Part shown: in pieces, positions 1 to 48,720 of the stretch
Layout: the number at the start of each line of letters is the position of its first letter
How positions within the stretch are numbered: the first letter of the stretch is position 1
Source: an uncultured Schlesneria sp.
GTDB lineage: Bacteria; Planctomycetota; Planctomycetia; Planctomycetales; Planctomycetaceae
Reading direction: 5' to 3'
Assembly (NCBI GenBank): GCA_903899985.1
Contig: CAIULL010000163.1
Location: 1 to 48,720 of the forward strand
DNA: 48,720 nt
The notes under the pieces: model-generated
Told to the model about the DNA's origin: nothing
Database searches by the model: none
Seen by the model: only the letters and a program-made list of their open reading frames with translations
Made by a program: the position numbers and the translations under genes

Positions 1-137
1 AATTATGAGGAATGGTCGAAGTCGCGCGAACTCGGGTGAACTTTGACACCAGATTTCCTGGAACCATGAAAACGGCAGGACGGAAGAGAAGATTTTTTTA
101 ACAGAAGGTCACGAAGTGAAGGAATTCCAATAGGCTG

Positions 138-252
138 CATTCTTTCGTGCTTTCATTCTTTCGTGCTTTCATTCTTTCGTGTTTTCGTGATCCTCCTGGT
201 GATTTCGTGTTTCGCGATTTGAAGAGGTAAACCAATCACGAAAACACGAAAG
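138..252. repeat. 16-bp tandem repeat running into an 18-bp perfect inverted repeat
   Basis: Three head-to-tail copies of a 16-base unit starting cattctttcgtg lie at 138-153, 154-169 and 170-185, the last with one change. The third copy runs into the left arm (174-191) of a perfect 18-base inverted repeat whose right arm is 235-252, with a 43-base loop. No T-tract follows on either strand and no gene ends here, so this looks like an interspersed repeat rather than a terminator. It is seen directly in the sequence; its family is unknown to me. Confidence 0.8.
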
Positions 253-471
253 TTCGAAACCACGAAAAAGAGAAAGGCGAATTTGAGGGAACTCGGGTGA
301 AGTCAGGCCTCACCCTCCCGACAAAGTCGAACTCGATCGAACTCGATCGAACTCGAACAGGAACAAATTCGATGAAAACTGCGGCCAAACCCTACGAAAT
401 ACGAGGAATGGTCGAAGTCGATCGAACTGTGACACTATTTTTCGCAGCGGGGTCTTGGCTAGCAACACGAT

Positions 472-549
472 GGGACGGTAAGGCTCCTGCCGAGCCACTG
501 AGTCGATGCGTGTACCTGCTTCGCGGTTCGGCGGGAGCCTCACCCTCCC
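472..549. repeat. Planctomycete palindromic repeat (GEAPAEP/GSAGASPS type)
   Basis: Two 25-base arms, 472-496 and 525-549, are inverted copies with four mismatches around a 28-base loop. Translating either strand gives an APAEP-like peptide followed by a GSAGA-PS-like peptide, the pattern often left by interspersed palindromes in planctomycete genomes (recalled, not searched). The segment gcctcaccctcccg at 537-550 also occurs at 307-320, and both copies are followed by short gtcgaact runs, so a partial second copy sits upstream. Short open frames across this region should not be read as genes. Confidence 0.75.
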
Positions 550-658
550 GGTCGAGTCGAACTTGGTCGAACTTCGGCACCATTTTTTTGTTGCGGGGAC
601 GTCTCAACGGATTACAGCTCTCGTGGATTCGTCCGAATTGTTGATGCCGCCATGTTCT

Positions 659-755
659 GGGGTCGGGTGTTCAAATTTCAAAATTGGCCAATCAGGCGAC
701 CTCGTGATGGCCGAGTCACTCAATGGCCATTTTTGAAATTTGAACGCCCGACCCC
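659..755. repeat. Long inverted repeat, 32-bp arms, upstream of rsmH
   Basis: The arms 659-690 and 724-755 are inverted copies with only two mismatches in 32 positions, separated by a 33-base spacer. The structure would form a strong hairpin if transcribed. It lies 165 bases before the rsmH start. There is no U-tract after it on the + strand, so a terminator is unlikely. It could be a MITE- or REP-like element or a structured leader; only the symmetry is certain. Confidence 0.8.
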
Positions 756-919
756 CTTCTTTGGTGGGATCCCCACACTCCCGGTGCAGCAAATTTGGAT
801 TGGTCTTCACAAAAAAAGGGACCTTGAATATAAGCCCGCATTGCGTTGCATTTCCGCCTGACGATTTTCCGATTTTCGGGAGTTGTCACGCCAACTTATT
901 TGATGTCATCGAAACTATT

Positions 920-1834
920 ATGGAGCCTCGTTCGCCTGGTCACGATCCGCGTGCCGTCCACGTCCCCGTGTTAATGCGGGAAGTTCTGGGACAGTTAAAG
1001 CTCGAACCGGGCATGATTGTTGTCGACGGAACGATCGGGGCGGGAGGACACAGCCGCGAAATGCTCAAAGCGATCGGTCACGACGGACGCCTGATCGGGC
1101 TCGACCGAGACCCCATGATGCTTGGTCATGCGGCGAAGAGCGTCGTTGGTACTCAAGTGACGTTAAGGCAATCCAGTTACATTGGACTTCCGGCGATCCT
1201 GACCGAACTGCGAATTCCGGGGGTCGACCGCATCCTGCTGGACTTGGGGTTATCGTCCGATCAGCTTTCAGACAGCTCGCGCGGCTTTGGATTTTTGAGT
1301 ACCGGGCCGCTGGACCTGCGGTTTGACATCACAACCGGCCAACCGGCCGCAGATGTCCTTGCATTGTGGAACGCTGATCAACTCGAACAGATTTTTCGCG
1401 ACTATGGAGAAGAGCCACTCGCCAGACCGCTCGCCGATTTTATTGTGAAACGACGGGGGGCTGATCCGATCCGGACGGGAGCCGATCTGGCGACGATGGT
1501 GGCGGAATGTCCGGCGTTCAGACGTCAGGGTCCGAGCGATAAGAATCCCGCGACACGAATTTTTCAGGCATTAAGAATTGCCGTCAATCACGAACTGGAC
1601 CATGTCCAGCAGGGAATTTCGGCAAGCTGTTATCAGTCGCTCAAACCCGGAGGGCTTTTAGCGGTGATTACATTTCACTCGCTGGAAGACCGCCTGGTGA
1701 AAAACGAATTTCGTCGGACAGAACGTTGGGAGAATCGGACGGCCAAGCCGATTGTTGCAACGCCTCAGGAACAGCGGTTCAATCCGCGAAGCCGGTCAGC
1801 CAAACTGCGGGTGGCCATGAAGAAAGCGGTTTGA
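920..1834 (+). CDS. rsmH: 16S rRNA (cytosine(1402)-N(4))-methyltransferase RsmH
   Basis: RsmH (MraW) uses S-adenosylmethionine to methylate N4 of C1402 in the 30S decoding centre and is classically part of the division and cell-wall (dcw) cluster. Family motifs run in order over 304 residues: HVPVLMREVL near the N-terminus, the SAM-binding VDGTIGAGGHS, LIGLDRDP, LDLGLSSDQLSDSSRGFGF with PLDLRFD, ATRIFQALRIAVNHEL, the catalytic-region ITFHSLEDRLVK and the terminal NPRSRSAKLR. The frame is open further upstream to about 740, but those 60 residues do not resemble the family and run into the repeat region, so the ATG at 920 is preferred. No mraZ precedes it. The LysM, FtsL-like and FtsI genes follow on the same strand. 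Confidence 0.97.
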   Translation: MEPRSPGHDPRAVHVPVLMREVLGQLKLEPGMIVVDGTIGAGGHSREMLKAIGHDGRLIGLDRDPMMLGHAAKSVVGTQVTLRQSSYIGLPAILTELRIPGVDRILLDLGLSSDQLSDSSRGFGFLSTGPLDLRFDITTGQPAADVLALWNADQLEQIFRDYGEEPLARPLADFIVKRRGADPIRTGADLATMVAECPAFRRQGPSDKNPATRIFQALRIAVNHELDHVQQGISASCYQSLKPGGLLAVITFHSLEDRLVKNEFRRTERWENRTAKPIVATPQEQRFNPRSRSAKLRVAMKKAV

Positions 1835-1918
1835 CCCGTTCAAACCACTACGTTGTCAATTACAGATTGCCTTTGAATACATCGTACTGATCATTGCACT
1901 CGAGGAAGGAACCTCAAA

Positions 1919-3334
1919 ATGACACGCGAAACCAAAGTCGGCCTGATGATGGTCGCCCTGCTGGTCGGCGTGTTCGGATTTCTCTTATACCAGCGAATCC
2001 ATCGGCCGGCGGAAGGTCTGGCGGAGCAGGATTCGCCAGAAATCCGCACTCCTCGTTCAGACGACGTCGACTCAAAGGGGGCCGACAACGAATTTGCGAC
2101 TTTTGAACGATCCGACCGACCTGAAAAGGGCCGATCTTCGGTACCCTTGCCCCTACCTGACGTTGATTTTGCAACCTCGGTTTCTGAAACCAATGATCGA
2201 GGTTCAGAGCAGACGAAGAGTCAATGGAAATCCAAGTCAAAGTCGACTGGCACCGCCAGGTCTGACGACGATGGATTTGACCAGTTCGAAAAGAAGGCCA
2301 GCGCGAAGAAACCACATCAGCGGGAACGACCCGTCGAGTCGACCGAAGATTCGTTTGACGAGTTTATGGCGGAAAAACGAGGACAGCGTGAGGTGATTCA
2401 AGTCGCAGCCACGTCGGATTCTGATCCGTTTGCGATCGAAGCAGAGGAGAGCCAGGAGAAACGTGTTCCCGTTCCTGAAGCGGATCGACGACAGAAACCG
2501 CTGGCGATGCCGACGGAGCTGGACGATGTTCCGGCACCAGAATCCAGCTCATCCGGTTTTGACTCCCCCGTTGAACGGGTTGCTCCCGCGAAAGAACCTC
2601 GTCGAATGGATGCGGGTTTTGACGCGGAAATCGACAGGGACCGACCCGGTCAGGATTCAAAAAGTCAGCGGAACAGTCGACCGGCTCGCATTCAGCAGGC
2701 AGGAGATTTAGATAACGGACTCGAGGCTGCTCCCCGAGAAGAGCGGCGAGCGGCCCCGGTCACGTTTGACGACCGGAGTTTTTCACCAGAATCATCGCCA
2801 CGATCCGGGGGTTCGGTCAGCGGACCGAGTTATGTCATCGAGCCAAGCGACAGTTTCTGGACGATTTCGCGTAAGCGATACGGAGCCGGGCGTTATTACA
2901 TGGCGCTGGCAAAGCATAATCAGCAGATCATTTCCGATCCGAAACGGATGAAGCCAGGAGTGGCCATCGCGACCCCGGACGTTTCGGTGTTAGAGCAGCA
3001 GTATCCCGATCTGATTCCCAAAGCCGCCCCGCCCGAACCGGTACCTGCGGTCGCGACCCCACAAGCTCGACAAACTCGCAAGGTGGAAGACTCGGGTCCG
3101 GCAGGCTTTTTCGTTTCTAACGATGGTACTCCGATGTACCGGGTTTCTGGTCAGGACACGCTTTCGGACATTGCCAAATCACATTTAGGCCGTTCGTCCC
3201 GTTGGATACAAATCCTCGAAATGAACCGTAAAGTTCTTCGAGACGGAAATGAACTCAAGATTGGCACGGTTTTGCGACTTCCTCCCGACGCCAGTCGAGT
3301 TCAGGTTGTGGGGACCGCCCGCGAACTCCGATAA
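1919..3334 (+). CDS. Membrane-anchored double-LysM protein in the dcw cluster
   Basis: This 471-residue protein has a short cytoplasmic start, one membrane segment (about residues 9-25) and a long charged, low-complexity linker rich in Asp, Glu, Arg, Ser and Pro. Two LysM-like modules follow at about 304-353 (YVIEPSDSFWTISRKRYG) and 407-457 (YRVSGQDTLSDIAKSHLG). LysM domains bind N-acetylglucosamine-containing glycans such as peptidoglycan, so an inner-membrane protein reaching out to the wall is inferred. A good ribosome site (gaggaagga, 1900-1908) lies 10 bases before the ATG. It sits 84 bases after rsmH and before ftsL/ftsI, an unusual place for a LysM protein; a role in septal or budding-site wall synthesis is inference. 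No catalytic domain is visible. Confidence 0.85.
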   Translation: MTRETKVGLMMVALLVGVFGFLLYQRIHRPAEGLAEQDSPEIRTPRSDDVDSKGADNEFATFERSDRPEKGRSSVPLPLPDVDFATSVSETNDRGSEQTKSQWKSKSKSTGTARSDDDGFDQFEKKASAKKPHQRERPVESTEDSFDEFMAEKRGQREVIQVAATSDSDPFAIEAEESQEKRVPVPEADRRQKPLAMPTELDDVPAPESSSSGFDSPVERVAPAKEPRRMDAGFDAEIDRDRPGQDSKSQRNSRPARIQQAGDLDNGLEAAPREERRAAPVTFDDRSFSPESSPRSGGSVSGPSYVIEPSDSFWTISRKRYGAGRYYMALAKHNQQIISDPKRMKPGVAIATPDVSVLEQQYPDLIPKAAPPEPVPAVATPQARQTRKVEDSGPAGFFVSNDGTPMYRVSGQDTLSDIAKSHLGRSSRWIQILEMNRKVLRDGNELKIGTVLRLPPDASRVQVVGTARELR

Positions 3335-3429
3335 CGAATCTGGTGCCGCAGGGCCCGCGTTGTTTGCAGAGGGTAAGCCGCGACAACGGTTTGCCAGAGG
3401 CGGCCACTTCATGACCATGAGGTTGAACG

Positions 3430-3735
3430 ATGTTTTTTCGTTTCGGAGCAGTCCTCAGTCTGATTGTGCTGGTGGCGCTGACCGGAACGGCGATTGAGAA
3501 GCAGATCCTGCAATTGAAACGTGCGATCACTCATCAGCAATACCGTCTGGATGTGTTGCTTGATTCGCACGTCCGATTGCGATTAGAAGCACAACGTCTC
3601 GGGACACCTGCGAGCTTGCTGGGACCGCTCGAACGTGGCGAGCTTCCCCTGGAACGACCGACAAAACCGCGTCGGACCGACGCACGACAAATTCCTGCGA
3701 ACGCTCTGAACCAGCCATCGGGAACACCCGGCTGA
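3430..3735 (+). CDS. FtsL-like septum-formation protein
   Basis: A 101-residue bitopic protein with one membrane segment at about residues 5-23, then a heptad-rich stretch (about 24-58, starting EKQILQLKRAI) and a Pro/Arg-rich tail. This size and layout, and its place directly before the FtsI-type transpeptidase, fit FtsL, which forms a trimeric complex with FtsB and FtsQ and activates FtsWI. FtsL proteins diverge strongly, so the call rests on topology and synteny more than on sequence. The ribosome site gagg (3419-3422) lies 7 bases before the ATG. Its stop codon is separated from the next ATG by one base, which suggests translational coupling to the transpeptidase. Confidence 0.75.
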   Translation: MFFRFGAVLSLIVLVALTGTAIEKQILQLKRAITHQQYRLDVLLDSHVRLRLEAQRLGTPASLLGPLERGELPLERPTKPRRTDARQIPANALNQPSGTPG

Positions 3736-3736
3736 G

Positions 3737-5494
3737 ATGTCAAACATTCAAAACAATCGTGAGGCTGTCCTTCATCCGGTCCGGGCACGTCTGGTTGTGA
3801 CGATCATTGGTTTAGGCTGGCTTGTGTTGTCTGCTCGACTGATTCAGCTTCAATGGGTGCAGCGAGACAAATTCGCAGTTAAAGCAGAGCAGCAGCGGGA
3901 GCTTGTCGAAGAAACGCCGGCCAGACCTGGTGATATTCTTGATCGGCAAGGTCGTTTACTCGCGACGACTCTGGCGACTCGAAGTCTTTACCTTGTCCCC
4001 GCAAAGATTTCAGAGCCACGTCAGATTGCGGAGGCTTTGTCGAGTGTCCTTGGCTTAAGTCCTGAGGTCTTGACGGAGAAGATTGCTGGTAATTCGCAGC
4101 GACAATTCCTTTGGGTCAAGCGGCGTCTGACCGAAGCAGAGGTGACAGGTGTCAGAAAGTTAATGCTGCCGAAAGGGGCGTGGGGTTTTCGAGACGAATA
4201 CCGACGCGAGTACCCTCAAGGGGTGGTCGCCGCTCAAGTGATTGGTTTGCGTGATATTGACGGAACTGGCAGGGGCGGGATTGAAGAACGATTTGATTCG
4301 ACTCTACGGGGACAGAGCGGCAAGCGTTATGTGGCGCGGGACTCACGCGGGCACGTGATTGAAATCCTTGATAAAGATCAGCAGGCACCGGTGGCAGGTC
4401 AAAACGTCCGATTGACCCTGGATGTGGTTGTTCAGCTTTATGCCGAACGGGAACTCGATCAGGTGATGACGGAATGGCAACCAGAAAGCTGCTCTGCCAT
4501 CGTCATCGATCCCAAAAATGGCGACGTCCTGGCGATGGCAACGCGTCCGACGTTTGATCCGAATCGTCCGCAGGAAGCTTCACCAGAATCGTGGAAGAAC
4601 CGAGCAATCGCAGATATTTATGAACCCGGTTCGACGTTCAAACCAATGATTGTCAGTTACGGACTTGATCAAGGGGTCTTGCAACGAGATGAAAGCTTTC
4701 ACTGCCAGAATGGCGAATACCGGATGGGTCGACGGGTGCTGCACGACCACCACCGATACGGGTTGCTCAGCCTGACCGACGTCCTGGTGAAGTCGAGTAA
4801 CATCGGCATGGCAAAAATCGGCGAACGAATGGGAAATGAACAGCTGGAAAAAGCGGCCACGCTGTTTGGATTTGGACGTAAAACCGGGATTGAATTACCA
4901 GGCGAGCTGCCCGGCATCTTACGACCTCTCAAGAAATGGACCAGCTATTCAACCGGCTCGATTCCGATGGGACACGAAATCGCGACGACTCCGCTCCAAT
5001 TAATCACGGCGCATGCGGCGCTGGCGAATGGTGGTGAACTTCTCCGTCCACGAATCGTGCTGCCGGATCAAGACGATTCGCTTTCCGCCATGTCCCGGAT
5101 GACGATCTCGACTGTTTCGCGAGATACCGCACAATGGATCATTGAACATCCGATGCGAGAGGTCGTGGAGAGAGGGACCGGTAAAAAGGCAAGAATTCCG
5201 GGATATCACGTGTTCGGAAAAACGGGTACGGCTCAGTGTCTGTCTGCCGATGGAGGATATGTTCACGGGAAATATATCAGTTCGTTCGTTTGCGGTGCCC
5301 CTGTGGAATCACCGCGGCTTTTGACATTGGTCGTTGTTAATCAATCTTCCGTCGGAGGTGAAACATTTGGCGGAAAAGTTGCGGCACCTGCGGCTGCGAA
5401 CATTTTGCGACAGGCACTGGTGTACCTGAGAATCTCGCCCGACGACCAGCTGATTCGGGCTGCCGCGAATTGGAAGGACGACGAACTCGAATAA
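3737..5494 (+). CDS. ftsI: Penicillin-binding protein, FtsI/PBP3-type transpeptidase
   Basis: Class B penicillin-binding protein of 585 residues that cross-links peptidoglycan outside the cytoplasmic membrane. A single membrane anchor (about 18-38) is followed by the dimerisation/pedestal region starting at ETPARPGDILDRQGRLLATT. The transpeptidase domain carries all three active-site motifs: STFK with nucleophile Ser299, SSN at 353-355 and KTG at 495-497. There are no C-terminal PASTA domains. It follows the FtsL-like gene after one base. In classical dcw clusters murE follows ftsI; here the next gene, more than 300 bases on, is unrelated, so the operon probably ends at 5494. The FtsI label over other class B PBPs rests on its position beside rsmH and ftsL. 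Confidence 0.93.
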   Translation: MSNIQNNREAVLHPVRARLVVTIIGLGWLVLSARLIQLQWVQRDKFAVKAEQQRELVEETPARPGDILDRQGRLLATTLATRSLYLVPAKISEPRQIAEALSSVLGLSPEVLTEKIAGNSQRQFLWVKRRLTEAEVTGVRKLMLPKGAWGFRDEYRREYPQGVVAAQVIGLRDIDGTGRGGIEERFDSTLRGQSGKRYVARDSRGHVIEILDKDQQAPVAGQNVRLTLDVVVQLYAERELDQVMTEWQPESCSAIVIDPKNGDVLAMATRPTFDPNRPQEASPESWKNRAIADIYEPGSTFKPMIVSYGLDQGVLQRDESFHCQNGEYRMGRRVLHDHHRYGLLSLTDVLVKSSNIGMAKIGERMGNEQLEKAATLFGFGRKTGIELPGELPGILRPLKKWTSYSTGSIPMGHEIATTPLQLITAHAALANGGELLRPRIVLPDQDDSLSAMSRMTISTVSRDTAQWIIEHPMREVVERGTGKKARIPGYHVFGKTGTAQCLSADGGYVHGKYISSFVCGAPVESPRLLTLVVVNQSSVGGETFGGKVAAPAAANILRQALVYLRISPDDQLIRAAANWKDDELE

Positions 5495-5835
5495 CAAAGT
5501 GGGTTCTGTCGTGACGATTGCGATCGATTGGTTCGGCCAAAGGGAAGTGGCAGGCACCACTCCAGCGTGAAGTCATACCACGCCGGTTTCCGTTGCGTGA
5601 ATTCGGCAGAGGTAACGAGTTTGAACGGGAATCTATATTTCAGCTCAATCGTTATTTCAGGGTGAGTTCTTTATAGTGCGGTCCGACGGTGACTTTGAGC
5701 GTAGTCCGACCGATGAAGTGAGTCGAAAGGATTGAAGTGGTGCGACTGATGTTTCGCGGATCGATTTCGAGTGTGTCTTGAATCGACCGTGGTCAAACCC
5801 GTTGAAACGGTCGCAGTCTGAAATTGCAGGAATTT
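5495..5835. other. Intergenic region after the division cluster
   Basis: No gene is seen. The stretch is relatively AT-rich around 5625-5680 and includes tatagt at 5672-5677, which could be a -10 element, but there is no matching -35 at the usual spacing. No terminator hairpin was recognised after ftsI. Confidence 0.4.
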
Positions 5836-6861
5836 ATGTCACGTGATCCGCTGTTCAAATTGAGTGAAGCAGGACTGTTTTGCCCTCGTGGAGCTTTTTA
5901 TGTCGACCCCTGGGGGGCCGTATCGACGGCTGTCATCACTCATGCACATGCCGATCACGCCGTAAAGGGTTCACGTCGGTATTTCACGGCCGAACCAGGT
6001 CGGCGGGTGTTATGGTCTCGTATGGGGCAGCATGCGAAAATTGAACCGCTCGCATTCGGTGAGTCAATCGATTTGAACGGCGTGAAGGTTTCGCTTCACC
6101 CAGCTGGCCATATTCTTGGTTCGGCACAAGTCCGGGCGGAATATAAGGGTGAAATCTGGGTGATTTCAGGCGACTATAAGGTCGCACCGGATGCGACTTG
6201 TGCGGCGTTTGAACCGGTCCGCTGTCATACGTTTGTGACGGAGTCAACTTTTGCGCAGCCAGTTTTTCAATGGGAACCTCAGCAGGCAACGTTCGGGAAA
6301 ATCCATGATTGGTGGCGAAGCAATCAGGAACTGAATCGTGCCAGTTTTCTTTACAGCTATGCACTTGGAAAATCGCAGCGATTACTGGCGGGGATTGATC
6401 CATCCATTGGACCGATTTTCGTTCATCGCGACATTGAAACGGTGAATGATCTTTACCGACAAAGTGGTGTGACTCTCCCCAAAACGAGGGTTCCGAACTC
6501 AGGCATGACCATCGAGGAATGGGGGCAATCCCTGATATTGCAACCGCCATCAGCTCGTTGGGCTCAGGGTTTTCCGCATTTGGGCCACTTTTCGAGCGCG
6601 TTTGTTTCAGGATGGATGATGCTGCCACAAGGAAGCCAGTCTCGTCGGGTCCAGGAGGGATTCCCGCTTTCGGATCACGCAGACCATGCAGAGTTGCTTT
6701 CCGCGATTACCGCGACGGGAGCGGAACGGATCCTGGTGACACATGGTTACATCGACGAATTTGTCGTTGAATTAAAGTCACTTGGCTTCGACGCGGTTCC
6801 GCTGAAAACACCTCGCTGCCGGAAACCTCCCAGGGTGACCGAACAGCCGGCGACTGTATGA
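5836..6861 (+). CDS. Ligase-associated DNA exonuclease family protein (metallo-beta-lactamase fold)
   Basis: A 341-residue protein of the beta-CASP/metallo-beta-lactamase superfamily, closest by motif to the putative DNA-ligase-associated exonucleases related to mRNA 3'-end processing factors. The N-terminal GLFCPRGAFYVDPWG is followed by the metal-binding motif THAHADHA, then HPAGHILGSAQV, the metal ligand region ISGDYK, TESTFAQPVF and a late HADHAELL. These indicate a two-metal hydrolase acting on nucleic acid. The ATG at 5836 has caggaa just upstream; a TTG at 5824 would add four residues. Members usually sit beside an ATP-dependent DNA ligase and a large helicase; neither is in this window, so the gene is detached from its usual partners here. 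The substrate is inferred from the family only. Confidence 0.85.
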   Translation: MSRDPLFKLSEAGLFCPRGAFYVDPWGAVSTAVITHAHADHAVKGSRRYFTAEPGRRVLWSRMGQHAKIEPLAFGESIDLNGVKVSLHPAGHILGSAQVRAEYKGEIWVISGDYKVAPDATCAAFEPVRCHTFVTESTFAQPVFQWEPQQATFGKIHDWWRSNQELNRASFLYSYALGKSQRLLAGIDPSIGPIFVHRDIETVNDLYRQSGVTLPKTRVPNSGMTIEEWGQSLILQPPSARWAQGFPHLGHFSSAFVSGWMMLPQGSQSRRVQEGFPLSDHADHAELLSAITATGAERILVTHGYIDEFVVELKSLGFDAVPLKTPRCRKPPRVTEQPATV

Positions 6862-7301
6862 GCACTATATTCGAAGCAGTACATGACCATTCAAGCTGAG
6901 GTGCGAAATCTTTCATGTCTTGATTTTCATCAGAAACGGTAATGCTTCCGATTGTATCGATCGTACAATCGACCAGATTAAGGCCTCAGGAAAATGAGCC
7001 AAAGACGTCAGATTCTGATGACAGCTTGTCTCGGAAAACCGATCATCCCGACAGAAAACGGATTCCCTTCGCTTCGCCGCTTGACAACGTCTGAAAACTC
7101 GACTAATGGTTCTGTCGCCTTGGCTTCGTAAGGGTAAAGCGGGAAGTTCAAGGTGGCCAGAATTGTGACTGAAGTAATTCGTCCCAAAAAATTGTGACGG
7201 ACGAAATAAAGTCGGTTGCCTTCGACGTTTTTGCATTTAAGATCTCTCGTCCGTTTTTAATTTTTGAGTCCCGTAAGTACGAGTATTTGAGGTTTGCTCC
7301 G
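6862..7301. other. Intergenic region, no feature recognised
   Basis: This 440-base gap shows no convincing reading frame, tRNA or terminator hairpin. It becomes AT-rich before the Asp-rich gene (7190-7280), where a promoter is plausible but not identifiable. Confidence 0.4.
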
Positions 7302-7643
7302 ATGACCAGAGTCTTGCTCGAAGTAGAACATGCACTGGCCGCTTGGCTCCCTGACACACCTGAGGGGCTCTTCCCAGGGTCTTCTACGGATGTTGTTGTC
7401 GCACCAAGAATGGCTGACGATGATGATGCCGCGCCTGCCGACGACGAAGATGGCTTCGGCGACGACGACGAATTCGAAGACGATGATGATGAGCTCGATG
7501 AGTTGGACGACGAAGATGAACTCGACGACGAATTTGATGAATTCGATGACGAAGACGAGTTTGATGACGACGATGATTTCGACGATGACGATGACGACGA
7601 AGATGACGATGAAGACGACGATGACGACGACGACGATTATTAA
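7302..7643 (+). CDS. Small, extremely aspartate-rich protein
   Basis: The predicted product is 113 residues. About 36 N-terminal residues are of ordinary composition (MTRVLLEVEHALAAWLPDTP). From MADDDDAAP on, almost every residue is Asp or Glu, spaced by Phe, Leu or Gly in DDEFDEFDDED-like blocks, and the end is nearly pure Asp closed by Tyr. The tail is coded by alternating GAC and GAT, so it is not a simple trinucleotide slippage tract. The ribosome site gagg (7289-7292) lies 9 bases before the ATG; an internal ATG at 7410 would give only the acidic part. No domain is recognised. It could bind divalent cations or basic proteins, but that is speculation from composition. It precedes the purine nucleoside phosphorylase gene. 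Confidence 0.6.
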   Translation: MTRVLLEVEHALAAWLPDTPEGLFPGSSTDVVVAPRMADDDDAAPADDEDGFGDDDEFEDDDDELDELDDEDELDDEFDEFDDEDEFDDDDDFDDDDDDEDDDEDDDDDDDDY

Positions 7644-7708
7644 TCCTCTATTTCGTCGACTTCTTCTTTCGTCGAAATGATGTTCAATGGTATCACAACA
7701 GATCGTAG

Positions 7709-7737
7709 CACCGGTCGGCATGGCTTGCTGACCGGTG
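7709..7737. other. Small GC-rich hairpin between the Asp-rich gene and punA
   Basis: An 8-base perfect stem, caccggtc (7709-7716) and gaccggtg (7730-7737), encloses a 13-base loop. It is followed on the + strand by a short mixed sequence without a clear T-tract, so it is at best a weak terminator for the Asp-rich gene. Confidence 0.35.
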
Positions 7738-7816
7738 TTCGCGTTCCTGAGGGCTTTGATTTACCCGTCTTCTGAAATGATCTGAACACATTGTTGTAGT
7801 AGTTGTAGAGGACCTT

Positions 7817-8638
7817 ATGCAGAATTTGTCGATCCAAATTGAGGATGCTGTCAAATACGTCCGCCAGTTCTGGCAAGGGACTCCCAAAGTTGGGTTGATA
7901 TTAGGAACGGGCTTAGGTGGTCTCGCTGAGCAAATTGATCAGCAGGCAAGTATTCCCTATAGCGAGATTCCACATTTCCCCGTCTCAACGGCACCTTCTC
8001 ATGCTGGACGACTCGTTTGTGGGCTGCTGCGAGGAAAACCGATTGTCGCGATGGAAGGTCGTTTCCACTATTACGAAGGCTATGACCTGAAGCAGGTGAC
8101 ATTTCCGGTTCGAGTGATGCGGGCCTTGGGCGCCGACGTTTTGTTCGTGACAAACGCGGCTGGAGGGATCAATCCTCAGTTGGATCTCGCGGATCTCGTG
8201 GTGATCGAAGATCACATTAATCTCCTTCCCGATAATCCGCTGCGTGGTGTCAACGATGATCGGCTGGGTCCCCGCTGGCCCGACTTGTGCGAGCCCTATT
8301 CGAAGTCATTGATTCAGATTGCTCGAACAACGGCACTCTCGGTTGGTATACATCTTCACAAAGGGGTTTTTGTTGCTGTATCGGGTCCGAACCTCGAAAC
8401 ACGTGCCGAGTATCGGATGCTGAAACAGATGGGGGCCGATGTCGTCGGGATGTCTACTGTCCCGGAAGTTCTCGTGGCGATACACGGCGGAATGAAGGTT
8501 CTTGGATTTTCCGTCGTGACTGACATTTGCCTTCCAGACCATCTCGAACCTGTAGAAGTACCAAAGATTCTGGCAAATGCGGCGAAAGGTGGCGAAAAAC
8601 TGGCAAAACTGATCCCTTTGATCATCGAACAGCTTTAG
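7817..8638 (+). CDS. punA: Purine nucleoside phosphorylase
   Basis: Cytosolic purine-salvage enzyme that splits inosine or guanosine with phosphate into the base and ribose 1-phosphate. The 273 residues match the trimeric PNP family: the phosphate-binding [15 protein letters not shown] near residue 25, [51 protein letters not shown], the base-binding [20 protein letters not shown] with VGMSTVPE, and the late VTDICLPD. Length is normal. The ribosome site gagga is 4 bases before the ATG. zwf follows after 21 bases on the same strand, so co-transcription is likely. Preference among guanosine, inosine and methylthio-substrates cannot be read from the sequence, but the motifs fit the inosine/guanosine type. 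Confidence 0.95.
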
Positions 8639-8659
8639 GAAGCGAAAGGTCCCACTCAA

Positions 8660-10225
8660 ATGACAGAATCAACTTCAACTGACTCGACAATGGCTTCCGA
8701 ATTCCGTCCTCAATCGGAAACGGCGAGTGTCATCATTTTTGGTGCCTCTGGTGACCTCACCGCGCGAAAATTGCTGCCTGCTTTATTCGACCTTTGGAAC
8801 GACGGATACCTGTCAGACCAGGCACCGATCATCGGGGTTGCTCGTCGTGAAAAGACCGACGAAAGTTTCCGTCAGGAGATTTTCGAAGCAATGAAGGGCC
8901 AATTTCGAGACGGTGTGATTACTCCCGAGCAGTGGGAACGCTTTTCCCGAAGGCTGTTCTATCGACAGTTGGATATTGCCTTGGCCGATGGCTACCCGGG
9001 CTTTAGGGAACAACTGGAGACGATCGAAAATCAACAGGGGACGGGTCACAATCGTATCGTCTACATGGCGACCTCGCCTGACCTGTTCCTTCCCGCGATC
9101 GAGCACCTCGGCTTCGCCAACATGATCCCTGATCGTGATGATTCGCAGTGGCTTCGAGTTGTCTTCGAAAAGCCGTTTGGCCACGATTTGCAATCTTCGA
9201 GGGAATTGAGTGCCAACCTTCGGCGTCTGCTGCGGGAAGATCAGATTTACCGGATTGACCACTATCTCGGAAAAGAGACTGTCCAGAATATTTTGCTGTT
9301 TCGATTCGGAAATTCTATTTTCGAACCTCTATTGAATCGAAATCACGTTGATCATGTTCAAATTACCGTTGCGGAATCACAAGGCCTCGAACGGGGAAGG
9401 GGTGGTTATTACGATCACTCCGGTGCCATGCGAGACGTTTTACAGAACCATGTGCTTCAGTTACTCTGCTTGATCGCAATGGAACCACCGGCACTTTTCA
9501 ACTCAAACGATTTGCACGAAGAAAAACTCAAGGTCCTGAAGACGCTCAGCGGCGGAAATCCGGGTGGAATTGCAAATTGGGTCGTATCGGGACAATACGG
9601 TCCTGGAACGGTCGACGGAAAACCTGCCATCAGCTATGTCAGCGAGGATCGGATTCCTCAGGATTCGAGAACCGACACATATGTTGCCATGAAGGTAAAA
9701 ATAGATAACTGGCGATGGGAAGGCGTGCCGTTTTATTTGCGAACCGGAAAACGAATGAATTCACGAGTTTCTGAGATCGCGATTCAATTCAAGTTACCTC
9801 CGCTGAACTTATTCAATACCGTTGAATGTGACGGCAATATGTGCGAACTGGTTGGAGCCAGGCCAAATAAACTGGTTTTTCGTATCCAGCCAAGCGAGTC
9901 GATCAAGCTTTCTTTTTCGACTAAGCGACCCGGAATGCAGTATCAAATTCACCCCGTCACGATGGACTTCGACTACAAGACGTTCACCCAGCCGCTTCCA
10001 GAGGCCTATGAACGGTTGCTGTTGGAAGTTCTTCGCGGCGATTCGACGCTATTTATGAGAAGTGATGAACTCGATGCCGCCTGGCAGTTTATCACACCGA
10101 TTCTCGACTTCTGGACCGAATCAAAGACCGTTCCGGAGCCGTATCCCAGCGGAAGTTGGGGGCCTGTTGCTGCCGACGACCTTCTCCGAAACGATGGGAG
10201 GAACTGGCGATCGCCAAAAGCCTGA
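8660..10225 (+). CDS. zwf: Glucose-6-phosphate 1-dehydrogenase
   Basis: First enzyme of the oxidative pentose phosphate pathway: glucose 6-phosphate plus NADP+ gives 6-phosphogluconolactone and NADPH. The 521-residue product has the nucleotide-binding loop GASGDL at 28-33, the substrate motif RIDHYLGKETVQN with His201, and YYDHSGAMRDVLQNH with the likely catalytic His253. The conserved VPFYLRTGKRM comes later. Length is slightly above the usual 480-510 because of an N-terminal Ser/Thr-rich extension. An aggaagcgaaagg stretch precedes the ATG. The gene lies 21 bases after the PNP gene, linking ribose 1-phosphate release and NADPH/pentose production; neither pgl nor gnd is adjacent. Confidence 0.97.
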   Translation: MTESTSTDSTMASEFRPQSETASVIIFGASGDLTARKLLPALFDLWNDGYLSDQAPIIGVARREKTDESFRQEIFEAMKGQFRDGVITPEQWERFSRRLFYRQLDIALADGYPGFREQLETIENQQGTGHNRIVYMATSPDLFLPAIEHLGFANMIPDRDDSQWLRVVFEKPFGHDLQSSRELSANLRRLLREDQIYRIDHYLGKETVQNILLFRFGNSIFEPLLNRNHVDHVQITVAESQGLERGRGGYYDHSGAMRDVLQNHVLQLLCLIAMEPPALFNSNDLHEEKLKVLKTLSGGNPGGIANWVVSGQYGPGTVDGKPAISYVSEDRIPQDSRTDTYVAMKVKIDNWRWEGVPFYLRTGKRMNSRVSEIAIQFKLPPLNLFNTVECDGNMCELVGARPNKLVFRIQPSESIKLSFSTKRPGMQYQIHPVTMDFDYKTFTQPLPEAYERLLLEVLRGDSTLFMRSDELDAAWQFITPILDFWTESKTVPEPYPSGSWGPVAADDLLRNDGRNWRSPKA

Positions 10226-10262
10226 TTTGAATTCTGGCTCGAATCAAGACATAAATTCAAAA

Positions 10263-10289
10263 AGCCGGGCGTTCGTTGAACGTCCGGCT
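10263..10289 (-). terminator. Rho-independent terminator between zwf and the convergent gene
   Basis: A 12-base stem with one mismatch (10263-10274 with 10278-10289) and a 3-base loop. Read on the - strand it is followed by ctttttgaa, a good U-tract, so it ends the minus-strand gene at 10352. On the + strand it is followed only by aagtttg, so it is a weaker stop for zwf. Confidence 0.75.
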
Positions 10290-10351
10290 AAGTTTGTGCT
10301 CGCTGTCGCACACGAAGTTGCATCCAGGTTCAGCTGCCTGAATGGAATGGA

Positions 10352-10939
10352 TCAGGGAGAATTTGGGAGCTTGCTTTCGAGGGAATTGACCTTCGACAAT
10401 GTCAAGGCGCTCAATACGACTGCTGCGACAACACCGGCAGTCAACAAGCAGATCGTCGGATCAAGGCTTCGCCATCCGCACCATCCACCCGGCGGGCATT
10501 CGTCGCAGTTAGCGTATTGACCTCGGGTACCATTATGTCCGAGAACGATCAACGCGTTCTTTCGAGCAGATGGTGGTGCCGACTTTTCGTTCCAGACCCG
10601 GAAATGCCCCTCTGTGGTGCCTGAACTCACTTGATAAGTTCCAGGTTTCAGATTCTTCACCGAAAACATGCCATCTGTATCGGTGTGGCTGCGAGCCACT
10701 TCCGTGGCACCCTGACGAACGACGACGTCTGCGTTTTCAACAACGGCGCCGGTGTGATCTACGACACGCCCGGCAAACACTCCATTTGCTGATTGCGAAA
10801 CATCAGCCGCAACCGTTGCTACAGCAGCGCGACTTGCCTTTTGGTTTGCTTCTGCTGCTTGAATCGCAGGAAATGGGCCTACAACTCCCAAAGTGGCGAG
10901 AACAACCGCAACTCCGCGAACCAGCTTCAAAACAGGCAT
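10352..10939 (-). CDS. Exported protein with a carboxypeptidase-regulatory-like domain
   Basis: A 195-residue protein. The N-terminus has a signal peptide (VVLATLGVVGPFPAIQAAEA, cleavage probably near residue 30). A carboxypeptidase regulatory-like beta-sandwich follows at about 55-105, with the typical GRVVDHTGAVVENADVVV and TDTDGMFSVKNLKPGTYQV. After it comes a Cys-containing stretch CDECPPGGWCGW, then a hydrophobic segment (LLTAGVVAAVVLSALTL) and a short polar end. The topology suggests an exported protein tethered by its C-terminus. An ideal aaggagg ribosome site precedes the ATG. Such domains are common stalk or adhesion modules in planctomycetes; no enzymatic activity is visible. The gene runs alone between zwf and folP. 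Confidence 0.75.
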   Translation of the reverse strand: MPVLKLVRGVAVVLATLGVVGPFPAIQAAEANQKASRAAVATVAADVSQSANGVFAGRVVDHTGAVVENADVVVRQGATEVARSHTDTDGMFSVKNLKPGTYQVSSGTTEGHFRVWNEKSAPPSARKNALIVLGHNGTRGQYANCDECPPGGWCGWRSLDPTICLLTAGVVAAVVLSALTLSKVNSLESKLPNSP

Positions 10940-11397
10940 AATTCCTCCTTGATTTTCCAGCGTGTCTTACCGTGCCCGATTGAACCGACCCACCAGCCGG
11001 GCGATGTTCGACCTAAAACGATTTTGCAAGAATTTGAATTTCGTTAGCGGGAATTCCTTGCTCCCGATGCTCAGTTTATCGGCCCTTAAAATCATTAAAC
11101 GCAGTATCTTGAGAATAGTTAGTAAACTCTTCCTAGATTGCCTATGTTGACAATTAGCGTGTTTGAGGGAAGAGAACGAGGGAAATGGATTTGAATCAGC
11201 CGTAATTTTCTTCGAACGATGAATGCGGCACTCAGTTGCGGTTAGAATGTCGCCAGAGTCGTTTATGAAAGGGATGAACTCAATGAGTCATCATTGCCGC
11301 TACTCCGGGATTCTGTTGTGAGGGCCGGGCACAATCTCGAGCGATTGAAGCGATCAATCAGGCCGGATTAGTCGTTGCGTTTGAAGGTCTCTTTAGC
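10940..11397. other. Divergent intergenic region upstream of folP
   Basis: This 458-base gap separates the minus-strand exported-protein gene from folP on the + strand, so it should carry promoters in both directions. The part 11030-11160 is AT-rich and has a ttgaca at 11151, without a good -10 at the right distance. No gene was recognised. Confidence 0.4.
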
Positions 11398-12258
11398 ATG
11401 GCGAATTCTGAAATTGGACGACGTTGGACTTTCTCTGGTTTTGATCGCGAACTTGGCGAATGTCCAATGATCATGGGAATTCTCAACACAACTCCAGACA
11501 GCTTCTCGGATGGCGGTAAATACCTGGCGGTCGACGTCGCCGTTGAGCACGGACTTCGCCTGGCGGCGGAAGGTGCAGATATTCTGGATATTGGAGGTGA
11601 GTCGACTCGCCCGGGTTCTGAGCCTGTTTCCGTTGAAGAAGAGCTTCGACGAGTCATCCCCGCGATCGAGCGACTACGGGGAATGATCGATATTCCGATT
11701 TCAATCGATACGTCAAAATCGGAAGTTGCGAAGCAGGCTCTGAGAAGCGGGGCACGGATTGTGAATGATATTTCCGGTCTTCGATTTGATCCTCAGATGA
11801 TCGACATTTGCTGCGAAACTTCGTGTGGAGTGATTTGCATGCACATCCAGGGGACTCCACAGACGATGCAGACGGCCCCTCATTATGACAATGTCGTTGA
11901 TGATCTGTGCAAAGATTTTGCGGAACGACTTATTTCGCTGGAACGAGCGGGGCTACCGAAGGAACGAATCGTGATCGATCCCGGAATCGGGTTTGGAAAA
12001 ACGGCCGAACACAACCTGGAAATCCTCTCGAATATCGCACGATTTCGAGAACTGGGGCGACCGGTATTAATTGGTCACTCTCGCAAACGGTTTTTGCAAA
12101 AAGTCCTGAAACAGACTCTGGACGAACGTCTTTTTGGAACCGTGGGTGTGTCGATCAGCCTGGCGCAACAGCATACCGATATATTGCGAGTCCACGACGT
12201 TGCTGCCAACCGTGATGCTATCACGGCCTGGCGAGCAACCCAACCGACACTTCGCTAA
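11398..12258 (+). CDS. folP: Dihydropteroate synthase
   Basis: Condenses 6-hydroxymethyl-dihydropterin pyrophosphate with p-aminobenzoate to dihydropteroate in folate synthesis. The 286 residues carry the family signatures: IMGILNTTPDSFSDGGKY (pyrophosphate loop), ADILDIGGESTRPGSEPVS, the ISIDTSKSEVAK strand, ARIVNDISGL, the VICMHIQGTPQTMQ loop, IDPGIGFGKTAEHN and the terminal LIGHSRKRF. Length is normal. No strong ribosome site precedes the ATG. Its stop is only five bases before the stop of the convergent giant gene, with no terminator between them. folC lies about 5 kb downstream on the other strand, so two folate genes share the neighbourhood without forming an operon. Confidence 0.96.
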   Translation: MANSEIGRRWTFSGFDRELGECPMIMGILNTTPDSFSDGGKYLAVDVAVEHGLRLAAEGADILDIGGESTRPGSEPVSVEEELRRVIPAIERLRGMIDIPISIDTSKSEVAKQALRSGARIVNDISGLRFDPQMIDICCETSCGVICMHIQGTPQTMQTAPHYDNVVDDLCKDFAERLISLERAGLPKERIVIDPGIGFGKTAEHNLEILSNIARFRELGRPVLIGHSRKRFLQKVLKQTLDERLFGTVGVSISLAQQHTDILRVHDVAANRDAITAWRATQPTLR

Positions 12259-12263
12259 ACCCA

Positions 12264-15200
12264 CTATTTCACAACAACGGTGCTCGTCACCAGGTTACTT
12301 GCGATCACACCATCATTAACTTGATAGGTGACGGTTCGGCTGAACTTCGATGGCGTGGCACTGACGTTGGAGTACGTCACGAGCCGCAGCGCTGCCTGGA
12401 AGTTCGCAACCGTCGCAAGTGCTCCCGCCGATGTCAGCGTCAGTACGCCCGTCGTACTGTTGTAACTGCCGGTAATGTTTCCGGTGGAGGCATTACCTAC
12501 GAAGCCCAACACGTCTTCTAACGGGTAGAACAAGTACGACAAGCTGACGGTTGCACTCGAAAGCGAGAAGTTGTTGGCGTCACTGACAGTGATCCCGGAA
12601 TTAATCACTGTCGGAGCCTGCAGGGCTGTGTAGTTGATCGAAGTACCGCCGCCGGCCAGCACGGGGGCAAAATTGATTCCAACCGAGGTGGAAAGGTTAT
12701 TGCTCGTTGCGAAGCTGTCGTAAACCTGGAAGGTAATCATCCTTGGGACGGTCGTCGGTGTTGCGCTGGAATTCCAGTATGCGACAGATCTGAGCGCCGT
12801 CTGGAACTGAGCCACTGTTGCCGTCGAATTCAGGGATGTCAGAGTCAGAACTCCCGTCGTCGAATTGAAGCTGCTCTTGATATTGCCAGTCTGTGACGAA
12901 GGGACAAAGCCAAGTGCGTCCTGGGTTGGGTCAAAATTCGCGATCGTAATCGTCGCGGATGTCATTGTCGGATGACCGGGATCGGTGACAGTGATCGCGG
13001 GATTCACTGCGACAGCACTTTGTCCAACGGTAAAGACTGGTGAACTTGTACCGGACAGAATTGGCGGATTAACGATTGGCGTGTCGTAGATATCCGCTGA
13101 GGTCAGGTCCTTGAATTCAGCAGGCTGGCCCCACAGCCAGTTCGCTTCAGGCTTCCCTCCCGTGATGGAATTAACCGCTGTATCGCTGTGGACAGTCACG
13201 TCGGCGATCAGGCGATTCCCCTGGCTCAGCCCGGCTCCTGTGCGGAGATCTTGAACTCGCGTGGCGAATGGAAGCGGCGATTGCCACTCGTCAATAATCG
13301 CGGTCAAAGCAACGAGATTATTGTCGTAGTTCGTAAAGCCACCGATGATCAGATCCTGTCCAGAATTACCAACAGGTTTCCCCTTGCTGTCGACGGCACC
13401 TGATATTCCCTTGAGGACGTCAGAGCCGGCCCCGCCAATAATCAGATTTTGTCCCGTTCCCGAACCGGCAACGATCGTATCGGCCGCAGCTCCGCCAATC
13501 AGAGCATTGCCCTGGTAATTGCCGGTCAACGTATTGACACCGTTCCCGCCGTGGACATCCTTGATATTGAGGAAGCTGCCGACATTTGTGGCGATTCCCG
13601 CAGCGAGGTTCACTGTGACCTGCGTCGTAAAGGCCGAGTAATCCAGCCAGTTATCGGCGCCACTCTTCCCGTCGATCTTGCCAGTGATCAAACCATTCTG
13701 GAACAGTCGGAAAACGTTATTAACGGGCAATCCCGTATTCGGATCTTTGTCGCCACTGGTCAGGCAATTGACTCCCGTGAAATTGAAGTTTCCATTGACG
13801 TTACCCGTATTGCGAGCGGTGACATTCCAGATCGTCTGAGCACTCGGCGAGCTCTGCATGTTCGCACCGACGAGTGTGCTACCATATGTCGAGCCAATCA
13901 AATTCGTAATGTAAGCGTATCCACCGGTAAAGCTTGCCGCGCTCGTGAAAAGTTTCGAGAACGGATCTTGAGTCTGCTGCAGACCAACCGTGATGGTATT
14001 GTTGAAGTTCGAATAATCGAGAGTGTTGACTCCCAGACCCCCGCTAACGACACCAGCAACGCTACCTCCGGGGAGGAAATGGAAGGTGTCACCCAGCTTG
14101 CCGCCGTTCAGGTTCTGAATGGAACTGAAGTAAAACGCACCATTGACGTTGCCTGAGTCGACGCCATTGATATTCCAGTCTGTGTTGACGTTAGCCCCAT
14201 ACAGAGTATTAAACGGTGGAGGGGCAGGAGGGGTCCCTGGGGCTGGTGGAGGTGGCAGAGGGCTACCGACAAGGTTTTGAATGTTGGAGAAACCACCGCT
14301 AATCGAAGTTGCGGTGCTGGTAATCAAATTCACGGTGATCGGGCCGGGAAAATGGGAATAATCAAGCGTGTTGAACCCAAGTCCGCCATTCACGCTTCCA
14401 CTGATTGACGCTGCATTGGCTGGGGTTGTGCCGAAGAACTTGAATGCGTCGCTTCCTGTTCCACCAACCAGATTTTTGTAACCAACGAAACTGAGTGGCG
14501 AAGTGCCGTTAACAATTCCCACATTTCCCTCGTTGAGGGAGGTGATGTTCCAGATGTTGTTGCCATTGCAGCCAATCAGTGTGTCGTCAGTCGCACTGCT
14601 GCCGACTACAGCACTGATCTGGCTGAAAGTTCCACCGATTGCGGTCGATGTGCTGGCCTGAAGGTTCGTGATGGCCCCGACACTTCGCTGGGAATAAACG
14701 AGGGTGTTGACGTTATTCGGACCAGGAGTGCTGCCGCCAGTAATGCTTCCGGACACGAACCCTGACGCGCCGAACAGGAACGAATTACTTTGATTTCCAC
14801 CGGTCAGATTTTTGATACCGGAAAAGTAAAATTGTCCGTTGATGTTGCCGGCATTTGCCGAGGTGATGTACCACGTATTCAAGACGTTGTTGTCACCGAT
14901 CAACGTGTCTGTGTTATCCGAGCTTCCATACACGTCGGAAATACGAGTGAAACCGGATCCCACAGCAGTTGCCGTACCCGTTGCCAGATTCATAATCACT
15001 CCGGTAGAGCGATGGGAGTAGTCGAGAGCATCGATCCCTCCACCACCGTTGATGGTGCCGGAGACGAATCCGGAGGGACCGAACTGGAACGTGTCGTTAG
15101 ACGTTCCGCCCGTCAGGTTTTGCATGTTTGTGAATGTGCTACCGTTCAATGTCCCCGAATTCGGCCCAGTGATCTGCCAGAGGTTGATCGCGTTCGGAGA

Positions 15201-15563
15201 AATCAGAGTATTGACTCCGCTACCGCCGAAAACGCCGAGTGAAGTTCCGGGAAGAATTCCCTGGATACAAACTTGGTCATCACCAGTACCGCCAAAAAAG
15301 TAGATGCCGTCAACGGGCATGGAAGGTCCGAAAGTCGTTACCGTTCCGTTTTCCGTAACGCTGACACCGCTTGAATTCTGGCTGATCGTGACGGTATCCG
15401 GCGTTGCCGAACCGTCAATTCTGACGGTCGTTCCGGTCAAAACGACAGACAGCATTCGGCGAAATTCTAATACTTCCGTACGCTCAAGCCCGCGACGACG
15501 ACGAGGTCGAAATTTTTTGCTGCCGGAATTTTGCCATTCGCGAAACAGGTCGAGCATACCCAT
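12264..15563 (-). CDS. LEPRxLL-type giant surface protein with RTX-like and cadherin-like repeats
   Basis: A 1099-residue exported repeat protein. A basic N-terminus (FRPRRRRG) leads into LEFRRMLS at about 32-39, a variant of the planctomycete LEPRxLL signal. Residues of about 90-650 are degenerate units of about 100 residues, each with SGFVSG-like, LDYSH-like and NLTGG-like motifs. At about 685-730 GG-rich, Asp-containing turns resemble RTX calcium-binding repeats (IIGGAGSDVLKG). The last 270 residues hold two cadherin-like modules ending in patterns such as GVLTLTS, FQTALRSVAY and ITFQVYD. The ATG at 15563 has gagga 8 bases upstream; the frame stays open to 15695. No anchor motif or catalytic site is visible. 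A cell-surface or matrix role is inferred. The modules are shared with the S53 protein at 21985-28248. Confidence 0.8.
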   Translation of the reverse strand: MGMLDLFREWQNSGSKKFRPRRRRGLERTEVLEFRRMLSVVLTGTTVRIDGSATPDTVTISQNSSGVSVTENGTVTTFGPSMPVDGIYFFGGTGDDQVCIQGILPGTSLGVFGGSGVNTLISPNAINLWQITGPNSGTLNGSTFTNMQNLTGGTSNDTFQFGPSGFVSGTINGGGGIDALDYSHRSTGVIMNLATGTATAVGSGFTRISDVYGSSDNTDTLIGDNNVLNTWYITSANAGNINGQFYFSGIKNLTGGNQSNSFLFGASGFVSGSITGGSTPGPNNVNTLVYSQRSVGAITNLQASTSTAIGGTFSQISAVVGSSATDDTLIGCNGNNIWNITSLNEGNVGIVNGTSPLSFVGYKNLVGGTGSDAFKFFGTTPANAASISGSVNGGLGFNTLDYSHFPGPITVNLITSTATSISGGFSNIQNLVGSPLPPPPAPGTPPAPPPFNTLYGANVNTDWNINGVDSGNVNGAFYFSSIQNLNGGKLGDTFHFLPGGSVAGVVSGGLGVNTLDYSNFNNTITVGLQQTQDPFSKLFTSAASFTGGYAYITNLIGSTYGSTLVGANMQSSPSAQTIWNVTARNTGNVNGNFNFTGVNCLTSGDKDPNTGLPVNNVFRLFQNGLITGKIDGKSGADNWLDYSAFTTQVTVNLAAGIATNVGSFLNIKDVHGGNGVNTLTGNYQGNALIGGAAADTIVAGSGTGQNLIIGGAGSDVLKGISGAVDSKGKPVGNSGQDLIIGGFTNYDNNLVALTAIIDEWQSPLPFATRVQDLRTGAGLSQGNRLIADVTVHSDTAVNSITGGKPEANWLWGQPAEFKDLTSADIYDTPIVNPPILSGTSSPVFTVGQSAVAVNPAITVTDPGHPTMTSATITIANFDPTQDALGFVPSSQTGNIKSSFNSTTGVLTLTSLNSTATVAQFQTALRSVAYWNSSATPTTVPRMITFQVYDSFATSNNLSTSVGINFAPVLAGGGTSINYTALQAPTVINSGITVSDANNFSLSSATVSLSYLFYPLEDVLGFVGNASTGNITGSYNSTTGVLTLTSAGALATVANFQAALRLVTYSNVSATPSKFSRTVTYQVNDGVIASNLVTSTVVVK

Positions 15564-16265
15564 TTTCATCTTCCTCTGGTGCGCGTCCAAGGGCTTACCA
15601 CAGCAGCCACGGATATTGGGGATCTTCAAAACCCAATCACACGCTCTTGCTGAACTTTGTTGTGTCGTCGTTTGCAGGTCAGACAGAATTGACAACGGTC
15701 AATATCAATCATGTCGTGTGATGTCGGTGAAATTCCAAAGTGAATCTGAGACGTCCGTTGTACGTAGAATTTCTAAAGAAAAGCTCAACTTAACCAGAAC
15801 GCGCAGTTTGGACAGCTTTGGGCCCTTGGGCTGATTGTGTGTTGTGTGTTGTGTGTGGTTAAACGGTGAAAACGTCGATTTCACCCTGGAGAGCGGCTTC
15901 TGACCGTACGACACGTCGCAGACGGGCAATTTTACCGGTCACGCTATCGGACGGGCGAGTTTTCAGGTTTTTCACCTGCGTTTGGATCGGCAAAATCAGC
16001 CGAATCGTCGCTCAAATGTGTCGCTTAGGGGATTTGGGTAGACATTTGGGTATTTCAACTCATCCTATTTTACCGAATTTTTCTCTTCTGCGACTTTTGA
16101 CAGAAGTTTTACAGAGGCATGACGGAAGGCTGACACTCGATTTCCGATGTTGAAATAGAATCTCAATCGAATAATCGCATCGAGCGGCGTTTTGAGGCTG
16201 ATCGTTGCTTGGCGAACGGATTCGCTTTAAACGAGATTCATGAACTTCAGTCACCGGAATTCATT
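15564..16265. other. Divergent intergenic region before the desaturase
   Basis: About 700 bases separate the divergent giant gene and desaturase gene; promoters for both are expected here. A short tandem of tgtgt units (gtgtgttgtgtgttgtgtg) lies at about 15837-15856. No RNA gene or convincing protein gene was recognised. An open frame at 15866-16153 has Arg-rich, atypical composition and was not accepted. Confidence 0.45.
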
Positions 16266-17261
16266 ATGTCTATCGCTTCTCCAAAACGTTCTACAACAGA
16301 AAAGCATCGAGCTCAGCGCCCTGTCAGCGAGTCACTTCCAGCACATGGTGAACTCGGCGATTCAACTCGTGCGTCGTCAGTTCCGGTCGCTTCGGAACCC
16401 CCCGTCTGGGAACCGTGGCTTCCTGAAAAGATGAGTTGGGCCCGGGTTGACTGGGTTGTTGTTGCCTGGATGGTCGGCATGCATGCCGGCGCAATTGCCG
16501 CACCGTTCTTTTTCAACTGGCAGTCACTGGCAACCTGTGTCGTGCTGCACTGGTTCACCGCAAGTATTGGAATTTGCCTCGGTTACCATCGCTTTCTGTC
16601 GCACAAATCCTTCAAGCTTGTCAGCCCGGTTCGATTTATCACTCTTCTGGCCGGTTCGCTTTCCGGTGAAGGTTCGCCACTGGCCTGGGCTGCAACGCAT
16701 CGTCTGCATCATCAGCGTTCGGATCTGCCGGGAGATCCTCATTCGCCATTGGTGAGTGCCCTCTGGTCACATTTAACCTGGTTGTTCCTGCGACGAACAC
16801 CAACTGAGCAACAAACGCTCTACAAGAAATACACACCAGATCTGATGAACGATCCGATGTTGCAGTTCTTCGAGAAGACCTATTTCTTCTGGCTGGTCGC
16901 TTCGGGAGTTGCCCTCTACATGGTTGGCGGACTGCCAATGCTGCTTTGGGGACTTTGTTTCCGGATGGTCATGGTTTATCACGGCACGTGGTTCGTCAAT
17001 TCCGCAACACATCTCTGGGGTTATCGCAATTACGATGTGCGGGATGAAAGCCGCAACTTGTGGTGGGTGGCGATCTGGGCTTACGGCGAAGGCTGGCACA
17101 ACAACCATCATGCTCACCCGCACGTCGCCCCGGCAGGACACAAATGGTGGGAACTCGATCCGACCTGGTGGTCAATCAAGACGTTGCGACTTTTTGGTTT
17201 GGCTTACGACGTCGATGATCGAATTCCAACCACTCGAGAACCTGCTCCGTCGGAAGCCTGA
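16266..17261 (+). CDS. Acyl-CoA/fatty acid desaturase (delta-9 type)
   Basis: Membrane-bound di-iron desaturase that introduces a double bond into a saturated acyl chain using O2. The 331 residues show the three histidine boxes of the stearoyl-CoA-desaturase-like family: HRFLSH at 108-113, HRLHH at 145-149 and HNNHH at 278-282. Hydrophobic spans lie around 65-100, 120-140 and 215-250. The N-terminal 55 residues are polar and Pro/Ser-rich. The ATG at 16266 is preferred because the 19 residues before it come from the leader; only a weak ribosome site is visible. The 3' end overlaps the convergent folC gene by 58 bases. Electron donor and acyl carrier cannot be told from the sequence. Confidence 0.93.
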   Translation: MSIASPKRSTTEKHRAQRPVSESLPAHGELGDSTRASSVPVASEPPVWEPWLPEKMSWARVDWVVVAWMVGMHAGAIAAPFFFNWQSLATCVVLHWFTASIGICLGYHRFLSHKSFKLVSPVRFITLLAGSLSGEGSPLAWAATHRLHHQRSDLPGDPHSPLVSALWSHLTWLFLRRTPTEQQTLYKKYTPDLMNDPMLQFFEKTYFFWLVASGVALYMVGGLPMLLWGLCFRMVMVYHGTWFVNSATHLWGYRNYDVRDESRNLWWVAIWAYGEGWHNNHHAHPHVAPAGHKWWELDPTWWSIKTLRLFGLAYDVDDRIPTTREPAPSEA

Positions 17262-18610
17262 TTCGCCTCGCTGATGATGGTGTCTCGCAATTCCGCAGCA
17301 AGAAAAAACGAGCCCGTGATGACGATCATATCGTCGCGAGAAGCAAGACTTTTGGCGAGGTTCCATGCGGAACTCGGGCTCGCTGCGAAATGAGTCTGCC
17401 GACAACTGAGCGATTCGACGAGGCTGCCGAGTTCATCCAGGTCGACCCCTCGCGGATTGTTCAAGTATCGGGTCAGTATTACGGTGTCGAAATTCGGCAG
17501 CAATTGTCGAAGGATTCCAGCGACATCTTTGTCCTTGGTTGCGGCGAAGACGAGAATTCGTCTTCGCCGAATTTTTTCTTCATTCAGTGTGGCGACGAGG
17601 GCTCGTGCTGACTCCCAGTTATGCGCGGCATCGATAATCACCGTCGGGTGTTTCGAGACGACTTCGACTCGTGCCGGCCATGCAACACTTTTCAGCCCTT
17701 CTCGCACGTCGTCGTCATTGATGTTCCATTTCTGTTGACGAAGTTCTTCAATCACCGCCAGCGTCAGCATCGTATTGGTCGCCTGGTGCGGTCCTCGCAA
17801 GACAACCGGCACCCGGGACCAGGAGGCTTCTGATGTTTTCGCCTCGATTTCGACGTGACCCTCGTCATCCGTCTGGCGATTTATCAGTTGAAAATCGCGA
17901 AGAATCTGCTTGAGCGGAGCGTTTCGCTCAAAGCAGATTTTTTCAATGAGGCTGAGTGCGTCAACGTGAGTCACACCAGAAATGACAGGGACGCGTGGTT
18001 TGATAATCCCAGCCTTCTCGTAGGCAATCTGTTGGACCGTGCTGCCAAGGACATGGGTGTGGTCACGACTGATATTCGTAATCACCGTGACAAGGGGACA
18101 ACACAAGTTCGTGGAATCAAGCCTACCACCGAGTCCGACTTCAAGCACCGCGATATCGGCTTTGCGTTCGATAAAATGTTGCCATGCCAGTGCTGTTGCG
18201 AGTTCGAAATATGTCGGCTGCATGCGACCGGGGAGATTGTCCATCTCGGCAATGATCGGCAGCAGCCGATTTAGCAGGCCAACGAGTTCAAGCCTGGTTG
18301 GTTGAACCCCGCCGATTGTGATTCGCTCTTCGAATTCGGTGATGTGGGGAGAAATATAGAGTCCACACCGATATCCCGCTCGAGTAAGGATCGATGCCAA
18401 CATCGAACAGGTGGAGCCTTTTCCCTTCGTACCCGCAACATGAACGACGGGAATTCGTTCGTGTGGATTTCCCATCATCTCCAGCAGGCGGCGCATCCGA
18501 TCCAGCTTGAAATCACTTGTCGAATACGACTCGGTATTGATCCGCTCGTAATTGATTCGTCCGAACAGAAAGTCGATCGCCTGTTCGTAAGTCTGAAGCC
18601 GCTCTGACAT
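17204..18610 (-). CDS. folC: Bifunctional folylpolyglutamate/dihydrofolate synthase
   Basis: ATP-dependent ligase of the Mur-ligase superfamily that adds glutamate to dihydropteroate and to folates. In the 468-residue product the P-loop is HVAGTKGKGSTCSML near residue 60, followed by YISPHI, the VLEVGLGGRLDSTN strand, the loop SRDHTHVLGSTVQQIAYEKA and, in the C-terminal domain, the family IIDAAHNWESA. The start at 18610 (MSERLQTYEQ) gives the usual family N-terminus; the frame stays open 24 codons further. The last 58 bases overlap the end of the convergent desaturase gene. It lies 84 bases after the SDR gene on the same strand and may share its transcript. With folP nearby it completes two late steps of folate synthesis. 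Confidence 0.95.
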   Translation of the reverse strand: MSERLQTYEQAIDFLFGRINYERINTESYSTSDFKLDRMRRLLEMMGNPHERIPVVHVAGTKGKGSTCSMLASILTRAGYRCGLYISPHITEFEERITIGGVQPTRLELVGLLNRLLPIIAEMDNLPGRMQPTYFELATALAWQHFIERKADIAVLEVGLGGRLDSTNLCCPLVTVITNISRDHTHVLGSTVQQIAYEKAGIIKPRVPVISGVTHVDALSLIEKICFERNAPLKQILRDFQLINRQTDDEGHVEIEAKTSEASWSRVPVVLRGPHQATNTMLTLAVIEELRQQKWNINDDDVREGLKSVAWPARVEVVSKHPTVIIDAAHNWESARALVATLNEEKIRRRRILVFAATKDKDVAGILRQLLPNFDTVILTRYLNNPRGVDLDELGSLVESLSCRQTHFAASPSSAWNLAKSLASRDDMIVITGSFFLAAELRDTIISEANQASDGAGSRVVGIRSSTS

Positions 18611-18694
18611 CTGTGATTCCAAGGCAGTCTCACGGAAATCTTTGAATCTCTGAGAGAACAATAATCTGTCACTGTTCCGCAAAAATGCCGGGTT

Positions 18695-19498
18695 TTATTG
18701 CCCCGTTTTGCGTCGGGGGCGAAAAAATCGGGTCGATTCTTTCACGACCCGGCGCCGCGACGCAATCCGGACCAGCAACGTCAGAAAGAAGTTCTTCCAA
18801 CCAGGTATCACGCATTGTTTTCGTCGGGCGAGTGCATTCAGCGCCAGCTTCACGACAGGTTCAACGGCCAGCGATGAGTGTTTTTGTAACCAACCTGGTG
18901 CACCCGCGATGTCGAAAAAACTGGTTCGAGTCACACCGGGACAGACTGCCGTGACGGTAATGCCACGATCATAGAGCTCGCAGTGCAACGCCTCGCTGAA
19001 GTGAAGGACGAACGCTTTACTCGCCGCATACACCCCCATATATGCCACCGGCTGAAACGCCGATAACGAAGAGACATTTAAAATGGCACCGTGCCCTCGT
19101 TCCAGCATTCCCGGCAAAATCCGGTAAGTCAATTCTGTCAGTGCCGAGATATTCAATCGAATGAGTTGCAGCAATCGGTCGATGTCCGCGTTGTCGACTT
19201 CCCCAACGACTCCGAACCCCGCGTTATTGACAAGCAATTCGATTGAGATCCCCTTGGCAGAGATTTCATCGAGGATTCGACGTGGTTCGGCCGGATCAGA
19301 AAGGTCTGCCAGGACGATTTCGCAACGCGTTCCATGCTTGGTATGCAATTCGTGAGCGAGCTCGGTCATCAAATCGCCACGCCGCGCGACCAGTACCAGA
19401 TGCATCCCTCTCGAAGCAAGTTGGCGCGCGAACTCGGCACCCAAGCCTGCCGAGGCTCCGGTGACGAGTGCCCACTGATCCGCCAATCGCTTCCACAC
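18695..19498 (-). CDS. Short-chain dehydrogenase/reductase (SDR family oxidoreductase)
   Basis: Classical SDR of 267 residues with a Rossmann fold. Visible are the cofactor loop WALVTGASAGLGAEFARQLA near residue 9, the arginine pair of LVLVARRGD (suggesting NADP(H)), LLVNNAGFG, the catalytic Ser in LNVSSLSAF and the YAASK active-site pair. The C-terminal tail is basic. The substrate is unknown; the sequence resembles the DltE/COG0300 group. The GTG at 19498, with gggaaa upstream, is preferred because it puts the Rossmann loop at the usual distance from the N-terminus; a TTG at 19558 would add 20 residues. It is 84 bases upstream of folC on the same strand. Confidence 0.9.
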   Translation of the reverse strand: MWKRLADQWALVTGASAGLGAEFARQLASRGMHLVLVARRGDLMTELAHELHTKHGTRCEIVLADLSDPAEPRRILDEISAKGISIELLVNNAGFGVVGEVDNADIDRLLQLIRLNISALTELTYRILPGMLERGHGAILNVSSLSAFQPVAYMGVYAASKAFVLHFSEALHCELYDRGITVTAVCPGVTRTSFFDIAGAPGWLQKHSSLAVEPVVKLALNALARRKQCVIPGWKNFFLTLLVRIASRRRVVKESTRFFRPRRKTGQ

Positions 19499-19923
19499 GC
19501 TATGTTTCCCGCATCTTGCGCTGCCTACGAGCAACTTCGACGAACTCAACCAAGGCAAATAACCAACACACTACGTTCATCGCAAACGTCCTGTCTGCGA
19601 TTTCGTCGAATCCAACCGTGTTGACTTGTTTTCACCAGGATTACCGACGTTCACCGAGGCCACTCGGATTACGGTTTTGACAATTCATCGAATTATGGAT
19701 ACAGGACCCGACAAAAGAACGCGAACTTTAAAGCCAAACCCGGATTGAGCCAGCACTTCAGGTCATCGAAAACGCCCGATTTCACGATACACTGAATTCA
19801 CAATCCTCTAATGCTAACACAATCAACCTTTCCAAAAAAGTCAGCCTGCTGCGGGTGAACGATGCGACAATGTCGCGACAACACAGTGTCATTGACCTCA
19901 TTTCTCTTTTTAGAATCCTGCAC
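19499..19923. other. Divergent intergenic region between SDR and HAD genes
   Basis: About 425 bases that should hold the promoters of the divergent SDR and HAD-phosphatase genes. A ttgaca at 19676-19681, followed after 16 bases by atacag, is the best promoter-like pair for the + strand, but the match is modest. No gene was recognised. Confidence 0.35.
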
Positions 19924-20544
19924 ATGAATGATACGGACTCGACAGTGAAGCGACCGGCTGTTTTTCTCGACCGCGATGGCACAGTGAATGTCGAGGTTCA
20001 TTATTTGTCACAGCCAGAACAGCTCAAGTTGCTCCCCACAGTGTCGGAGACGATTTCGATGCTCAATTCTCGTGGAATTCCAGTCGTGATCGTCACTAAC
20101 CAGGCCGGTGTCGCCCGAGGCTACTTTCCGGAACACCGCCTCGTCACCATTCATGATCATCTGCGCGGAATCCTGGCGGAAAAGAACGCCCGGGTCGACG
20201 GAATTTACTATTGTCCACACCATCCCAGTATGGGTTTAGGCACGTATCGTAAGGTCTGTGACTGTCGCAAACCAATGCCCGGAATGCTGACTCAGGCGGC
20301 GAGTGAACTCGCCATCGACCTGACCCGTTCCTTGTTGATCGGCGACCGGGAAAGTGATCTGCAAGCGGGTGCCAATGCCGGATGTCAGACGGCACTTGTC
20401 ACCACGGGCTATGGAGTCGAAACCAGTGCTGCAATCGATCTGAAATCGGTCGGAGGGATCGGCATCTTTCCGACTGTTGCCGATGCCGTCACGGAATGGT
20501 TGAATCAACCGAACGACGAAACAAACTTGATGCCATCACGTTGA
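19924..20544 (+). CDS. HAD-family phosphatase, GmhB-like (heptose-1,7-bisphosphate 7-phosphatase family)
   Basis: A 206-residue HAD-superfamily phosphatase. The nucleophile motif FLDRDGTVN gives Asp16 and Asp18; VVIVTNQAGVARGYF is motif II; CPHHP with CDCRKPMPGML forms the Cys/His zinc loop typical of GmhB and HisB-N; IGDRESDLQAGANAG is motif IV. GmhB removes the 7-phosphate of D-glycero-D-manno-heptose 1,7-bisphosphate on the way to ADP- or GDP-heptose. No other heptose gene is nearby. Instead the next gene, 60 bases on and on the same strand, is beta-RFAP synthase, so a sugar-phosphate role linked to that pathway is a possible alternative. The ATG at 19924 starts just before motif I; an earlier in-frame ATG lies at 19870. 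Confidence 0.88.
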   Translation: MNDTDSTVKRPAVFLDRDGTVNVEVHYLSQPEQLKLLPTVSETISMLNSRGIPVVIVTNQAGVARGYFPEHRLVTIHDHLRGILAEKNARVDGIYYCPHHPSMGLGTYRKVCDCRKPMPGMLTQAASELAIDLTRSLLIGDRESDLQAGANAGCQTALVTTGYGVETSAAIDLKSVGGIGIFPTVADAVTEWLNQPNDETNLMPSR

Positions 20545-20604
20545 CGCGTTCGCAGTGGACGACGATGCTATGTCAAAGATGTTAGATTTCCTTCAAGAAC
20601 AACC

Positions 20605-21651
20605 ATGACACACGTTTCTATTAAGACCGGTGCCCGACTCCATTTCGGCCCCCTTGAGGTTTCGGCACCAGCGGGAGGTCGATTTGGCGGAGTCGGCGTG
20701 ATGATCGATCATCCCCGAACCGTGATGACGGCCACGAATGCATCTGTCGACCTGGTTCGAGGCGATGAACCTACGAAGAGACGCGTGATGGAATTTCTTC
20801 AACGCATCCGTAAGGCAATCCCCGATCAATATCGAGTTCCCTGCGAAATCGATGTGAAAGAAACAATCCCCTCTCATTATGGTTTTGGATCAGGAACGCA
20901 ATTGGGACTGGCCGTGGCCCTCGCATCGTCAATTGTTGCCAATGAACCAACTCCTTTTCTTGAGATGCTTAACGACGTCCGTGGCGTGAACGGTCCTTCT
21001 GGGCATCGGGCCGAAACACCGGGCAAACCACTTCTGGCGGCTCTTGATCTTCTGGCCCATCGAGTCGGACGCGGATTGAGATCCGCAATCGGGCTCCATG
21101 GATTTCAGCAAGGTGGATTTCTGGTTGACGGTGGCAGGCCCGAATCCAACAAACTGGGAACGCTCGTGACACGGGTGGAATTTCCCAGCGAATGGCGCTT
21201 CGTACTGGCATCACCTCAACAGGCGATCGGACTTTCTGGAGACGCAGAGCAGTCTGCCTTCGCCAGGCAGACGGCAATGCCCAGACAACTGACGGGCGAA
21301 CTCTGTCGGATCGTGCTCATGGAATGGCTCCCTTCGGTGATTGAGGCCGACTTCGATCGATGCGGTGACTCCCTGTTCGAATATGGCAAAGCGGTCGGAG
21401 AATTCTTTTCGCCGACTCAAGGTGGCGTCTTCGCTCATCCTCGCATGGCCGCATGGGCAGAGATCGTCCGACAGCGCGGCATTCGGGGGGTGGCCCAGAC
21501 CTCGTGGGGGCCAACACTCGCCGCGCTTTGCTCCAGTGATGCAATGGCCAGACAGTTACACAGCGATTTTACCGGAGATTCGGCGTGGAATGATTGCTCG
21601 TTCCAGATAGTGTCACCGTTAAATCGTGGGGCGACGATTCATTGCATCTAA
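20605..21651 (+). CDS. Beta-ribofuranosylaminobenzene 5'-phosphate synthase family protein
   Basis: A 348-residue GHMP-superfamily protein matching beta-RFAP synthase, which condenses p-hydroxy- or p-aminobenzoate with phosphoribosyl pyrophosphate and releases CO2 and pyrophosphate, the first committed step of tetrahydromethanopterin synthesis. Visible motifs are the N-terminal TGARLHFGPLEVSAPAGGRF with GGVGVMIDHP, the GHMP glycine loop PSHYGFGSGTQLGLAVALA, QGGFLVDGG and the C-terminal GVAQTSWGPTLAAL. Length is normal. Planctomycetes are among the few bacteria known to carry methanopterin-linked C1 genes. The gene follows the HAD phosphatase by 60 bases. No other methanopterin C1 gene (mch, fae, mtdB, fhc) is in the window. 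Confidence 0.9.
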   Translation: MTHVSIKTGARLHFGPLEVSAPAGGRFGGVGVMIDHPRTVMTATNASVDLVRGDEPTKRRVMEFLQRIRKAIPDQYRVPCEIDVKETIPSHYGFGSGTQLGLAVALASSIVANEPTPFLEMLNDVRGVNGPSGHRAETPGKPLLAALDLLAHRVGRGLRSAIGLHGFQQGGFLVDGGRPESNKLGTLVTRVEFPSEWRFVLASPQQAIGLSGDAEQSAFARQTAMPRQLTGELCRIVLMEWLPSVIEADFDRCGDSLFEYGKAVGEFFSPTQGGVFAHPRMAAWAEIVRQRGIRGVAQTSWGPTLAALCSSDAMARQLHSDFTGDSAWNDCSFQIVSPLNRGATIHCI

Positions 21652-21984
21652 AGATGTCATCCTCTGGCATCCATCACCGCCAGCTTGCGTCATCGTTCGC
21701 GGGGCAGACCGAATTATTGGCACGCCGAATGGCGGCGAGACCCCTTAAGCGAATCCGCTCAGGATCATCGACTCCCCCATAAAAAGGGGTCTGTCTCCAG
21801 GCTTTCCCCTGGAACGACCACCAGATCGCGAGTTGTCTCCCCAGGAAGTTCAGGTTGTGTCCCACCGCATCGGAGCCTTCTTCGACGCAGTCACTTCGCT
21901 TTGCTTTGCTTCGAGGGACTCTAGGACCACTGGATGATCGACGTGGGTCATCCAGTGGCACCCGAATTTTTGAGGTCAGGCAAC
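21652..21984. other. Convergent intergenic region with terminator-like hairpins
   Basis: This 333-base gap lies between two converging genes. It holds a perfect 11-base stem, ccactggatga (21927-21937) and tcatccagtgg (21948-21958), with a 10-base loop. On the + strand the stem is followed after nine bases by ttttt, which would suit termination of the beta-RFAP transcript. On the - strand there is no T-tract. A smaller stem sits at about 21799-21814. No gene is seen. Confidence 0.5.
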
Positions 21985-24900
21985 TCAATAGCCCACGTTG
22001 ACATCACGAGTAATGATGTTGCTGTCGTAAATTCCGAAGTTGGCTCCGTCCGTCACCTGGAACGAAATTGTCCGTGTCGCAGTACTTGGCAACTTTCCTA
22101 TGTAGCTGAACGTGATCGATCTGAGTGCTGCCTGGTAGTTCGCCACGGTGTCCGTTCCGGTCAGCACCAGCCGACCTGTGGCCGAGAAGTATGTCCCCGT
22201 GATATTGCCGGTGTTAATAAAGGTGAGGATATCCTTGCCGATGGAATAATTGTTCGTGATCTGTATTACGGCACCTGAAATCGTTGCCGTACTTGGATTG
22301 TAAACAATCAACGAATTCGTGACGTTCAGAGCGGGGCCGCTTGCGCTGTACGACAGTGGATCCGATTCAATGTTCGACAAGAATGGGACGCCGTTCTGTG
22401 TCGTAAAAGTGATACTGCGAGCGACAATGTTGCTCTGATGAGTTCCCAGGAATACCTGGAAATCAGCAATTCGAGTGACATTCGGCGGATTCAGGGAGGT
22501 CGTGGTGTAAGTGACTGACTGGAGCAGGCTCTGATAGGTGGCCAGCGAGCCGGACCCGGTAAACGTCAGAATTCCGCTGACAGAATCGTAGTTGCCGCTG
22601 ATCCCCGGGACGCTCGTAAATTGCAGCAGATCCCCAACCTGGGCATTCTGAAGCAGGACCGTTGCACCGGTCAGAGTTGGGTTATACGAGCCGGTCACTT
22701 GAAGGGTGGCCGTAATCTGTTGCGGTCCGTTTCCGAAGACATACGCGAGAGCGTTGGATTCAATGGAGTTCAACTGTGGAACGGCGTTGATCAGGATATT
22801 TCGAGTGACGACGTTACTGGATGACTGGCTGTCACTCACCTGGAAACTGATCACTTTTGTCGATTGGACCGGATTGCCGTTCGTTCCATTGTAGGTGATC
22901 GAACGAATTGCATTCTGGTAGTTCGCGACGCTATCCGTACCGCTTAATGTCAAGGTTCCAGTCTTCGCATCCCAGGTACCCAGGATTTTGGAAGTGTTTG
23001 TGAACTTCAGGAAATCCTGTCCTGAAATGTAGTTTGCAGCAATTCTGATCGACGCACCCGTGAGATTGGCGTTGACGGAGTCGATGGCCTGTAACGAAGA
23101 CGTGATCAGAACAGCCGGATCATTTTGAGTGTAATTGACGGGGGCTGACTCGATCGCACTCAATACGGGACCATTGCTGATCGGATTGAAAACGATGGTT
23201 CGTGTGGCCGGACTGCTTGATAGCGATCCGTCGGTCGTCACAAATGAAACGGTTCGTGGCAATGAATTCGGAATGCTTGCCAAATTCCGATATTGAACCG
23301 ATTCCAGGGCCGCCTGATAGTTGGCAACGGTGTCAGCGCCGGTCAGCGTCAGCACACCCGCCGCAGCGTTCCACGTTCCGTGAATGGTGGAAGTGTTTGT
23401 GAAAAGTAACTGATCCTGCGTTGCTGAATAATTGCTCGTGATTTGAACCGTCGCCGATGGAAGTGTCGCATTATCGGGGTCGGTGACTGTTGCACCTGGC
23501 GAGATGGCAACGGTGGTATTAGGAACGTAGTAAAGACTTCCACTGTCGGTCGTAATCGTCGGTGCATTATTGACTGGAATCACGGCCACATTTCGTGACA
23601 GCGAGCTGACCCCTGTTGGTGAATGGACCGAGAAAGTGATTGTCCGGGACGAGACAGTCGGGTTGAACGATGAATTGAAGTAACTGATCGATCGGAGTGC
23701 CGCCTGATAATTTGCTGTGGTGTCGGCACCATTGAGACTGAGGATCCCCGTCAACGGATTCCATGTTCCCGTGATCTTGCTCGTGTTTGTGAACAACAGG
23801 TTGTCGATTCCCGGCTGATAATTTCCAGAAATCTGTGCGGTTGCCGCCTGAAGAAGATCAGCCCCGACCGGCGTTACGGTTAATGTCGACGTAACCTTCG
23901 TTGTCGATCGTTCGATATAGATCAATGCCGTTGATTCGATGTTATTCAAAAGTGCCGAACCAGCATTGATCGCAGTCAGTACAAGATCGTTTCCGTCACC
24001 CCCTGCGTAGTTGGCGGTGAATGTGTACGGCAGTCCCAGGTATGTCGCTGTAATCACTCCACCCTGGGGAAGATTCGTAAACGTTCCGACAATCGGCTGG
24101 TTCGACGTGTTGTTGACAATGGTGAATTTCGTCCCGACTGACGGAGCGAAATTCAGTGAAAGGTTAATGGGTGAACCGCTCGCCGTGAAACCCTTTGTTG
24201 AGAGCGGGAAGGCGCTCGCACTTCCCGTGGCGTAAAGTCCCCCTTTTCCTGGAGTCAGGCTGACTTTTCCACCGTTTCCATCGAGTCCCGTCGTCGTGGT
24301 ACCGCCGTTATCAAGAATGATCTGTCCATTACCGGTGCTCGACTGAATCACAAACGTTGAAGCGCCTGCGGTCGTCGCCGTTTTGGCCTTCGTAAACGTG
24401 ATATTGCCCAACTGACTGGAATCACCAAATGTCACGGAACCACCTGAGCCTGTGACGATATTCGCCACTTCGGCAGCAGTCAGATTGACTCCTGTCACCG
24501 CGTTATTCGAACCGCCGACACTCATCGGAAGGCTGGGCACCGAAGTCCGAACTGTCACGCCGCTGGTGCCAACTCCCGTTACCGACCCGGCAATCGTCAT
24601 ATCGGCCGCACGTAAAGTAATCGCTGTCGTGGAACCCTCCGTCGACGAGACCACGTCACCCGCCGCGATTGTCAGTGTTCCAACGCCGCTGTTTCCCTGA
24701 TCGGCGGCTGTCACATCGGCCTCAAGAGTGATCTTTCCACCGGAATTGATTGAACTTCCAGATCCGATATTCAACGAACCAGCAGCGGCCAGCCAGACGC
24801 CCCCTGCCGTTGTGATTGTTGCGCCGCTATCTGTAATCGCACCATGAGCGTCAACCTTCAGCGTTCCATCAAGCTTGATCGAACCCGAGATTGAAGCACT

Positions 24901-27900
24901 GTCGCTGCCGGCATTCCCGGTTTCAATATCGACGCTGCTGACATTGGCACCGGTCGCTGCCGTACCATCAATGCCAGGAATTGTGACTGTGTCGCTGCCG
25001 TCTGTTAATGGTGTTGCCCCGGTGTTGACCGTCAATTGCTGGACGTTCCAGACGGCAACCGTTTCGATTGCTGTTCCGGTTGTCGTCCCGGAAATCACGA
25101 GAGATTTTGCACTCCCGACACCGGCGATTCCAGCAGTCAAATTCGTCCCGTTGGCGATCAGCAGGTTGTCGTTTTGACCGGAAGGGCTGACGGTGACACT
25201 TCCAAATCCGGAGATATCGAGTGGTGCCAGGCCATTGAATCTGATCGGAAGGTTGTCAACGACCACAACTCCCTGTTTTCCATTGACACCCGGCGCATTG
25301 CTGGGGAGATAACTGCTGATGTCCGCGGTCGTCCCCTTGATGGCCAATCCGTTACTTCCCTGGCCGCCGTCATAGTTTATGCCGTTGAGCGGAATGAAAT
25401 TGCCGTTGCTCAGGTCGACCGTCAACTGGTCGTTACCCGAATCCCCGGCAACAATAATCGAAGTGAATGACTTCAGCGCGAACTGTGATAACAACGATCC
25501 GTTCTGCAGTACTTGTACCTGTGTCGGATCAATGGGGCTTTCCTGCAATGTGATGTTGTTAACACCCGCTCCCATATCAATAAATAGCGATTTATCAGAT
25601 GAGACGCCGCTGGCCGATGTCGACAGGAGATACGCCCCCGGCCCGAATCCGGTTGGCATCGTAAACTGAGTACTGACAACGGCACCCCCGGTTTCGACGC
25701 CGGGAGTCCAGTTTTGTGTTCGGGCATAACTGACCGTTCCTGAGGAACTGGTCAGCGAAACGATCGGGTAATTGGAGGCCATTTCGGCCCCGCTACCAAA
25801 CGAAGCTCCGCTGGAAATTCCATCGAGCTGCGTTCCTGTCAGAGTAAACGATGTCGCATTGGCGCTGACGCCGGTGACTGTGGGCTTCCACGCAGGCTGA
25901 GGATTTCCTGTCGGGGAAAACGTCCAGATGACACCCGTGGTCTGATTGCTCAGCAGAACTTGACCATTCGGTAATGCCAGCATTCGCAGGTTACTTGCTT
26001 GACCGCTGATCGAGTTATTCAGCAGCCCGGCGGGTGTGACGTCGGAAATGGCGTTCGCTACCGGATCAAAATCGAAGAAGTATGTCGGACCATTCGCCAC
26101 GTGTTTTCCAAAGGTATCGACCCCCGGAGTATCCGCTGCAAACAGGAAGTGTCCGTTAGGAAGCATCACCCCCGGACTCGAGTCGGCTCCGATCCCTGCT
26201 GGCAAGACCGGACCAGCCACCCAGGAGTTTGTCGTCGGGGTGTAGATGGCCGTGTTGCCATTGGCACCGACAAAGAAGGCTCGTCCATCAGGAAGAAGTG
26301 TTGCAGGTCCAAGCAGGTTTCCGTATGTGGAACCTGTCAGAGCAACAGGAACCGTTCCGGCATCGACCCATGTCCCCGTTGATGTCACATAGCGTTGAGC
26401 TTTGCCCGATCCGCTGGCATCGTAGGACAGGACACTTCCATCAGACAAAAGGACCCAATTTTCATTGTTGCTGGAGTCAGAATGCAGCTTACTGCCTGTT
26501 TGTGTCCATGTATTCGCAACGGGATCATAAAGATAGGTCTGGGTACCGTTGATATAGCCAGCCAGGACCTTGCCATTGGGCAGAACAACGGTGGGGCCGT
26601 CGCCAAATTGTGCTTGCGGAAAACTCGCGATCGGAGTCCACGTATTCGTTACAGGGTCGTAGATTTCGCCGGTATTGGCGTTCGTTGCCAGTGTGGGATT
26701 GAACGGATTCGTATAAGTACCACCGAGGACCAGAACCTTTCCGCTCGGCAGAACGTTCTGACCGTTCAACAGCCTGGTTTTGCTCGATGACGCCAGGCTG
26801 GACCAGGCTCCGTTGGTGTAACTTCCCGAGGCATCGGGAGTGAGTCGTTTGAACTGGTTCGTGACACCGCCCGATTGAACCATCACCGAGCCGTCAGACA
26901 GCAACGTCATCACTCCTGACGATCCTGCCGGATCAGAGACTGTCACAGGGACCCAGCCGGTCGGTCCCGTCGGGTTTCCTGCGAGATCGGGAATAAAATT
27001 ATTGGTGACTGGCGAACCAATTCCGGTTACCAGATCGTAACCTTTTGCCGCGGAGAATCCGTTATTTCCCGTCGTGATATCGTGGAAATCGGCTGCAGGT
27101 AATTTATAGATTGCGGGAAGCGTTTGGGTTGATCCGTCGAGCGTTGTCTGGCCTGAAATAATCCGTCCCTGATCGACAACAGCCATCACACCGCCAAACA
27201 TGGGCGCTGCCAGGCTTGTCCCGCCGACGGTCGTCCATGGAGTGGCACTGCCGAGATCGTACGAGTCGTACACTGGGACCCCTGAAGCTGGGTCAGCATC
27301 CATCGAAACATCGGGAATTGTCCGTTGCCCGGTATTCTGCACGCTCTTTTGAAATGCAGGTTCCTTCTCGTAGTTGCTGATGCCACCACCGCTACCGCTC
27401 CAGCCAGACTCACCGAGATAATTCCCCGAAGAATCGATACTGAGCGTGGTCCCACCAACCGCCACGACATTCGGAGAAAGCGCTGGATAGCCTCCCGGAG
27501 CTCCGGAGTCGCCGGTTGAGGCGACAAATGTCACACCTTGATGTCCGTTGGGGGTTAAAAAGTGATAGTCAAGGTTGGAAATCCCAGGAAATTCACTCCC
27601 GCCGAAACTCATTGAAATGACCGAAACACCAGCCAGATTGCGTGCCGTATCGACAGCCGTGTAAAGATCGGAATTGAAGGGTGAGTTTGCTTCATAAAGA
27701 ATGATGCTGGCGTTGGGGGCCATCACGTGTGCCCATTCGATATCGAGCGATTCTTCGACGGCCCAGCCACCGACAGCGGCATTGGCGGGGAGATTCGTTC
27801 CACCGAATTCATCCAGCACCTTGAAACTTGGCGGGTTCGCAAGGCCGAAATAAGCGTCGAATGCGGGCAGATCGGTCAGAGCCGTCGGGTCGTTGTAGGC

Positions 27901-28248
27901 GTCGACAATCGCGATGGTTTGACCAGTGCCGTCACCCGTGATCCCGCCAAATGTGATCGTATTGATACCGTACGCTTGCCGCATTTGGGCTGGCGTGACA
28001 CCACCCGATGGTGCGGCGGTCCCGTTGCTTGTGACGCCGTGCGGATGCGCGAGAACGAAGTCGGTGTGTGCCATCGTCAGCGGGTCAGCGGCCGGAGCAC
28101 CACTCAGCAAACGGCGAGGTTCCAACGCTTGAATCTCGATGCTGACAACCGACCATTGTTGCGATTGTCTGGCACGGCGCGCTGCCCGGTGTCCCCGCGT
28201 TCCGTTGATGAGCTGCCGCACGGTCTTTAACCACGAATGACGCACCAT
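21985..28248 (-). CDS. Giant S53 (sedolisin) peptidase with LEPRxLL signal, galactose-oxidase-like and cadherin-like domains
   Basis: A 2087-residue secreted multidomain protein. LEPRRLLS at 42-49 is the planctomycete LEPRxLL signal. The sedolisin (S53) domain covers about 80-430: Glu165 and Asp169 in EESLD, oxyanion Asp247 in STGDSG and nucleophile Ser345 in GGTSLAAP. The calcium-site region is FHDITTG followed by GYDLVTGIGSP. No inhibitory propeptide of the usual 180 residues is present. About 440-720 are kelch-like blades (VLPNGKVLAGY, EIYDPVTNTWTPI), and about 790-885 resemble the galactose-oxidase C-terminal E-set domain. A long Gly/Thr-rich beta region follows, and from about 1430 come five cadherin-like modules of about 130 residues. 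The ATG at 28248 has aggggа-like purines (agggga) 9 bases upstream. An extracellular polymer-degrading or adhesive role is inferred. Confidence 0.87.
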   Translation of the reverse strand: MVRHSWLKTVRQLINGTRGHRAARRARQSQQWSVVSIEIQALEPRRLLSGAPAADPLTMAHTDFVLAHPHGVTSNGTAAPSGGVTPAQMRQAYGINTITFGGITGDGTGQTIAIVDAYNDPTALTDLPAFDAYFGLANPPSFKVLDEFGGTNLPANAAVGGWAVEESLDIEWAHVMAPNASIILYEANSPFNSDLYTAVDTARNLAGVSVISMSFGGSEFPGISNLDYHFLTPNGHQGVTFVASTGDSGAPGGYPALSPNVVAVGGTTLSIDSSGNYLGESGWSGSGGGISNYEKEPAFQKSVQNTGQRTIPDVSMDADPASGVPVYDSYDLGSATPWTTVGGTSLAAPMFGGVMAVVDQGRIISGQTTLDGSTQTLPAIYKLPAADFHDITTGNNGFSAAKGYDLVTGIGSPVTNNFIPDLAGNPTGPTGWVPVTVSDPAGSSGVMTLLSDGSVMVQSGGVTNQFKRLTPDASGSYTNGAWSSLASSSKTRLLNGQNVLPSGKVLVLGGTYTNPFNPTLATNANTGEIYDPVTNTWTPIASFPQAQFGDGPTVVLPNGKVLAGYINGTQTYLYDPVANTWTQTGSKLHSDSSNNENWVLLSDGSVLSYDASGSGKAQRYVTSTGTWVDAGTVPVALTGSTYGNLLGPATLLPDGRAFFVGANGNTAIYTPTTNSWVAGPVLPAGIGADSSPGVMLPNGHFLFAADTPGVDTFGKHVANGPTYFFDFDPVANAISDVTPAGLLNNSISGQASNLRMLALPNGQVLLSNQTTGVIWTFSPTGNPQPAWKPTVTGVSANATSFTLTGTQLDGISSGASFGSGAEMASNYPIVSLTSSSGTVSYARTQNWTPGVETGGAVVSTQFTMPTGFGPGAYLLSTSASGVSSDKSLFIDMGAGVNNITLQESPIDPTQVQVLQNGSLLSQFALKSFTSIIVAGDSGNDQLTVDLSNGNFIPLNGINYDGGQGSNGLAIKGTTADISSYLPSNAPGVNGKQGVVVVDNLPIRFNGLAPLDISGFGSVTVSPSGQNDNLLIANGTNLTAGIAGVGSAKSLVISGTTTGTAIETVAVWNVQQLTVNTGATPLTDGSDTVTIPGIDGTAATGANVSSVDIETGNAGSDSASISGSIKLDGTLKVDAHGAITDSGATITTAGGVWLAAAGSLNIGSGSSINSGGKITLEADVTAADQGNSGVGTLTIAAGDVVSSTEGSTTAITLRAADMTIAGSVTGVGTSGVTVRTSVPSLPMSVGGSNNAVTGVNLTAAEVANIVTGSGGSVTFGDSSQLGNITFTKAKTATTAGASTFVIQSSTGNGQIILDNGGTTTTGLDGNGGKVSLTPGKGGLYATGSASAFPLSTKGFTASGSPINLSLNFAPSVGTKFTIVNNTSNQPIVGTFTNLPQGGVITATYLGLPYTFTANYAGGDGNDLVLTAINAGSALLNNIESTALIYIERSTTKVTSTLTVTPVGADLLQAATAQISGNYQPGIDNLLFTNTSKITGTWNPLTGILSLNGADTTANYQAALRSISYFNSSFNPTVSSRTITFSVHSPTGVSSLSRNVAVIPVNNAPTITTDSGSLYYVPNTTVAISPGATVTDPDNATLPSATVQITSNYSATQDQLLFTNTSTIHGTWNAAAGVLTLTGADTVANYQAALESVQYRNLASIPNSLPRTVSFVTTDGSLSSSPATRTIVFNPISNGPVLSAIESAPVNYTQNDPAVLITSSLQAIDSVNANLTGASIRIAANYISGQDFLKFTNTSKILGTWDAKTGTLTLSGTDSVANYQNAIRSITYNGTNGNPVQSTKVISFQVSDSQSSSNVVTRNILINAVPQLNSIESNALAYVFGNGPQQITATLQVTGSYNPTLTGATVLLQNAQVGDLLQFTSVPGISGNYDSVSGILTFTGSGSLATYQSLLQSVTYTTTSLNPPNVTRIADFQVFLGTHQSNIVARSITFTTQNGVPFLSNIESDPLSYSASGPALNVTNSLIVYNPSTATISGAVIQITNNYSIGKDILTFINTGNITGTYFSATGRLVLTGTDTVANYQAALRSITFSYIGKLPSTATRTISFQVTDGANFGIYDSNIITRDVNVGY

Positions 28249-28821
28249 GTTCAAGATTCCCCTGCTACGTAGTCTACTGCGAAGAAACGGACAGCCGGCC
28301 AATCATTCAGACCGCCAGAATCGGGACGAATACAAAGACCCATTGAATAAAACCGAATTTGCGGATTTTAGGCTGAATACCAAAAGATAATGGGGCCGTG
28401 GATGCGCTAGCAAGCAATTTTTCCCCATACGACGCAATTAAGCGAAGTATTTTCCAGCAACTGTCTGTTTTTCGAAGTGGAGGTTTCCAGCCTTCTCGCG
28501 ACTTTTTCTTGTGCCGCTCCGCGCCGCGTCGACTTGTTGAGCCGCACCATTTTCCTGCAACCATCACCAGCAGACTCGAAGCCACTTGGTCATTGGAGAA
28601 ACTCCTGTTTTGACCGCGAGAATTCGATTCTCACGATTGTCCCTCGCGATCGGGTCTGATGACGGGACCTCTTCGGGAGACTCGGGTTACGGTTATTGGA
28701 CCGCCGCGACAGACTCTGTTTTCAGAGTGCATCATCTCGGTTCGTTTTTCCCCGGCGCGCGGCTTTGGTATTGTCGACGGCACCTGAACCGTTTCGCAGG
28801 CTCGAAAAAGAAGGCTTACTC
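28249..28821. other. Divergent intergenic region upstream of the S53 and heme/WD40 genes
   Basis: About 570 bases between two divergent large genes; both promoters must lie here, but none could be recognised with confidence. The reading frame of the heme/WD40 gene stays open up to 28696, but that part is not protein-like in composition. No RNA gene was seen. Confidence 0.4.
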
Positions 28822-31605
28822 ATGCGATACCGATTATCATTGCTTGCGAATGTGTTTTTGCTCGCCGCCCCGGCGTTCGTCGCTGCCGTCGAACCTCCTG
28901 ATTTTAATCGACAGGTCCTGCCCGTCTTCCGGAAATACTGCAACGGCTGTCATAACGCCAAAGACGCCGAAGGGGGCCTCGTCCTGCAGGACTTTGCCCG
29001 CACCTTGAAAGGTGGGGACGACGGACAGGTGCTCGTTCCTGGCAAAAGTGCCACTAGCCGACTTTGGCAACGTGTCACTGCCAGCGATGAAACACGGATG
29101 CCTCCCAAAGATCAGCCCGTTCCAACAGCACAGGATCTGGAGCTCGTTCGCAACTGGATCGACGCGGGTGCCAAGGCTCCTGCAGGGGGAGCGTCGGAAA
29201 CGGGTCTCGTCACGCCGAAGATTGTCGCCACCAAGAAGATTGATGAAGCGATTACTTCGGTCGCGTTCTCGCCGAATGGAGAGTGGCACGCCCTTGCGAA
29301 ACCGCATGGAATCGAGATCGTCGGCGCTGATGGCGTGAAAAGGCTGTTCGGGCACACGGGAGTTATCAACGAGATCCGCGTTTCACGCGACGGACAATGG
29401 CTTTATGTCGCGTCAGGTGAAACCGGCCTCGTCGGCGAGGCGACGTTCTGGAGAACGTCGGACTGGTCGCGCGGCAGGGTCATTCAAGGGCATCGTGACA
29501 CGATCTATTCTGCTCAGCTCAGTCCCGACGGAACAATTCTGGCGACGGCCAGTTATGACCGCGATGCCATCACCTGGAATATTGCTGATGGACAGCCATT
29601 GAAGGTTTTCAGCGGACATAATGACCCGATTTATGGACTCAGTTTTTCTCCGAATGGAAAACTGCTCGCGACGGCGAGTGGCGATCGAACGATCAAGTTA
29701 TGGGACGTCGCGACCGGCCATCGCCTGGATACCTTTTCTCAACCCGCCAAAGATCAGACAACCGTCGTCTTCAGCCCTGATGGTGGTGTCGTCGCTGCGG
29801 GTGGAGCTGACGCGAGAATCCGCATCTGGCAGATCAGCGAAACTGGTACAGAAGGGACAAATCCCATTTTGTATGCCCGGTTCGCGCACGAAGGCCCGAT
29901 TCTCAAGCTGGCCTATTCGCCCGACGGACGACTGCTGGCGTCGTCATCAGAAGACTTGCGCATCAAGCTTTGGGAGACCAGGACGTATACTCAGGTTGCC
30001 GTACTTGAACGACAGTCCGACTGGGCATCCGCACTCGCCTTCTCGCCCGACAACCGACGTCTGCTGGTTGGTCGTATGAATGGCGAGCACCAGTTCTATC
30101 CAGTTGATCCAGGCTGGCTCGAATCGAAAAATGATTTGCAACGACTGGATGAATCCCCCTCATCGCTGGCGACAGGCAATTCACTCGCCGAGACGATCCT
30201 GCAGACGACAGAAAACGAACCCAACGACACGCTGGCCAACGCCACAAAACTTCCCTTTCCCGGTACGGCCAAGGGTGAATTGAAAGCCTTGAACGGCGCC
30301 GCGTCTGACGTCGATCTGTATCAATTCGAGGCCAGGAAGGGTGAGACCATCGTCCTGGAAACGAATGCCGCCCGGGCCGGGTCAGACGCGGACACAAAGC
30401 TGGATGTTTTGCATGCCGACGGCACACCCGTCCTTCAGGCGTTATTGCAGGCGGTCCGTGATTCATGGATCAATTTCCGACCGATTGATTCGTCATCGCC
30501 CGACGTTCGACTCGAATTCTGGGAAGAGATGGACCTTAATCAGTATGTCTACGTGTCGGGCGAAGTCTGCAAAACCTTCCGGGCACCCCAGGGTCCTGAT
30601 TCCGGCTATTCCCTCTATTCCATCGGTGGGAAGCGGCGAAACTATTTTAATACTAGTGCAACAGGTCACGCGAAAGACGAACCGGCCTATATCGTCGAGG
30701 CATTTGCCCCCAATTCAGAAATCGTCGAAAACGGCCTGCCGGTTTTCCCGCTCTATTTTTCCAACGATGATGACGGTGAGCGAAAGTATGGCAAAGACTC
30801 GCGCCTGACATTCACTGTACCTGCTGACGGAACTTACTATGTCAAAGTGAGTGACGTGCGGGGTTTCAGCGGCGACAAGTACTTCTACACATTAACCGCC
30901 CGTCCCTCGCAGCCTGATTTCTCGGTCGAGATCAACACGTTGAATCCAAAAGTCCCGGCAGGAAGCGGACAACGTCTGAAGTTCACGTTGAACCGTCTCG
31001 ATCAATTTGACGGAACTGTGCGACTCGATCTTGCCGGACTTCCCAGGGGATTCCAGGCATCGTCACCGGTCATTTTCCAGCGCGGTGCGTATGAGACTCA
31101 GAGCGTAATCACCGCCAGCAGTGACGCTGCGGAACCGACAAAGGAGGACTGGGATCGGATCACAATCCTGGCAACGGGCGAGGTCGGCGGTCAGCTTGTC
31201 ACGAGAACCGTTGGCGGCCTCGGCGAGTTGAAGCTGGAAAAACCCGCTCCGATTCGAGTCACGTTGATCCCCGACGATCCAAAGTATGAAACGGCGGATC
31301 ACGGACTGGTCATTGAACCAGGAACGACGATTACGGCCAAAATTGTCGTCACAAGGAACGGACATGAAGACGATGTCAAATTTGAAATTGACAATCTTCC
31401 CCACGGGATTATTGTCGATAACATCGGCCTGTCGGGGGTGCTGGTCCGAAAACAGGAGACCGAACGTCAAATCTTCCTCACGGCACGCCCCTGGGTCCCG
31501 GAAACCGACCGCTTAATCCACGCCGTGGCTCAAGGAGTCGGCAACCAGGCCTCACCCGCAATCCGCCTGCACGTCCGCAAGCGTCCCGGATTGGTCGCAA
31601 AATAG
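28822..31605 (+). CDS. Heme-binding (PSCyt1-type) WD40/PPC fusion protein
   Basis: A 927-residue exported protein. A signal peptide (LSLLANVFLLAAPAFVAAV) is followed by a planctomycete cytochrome-c-like domain with the heme motif CNGCH at 40-44 and MPPKDQP as a probable axial-ligand region. From about 150 to 440 run about six WD40 repeats (for example GHNDPIYGLSFSPNGKLLA, TIKLWDVATG), probably forming a propeller. A PPC-like domain follows at about 460-560 (ENEPNDTLANATKLPFPG), and beta-rich domains fill the rest. The start at 28822 has aagaagg 7 bases upstream and begins exactly at the signal peptide. Such fusions are widespread in planctomycetes and of unknown function; a periplasmic or surface redox or binding role is inferred. 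The gene stands alone. Confidence 0.88.
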   Translation: MRYRLSLLANVFLLAAPAFVAAVEPPDFNRQVLPVFRKYCNGCHNAKDAEGGLVLQDFARTLKGGDDGQVLVPGKSATSRLWQRVTASDETRMPPKDQPVPTAQDLELVRNWIDAGAKAPAGGASETGLVTPKIVATKKIDEAITSVAFSPNGEWHALAKPHGIEIVGADGVKRLFGHTGVINEIRVSRDGQWLYVASGETGLVGEATFWRTSDWSRGRVIQGHRDTIYSAQLSPDGTILATASYDRDAITWNIADGQPLKVFSGHNDPIYGLSFSPNGKLLATASGDRTIKLWDVATGHRLDTFSQPAKDQTTVVFSPDGGVVAAGGADARIRIWQISETGTEGTNPILYARFAHEGPILKLAYSPDGRLLASSSEDLRIKLWETRTYTQVAVLERQSDWASALAFSPDNRRLLVGRMNGEHQFYPVDPGWLESKNDLQRLDESPSSLATGNSLAETILQTTENEPNDTLANATKLPFPGTAKGELKALNGAASDVDLYQFEARKGETIVLETNAARAGSDADTKLDVLHADGTPVLQALLQAVRDSWINFRPIDSSSPDVRLEFWEEMDLNQYVYVSGEVCKTFRAPQGPDSGYSLYSIGGKRRNYFNTSATGHAKDEPAYIVEAFAPNSEIVENGLPVFPLYFSNDDDGERKYGKDSRLTFTVPADGTYYVKVSDVRGFSGDKYFYTLTARPSQPDFSVEINTLNPKVPAGSGQRLKFTLNRLDQFDGTVRLDLAGLPRGFQASSPVIFQRGAYETQSVITASSDAAEPTKEDWDRITILATGEVGGQLVTRTVGGLGELKLEKPAPIRVTLIPDDPKYETADHGLVIEPGTTITAKIVVTRNGHEDDVKFEIDNLPHGIIVDNIGLSGVLVRKQETERQIFLTARPWVPETDRLIHAVAQGVGNQASPAIRLHVRKRPGLVAK

Positions 31606-32217
31606 TAGGTCGCCACACCCAGACTGAAATACGGATGTACTGCGATGTAAATCGAAGGCACCAACACTGACCATCTTGTTACGACATCACGAATGATTGA
31701 ATCGATCGCAGTCAACACTTGGCGACGTATAGATTTCGCCTTCTCGCGACCCAACGTGTCAGCAGTTCCAATAGCCATGATTGTAGTCCGCCCCCGATGC
31801 CCCCTGTTGAATAAAGGACACTAAACCTGAAGGGTCAACAGCTCCCGGGAGAAATGATGCGTGACCATCGAATGACGCCGATGACAGTAAGTAACCGAAC
31901 ACTCGCCCTGTCAGGTCTCGTAATCATGTCTCTTAACCAATCGCCAGGGTCTCCGGATGTCAAACTTCTCGGTGAACGCGCGCTTGTGATGTACTCTACG
32001 CCTTCTCGCATATTCGAATGCTTCGCTCGTTATATGAGGAGCCGGCGGGTTACGAAGACTCTTCTACAAGGCGTTCAAGAATATATGACGATACCGAATT
32101 GAAATGACGTTCTTTTGCGTAACAATAAGCTTAGGCTCAAAGACGTATTTTATGAGGCAGCGGCCCCGACGTTGTCGTTGGAATGGTCGCATTTTGCCAT
32201 TTTTGGAAGACTTAACG
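31606..32217. other. Intergenic region, no supported gene
   Basis: About 610 bases without a supported gene. Two short frames exist (31530-31778 on the - strand and 31854-32102 on the + strand), but neither has a recognisable domain and the first overlaps the end of the heme/WD40 gene. Composition is close to the surroundings, so remnants of a decayed gene cannot be excluded. Confidence 0.4.
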
Positions 32218-32637
32218 ATGACTGATCAGTTGCCCTGGTATCACGAAGGACTGCGTTTTCAGTGCAGTCAGTGTGGAAACTGTTGCACGGGTGGACCCGG
32301 TGTGGTTTGGGTGACCGACGACGAGATCCGTGAAATTGCTGAGTTTCGTGGCTTGTCGATTGGCGAAATGCGGATCAACCACACAAAACTATATGGCGGC
32401 AGGGTCACTTTGCGTGAGTTCGCTAACGGTGACTGCACCTTCTTCGACGGTCAGACACGTCGATGCACGATCTATCCTGTGCGGCCACCTCAATGTCGTA
32501 CGTGGCCATTCTGGAACTCGAACCTCGAAAGTCCCGAAACGTGGAAACGAGCACAAACCGTCTGTCCCGGCATGGGTGAAGGCGATTTGGTTCAACTCGA
32601 GAACATCCACCTTCAGGCTGCTGTCATCGATATCTGA
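32218..32637 (+). CDS. YkgJ-family cysteine-cluster protein
   Basis: A 139-residue protein of the YkgJ/CxxCxxCC family, thought to bind a zinc ion or iron-sulfur cluster. The N-terminal cluster FQCSQCGNCCTGGPG supplies Cys16, Cys19, Cys22 and Cys23. A second cluster lies in GDCTFFDGQTRRCTIYPVRP and PQCRTWPFW. The biochemical role of the family is not settled. The ATG at 32218, with ggaag 8 bases upstream, gives a product starting just before the first cluster; the frame is open to 32104, but that part is unlike the family. It stands alone on the + strand, 580 bases from the end of mrdA. Confidence 0.9.
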   Translation: MTDQLPWYHEGLRFQCSQCGNCCTGGPGVVWVTDDEIREIAEFRGLSIGEMRINHTKLYGGRVTLREFANGDCTFFDGQTRRCTIYPVRPPQCRTWPFWNSNLESPETWKRAQTVCPGMGEGDLVQLENIHLQAAVIDI

Positions 32638-33168
32638 AAATATACCAAGCAGAAAGCAGTTTTAGACGAGGCGAGTTGAACGTTGCCTCAACTATCGCCG
32701 CGTGACAAAAAAGCCCGGAAGCAACTGGTCCCAGGGGGGCGAAGGACATCAGTTGCTTCCGGGGCGATCGGACTCAGCAATAGTCACGGGACGGATCACA
32801 TCCTTGTGAGACGTCCCGTATCCGCTCATCGTTATCTGCATCGCAGCATCCATGCCGCAATAACGGATACCGTTCGTCCAGGGGGCCGAAACGAGTGGAT
32901 GTGGAGTTCAGTTGTCATGAAACGAATTCATCGATTGAGGGGTCGCATTCGATCAGATTGTTAACGAGATTCGATTCAATGACTGAGGGTTGTACTTATC
33001 GACGTGGTGCTTGATTCAGTGATCGTCAAAGCAAGCGGGGGAAACATAGAGGCTTGTTTCCATTGGGTCAACACGACTTTCTCGTGTTTATTCCATTTTG
33101 TAAAAATTGGAAAAAGTACTTGTTTTCTAAGGTTCATGGCACGTGAATCGTGACCAGTTTCATGAACG
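32638..33168. other. Intergenic region, possible long 3' end of the mre operon
   Basis: About 530 bases with no supported gene. The only clear signal is the terminator at 32706-32763. Between it and the end of mrdA lie about 400 bases; if mrdA is read through to the terminator, this would be an unusually long 3' untranslated region. A 34-codon frame on the - strand near 32840 has no ribosome site and was not accepted. Confidence 0.45.
32706..32763 (-). terminator. Rho-independent terminator downstream of mrdA
   Basis: A perfect 14-base stem pairs 32714-32727 with 32750-32763 around a 22-base loop. On the - strand it is followed directly by cttttttg (32713-32706), an excellent U-tract. The only upstream transcript on that strand is the mreB-mreC-mreD-mrdA operon, whose last gene stops at 33169, so this is its likely end. 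Confidence 0.8.
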
Positions 33169-35508
33169 TTACTGTTTCTGCGACTGACGCGTCACCGTAC
33201 GTTCACTGACCAGATTGGGGACTTTAGTAACAAGCCCCAACTCCACCAACTTCTTGACGAATTCATGTGCGACCGGCCCCGCAGCCGCACCACCTCCTCC
33301 GCCATTCTGCAGAACGACGACGAAGGCAATCCGAGGTTGTTCGGCAGGCACATATCCTGCGAACCAGGCGTGATCGATGCCATTTGTTTCCGCCGTTCCC
33401 GTCTTACCTGCGATCGTGACCTCTTTCATCCGCACGGTTTTATAGCCGGTCCCGCGAGGGTGATGGACGACCATGGTCAATCCTTCACGGATGCTGTCCA
33501 GAGTTTCCTCGTGCAGCCCCTCAATGGAAGTTGGATTGAGATGTGACGGAGACCTTCGTATCGAACTTGACTCGTCCATGAGTCCAGGGTCCGAATCCGC
33601 AGCAAGATGCGGAGTCACAAGATTTCCACCGTTGGCGATGGCCGCCATCGCCCGCACGATTTGAAGAGGAGTCACCATCAACTTTGACTGCCCGATCGCA
33701 AGGTCAAGAGTATCTCCAAGCCTCCACGCCGGACGCCGTTCGCCAGGCACCGTTGGCAAATCAGGTGCAGGAAGAAATCCGGCAGATTCCGAAGGAAGAT
33801 CGACCCCTGTCTTACTGCCAATTCCAAATCGCCTTGCCCAATCGACGAGTGTTTGAGGTCCCATTCGCCTCGCGGCAGTGTAGAAATAGACGTTACACGA
33901 ACGACACAGAGCGTCAGCCAGCGTCACTTCACCATGCCCTACCCCGTAATGCCGAAAAGGGAGACATCGGTGCTTATCCGGTTGATTGAGATACCCCTGA
34001 CAATAAAACCGTTCATTGGGTGGCATCTTGCCACTCTCAATCGAGGCGACCGCTGAAATGACTTTGAAGACCGAACCGGGAGGTAACGCCATTTGAGTTG
34101 CACGTGATAGAAACGGGCTTCTTGGGTCTGACATGACTTCGTCCCATTGAGCCGAATCGGGGGTCACCATCAGGTTCAAATCAAACCGCGGCGCAGCGGC
34201 TGCCGCAAGAATGGCCCCTGTATGAACATCGATTGCGACCAGACACCCTCCTTGCGGACATGTCGGATCACGATAACGACCGTGACTCGTTTCCGGGTCC
34301 ACAGCCCCTTTGAGCGTCACCTTGCTCAACGCCAGGTCAAGGAGCTGTTCTGCCCGAAGCTGAACTTCGCTATCGAGAGTCAGAACGAGATCTCGGCCAT
34401 GTTGAGGCGGACGGACAATTCGAGTGTCGACAATCTCATCACGCCAATTCTTGATCAAGGCTTGTCGTCCACGAACCCCTTTCAAATGGGAATCGTAACT
34501 CAATTCAAGACCGCTGACCCCACAGGGGTCTCCAACGTGGTAGTCCTGCGGATCACCGTCGGGATATGCCTCGCGCCGCTTTTGAAGTTGTTCGTCAGAC
34601 AACGGTTTTCGAAAGCCGATTAAGTGCGCCGCGAACTCACCTTTGGGGTACGTTCGCTGAGAATGGATGAGAACCTTCGTATACGGATATCGCTCGGGAT
34701 GCCCTTCAATCTCAGCCTTCATCTCGGCATCGATATGGGAAATGACCGAGTGAAAGCCTTCTTCATCTTCAATGACTCTCAGGCTGTCACTTTGTTCGGG
34801 AGGTTCCGAAATGGCTTGCTGCAGACGTTCCCAGAAAGCGCTCCATGAATACTCGGTCATCACTTCAGCAGAAGCATCACCCGACCGGTCTTTCTGATGC
34901 CGTTGCCGATATCGACGCTGAACCGATTCCTTGATTCGCTCGACTCGCGTTTGTTGTTTTCGTCGTGATTCCAATAGATCATTTAATGGTCGACCGGCCA
35001 GGTCGGCCAGTTTCTGCCACAGGAGCTCTCGCTCGGCGATAACCTTGTTCTTTTCTTCGCTCAGCTTCACCTTGTCCTTGCGATCGGCCTTGCTTAATCG
35101 AGATCTGGCCCTGGATGTGACCCAGTCATTGTCAGGCGGGTCCTGAATCTCACGATAATGAACCGCAACATCGTAACGCTCAATGTCGCCGGCCAGCACG
35201 CTTCCGTCCGCGGCCAGAATCCGACCGTCCCTGGCAGGAATTTCCTGCAGCGTTTCGGTCGTCCGCGCAAACGCCACGGCGAAGTCGTCTTGCAATTCAA
35301 GCTGCAATTGACCAACGCGACCAATCACGACCAGAACAGGCAAGGCCAGAACCAGCCACAACAAAGTCAGTCGAAATTGTGGATCTCGATCCGCATTCCA
35401 CTCTGTCTGACTAGAGTCATCTCCGCTGCCAAAGACTGGAACTGGACGGTTTAACATGGTTTGCCAGTGAATTCTTCGTGACCAAACGGGTTCAATATTA
35501 TCGGGCAA
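33169..35508 (-). CDS. mrdA: Penicillin-binding protein 2 (elongation transpeptidase) with an insertion
   Basis: Class B transpeptidase of the elongasome, cross-linking peptidoglycan during side-wall growth. One membrane anchor (about 47-67) leads to the pedestal with QEIPARDGRILAADGSVLA. The active site is complete: SVFK with nucleophile Ser479, SCN at 537-539 and KTG at 702-704. At 779 residues it is about 150 longer than usual. The excess is a charged, predicted coiled-coil or helical stretch at about 130-270, rich in Lys, Arg, Glu and Gln (KADRKDKVKLSEEKNK, RRYRQRHQKDRSG). The TTG start at 35508 overlaps mreD by 11 bases; an ATG at 35457 is the alternative. Order and strand match a mreBCD-mrdA operon; rodA, which usually follows, is absent. 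Confidence 0.93.
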   Translation of the reverse strand: MPDNIEPVWSRRIHWQTMLNRPVPVFGSGDDSSQTEWNADRDPQFRLTLLWLVLALPVLVVIGRVGQLQLELQDDFAVAFARTTETLQEIPARDGRILAADGSVLAGDIERYDVAVHYREIQDPPDNDWVTSRARSRLSKADRKDKVKLSEEKNKVIAERELLWQKLADLAGRPLNDLLESRRKQQTRVERIKESVQRRYRQRHQKDRSGDASAEVMTEYSWSAFWERLQQAISEPPEQSDSLRVIEDEEGFHSVISHIDAEMKAEIEGHPERYPYTKVLIHSQRTYPKGEFAAHLIGFRKPLSDEQLQKRREAYPDGDPQDYHVGDPCGVSGLELSYDSHLKGVRGRQALIKNWRDEIVDTRIVRPPQHGRDLVLTLDSEVQLRAEQLLDLALSKVTLKGAVDPETSHGRYRDPTCPQGGCLVAIDVHTGAILAAAAAPRFDLNLMVTPDSAQWDEVMSDPRSPFLSRATQMALPPGSVFKVISAVASIESGKMPPNERFYCQGYLNQPDKHRCLPFRHYGVGHGEVTLADALCRSCNVYFYTAARRMGPQTLVDWARRFGIGSKTGVDLPSESAGFLPAPDLPTVPGERRPAWRLGDTLDLAIGQSKLMVTPLQIVRAMAAIANGGNLVTPHLAADSDPGLMDESSSIRRSPSHLNPTSIEGLHEETLDSIREGLTMVVHHPRGTGYKTVRMKEVTIAGKTGTAETNGIDHAWFAGYVPAEQPRIAFVVVLQNGGGGGAAAGPVAHEFVKKLVELGLVTKVPNLVSERTVTRQSQKQ

Positions 35509-36040
35509 GCATCGTCCATCGATTTTTCAAGGCGATTGAAGTCGAAGTTTCGCGGCGACCGAATGCTTGAAACAAAAGGCGTACCAACGTTGCGAAAGCA
35601 AGCGTCATCACGGTGGAATAAAAGCCATCGCCCAAAGCGACTGTAAAGGCCGTTTTAAGGTCCAGTTCACGTCCAATAACGATCGAGTCAATCGTCATTG
35701 ACGCCAGTCTCCAGGTGCACGTCCCCACGAAAACAAAACACGCCAGAGACAAAGTCCCGTTCGATCGAGTGTCCTGCCGAACCATCAACAATCCCACTGC
35801 AACAAAAGTCGTCACCACGAGATGAACACCCAGTCGCTCGGCGGCGAGACCATCCACAAACAGCCCGAGAATTCCGGCCCAGATGACGCTGGCAACGTCG
35901 TCATGCATCAAGACACACGCCGCGAGAACGATCCCCGGAAACCACGGCCGATAGGAATGAAATGCAAGATCACCCGAAACACACGATTGCAGCACGAGCG
36001 ACAGGTAAATGAGGCAAGCGGTCACCAGATGGTTCATCAT
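35498..36040 (-). CDS. mreD: Rod shape-determining protein MreD
   Basis: A 180-residue integral membrane protein with five or six hydrophobic spans (for example LVTACLIYLSLVLQ and FPGIVLAACVLM). MreD is the polytopic partner of MreC in the elongasome. The sequence is poorly conserved in general; the call rests on size, topology, the WAGILGLFVDGLAAERLG stretch and position between mreC and mrdA. Its ATG overlaps the mreC stop by one base (TAATG) and its end overlaps mrdA by 11 bases, so the three are translationally coupled. Confidence 0.88.
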   Translation of the reverse strand: MMNHLVTACLIYLSLVLQSCVSGDLAFHSYRPWFPGIVLAACVLMHDDVASVIWAGILGLFVDGLAAERLGVHLVVTTFVAVGLLMVRQDTRSNGTLSLACFVFVGTCTWRLASMTIDSIVIGRELDLKTAFTVALGDGFYSTVMTLAFATLVRLLFQAFGRRETSTSIALKNRWTMLAR

Positions 36041-36978
36041 TATTTCACCGCCAATCGGTCAGGATTGACGGCGGTCCTTAAGACATGAACCCGTGTCAGT
36101 TGACTTGGAACCGCAGCAGGTTTGACGTGCACGGTCCATTCACGATCGTCAATGCCAAGGACTGCGTCGACAACGTGGCCGTAATACAGTGGAGTCGGCA
36201 AGATTCCGTCTCGTTCGGCTGTATAGACCGCGTCGTTGACTCGAACCGATTTCTCCGCAGGAATTCCTTCCAGTTTACAGAGCGAACCACCCTGTCCCTT
36301 CAGAATCCCCTGTGCCTCAAATACGAATCCCGATTTCGTTTCGCGGATCAGTTGTGCCCGACCTCGATAACGTGAATCGGTCACCCGCTGAAACGTACTT
36401 GTCCAACGGCCAACGTGTTCGATCTTTCCAATCACACAGCGGCCAAGCAACATCAAGTCTTCGGTAGAGAGATCGCCATCCTCACCAAAATCAATTAAAG
36501 GCCGCACCGGCTTTCGTGACGACAGGACAAGTTCATTTTCCCGCAAGCCGTTTTTTGAACCTTGATCAAGCAATTTCCCGGATCGCCATTGCTCGGCGAC
36601 CGTTTCACCAAGCACCGCAACTTCAGTCAGGGAGGGAATAATCAACCGCTTTGTCCGAAGCATCGACTCGGATATCTCCTCTTCGCCCTGGTATTGCTCC
36701 GTCAATTGAGCCAGTCGCGTCTGCAGCATCCGGTTCCGCTCTCGCTCGATCGATAGCTCCTCCTCCAGACGTTCGATGACGTCATTGTCGGCGTCCGATA
36801 CCGCTTTTGACGAATCGCCAAGTATCGATGTCGTCGCCTGTTGAAACAGGATCTGACCTGGTCGAATCGCATCCGTGATCGTTCCACGCACGCGCGAAAC
36901 GGTTGCGTCTGGAGCGAAATACAACCCCACGCCCGTCAGTGAAACACAACAGATTGTCAACACAAATCGAGGTGTCAT
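36040..36978 (-). CDS. mreC: Rod shape-determining protein MreC
   Basis: A 312-residue bitopic protein: one N-terminal membrane segment (about 4-22), a coiled coil at about 65-105 (VIERLEEELSIERERNRML), then a beta-rich periplasmic domain. MreC links cytoplasmic MreB to PBP2 and RodA. The visible core pattern is DQGSKNGLRENELVLS followed by GRCVIGKIEHVGRWTSTFQ and the later GRAQLI, EGIPAEKSVRVNDAVYTA and GHVVDAV. Compared with well-known MreCs, the usual glycine-rich D..G...G.. patch is partly changed (DQGSKNGLRENE). It is 133 bases downstream of mreB and overlaps mreD by one base. Confidence 0.9.
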   Translation of the reverse strand: MTPRFVLTICCVSLTGVGLYFAPDATVSRVRGTITDAIRPGQILFQQATTSILGDSSKAVSDADNDVIERLEEELSIERERNRMLQTRLAQLTEQYQGEEEISESMLRTKRLIIPSLTEVAVLGETVAEQWRSGKLLDQGSKNGLRENELVLSSRKPVRPLIDFGEDGDLSTEDLMLLGRCVIGKIEHVGRWTSTFQRVTDSRYRGRAQLIRETKSGFVFEAQGILKGQGGSLCKLEGIPAEKSVRVNDAVYTAERDGILPTPLYYGHVVDAVLGIDDREWTVHVKPAAVPSQLTRVHVLRTAVNPDRLAVK

Positions 36979-37111
36979 GGCCTGAGTGATTTCTCGTTGA
37001 AGAGATTCTTTCTTCGGTCAGGTGGGGTCTTTTGCGCTCTCTTGTCCCACTCGACTTCTGGCTTGATTTCAATCGGATTTCGAAGACTCACCACACCCTG
37101 CGTTCAGTCTT

Positions 37112-38161
37112 CTATAAATTGCGGTTATTCGTTTCGAGACTTTCCTTCCACTGCGACAGGTGCTCAATACAAATTGCCGCTCCGCGAACGACGGCGCGAA
37201 GTGGATCATCTGCCACCCGGACGGGAATTCCGAGTTGTTCTTCAAAGTACAGCGGCAGTCCCGGCAATAATGCACCTCCACCGGAAAGGACCATCCCCGT
37301 ATCAGACAGGTCTGCGACCAGTTCCGGATCACACTGCTCAATCACGCTCTTAACGCAATTAAGAATCGCTTCCAGCGGGCCTCGCACGGCTTCACGAATC
37401 TGTTCACTGGTCACAATTGCCTTTCTAGGAACGCCACTGACGATGTCCAGACCCCGAACTTCGCTTGTCTGCTCTTGATCCTGAGGATACGCACACCCGA
37501 TCCTGATCTTCAGTTGTTCCGCCGTTTGATCGCCGATCCGAAGTGCAAAGTGCTGCTTCATGTAATCGATAATCGCTTGATCGATTTCATCACCCGCGAC
37601 ACGTAGCGACTTACTGGCGACAATCTCAGCCAGACTCAACACCGCCACTTCGGTCGTACCACCTCCAATATCACAAATCATGCTCGCCAGCGGTTCTGAG
37701 ATCGGCAAACCCGCTCCGATACTGGCCGCCTTTGATTCGTTGATCAGATAAACCCTGCCGGCGCCCGCACGTTCAGCACTATTAAAAACAGCCCGCTTTT
37801 CCACGTTGGTGATGCCACCGGGAACGGCGATGACGACGTTCGGTTTAAATCCAGGAGTTGTACGAGCTGCCTTCTGGATAAAATAACGGAGCATCGCCTC
37901 GCACAGTTCAAAATCGGTAATCACCCCGTCCTGTATTGGTCTGACAGCCGTAATCGAATCGGGAGTCCGGCCCAGCATCTGCTTGGCCAGCTTTCCCACA
38001 GCCGTTCCACGTCCGAGAACCTTGCGGCTCCCTTGCTGCAGAGCGACGACAGATGGCTCGTCCAGAACGACGCCCTCGCCTTGAATGGCCACGAGCGTAT
38101 TCGCCGTGCCCAAATCAATGGCCAGGTCAGGACTTAACCAGCGTCTCAGTCGATTCAGCAT
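37112..38161 (-). CDS. mreB: Rod shape-determining protein MreB (bacterial actin)
   Basis: Actin-like ATPase of 349 residues that forms membrane-bound filaments and guides elongation. The phosphate-1 motif DLGTANT is at 16-22, phosphate-2 is CDIGGGTTEVAV, and SGGGALLPGL is the adenosine motif; AVPGGITNVEKRAV and NESKAASIGAGLPI are further family signatures. The N-terminal MLNRLRRWLSPDLAID could be the membrane-binding helix. The ATG at 38161, with aaggcgg 8 bases upstream, matches the family N-terminus; the frame is open to a TTG at 38266 that would add 35 untypical residues. It is the first gene of the mreB-mreC-mreD-mrdA cassette. Confidence 0.96.
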   Translation of the reverse strand: MLNRLRRWLSPDLAIDLGTANTLVAIQGEGVVLDEPSVVALQQGSRKVLGRGTAVGKLAKQMLGRTPDSITAVRPIQDGVITDFELCEAMLRYFIQKAARTTPGFKPNVVIAVPGGITNVEKRAVFNSAERAGAGRVYLINESKAASIGAGLPISEPLASMICDIGGGTTEVAVLSLAEIVASKSLRVAGDEIDQAIIDYMKQHFALRIGDQTAEQLKIRIGCAYPQDQEQTSEVRGLDIVSGVPRKAIVTSEQIREAVRGPLEAILNCVKSVIEQCDPELVADLSDTGMVLSGGGALLPGLPLYFEEQLGIPVRVADDPLRAVVRGAAICIEHLSQWKESLETNNRNL

Positions 38162-38318
38162 CCGTGCATCCGCCTTGTCAATATCAGCCCAACCGGGCGC
38201 AGTCGAAATCCGTTCGCCGCGCCCGCGAGAGTCGGGAATGTATTCGAAAATCGGCAATTTCAGCAAGACGGGTACGTTGTCAAAGGCGTCCCGATCCTTG
38301 TCTGCAATTGACCGGCAA

Positions 38319-39635
38319 TCACGTCAGCTTGGGCAATGGTCCAACGCTGCAGAAATCAGGATTACCAAATCGATCGATCCGATGACCAAATCCATGCGCT
38401 AGCGACATTAAGAACCGATTGTGTGGCACTCGACCAAACTTCAGCGAACGCCCCATCTTGAAGTCCAATCCGTTTCCGACAAGCACAAACGGAATGTTGT
38501 CGAGCGTATGCGAGTTACCCTTACCCAGCTCATTCGTCCAGACGATCAATGTGTTATCGAGTAACGATCCGCTGCCGCCTGGTTCAGGAGTCTCAGCAAG
38601 TCGTTTTGCCAGATAGGCCACTTGTTCGGCATACCATTTGTTGATTTTTGTCAGCTTTTCTTGCGATTTTTCGTCATCATCCGGATTGTGCGATAACTCG
38701 TGATGGCCCTGATCAACCCCCAGAAAACGCATTTTCGCATCGCCTACCGAATTCGTATACTGAAGTGTGGCAATCCGGGTGAAGTCCGACGCAAAGCTGT
38801 TCACCATCAGCTCGATCTGCATCTTGCTCAGGCGGGGCATGTTATCGGCCTCTTCTTTGACACCCGGTTCCAGATCCGGTACAGCGTGCCCGATTCCGTC
38901 CACGGGCCCGGAACTGAGCTCCCGTTCCATCTCGCGGACAAACGTCGTTTGTTCTTCCAGCAGACGACGGTCTTCCGAATTCACGTTCGATGCGAGCGTC
39001 TTTAAATCCCCTTGCAGGTCATCCAGAATGCTTTTCAGATTCTCCTGATCCTTCATCCGACCGTACATTTTGGCAAACATCCGGTACGGATCGTCGATCG
39101 GAGTATTCGGCTTATTGGGTCCGGAATACGACATTCGCGTCCAGGTATCAGCTCGATCAGGAACCATCACGCCGAACTCAAGCGATCCGAATCGAGTCCG
39201 TGTCGCGGGATCAGACTGCAGAAAATTCTTGATCTCCTGATCAATCGAAAGACCGCTGGACCAACCGGCCGGGGTATCAGATCCACCCTGAATATTCCCC
39301 GGAAAGAGTTCAATCCCCGTCAACAGGCAGCCGATTCCGCGCATGTGGCTGTCGCCATCTCCGCGCACCTTGTCACAAACCCCGTGAAGCGTCAGCATCC
39401 GATCCTTAAACGGTTCCAGCGGCGTCAGGCTTTCCTTGAGTGTGAATTCGGACCCTTCTTCGTCAGGCCAGAAGTTGGGCTGCACAACTCCGTTCGGACT
39501 GAAAATGATCACCAGCCGCTGCTTGCGAGCGGTCTGGTTCGCGAACCCGAGACTCGGCAAATTCAGAATAAACGGCAGCGCCGCGGCGCTCAGGCCGAAA
39601 TCGCGCAGAAATTCTCGACGGGATAAATGTGTCAT
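38319..39635 (-). CDS. DUF1552 family protein with a Tat signal
   Basis: A 438-residue protein of the DUF1552 family. The N-terminus has a twin-arginine motif, [10 protein letters not shown] (Arg6, Arg7), then a hydrophobic stretch, so export by the Tat system is likely. The core shows the family patterns [44 protein letters not shown] and, near the end, [19 protein letters not shown] and SLAHGFGH. The family is frequent in planctomycetes next to DUF1592-type cytochromes, and its fold has been compared to sulfatase/phosphatase-like enzymes; no reaction is known to me. Here it follows the DUF1592 gene by 18 bases on the same strand, with aggaaac before its ATG, so the pair is surely co-expressed. 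Confidence 0.93.
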
Positions 39636-39653
39636 TCTGTTTCCTGCTCTCAG

Positions 39654-42041
39654 CTATGGTTGCGTTGACCCGACAACAGTCTGTGTTTTTTCATCGGCGG
39701 GCGTCAATGCCGAAGCCGCAATGATCTCGACCAGCAATTTACGAATGCTGAAATTCTCGCGGACAAATGCTTCTCGCAGCGATTCCTTCGTCTGCGATCC
39801 ATACGCTCGAATCGGTTGCTTGATCGCCCCGTGAAATAGCTGTTCGACAAACGCTGAATGAGTCTCCGTGCTCTCCGCCAGATATTTCGCCAGATCTCTG
39901 ACACCGTCAAACTGGACCGTTTCACCACTTCGAGTCCGGTAGGCACCGGTGGCAACCACAGGCTTGCCATTCTCGTCTTTCCGGAAACGACCGACCGCAT
40001 CAAAGTGCTCTAACGTAAAACCAAGCGGGTTGATCAACGCATGGCACGACTGGCAGACCTCGGGACTTGTCTGCAACGCCACACGATCCCGCGTGGTCAG
40101 ATCAGGCTGTAACTGCGGAGCCAAAGGTGCGACCGCTTCTGGAGGTGGACGAAGCGTCCTGCCCAGGATACTACGAGCCACAAAAATCCCCCGATGGATC
40201 GGCGAACTGGTCGCCGTATACGCGAATCCCGTCATCAGGTAGGGATGTGACAAAACCCCGGCACGCTCATTCGACTCCAGCGAAACTTTCTGAAACGCGG
40301 CATCCGCAGGCAATTGAGCACCATAAAACCCGGCCAGACGTCCGTTGAGAAACACCGAATCGGAAAGCAGCAATTGCCGAAAATCCGACGTCTCACTCGC
40401 CAGGATTTCGTCAAGAAACAGTTCCAGCGACGTCCGAAGATCGTTCGCCATCTCATGGCTGAAATCTGGGAAACGTTCCGGGTCCTTACTTAAGTCGGGA
40501 ACCCGATCGACCTTTAACCAGCGAAACAAAAACTCACGCAACTTCGAATGAGTTCGACGATCACCCACCATGCGTTGTGCCTGGGCGATGATCTGTTCGC
40601 GAGTCCCCAATTCCCCCTTGGCCGCTTTCTGTAATAACTCTTGGTCAGGCGCCGAATCCCACAGTCCGAACGAAATTCGTGATGCAACGTTGTAAGCATC
40701 GTTGGCATTCGCCTGTTGTGATCCCAACTCGCGATACAGGAACCTCGGAGACTTCAATACCAGCAACATCACCCGATTGGCGGCAATCTCGGGATCGCTG
40801 GCAGACGCGAAATGACGCTCGATATACCGTTGCTTCAGTTCGTCGCTCAGAGGCCGACGAAATGCCAATTCGGCCAATCGTCCGCAAAACGCTTTCAATT
40901 TCTCAGCCCGTTCCGGTGAATCCGGCTTTGAGCCCGAAAGCTGATTGAGATGATTCCCGATATAACCGGCTACTTCAATCGCTGCTTCCGTCGTTGCCTG
41001 ATCCCATTCCTTCGAGATCGTCGTCGCACGCTCCCAGCCAAAACTTCGATCGTCGGGTGGAAACGATGTCGTTACCACACAGGTTTCCGGCGGCTGACTG
41101 GGGCTGAGACATCGAGCCGGTATGACTTCGCCAATAAGATTCGGTCGTTTCCATTCCAGCGAGATCGATGCTTTCGCTGGTGGCTTGTCTTTGGCTTTCT
41201 GATCCTTCACCCCTTGTGAAGCCTTCGAAAACTCCAGACGCAAGGGATAGCTTCGCCCACCCAGCAGGAAAATGGTCCCCCGGTGCTCTGTATCCGTCCC
41301 CGATTTCACATACGCATCCACCAGCGGACGCCTCTGGTCGTTGACCCATAACCGAGTTGCCTGATCGGTGCGCACGAGAAATTCGTACTCGCCCGTATCA
41401 GGCGCGAAAACCGATCCTCGCCATTTAATCGCAAATTCGTACGGTTCGATCTTGGCCCCTTCAGGATGATCCGCATCAGGACTTTTGTCCTGAAAGTCGA
41501 AGGAAACAACCGGATCGACCCGCTCAAACACCCGATCATTCCCACCGAAATTTCGCGACTTGAAGTACTCGGCAACAAGCCCGACCCGATCGTCTGAACC
41601 TCCAGGTCCACGAAAGCGACCGATCAAGTCTGCGACCGCGTTTCGATATTGCCTGACAGTCAAATGAGACAACTCAACGCGAGCAGCCTTGTTTCGAGCC
41701 TGCGCCGTTGGCGAATAGAATGTCTCATGGATGAACTGAGAAACCCTCGCCGCCTCGTCCCCGGTACACGTCCCCGGTTTGTCCTCAGGCATCGACTTAC
41801 TGATGTACTCTGTCAGTTCGCCAATCGAACGGTCACCGACTAACGGATGAGCATAACTGTCGACCTTTCCTTCCCCCTTCGCTCCGTGGCACGATGCGCA
41901 TTTCGCCTGATAAATCATCTCCCCCGTCGGAGCTTCTTCAGCAAAGGCCGTCACACTGAACAACCCGATCACCAGGCTGAAAACGAAACGGCTTCGAAGT
42001 GATGGCGAGGAAACTACGGTGAGCTGTAATCGTGTGTGCAT
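39654..42041 (-). CDS. Cytochrome-c/PA14/DUF1592-family protein
   Basis: A 795-residue exported protein with the domain set common to planctomycetes. A signal peptide (about 16-34) is followed by a class-I cytochrome c domain with CASCH (Cys48, Cys51, His52) and MPEDKPG. Next come a DUF1587-like segment (LTVRQYRNAVADLIG) and a PA14-like carbohydrate-binding domain at about 150-330. The DUF1595/1592/1588/1585 series follows: AELAFRRPLSDEL, RISFGLWDSAPDQELL, RAGVLSHPYLMTGFAYT and FVEQLFHGAIKQPIRAYG. A second heme motif, CQSCH, is at 663-667. The PA14 domain suggests a polysaccharide target and the hemes suggest redox chemistry; the actual reaction is unknown. The DUF1552 gene follows after 18 bases. 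Confidence 0.93.
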   Translation of the reverse strand: MHTRLQLTVVSSPSLRSRFVFSLVIGLFSVTAFAEEAPTGEMIYQAKCASCHGAKGEGKVDSYAHPLVGDRSIGELTEYISKSMPEDKPGTCTGDEAARVSQFIHETFYSPTAQARNKAARVELSHLTVRQYRNAVADLIGRFRGPGGSDDRVGLVAEYFKSRNFGGNDRVFERVDPVVSFDFQDKSPDADHPEGAKIEPYEFAIKWRGSVFAPDTGEYEFLVRTDQATRLWVNDQRRPLVDAYVKSGTDTEHRGTIFLLGGRSYPLRLEFSKASQGVKDQKAKDKPPAKASISLEWKRPNLIGEVIPARCLSPSQPPETCVVTTSFPPDDRSFGWERATTISKEWDQATTEAAIEVAGYIGNHLNQLSGSKPDSPERAEKLKAFCGRLAELAFRRPLSDELKQRYIERHFASASDPEIAANRVMLLVLKSPRFLYRELGSQQANANDAYNVASRISFGLWDSAPDQELLQKAAKGELGTREQIIAQAQRMVGDRRTHSKLREFLFRWLKVDRVPDLSKDPERFPDFSHEMANDLRTSLELFLDEILASETSDFRQLLLSDSVFLNGRLAGFYGAQLPADAAFQKVSLESNERAGVLSHPYLMTGFAYTATSSPIHRGIFVARSILGRTLRPPPEAVAPLAPQLQPDLTTRDRVALQTSPEVCQSCHALINPLGFTLEHFDAVGRFRKDENGKPVVATGAYRTRSGETVQFDGVRDLAKYLAESTETHSAFVEQLFHGAIKQPIRAYGSQTKESLREAFVRENFSIRKLLVEIIAASALTPADEKTQTVVGSTQP

Positions 42042-42614
42042 GGCTCAAATGACCGTCTGCGCATGAACGCATTCTAGGAGTGCAACCGGGCGGGAGATCG
42101 GCATGTCTCTTTCGAGGCTGCGGGACAATCGCGATAGAAGGTCTCGACTCTGCAAATTCACAAAGCAAAATCGGGCTGTAGACTTCTTGTCGTCGGTTCT
42201 CGGGCAACCGGGTAATGCTACCTCATTCACGGGTCAAAATCCACGAGATTCTCTCCCCCTTCTCGAAGTTGAAAAACGCCCGTCGACTGGACCCAGCCCA
42301 CTCGCCAGCCCCCCTTCAGATTCGTAATCGTTGTTGATCGACGATCAGCCACCGTCGATTAAACGTCCTTCCCAACCGTCACTAAGGGAATCGTCTCCCG
42401 CGTCACCTGACGGTAGAACCACAAAACACCCGCCCCTCGCTCAATCCAACCCTGCCCCTTCGTGACGGGTTAAAACGTTCGGGTTGTGCACCACAGCGTC
42501 GAATCCATCTCCGCTATGATGGTTATCCCGCTTTCCAGACTGTGCGGCGTCTACGGGATGATCGAGTCGGTCACCCCGTGGGGCCCGAAAATGGCGAGCG
42601 GTTAACGCACGGGC
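42042..42614. other. Intergenic region upstream of the DUF1592 gene
   Basis: About 570 bases with no supported gene. It should contain the 3' end of the coiled-coil protein transcript and the promoter of the DUF1592-DUF1552 pair. GC-rich hairpin potential is seen near 42570-42590 (accccgtggggcccg), without a U-tract. A 29-codon frame at about 42510-42605 (+) has no ribosome site. Confidence 0.4.
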
Positions 42615-44267
42615 TTACTTGGCTGATTTGCCCTTGGACTTTTCCAGGGAATCGAAATAACTTTTGATGCTTTCATGATAGCCTGGCGGAATCTGTTCGG
42701 TGTTCATCGCTTCCATCGCACCCTGCTTGACCGACTGCATCAACTGCTTGTAATCGCGAACGACTTCACCCTTTTCTGCTTCACCTTTGGTCTGCATCGA
42801 AAGAAGCATTTTACCGGCGACGACGGCCGACTTGGATTGCTCACTCTTGAAGCCTGTCTCCACGGAATCGTCTTCGGCAGCCTCGCCCCCCTTACCAAAC
42901 CCGGGGCCTCCATCAGCGAACTCACCATTCTTTTCTTGAACGTCATCGCTGTCGTTCTCACCCGATCCAGCCATCATCTCAGCGTACATCGCCTCGTAGT
43001 CGGCCAGCGTCTTGCACTTTTCGCATTTGCCACCATCCAGCTTTTCCTGATCGTTGACCTTCTTCGCCTGCTGAATCGTCTTCAGAGCCTCTTCCAGTTC
43101 CTTCATGTCCTTGACCGCCTGCTCGACCTGTTCCAGTTCCTGTTCGCTGAGTTCCAGCGACTGCAGCGCGGCCTGCATCGCCTCCTGTTGCAGATCTTTA
43201 TTCTCGGCCAGATCCATTTGCTGCATGGCTCGTTCGAGTGCCGTGGCCAGTTGTTCGTTGTTCAATTTGTCATGAGCCAGCTTGTCCAGATTCTGCAGCC
43301 GCTCTTTCAACTCCTGCATCAACTCGGCTCGCTTGACCGGGTCTTTCGTCGCTGCAAGTTGCTGCAACTGCTCTTTCAATTCCTTGAGCTCATTCTGGAC
43401 CCCGCCTGCATCCCCGTCCTGAAGCTCTTTCACCCACTTCTGCAGTTTCTCGTCCTGGTTGGCACCGAACTGCTGATCGCTGGACGCAGACGACTTCATC
43501 AGATCTTTCAGCTTCTCACTGCTGATCTGACGCCAAAGCTTGCCGATATCCTTTTGTTCGCTGGATAACATCTTGAGGTTTTCCAGCTTCTGATCCGCTT
43601 TCATTTTGTTGAATGTCAGCTTCAACTCTTCAATCGCCGCATCCGTGGCATTGCTTTCTTCATGCTCTTCGTTCTGACGTTTGACCTCTTCCAGGCGAAG
43701 TTCTGTCGCCTTCTTCCCTTCCGCCAGTCGTTCGTTGCGTTTTTCATTCAGCTTCGCCGCTGCGACTTTTCCAAACGGATCAAACTGAGGAAGAAACAGC
43801 ACCCCCAGCGCGACTAACCCGGGAACCCAGACCGCATGCCAGAACCGCTGCTGCCACGTGAACGGCAAAACCCGATCAACGGTCACTCCGGCCGAGCGGG
43901 CTTCCGCCGACTGAATCACCAGGGGCTGATAAGCCCCCGCCGACGTCTCCAGTAATGACACTGTCAGGTAAAGATCTTTCGCACCCATTGCCCTGTCGAC
44001 CAGTCGAGCCGCGTCGGGAAGCGTGGGACGACGATGCACTAAAAACGCAAGCAGTCCGGCAGCGAGCGGAACAGCGCCAAATGCCAGCCAGGTCTCGGGC
44101 GCTGCCGGCATCGCAAATAAACCTGTGAACCGCGCCGCGAGTAATACCGCGGCGAACAGACTGCAGAATAAAAGAAAGGTCCAGTAAAAGCTGTGACCAA
44201 CGGCAATGAACCGCATCCGCTTCAGGACATTCTTCAACAAGCGCGAGGTCAGTGATGCTTCGGACAT
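42615..44267 (-). CDS. Planctomycete membrane protein with long coiled coil and CxxC motif
   Basis: A 550-residue protein. The N-terminal part has membrane spans at about 25-50, 58-75 and 145-165; the stretch between the last two contains RLVDRAMGAKDLYLTVSLLE, a pattern seen in DUF4175-like proteins. Residues of about 175-430 are a long Gln/Glu/Lys/Leu-rich helix, strongly coiled-coil-like (ELKELKEQLQQLAATKDP). Then come a KCEKCK motif and a Gly/Asp/Glu-rich low-complexity segment, and a C-terminal block (GEVVRDYKQLMQSVKQGAM, PPGYHESIKSYFDSLEK). The start at 44267 has ggaaagg 9 bases upstream; the frame remains open for 25 more codons. Related planctomycete proteins often accompany MoxR/BatA-type genes, but none is adjacent here. 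The function is unknown. Confidence 0.75.
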   Translation of the reverse strand: MSEASLTSRLLKNVLKRMRFIAVGHSFYWTFLLFCSLFAAVLLAARFTGLFAMPAAPETWLAFGAVPLAAGLLAFLVHRRPTLPDAARLVDRAMGAKDLYLTVSLLETSAGAYQPLVIQSAEARSAGVTVDRVLPFTWQQRFWHAVWVPGLVALGVLFLPQFDPFGKVAAAKLNEKRNERLAEGKKATELRLEEVKRQNEEHEESNATDAAIEELKLTFNKMKADQKLENLKMLSSEQKDIGKLWRQISSEKLKDLMKSSASSDQQFGANQDEKLQKWVKELQDGDAGGVQNELKELKEQLQQLAATKDPVKRAELMQELKERLQNLDKLAHDKLNNEQLATALERAMQQMDLAENKDLQQEAMQAALQSLELSEQELEQVEQAVKDMKELEEALKTIQQAKKVNDQEKLDGGKCEKCKTLADYEAMYAEMMAGSGENDSDDVQEKNGEFADGGPGFGKGGEAAEDDSVETGFKSEQSKSAVVAGKMLLSMQTKGEAEKGEVVRDYKQLMQSVKQGAMEAMNTEQIPPGYHESIKSYFDSLEKSKGKSAK

Positions 44268-44392
44268 TTTCGAAACCTTTCCGTAGACGATATGTCTCAA
44301 ATCGGCATGCGGTAGCTTATCCCGAGAGATTTTCTGAATCAAGCGTAATCATTTCGCCACAGTCATTTTGTCAACATTCTTTCTTCCAGTGC

Positions 44393-44422
44393 CACTGCTT
44401 GCCCGTCTTCGGTCAAGCAGTG
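44393..44422. other. Hairpin between the YHS-lipoprotein and coiled-coil genes
   Basis: A perfect 9-base stem, cactgcttg (44393-44401) with caagcagtg (44414-44422), and a 12-base loop. It lies about 95 bases after the YHS-protein stop on the - strand but lacks a T-tract there, so it may be an mRNA 3' structure rather than a full terminator. Confidence 0.4.
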
Positions 44423-44516
44423 CTCTTCGGCCTCAAAAACGACAAGCCGCAGTCTGTCTGATGACACCGAAGCCGTGGCCGTTGAGCCAAATCTCCCTTG
44501 GCCGTAGACCAATCCT

Positions 44517-45437
44517 TCATTTTGTCATGGTCTTTTTCTTCTCTTCCCATTTGGCAATCCATTTCTCGGGATCATCATCAAAAGCCGACTTACACCCCGA
44601 ACAGCAGACCCAGAATGTCTGCCCCTTGTAACTGACCGAAATCGTCCCCAGCCCCTGGGAAATGATACACGTCTTGTCCCCGTAGTCGGTTTCACTGAGT
44701 GCAAACGAGGTCCCTTCGCGCTGAGTATGAACCGTGTCGACCCGGCTGAAAGGCCCACTCCCCCGCTTGCGGTCGATCTCCAGGATATATCGATTATTTT
44801 CCTGCTGATTGAATGTGATCCGCCATTGCTCGCCCGACCCGTTCGGTTCCGGCTCCGTCAACTGCAGCTTGTAAGTCCGTTGCAGCTTCTTCTCGTCTGT
44901 GGCCACATCCCGAATCGGCTCAATGAATGTCCCTCGAAATGTCCGCTCCACCCCTTCCGCGTCCCTCGCTTTTAACTCGAACTGGTCCGACTCCGGCAAG
45001 TACGACAATCGTCCGTTACGAATATAAGGCCCCTTCTCTGAGACGATCTTCAGACCCGGAAACTTGGGATCACTGACCCAGTCATACGCCCATTGAGGCT
45101 GATCGGCGATCGCCTTTTGTGATAACCCCTTCCAGCTCCCCAGCAGAATCTGAAACGGCTTCAAAGCCGATCGAACTGATTCGAGTTGTTCTGCTGACGA
45201 TTTCACGGGTGCACCCCCGACGCTCGAACTGGCACCGATCTCAATCGGAGCCAGCGTCCGGCGCTTGACCGCTGGCTTTTCGCTTGGCTCAATCGGCTTT
45301 TCCGGTGTGACGATGGCAGCCGAAGTTGGGGGGGCATTCGATGAAACAGGTTGCGGTGATGTGGCCTTCGTTCCACAGGAGAACCCGGAACAGATCACGC
45401 AAACCATCATCAACAACCGAAACCGCAATGGCTTCAT
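44517..45437 (-). CDS. YHS-domain lipoprotein
   Basis: A 306-residue protein. The N-terminus is hydrophobic and ends in a probable lipobox, SGFSC, at about residues 18-22, so lipid anchoring is likely. A Pro/Ser/Lys linker is followed by a beta-rich domain at about 90-250 with lipocalin-like LLGSWKGLSQKA and WRITFNQQENNRYILEI. The C-terminus is a YHS domain (CIISQGLGTISVSYKGQTFW, then VCCSGCKSAFDDDPEKW), a small metal-binding module found in metal transport and related proteins. The ATG at 45437 has ggag 8 bases upstream; a GTG directly before it is the other choice. It is followed on the same strand by the coiled-coil protein gene. Metal sensing or capture is inferred from the YHS domain only. 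Confidence 0.82.
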   Translation of the reverse strand: MKPLRFRLLMMVCVICSGFSCGTKATSPQPVSSNAPPTSAAIVTPEKPIEPSEKPAVKRRTLAPIEIGASSSVGGAPVKSSAEQLESVRSALKPFQILLGSWKGLSQKAIADQPQWAYDWVSDPKFPGLKIVSEKGPYIRNGRLSYLPESDQFELKARDAEGVERTFRGTFIEPIRDVATDEKKLQRTYKLQLTEPEPNGSGEQWRITFNQQENNRYILEIDRKRGSGPFSRVDTVHTQREGTSFALSETDYGDKTCIISQGLGTISVSYKGQTFWVCCSGCKSAFDDDPEKWIAKWEEKKKTMTK

Positions 45438-45440
45438 CAC

Positions 45441-45981
45441 ATTAACTCCGATTAGTTTTCAGCCAGGACTCGTGAAAAAATTATACGCCACTGCCGCCGT
45501 TGTTTGTACGTCAGTGACACCAACGGAGTGCAGCGACAAAAAATGAGCAGCGAATTCTTCGTTTCACCCGCAGCCAGCGGCGCAGGCGGATCGGCGTCCA
45601 GCCGATCTCTTCAAACGTTGCCCCAGTGCCGACGTCCAGTGCCGAATTTTCGCAACGCCCTAAAGAACAATGACACCCCGGGTTCGTCTCGATCGCCGCC
45701 CTACTCGCTTCTCTGCGAGGCGCGGTTAACCGATACAACCCTCTTTTCGTTTAACCCGCAGCCAGCGGCGCAGGCGGATCGGCGTCCAGCCGATCTCTTC
45801 AAGCGTTGCCCCAGTGCCGACGTCCAATGCCGACTTTTCGCAAAACCCCAACAAACAATGACACCCCGGTTTTCGTCATGATCGCCGCCCTGCTCGCTTC
45901 TCTTCGAGGCGCGGTTAACCGAAGACATAAAAGTCGCCCCCACCCAAAAGTACTAACACCGATCCCGCGTACAAAGGGATC
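45441..45981. other. Intergenic region holding a tandem repeat
   Basis: About 540 bases between the YHS-lipoprotein and DUF4173 genes, mostly taken up by the duplicated 188-base repeat described separately. Short frames here (45511-45738 and 45701-45943 on the - strand) are translations of the repeat units and not genes. The promoter of the YHS gene should lie in 45440-45560. Confidence 0.55.
45559..45922. repeat. Two tandem copies of a 188-bp repeat
   Basis: Unit 1 (45559-45746) and unit 2 (45747-45922, slightly short) are near-identical with a period of 188-189 bases. Both begin with tcgttt, then cccgcagccagcggcgcagg, contain gccgatctcttcaa and cagtgccgacgtcca, and end with gaggcgcggttaacc. 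Scattered substitutions show that the duplication is not brand new. The minus-strand translation (SAGRRSACAAG-type peptides) resembles spurious hypothetical proteins in other planctomycetes as I recall, which suggests a dispersed family. The repeat sits between two genes and interrupts neither. Confidence 0.85.
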
Positions 45982-47610
45982 TCAATACCACTGGAACGAG
46001 TAATTCCGAAATCGCGATATGACATCCTGTCGAGGTGAAAAATTCGTGCTGCTGAACCACTTATCCGCTGACCATCTGGCTTTCGCCGTACGAAGCTGAG
46101 CAACCAATTGATCCGTCGCGATCTGTTTTGCCGTCCAGCTTTGAGCTTGTTTTGACGCCAGTTCGGTTTCCAGCTGAAACAGTTTTTCATCAAGCATTCC
46201 ACGAATCCCGTCTTTGATCATCGGATCGGGACAGTCGATTAACGGCAATAAACGAAGAAATCCTTCGTCGCTGGTCTCATGCCAGCCGATCTGGACCGAC
46301 GGGCGAGGATCACCTGCCATAATCCGTCTGACATTGAACTGATTCACGAAGGAATCGACCGGTAAGACGGCGTAGAGAAACACGGCGAAAGCAACCGTCC
46401 ATAACTGCCGCCGGATCAACCACGTAAACCCGTGATTACAGGCGATCTTTCGCAAAACCAGCAGAAAGCCGACGACAACAGATGCGACCCCAAACAGGCC
46501 GACCACTCGCATGCGAGTCATTCCATTAAACCCAACGTAAATCGAAAGGCGATTAAAGACCGCAACCGCCAGCAACAGGTTTTCGATCGACCAGATCCAG
46601 GACAAGGTCCTTAAACGGGACAAACGAGCGTCAGCCAGGATTGTGCCGCGAAAAATTAATGACAGCATTAAGGTCGCCAGACCAAGTGCCACGGTCAGCC
46701 ACGCCGCTCCTTCATGCGCGTACCCCGAATAGTGAAACCCGTCAGGAAATTTCCGGAACCAGAGTGTCTGGAATTCAAAGACCAGATAGACCGCAAATAA
46801 CCCGATCACAACCGCCAACGTATTGCGATAGGCGTCATAGTACGGTGAATTGACCGATGTTTCTGAAACACCGACAGCGCGCTCAGCCGCCTGATGCTGA
46901 TTGACAATCGGACGAAGCATCCCCGTCACCAGCCAGCCGCTAAACGCACAGAACAAAATCTCGGTGAATTGGAATTGCTGCAACCAATTGTCGACCACTT
47001 CCACGAACCACGCAATATTCTCTCCGAATGACTTCACCAGGTCAGGATTCGCCATCACGAAGATCGTGGCAAACACCAAGAGAGTCACCGCCGGCAGGAC
47101 AACGGCAAACCACTGATTTTTCAAAACCGCCGGACTGAATCGGACGGCGGTCCGAAAGTAATGATGCAGCCCCCGGTATCCAGCAGCGATCAAGTGTGAA
47201 GCGAACAACACCCCCTGCGTCAAATAGGGCTTTATTCCCGCCAGACTCATGGCAAACAAGACCAGCAACCCGAAACCCAGAACAATCGCCAGAAACGATC
47301 CGCACCAGAGAAGCCGGGCCGATACCGACACCAGCATCGGAACAAGTACCCAAAGGCTGCTCTCGCATTTCCGGCGCACGGTCCCCAGCCACAACAGCAA
47401 TGGCGCTAACAGAAACAACACTCCCGGCCCGGCATAACCGGTCGAACGGTAAATCGTCAGATCACAAGCCACGACCAACAGGGCCAGCGCAGCAATTTCA
47501 CGAAACAGAACGGGCGATGACGACGCTCCACTGATCGGCGGCGCGGCCAGCGGCCCCTGGGGAACACCGTCATCAATAAATTCAAGCACCTCTTCGCCGG
47601 TCTCCGACAT
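45982..47610 (-). CDS. DUF4173-family multi-pass membrane protein
   Basis: A 542-residue polytopic membrane protein with about 12 hydrophobic spans between residues 35 and 420, followed by a soluble C-terminal part of about 110 residues. The stretch FHYSGYAHEGAAWLTVALGL is characteristic of the DUF4173/DUF4153 family, together with YRNTLAVVIGLFAVYLVFEF before it. The function of the family is not known to me. A good ribosome site, aagga, lies 9 bases before the ATG. The C-terminal tail (ALPLIDCPDP-like, then a Gln/Lys/Arg-rich helix) is predicted cytoplasmic or periplasmic and may be specific to this lineage. It is the last gene before the gene-free right end of the window. Confidence 0.85.
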   Translation of the reverse strand: MSETGEEVLEFIDDGVPQGPLAAPPISGASSSPVLFREIAALALLVVACDLTIYRSTGYAGPGVLFLLAPLLLWLGTVRRKCESSLWVLVPMLVSVSARLLWCGSFLAIVLGFGLLVLFAMSLAGIKPYLTQGVLFASHLIAAGYRGLHHYFRTAVRFSPAVLKNQWFAVVLPAVTLLVFATIFVMANPDLVKSFGENIAWFVEVVDNWLQQFQFTEILFCAFSGWLVTGMLRPIVNQHQAAERAVGVSETSVNSPYYDAYRNTLAVVIGLFAVYLVFEFQTLWFRKFPDGFHYSGYAHEGAAWLTVALGLATLMLSLIFRGTILADARLSRLRTLSWIWSIENLLLAVAVFNRLSIYVGFNGMTRMRVVGLFGVASVVVGFLLVLRKIACNHGFTWLIRRQLWTVAFAVFLYAVLPVDSFVNQFNVRRIMAGDPRPSVQIGWHETSDEGFLRLLPLIDCPDPMIKDGIRGMLDEKLFQLETELASKQAQSWTAKQIATDQLVAQLRTAKARWSADKWFSSTNFSPRQDVISRFRNYSFQWY

Positions 47611-48720
47611 CCTGAGATTCCTTTCGCACGCGGCGGTCTTTTGTAGTTTCTATTGCAAAGTCTTTTTCGCAACCAGGCCCAAACAGTGGCGATTCAAATA
47701 CGTCGTACGACAAACTTCGATTTCTTGCTGGAAATGCTCAACATTATTCGGTCGCGATGGACGGCAGAACGACAGCCTCGAATGAGTCCGCCACTCAGGA
47801 CAATATTTAGTTTGCATTGCAAAGTCAAGTTGATGTGTCCCATCGGCAATCATCCGGTGACTCACACCGCACCTGCTTTTCACGAGAGATTCAATTCCGT
47901 CCAAGTGATCGTTGTCTGACACCGCAGGAACCAATGTAACGCATGGTCTCAACGGTCCCATAAGTCGCCCGCTACCCTCAGCCGCCCGCATTAGCGACGA
48001 AATCAATCCAACTGTTTTAAACCACGAACCACCGAAAAAAGTAGTCGAAGCGAGCGTCAGCCCCCGGACTCTTCTCTTCTACAAATTCTGCGCGCCGCAC
48101 AAAGAAACAAAACGTTAGCAGTACGATACACACAAAACAGCAATCAGGAACAAAACAAACATTTCGATTTGCCCAACATTGAAAACGTCGCCCGAAAAAC
48201 AGGTATCAACCTCCATCTCAGTCTGCATATTTTTTCGTGTATTTCGTGGTTATCCTCTTCTTCTTAAATTCCCGCACCAACAAGCCCTCACCACACTAAC
48301 CGCATTGAAGCGATTTCCTGTTCAAGCTCAGATTCATAAACAATGCGCAACAATGACCAAGTTTGGGCAACGATGCGAAGGGTTCTCCCGCACCGCGACC
48401 CCCCCCGCCCCTGCGGGGGTGGTTAACGGGCCTTTGCCCTACAACCCGTATCAAAACCAAAGAAACAACGATTGCCAAAGGAGTATCCCCAGCGGTTTCG
48501 AAGCGACCCGTCCTTCATCTCAGCCCACGATAGTTGTGGGTAGTGCAAAGGCCCGGTGACCACCCCCGCAGGGGGGGTGGGGTTTCGTTGGGTCGCCTGC
48601 CGCACCCTAAACCTCAACGCAAATCGCTTCGATGTCATTCCCCTTTGGCCAACAATGCCAAGTTTGGGCAACAATGAGAGGGGTTCTCCCGCATCGCGAC
48701 CCCCCCCCCCTGCGGGGGTG
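47611..48720. other. Gene-free right end with GC-rich repeats
   Basis: No supported gene in the last 1.1 kb. The part 47611-48180 is unremarkable; a 118-codon frame at 47650-48006 (-) starts with TTG, has no ribosome site and no domain. From about 48200 the sequence holds phrases typical of interspersed repeats (ttttttcgtgtatttcgtgg) and the direct/inverted repeat cluster described separately. The window ends inside a repeat copy. Confidence 0.55.
48357..48720. repeat. Direct repeat pair enclosing a long inverted repeat (C/G-tract element)
   Basis: A unit beginning ccaagtttgggcaac, with ggttctcccgca, cgcgacccccc and ctgcgggggtg, occurs at 48357-48422 and again at 48658-48720, where it is cut by the window end. 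Between them, the left copy's ctgcgggggtggttaacggg and cctttgccctac (48411-48442) are mirrored as an inverted copy at 48533-48582 (gttgtgggtagtgcaaaggc and onward). Homopolymeric C runs of different length in the two copies suggest slippage. This looks like a mosaic of a mobile palindromic repeat family. Confidence 0.75.

Follow-up and report, generated by a model that had tools for sequence, protein, structure and literature searches.

A membrane-anchored tandem-LysM protein encoded in the planctomycete dcw cluster: a probable ancient wall tether rather than a replacement for FtsZ

The window (the whole 48,720-nucleotide stretch of DNA analyzed here) encodes a membrane-anchored protein with two LysM domains between rsmH and an ftsL-like gene. 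A similar gene is found in the dcw cluster of relatives that possess FtsZ, so the product of the window's gene is probably an ancient wall tether rather than a stand-in for FtsZ. In the reading we favor, to which we give a probability of roughly 0.55, the protein is an old dcw-encoded tether from membrane to glycan which has become tied to FtsL and FtsI in the window's family, and which does not replace FtsZ.

The gene string and the architecture of its products

The + strand carries four consecutive genes, head to tail, in the order rsmH, double-LysM membrane protein, FtsL-like protein and FtsI, with successive intergenic gaps of 84, 95 and 1 bp. This is the order given by an earlier, sequence-only reading of the same DNA, and it is confirmed by the open reading frames and Pfam, with the FtsL-like gene assigned by position and topology. 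The 16S rRNA methyltransferase gene rsmH (mraW; 920-1834, +; Pfam Methyltransf_5 PF01795, E 7e-80) encodes 304 residues from its probable start at ATG 920, where the matches of close relatives begin, rather than from the TTG at 740 in the ORF list. Since the contig starts 919 bp before rsmH, the genes upstream of it are not visible. The earlier description of the cluster as reduced holds downstream of ftsI, where, judged from its translation alone, the ORF that follows is not of dcw type. The murG gene of this genome is on a different contig (C13).

The LysM protein (1919-3334, +; 471 residues) was delineated from Pfam, a family alignment and an AlphaFold2 model. It begins with a membrane helix (residues 3-28; 1925-2002, +), modeled in a block with pLDDT values of 79-93 inside the stretch starting MTRETKVGL. 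A charged linker follows (residues 31-300; 2009-2818, +), containing 42 Lys and Arg, 59 Asp and Glu and 24 Pro residues and with pLDDT mostly below 50; residues 35-297 of the model are mostly low-confidence chain. The second LysM domain (residues 395-458; 3101-3292, +) is recognized by Pfam (PF01476, E 9e-7; 29.2 bits against a cut-off of 20.9) and by its modeled fold. Pfam alone misses the first (residues 301-362; 2819-3004, +), a region that reaches E 0.22 against LysM2_NFP; the assignment is supported by the modeled fold and by alignment with a LysM domain conserved across the family and class. The model shows the helix and, at high confidence, two domains of beta-alpha-alpha-beta fold (residues 304-361 and 396-460); its overall pTM is 0.30, and only these three elements are trusted. 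The proposed combination of a membrane anchor with a pair of glycan-binding-type domains is thus borne out by sequence and model. The best Foldseek match is the tandem LysM of the Thermus thermophilus NlpC/P60 endopeptidase (PDB 4uz2, E 4e-4), whose sequence is also matched by the family profile (E 2e-5). The two share the tandem LysM fold, which sits on a peptidase in 4uz2 and on a membrane helix and linker in the window protein.

Sequence conservation is unevenly distributed along the protein. Compared with L008, a member of the genus that is 50% identical overall, 29 of 30 positions are identical in the membrane helix region and 68 of 270 in the linker. The charged linker, which the sequence-only reading had suggested as an interaction part, is therefore a poor case for a binding face. 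Conservation of the helix and LysM domains around a variable spacer is the pattern expected of a tether.

The product of 3430-3735 (+; 101 residues) is small and single-pass with a coiled-coil-like segment, and is encoded directly upstream of ftsI. Pfam FtsL models give no match to it up to E 1. The FtsL-like label rests on position, topology, conservation in the family alignment and weak profile matches, outside the family, to ORFs between rsmH or LysM and a penicillin-binding protein (PBP) gene (L149, E 1.4e-4; L036, E 4.5e-4). The last gene (3737-5494, +; 585 residues) encodes an FtsI/PBP3-type class B transpeptidase, with a PBP dimer domain (PF03717, E 2e-18) and a transpeptidase domain (PF00905, E 2e-68) in which the SxxK, SxN and KTG motifs read STFK, SSN and KTG.

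Distribution in the family and class

A LysM gene lies behind rsmH in 32 of the 37 genomes of the window's family. The other five (G025, G026, G030, G031 and G033) are not settled; the sole rsmH match of G033 scores below those of related genomes and is followed by a reverse-strand ORF. The LysM gene is just upstream of ftsI, with the FtsL-like gene between and all on one contig and strand, in 31 of the 37. Across the class Planctomycetia a LysM match falls within 5.5 kb behind rsmH in at least 86 of 118 genomes, a tally that omits some weaker second LysM places and second rsmH copies and in which G340 is without a listed rsmH place. Further cases beyond the 86 are G329 and G303, with LysM directly behind rsmH (weakly matched in G303, domain E 0.0012), G283, with LysM 1.4 kb behind rsmH past a 402-residue ORF, and G051. 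Such recurrence excludes chance and, with the family record, a strain-specific insertion; the conservation at this position that the sequence-only reading called for is present. Among the matches listed, three groups of the class are poor in LysM behind rsmH (f76, 0/4; f77, 0/1; f5, 4/14). The search profiles were built from planctomycete sequences, so divergent LysM genes may escape these counts.

The gene is bound neither to rsmH alone nor to ftsI alone. LysM, ftsL and ftsI stay together at a distance of ~379 and 407 kb from rsmH in G286 and G306; the string is apart from rsmH in the putative Planctopirus limnophila genome. Conversely, G017 and G023, both of the window's own family, keep the LysM and FtsL-like genes with other genes next in place of an adjoining ftsI; a PBP of 36% identity is encoded elsewhere in G023. 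Of 21 class genomes in which neither a strong MurG match nor this FtsI was found, 15 still have LysM behind rsmH (G038-G040, G042-G044, G046-G048, G050, G051, G053, G055, G056 and G058; G046, G047 and G051 were scored by ORF coordinates, since their ORFs overlap rsmH). The remaining six are G037, G045, G049, G052, G054 and G057, and in G037 rsmH is close to a contig end with LysM on a different contig. Some copies may be decaying, because the LysM pair of G038 is in a different frame from its linker and a stop interrupts the LysM gene matches of G056, G276, G311 and several others; G040 and G051 have a single LysM only.

On an rsmH tree the behind-rsmH state is clustered, with 10 changes against 34.4 when shuffled, which does not show the number of origins. 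The tree was built by a quick method, many of its forks are open and its outgroup falls apart; it omitted 14 f1 loci, the second rsmH copy L046, 30 of the 40 verrucomicrobial regions and the planctomycete loci L064, L065, L067 and L069. L175 was coded as behind rsmH by hand. Family f9, in which three additional loci have LysM behind rsmH, joins the class through a long branch.

A similar gene beside ftsW

Among 75 loci from Planctomycetota outside the class, LysM is near rsmH in 8 (counting L169 and L175, where one or two small ORFs intervene) and further down the dcw cluster in at least 15, of which 11 are directly behind ftsW; this is a lower count, gene relabeling having dropped the LysM of L165 and L203. 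In 37 of the 75 loci, all with enough flank, there is no LysM in the stretch read, which includes ftsW or murG in 26; the 37 include L165 and L203, for which an earlier listing gave a LysM. Being absent from parts of the class and from many loci outside it, the gene is not indispensable.

Verrucomicrobiota have a membrane LysM gene directly before ftsW in 19 of the 20 regions with an identified ftsW, from 40 regions in total. The exception, L252, has ftsW and no LysM, and in L264 the labeled gene before LysM is mraY, not murD. No ftsW was found in 19 of the 40, and one more region ends after murD-LysM. The two verrucomicrobial proteins examined share with the window protein a single helix, a spacer and C-terminal LysM, and are encoded within the dcw cluster. 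They differ in having one to three LysM domains and in being encoded between murD and ftsW, whereas the window protein has two and is encoded between rsmH and ftsL in an organism without FtsZ. The two verrucomicrobial genomes tested (G211 and G212) combine the dcw membrane LysM gene with FtsZ matches of 277 and 292 bits, just below the curated 295. In Planctomycetota, the absence of FtsZ is upheld: none of 157 genomes has a match above the cut-off, and six have weak matches.

Beyond these groups, LysM is found in none of 67 rsmH loci of other bacteria, 40 of which reach ftsW, in agreement with the earlier statement that it is not a standard dcw member elsewhere. It is also beside ftsW in none of 13 split-cluster genomes (in one, L278, ftsW was left unlabeled by the script), so this placement does not extend to them; from their gene order we would guess that these are Chlamydiia.

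Recurrence of the gene among the rsmH, ftsL, ftsI, mur and ftsW genes of distant genomes marks it as a dcw member. Every one of the 35 LysM-holding clusters readable to ftsW has exactly one LysM gene, further down among the mur and ftsW genes in 33 and near rsmH in two (L175 and L188). This and the common architecture suggest orthology between the ftsW-side and rsmH-side genes, an argument for which the near-rsmH clusters readable to ftsW number two only, and which concerns LysM domains that are short and common. The N-terminal motifs of the two types are not alike. A single origin of both placements would be consistent with the architecture.

A proposed old tether between membrane and glycan

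We propose that the LysM protein crosses the inner membrane once, by a single helix, with a short tip in the cytoplasm and a flexible periplasmic spacer of ~270 residues, which would carry the two LysM domains at its far end and so hold a membrane complex to glycan strands containing GlcNAc. The complex tethered in the window's family is probably FtsL/FtsI, encoded in the same gene string. The protein would be one of a set of membrane LysM proteins, encoded in dcw clusters, that Planctomycetota and Verrucomicrobiota have in common, with the ftsW-side placement in Verrucomicrobiota and several planctomycete lineages and the rsmH-side placement in much of Planctomycetia and a clade including a Phycisphaeraceae genome. 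On this view it is an ancient accessory to the wall-building and division machinery, one that outlived the loss of FtsZ without replacing it.

It is possible, though we think it rather unlikely, that the protein is a general envelope tether, anchoring the inner membrane to the glycan layer with no special division role and an inherited place in the cluster. That the gene persists behind rsmH where this FtsI or MurG is missing, and that the long spacer lacks conserved sequence, are what such a tether would show. Against this, the two placements by division genes (ftsW, and rsmH/ftsL) and the movement of the gene as a unit with ftsL-ftsI suggest a link to division or the septal wall.

The proposal of the sequence-only reading, that the protein draws FtsI to pre-existing peptidoglycan and takes over from FtsZ in placing division, appears improbable. 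The cohesion of LysM, ftsL and ftsI in the family, even apart from rsmH as in G286 and G306, and the FtsZ record of Planctomycetota speak for it. Recruitment of FtsI is not the whole role, because the gene is kept behind rsmH in 15 of the 21 genomes with neither a strong MurG match nor this FtsI, and in G017 and G023 beside no ftsI. The unconserved linker argues against the proposal too, and PMC6952346 reports that deletion of ftsI in P. limnophila gives no phenotype, making ftsI dispensable there. The replacement of FtsZ is not supported, given the FtsZ of both verrucomicrobial genomes tested. The sequence-only reading had itself held that the same gene in FtsZ-containing dcw clusters would count against it; this holds in part, since a membrane LysM gene, putatively orthologous, is found in the dcw cluster of Verrucomicrobiota at a different position.

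A role as hydrolase adaptor in the manner of NlpD or EnvC, in which the LysM end would recruit an amidase to the site of division or switch it on, is very improbable: LysM is the wall-binding part of NlpD-type LysM-LytM proteins, and both have this module linked to division, but no LytM/M23, other catalytic or activator domain was matched in the window protein (Pfam, up to E 1), which is not an NlpD homolog and has a membrane helix where NlpD has a lipoprotein anchor. Another functional parallel is provided by FtsN-type proteins, in which a membrane helix and long linker carry a terminal glycan-binding SPOR domain; these would work alike with a different wall-binding domain, and we claim no homology.

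In the literature searched we found no study of the planctomycete dcw LysM gene; older synteny papers (Jogler 2012, Pilhofer 2008) reportedly may list it. The legend of Fig. 7B in PMC4803751 marks LysM genes in the murB/C neighborhood.

For the question of how Planctomycetia bud with no FtsZ and with wall genes that are not essential, the conserved dcw LysM gene, tracking ftsL/ftsI in one family and persisting without them in others, offers a concrete candidate. It is testable in P. limnophila, where gene deletion works and strains deleted for ftsI and ftsW are published. Canonical peptidoglycan synthesis in the MurG-less families is in doubt, and retention of LysM where MurG is missing gives a handle on which glycan the cells carry. 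More speculatively, and on balance unlikely, the dcw membrane LysM protein would be among the last pieces of the ancestral cluster, outliving MurG and FtsI as well as FtsZ. Its task in planctomycetes that bud may be to link the membrane machinery with a glycan other than canonical peptidoglycan made from lipid II, and the copies in family f76 and in Lacipirellula may be reduced to a bare membrane anchor behind rsmH. If true, that reduction would be a stepwise record of the uncoupling of division from peptidoglycan.

Gene order and protein architecture

On the forward strand of the window, positions 920-5494 encode RsmH (920-1834), a 471-aa LysM protein (1919-3334), a 101-aa FtsL-like protein (3430-3735) and FtsI (3737-5494), with intervening gaps of 84, 95 and 1 bp, bearing out the order claimed in the sequence-only reading. 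Only 919 bp of the contig (C163, in a genome of 8.0 Mb) precede rsmH, which places genes further upstream outside view. The translation of the first ORF after ftsI is not that of a division/cell-wall (dcw) cluster gene, and murG is on a different contig from this four-gene string. Repeat-like sequence is present at the contig start, ahead of rsmH (1-660), and the ORF at 7194-7643 encodes an extended acidic stretch. Genome G000 carries another, diverged copy of rsmH (C239:2896-3810), as do a number of Planctomycetia genomes; the names mraW1 and mraW2 are used in the literature for P. limnophila (PMC10632474).

The AlphaFold2 model of the LysM protein comprises a helix (residues 3-28), a chain of mostly low confidence (35-297) and two confident LysM-type domains. 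Foldseek matches the protein to tandem LysM structures, and the LysM family profile matches PDB LysM chains. The equivalent protein of a genus member (locus L008) is 50% identical overall, with 29 of 30 residues kept in the helix stretch and 46 of 62 and 54 of 64 in the LysM domains, but only 68 of 270 in the charged linker, which on this comparison looks like a spacer. No paper on the planctomycete gene was found in the literature searched; two older synteny papers may list it, and a figure of the verrucomicrobial murB/C neighbourhood marks LysM genes (PMC4803751).

Conservation within Planctomycetia

LysM lies behind rsmH in 32 of 37 genomes of the window's own family. The other five are unsettled: rsmH was not detected or sits at the edge of its contig, and in G033 it gives no more than a weaker match. 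In 31 of the 37, LysM is upstream of ftsI and shares both contig and strand with it. Two genomes retain the rsmH-LysM-ftsL-like string with no ftsI behind it: in G017, where window FtsI has no match at E 1e-40, flavin reductase and FAD oxidase genes come after the FtsL-like gene, and in G023, which has a 36%-identical FtsI match elsewhere in the genome, a FAD oxidase gene does. In G286 (L290/L291) and G306 (L292/L293) LysM, ftsL and ftsI stand together as a unit away from rsmH, at distances of ~379 kb and ~407 kb respectively.

Across the class, rsmH was matched in 118/118 genomes and the tandem-LysM profile, which also picks up other LysM genes, in 112. At least 86 of the 118 have a same-strand LysM match no more than 5.5 kb behind rsmH; the gene is conserved at this position in much of Planctomycetia. 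Minimum counts by family are f1 28/30, f2 24/29, f3 18/25, f4 2/2, f5 4/14, f6 1/1, f7 1/3, f73 3/4, f74 2/2, f75 1/1, f76 0/4, f77 0/1, f78 1/1 and f79 1/1. Several members of one f3 genus (L045 8013-9889 in G038; places in G056, G276 and G311) have the LysM pair separated from the linker, either by a frame change or by a stop within the match.

Lacipirellula limnantheis and the four f76 genomes examined are all without LysM behind rsmH, and carry there an ORF of 118-139 aa that encodes a single membrane helix followed by a short linker (L066 10870-11226; L294 8526-8930; L295 1754-2110; L296 1635-2054; L297 1689-2063). This may be the LysM protein shrunk to its anchor. No comparable short helix ORF was seen behind rsmH in G045 (f7), G322 or G295.

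In 21 genomes of f2-f5 and f7, no strong match to murG turned up (best E 2e-11), nor any match to window FtsI at E 1e-40. These absences agree with PMC12283558, which reports that Pirellulales, Isosphaerales and Gemmatales have lost murG, murJ, ftsW and other genes, and that murB, mraW (rsmH) and ftsK alone among the dcw genes persist across PVC. LysM is nonetheless found behind rsmH in 15 of these 21 genomes, in one of which (G038) it is in a different frame from the linker.

Distribution beyond the class

Beyond the class, 75 rsmH loci from Planctomycetota were read: 8 have LysM close to rsmH, at least 15 have it further down the dcw cluster, 37 show none in the stretch read, and in 15 the flank is too short. 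In 11 of the further-down loci it is directly behind ftsW, with murG next in 7 of the 11. In three additional loci, from family f9, the LysM gene lies after rsmH and before a PBP gene. Exactly one LysM gene is present in each of the 35 clusters that carry LysM and can be read as far as ftsW.

FtsZ was not detected over the cut-off in any of 157 Planctomycetota genomes, in keeping with the known FtsZ-less division of Planctomycetes. Weak FtsZ/tubulin-like matches under the cut-off occur in six (G157, G067, G127, G112, G193 and G141; L224-L229). The further expectation that FtsZ-containing relatives would lack the LysM gene was contradicted in part. Among 40 verrucomicrobial regions, 20 yielded ftsW and 19 did not; LysM immediately precedes ftsW in 19 of the 20, preceded in turn by murD (18) or mraY (one), and one further region stops after murD-LysM. 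The position differs from that in the window. FtsZ is present in the two of these verrucomicrobial genomes that were tested, with scores just under the curated score. LysM is a non-standard dcw member elsewhere, as had been supposed: none was seen at any of 67 rsmH loci from other bacteria, 49 of which have a flank of 8.5 kb or more.

Role of the LysM gene

These results point both ways on the role of the LysM protein, which the sequence-only reading proposed could recruit FtsI to existing peptidoglycan in place of FtsZ-based positioning. Movement of LysM with ftsL-ftsI in one genus favours a link to the FtsL/FtsI pair; its persistence elsewhere after loss of ftsI and murG, and its counterpart in FtsZ-bearing relatives, argue against a protein that stands in for FtsZ and recruits FtsI. 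Deletion of ftsI or ftsW in P. limnophila is reported to leave growth and budding intact, the delta-ftsW cells being more spherical (PMC6952346), and mraW1, mraW2, ftsQ and others are reported to be dispensable as well (PMC10632474). The simplest account of the gene is that its product would be an old, dcw-coded tether between membrane and glycan, and we infer that this tether contacts the septal machinery.
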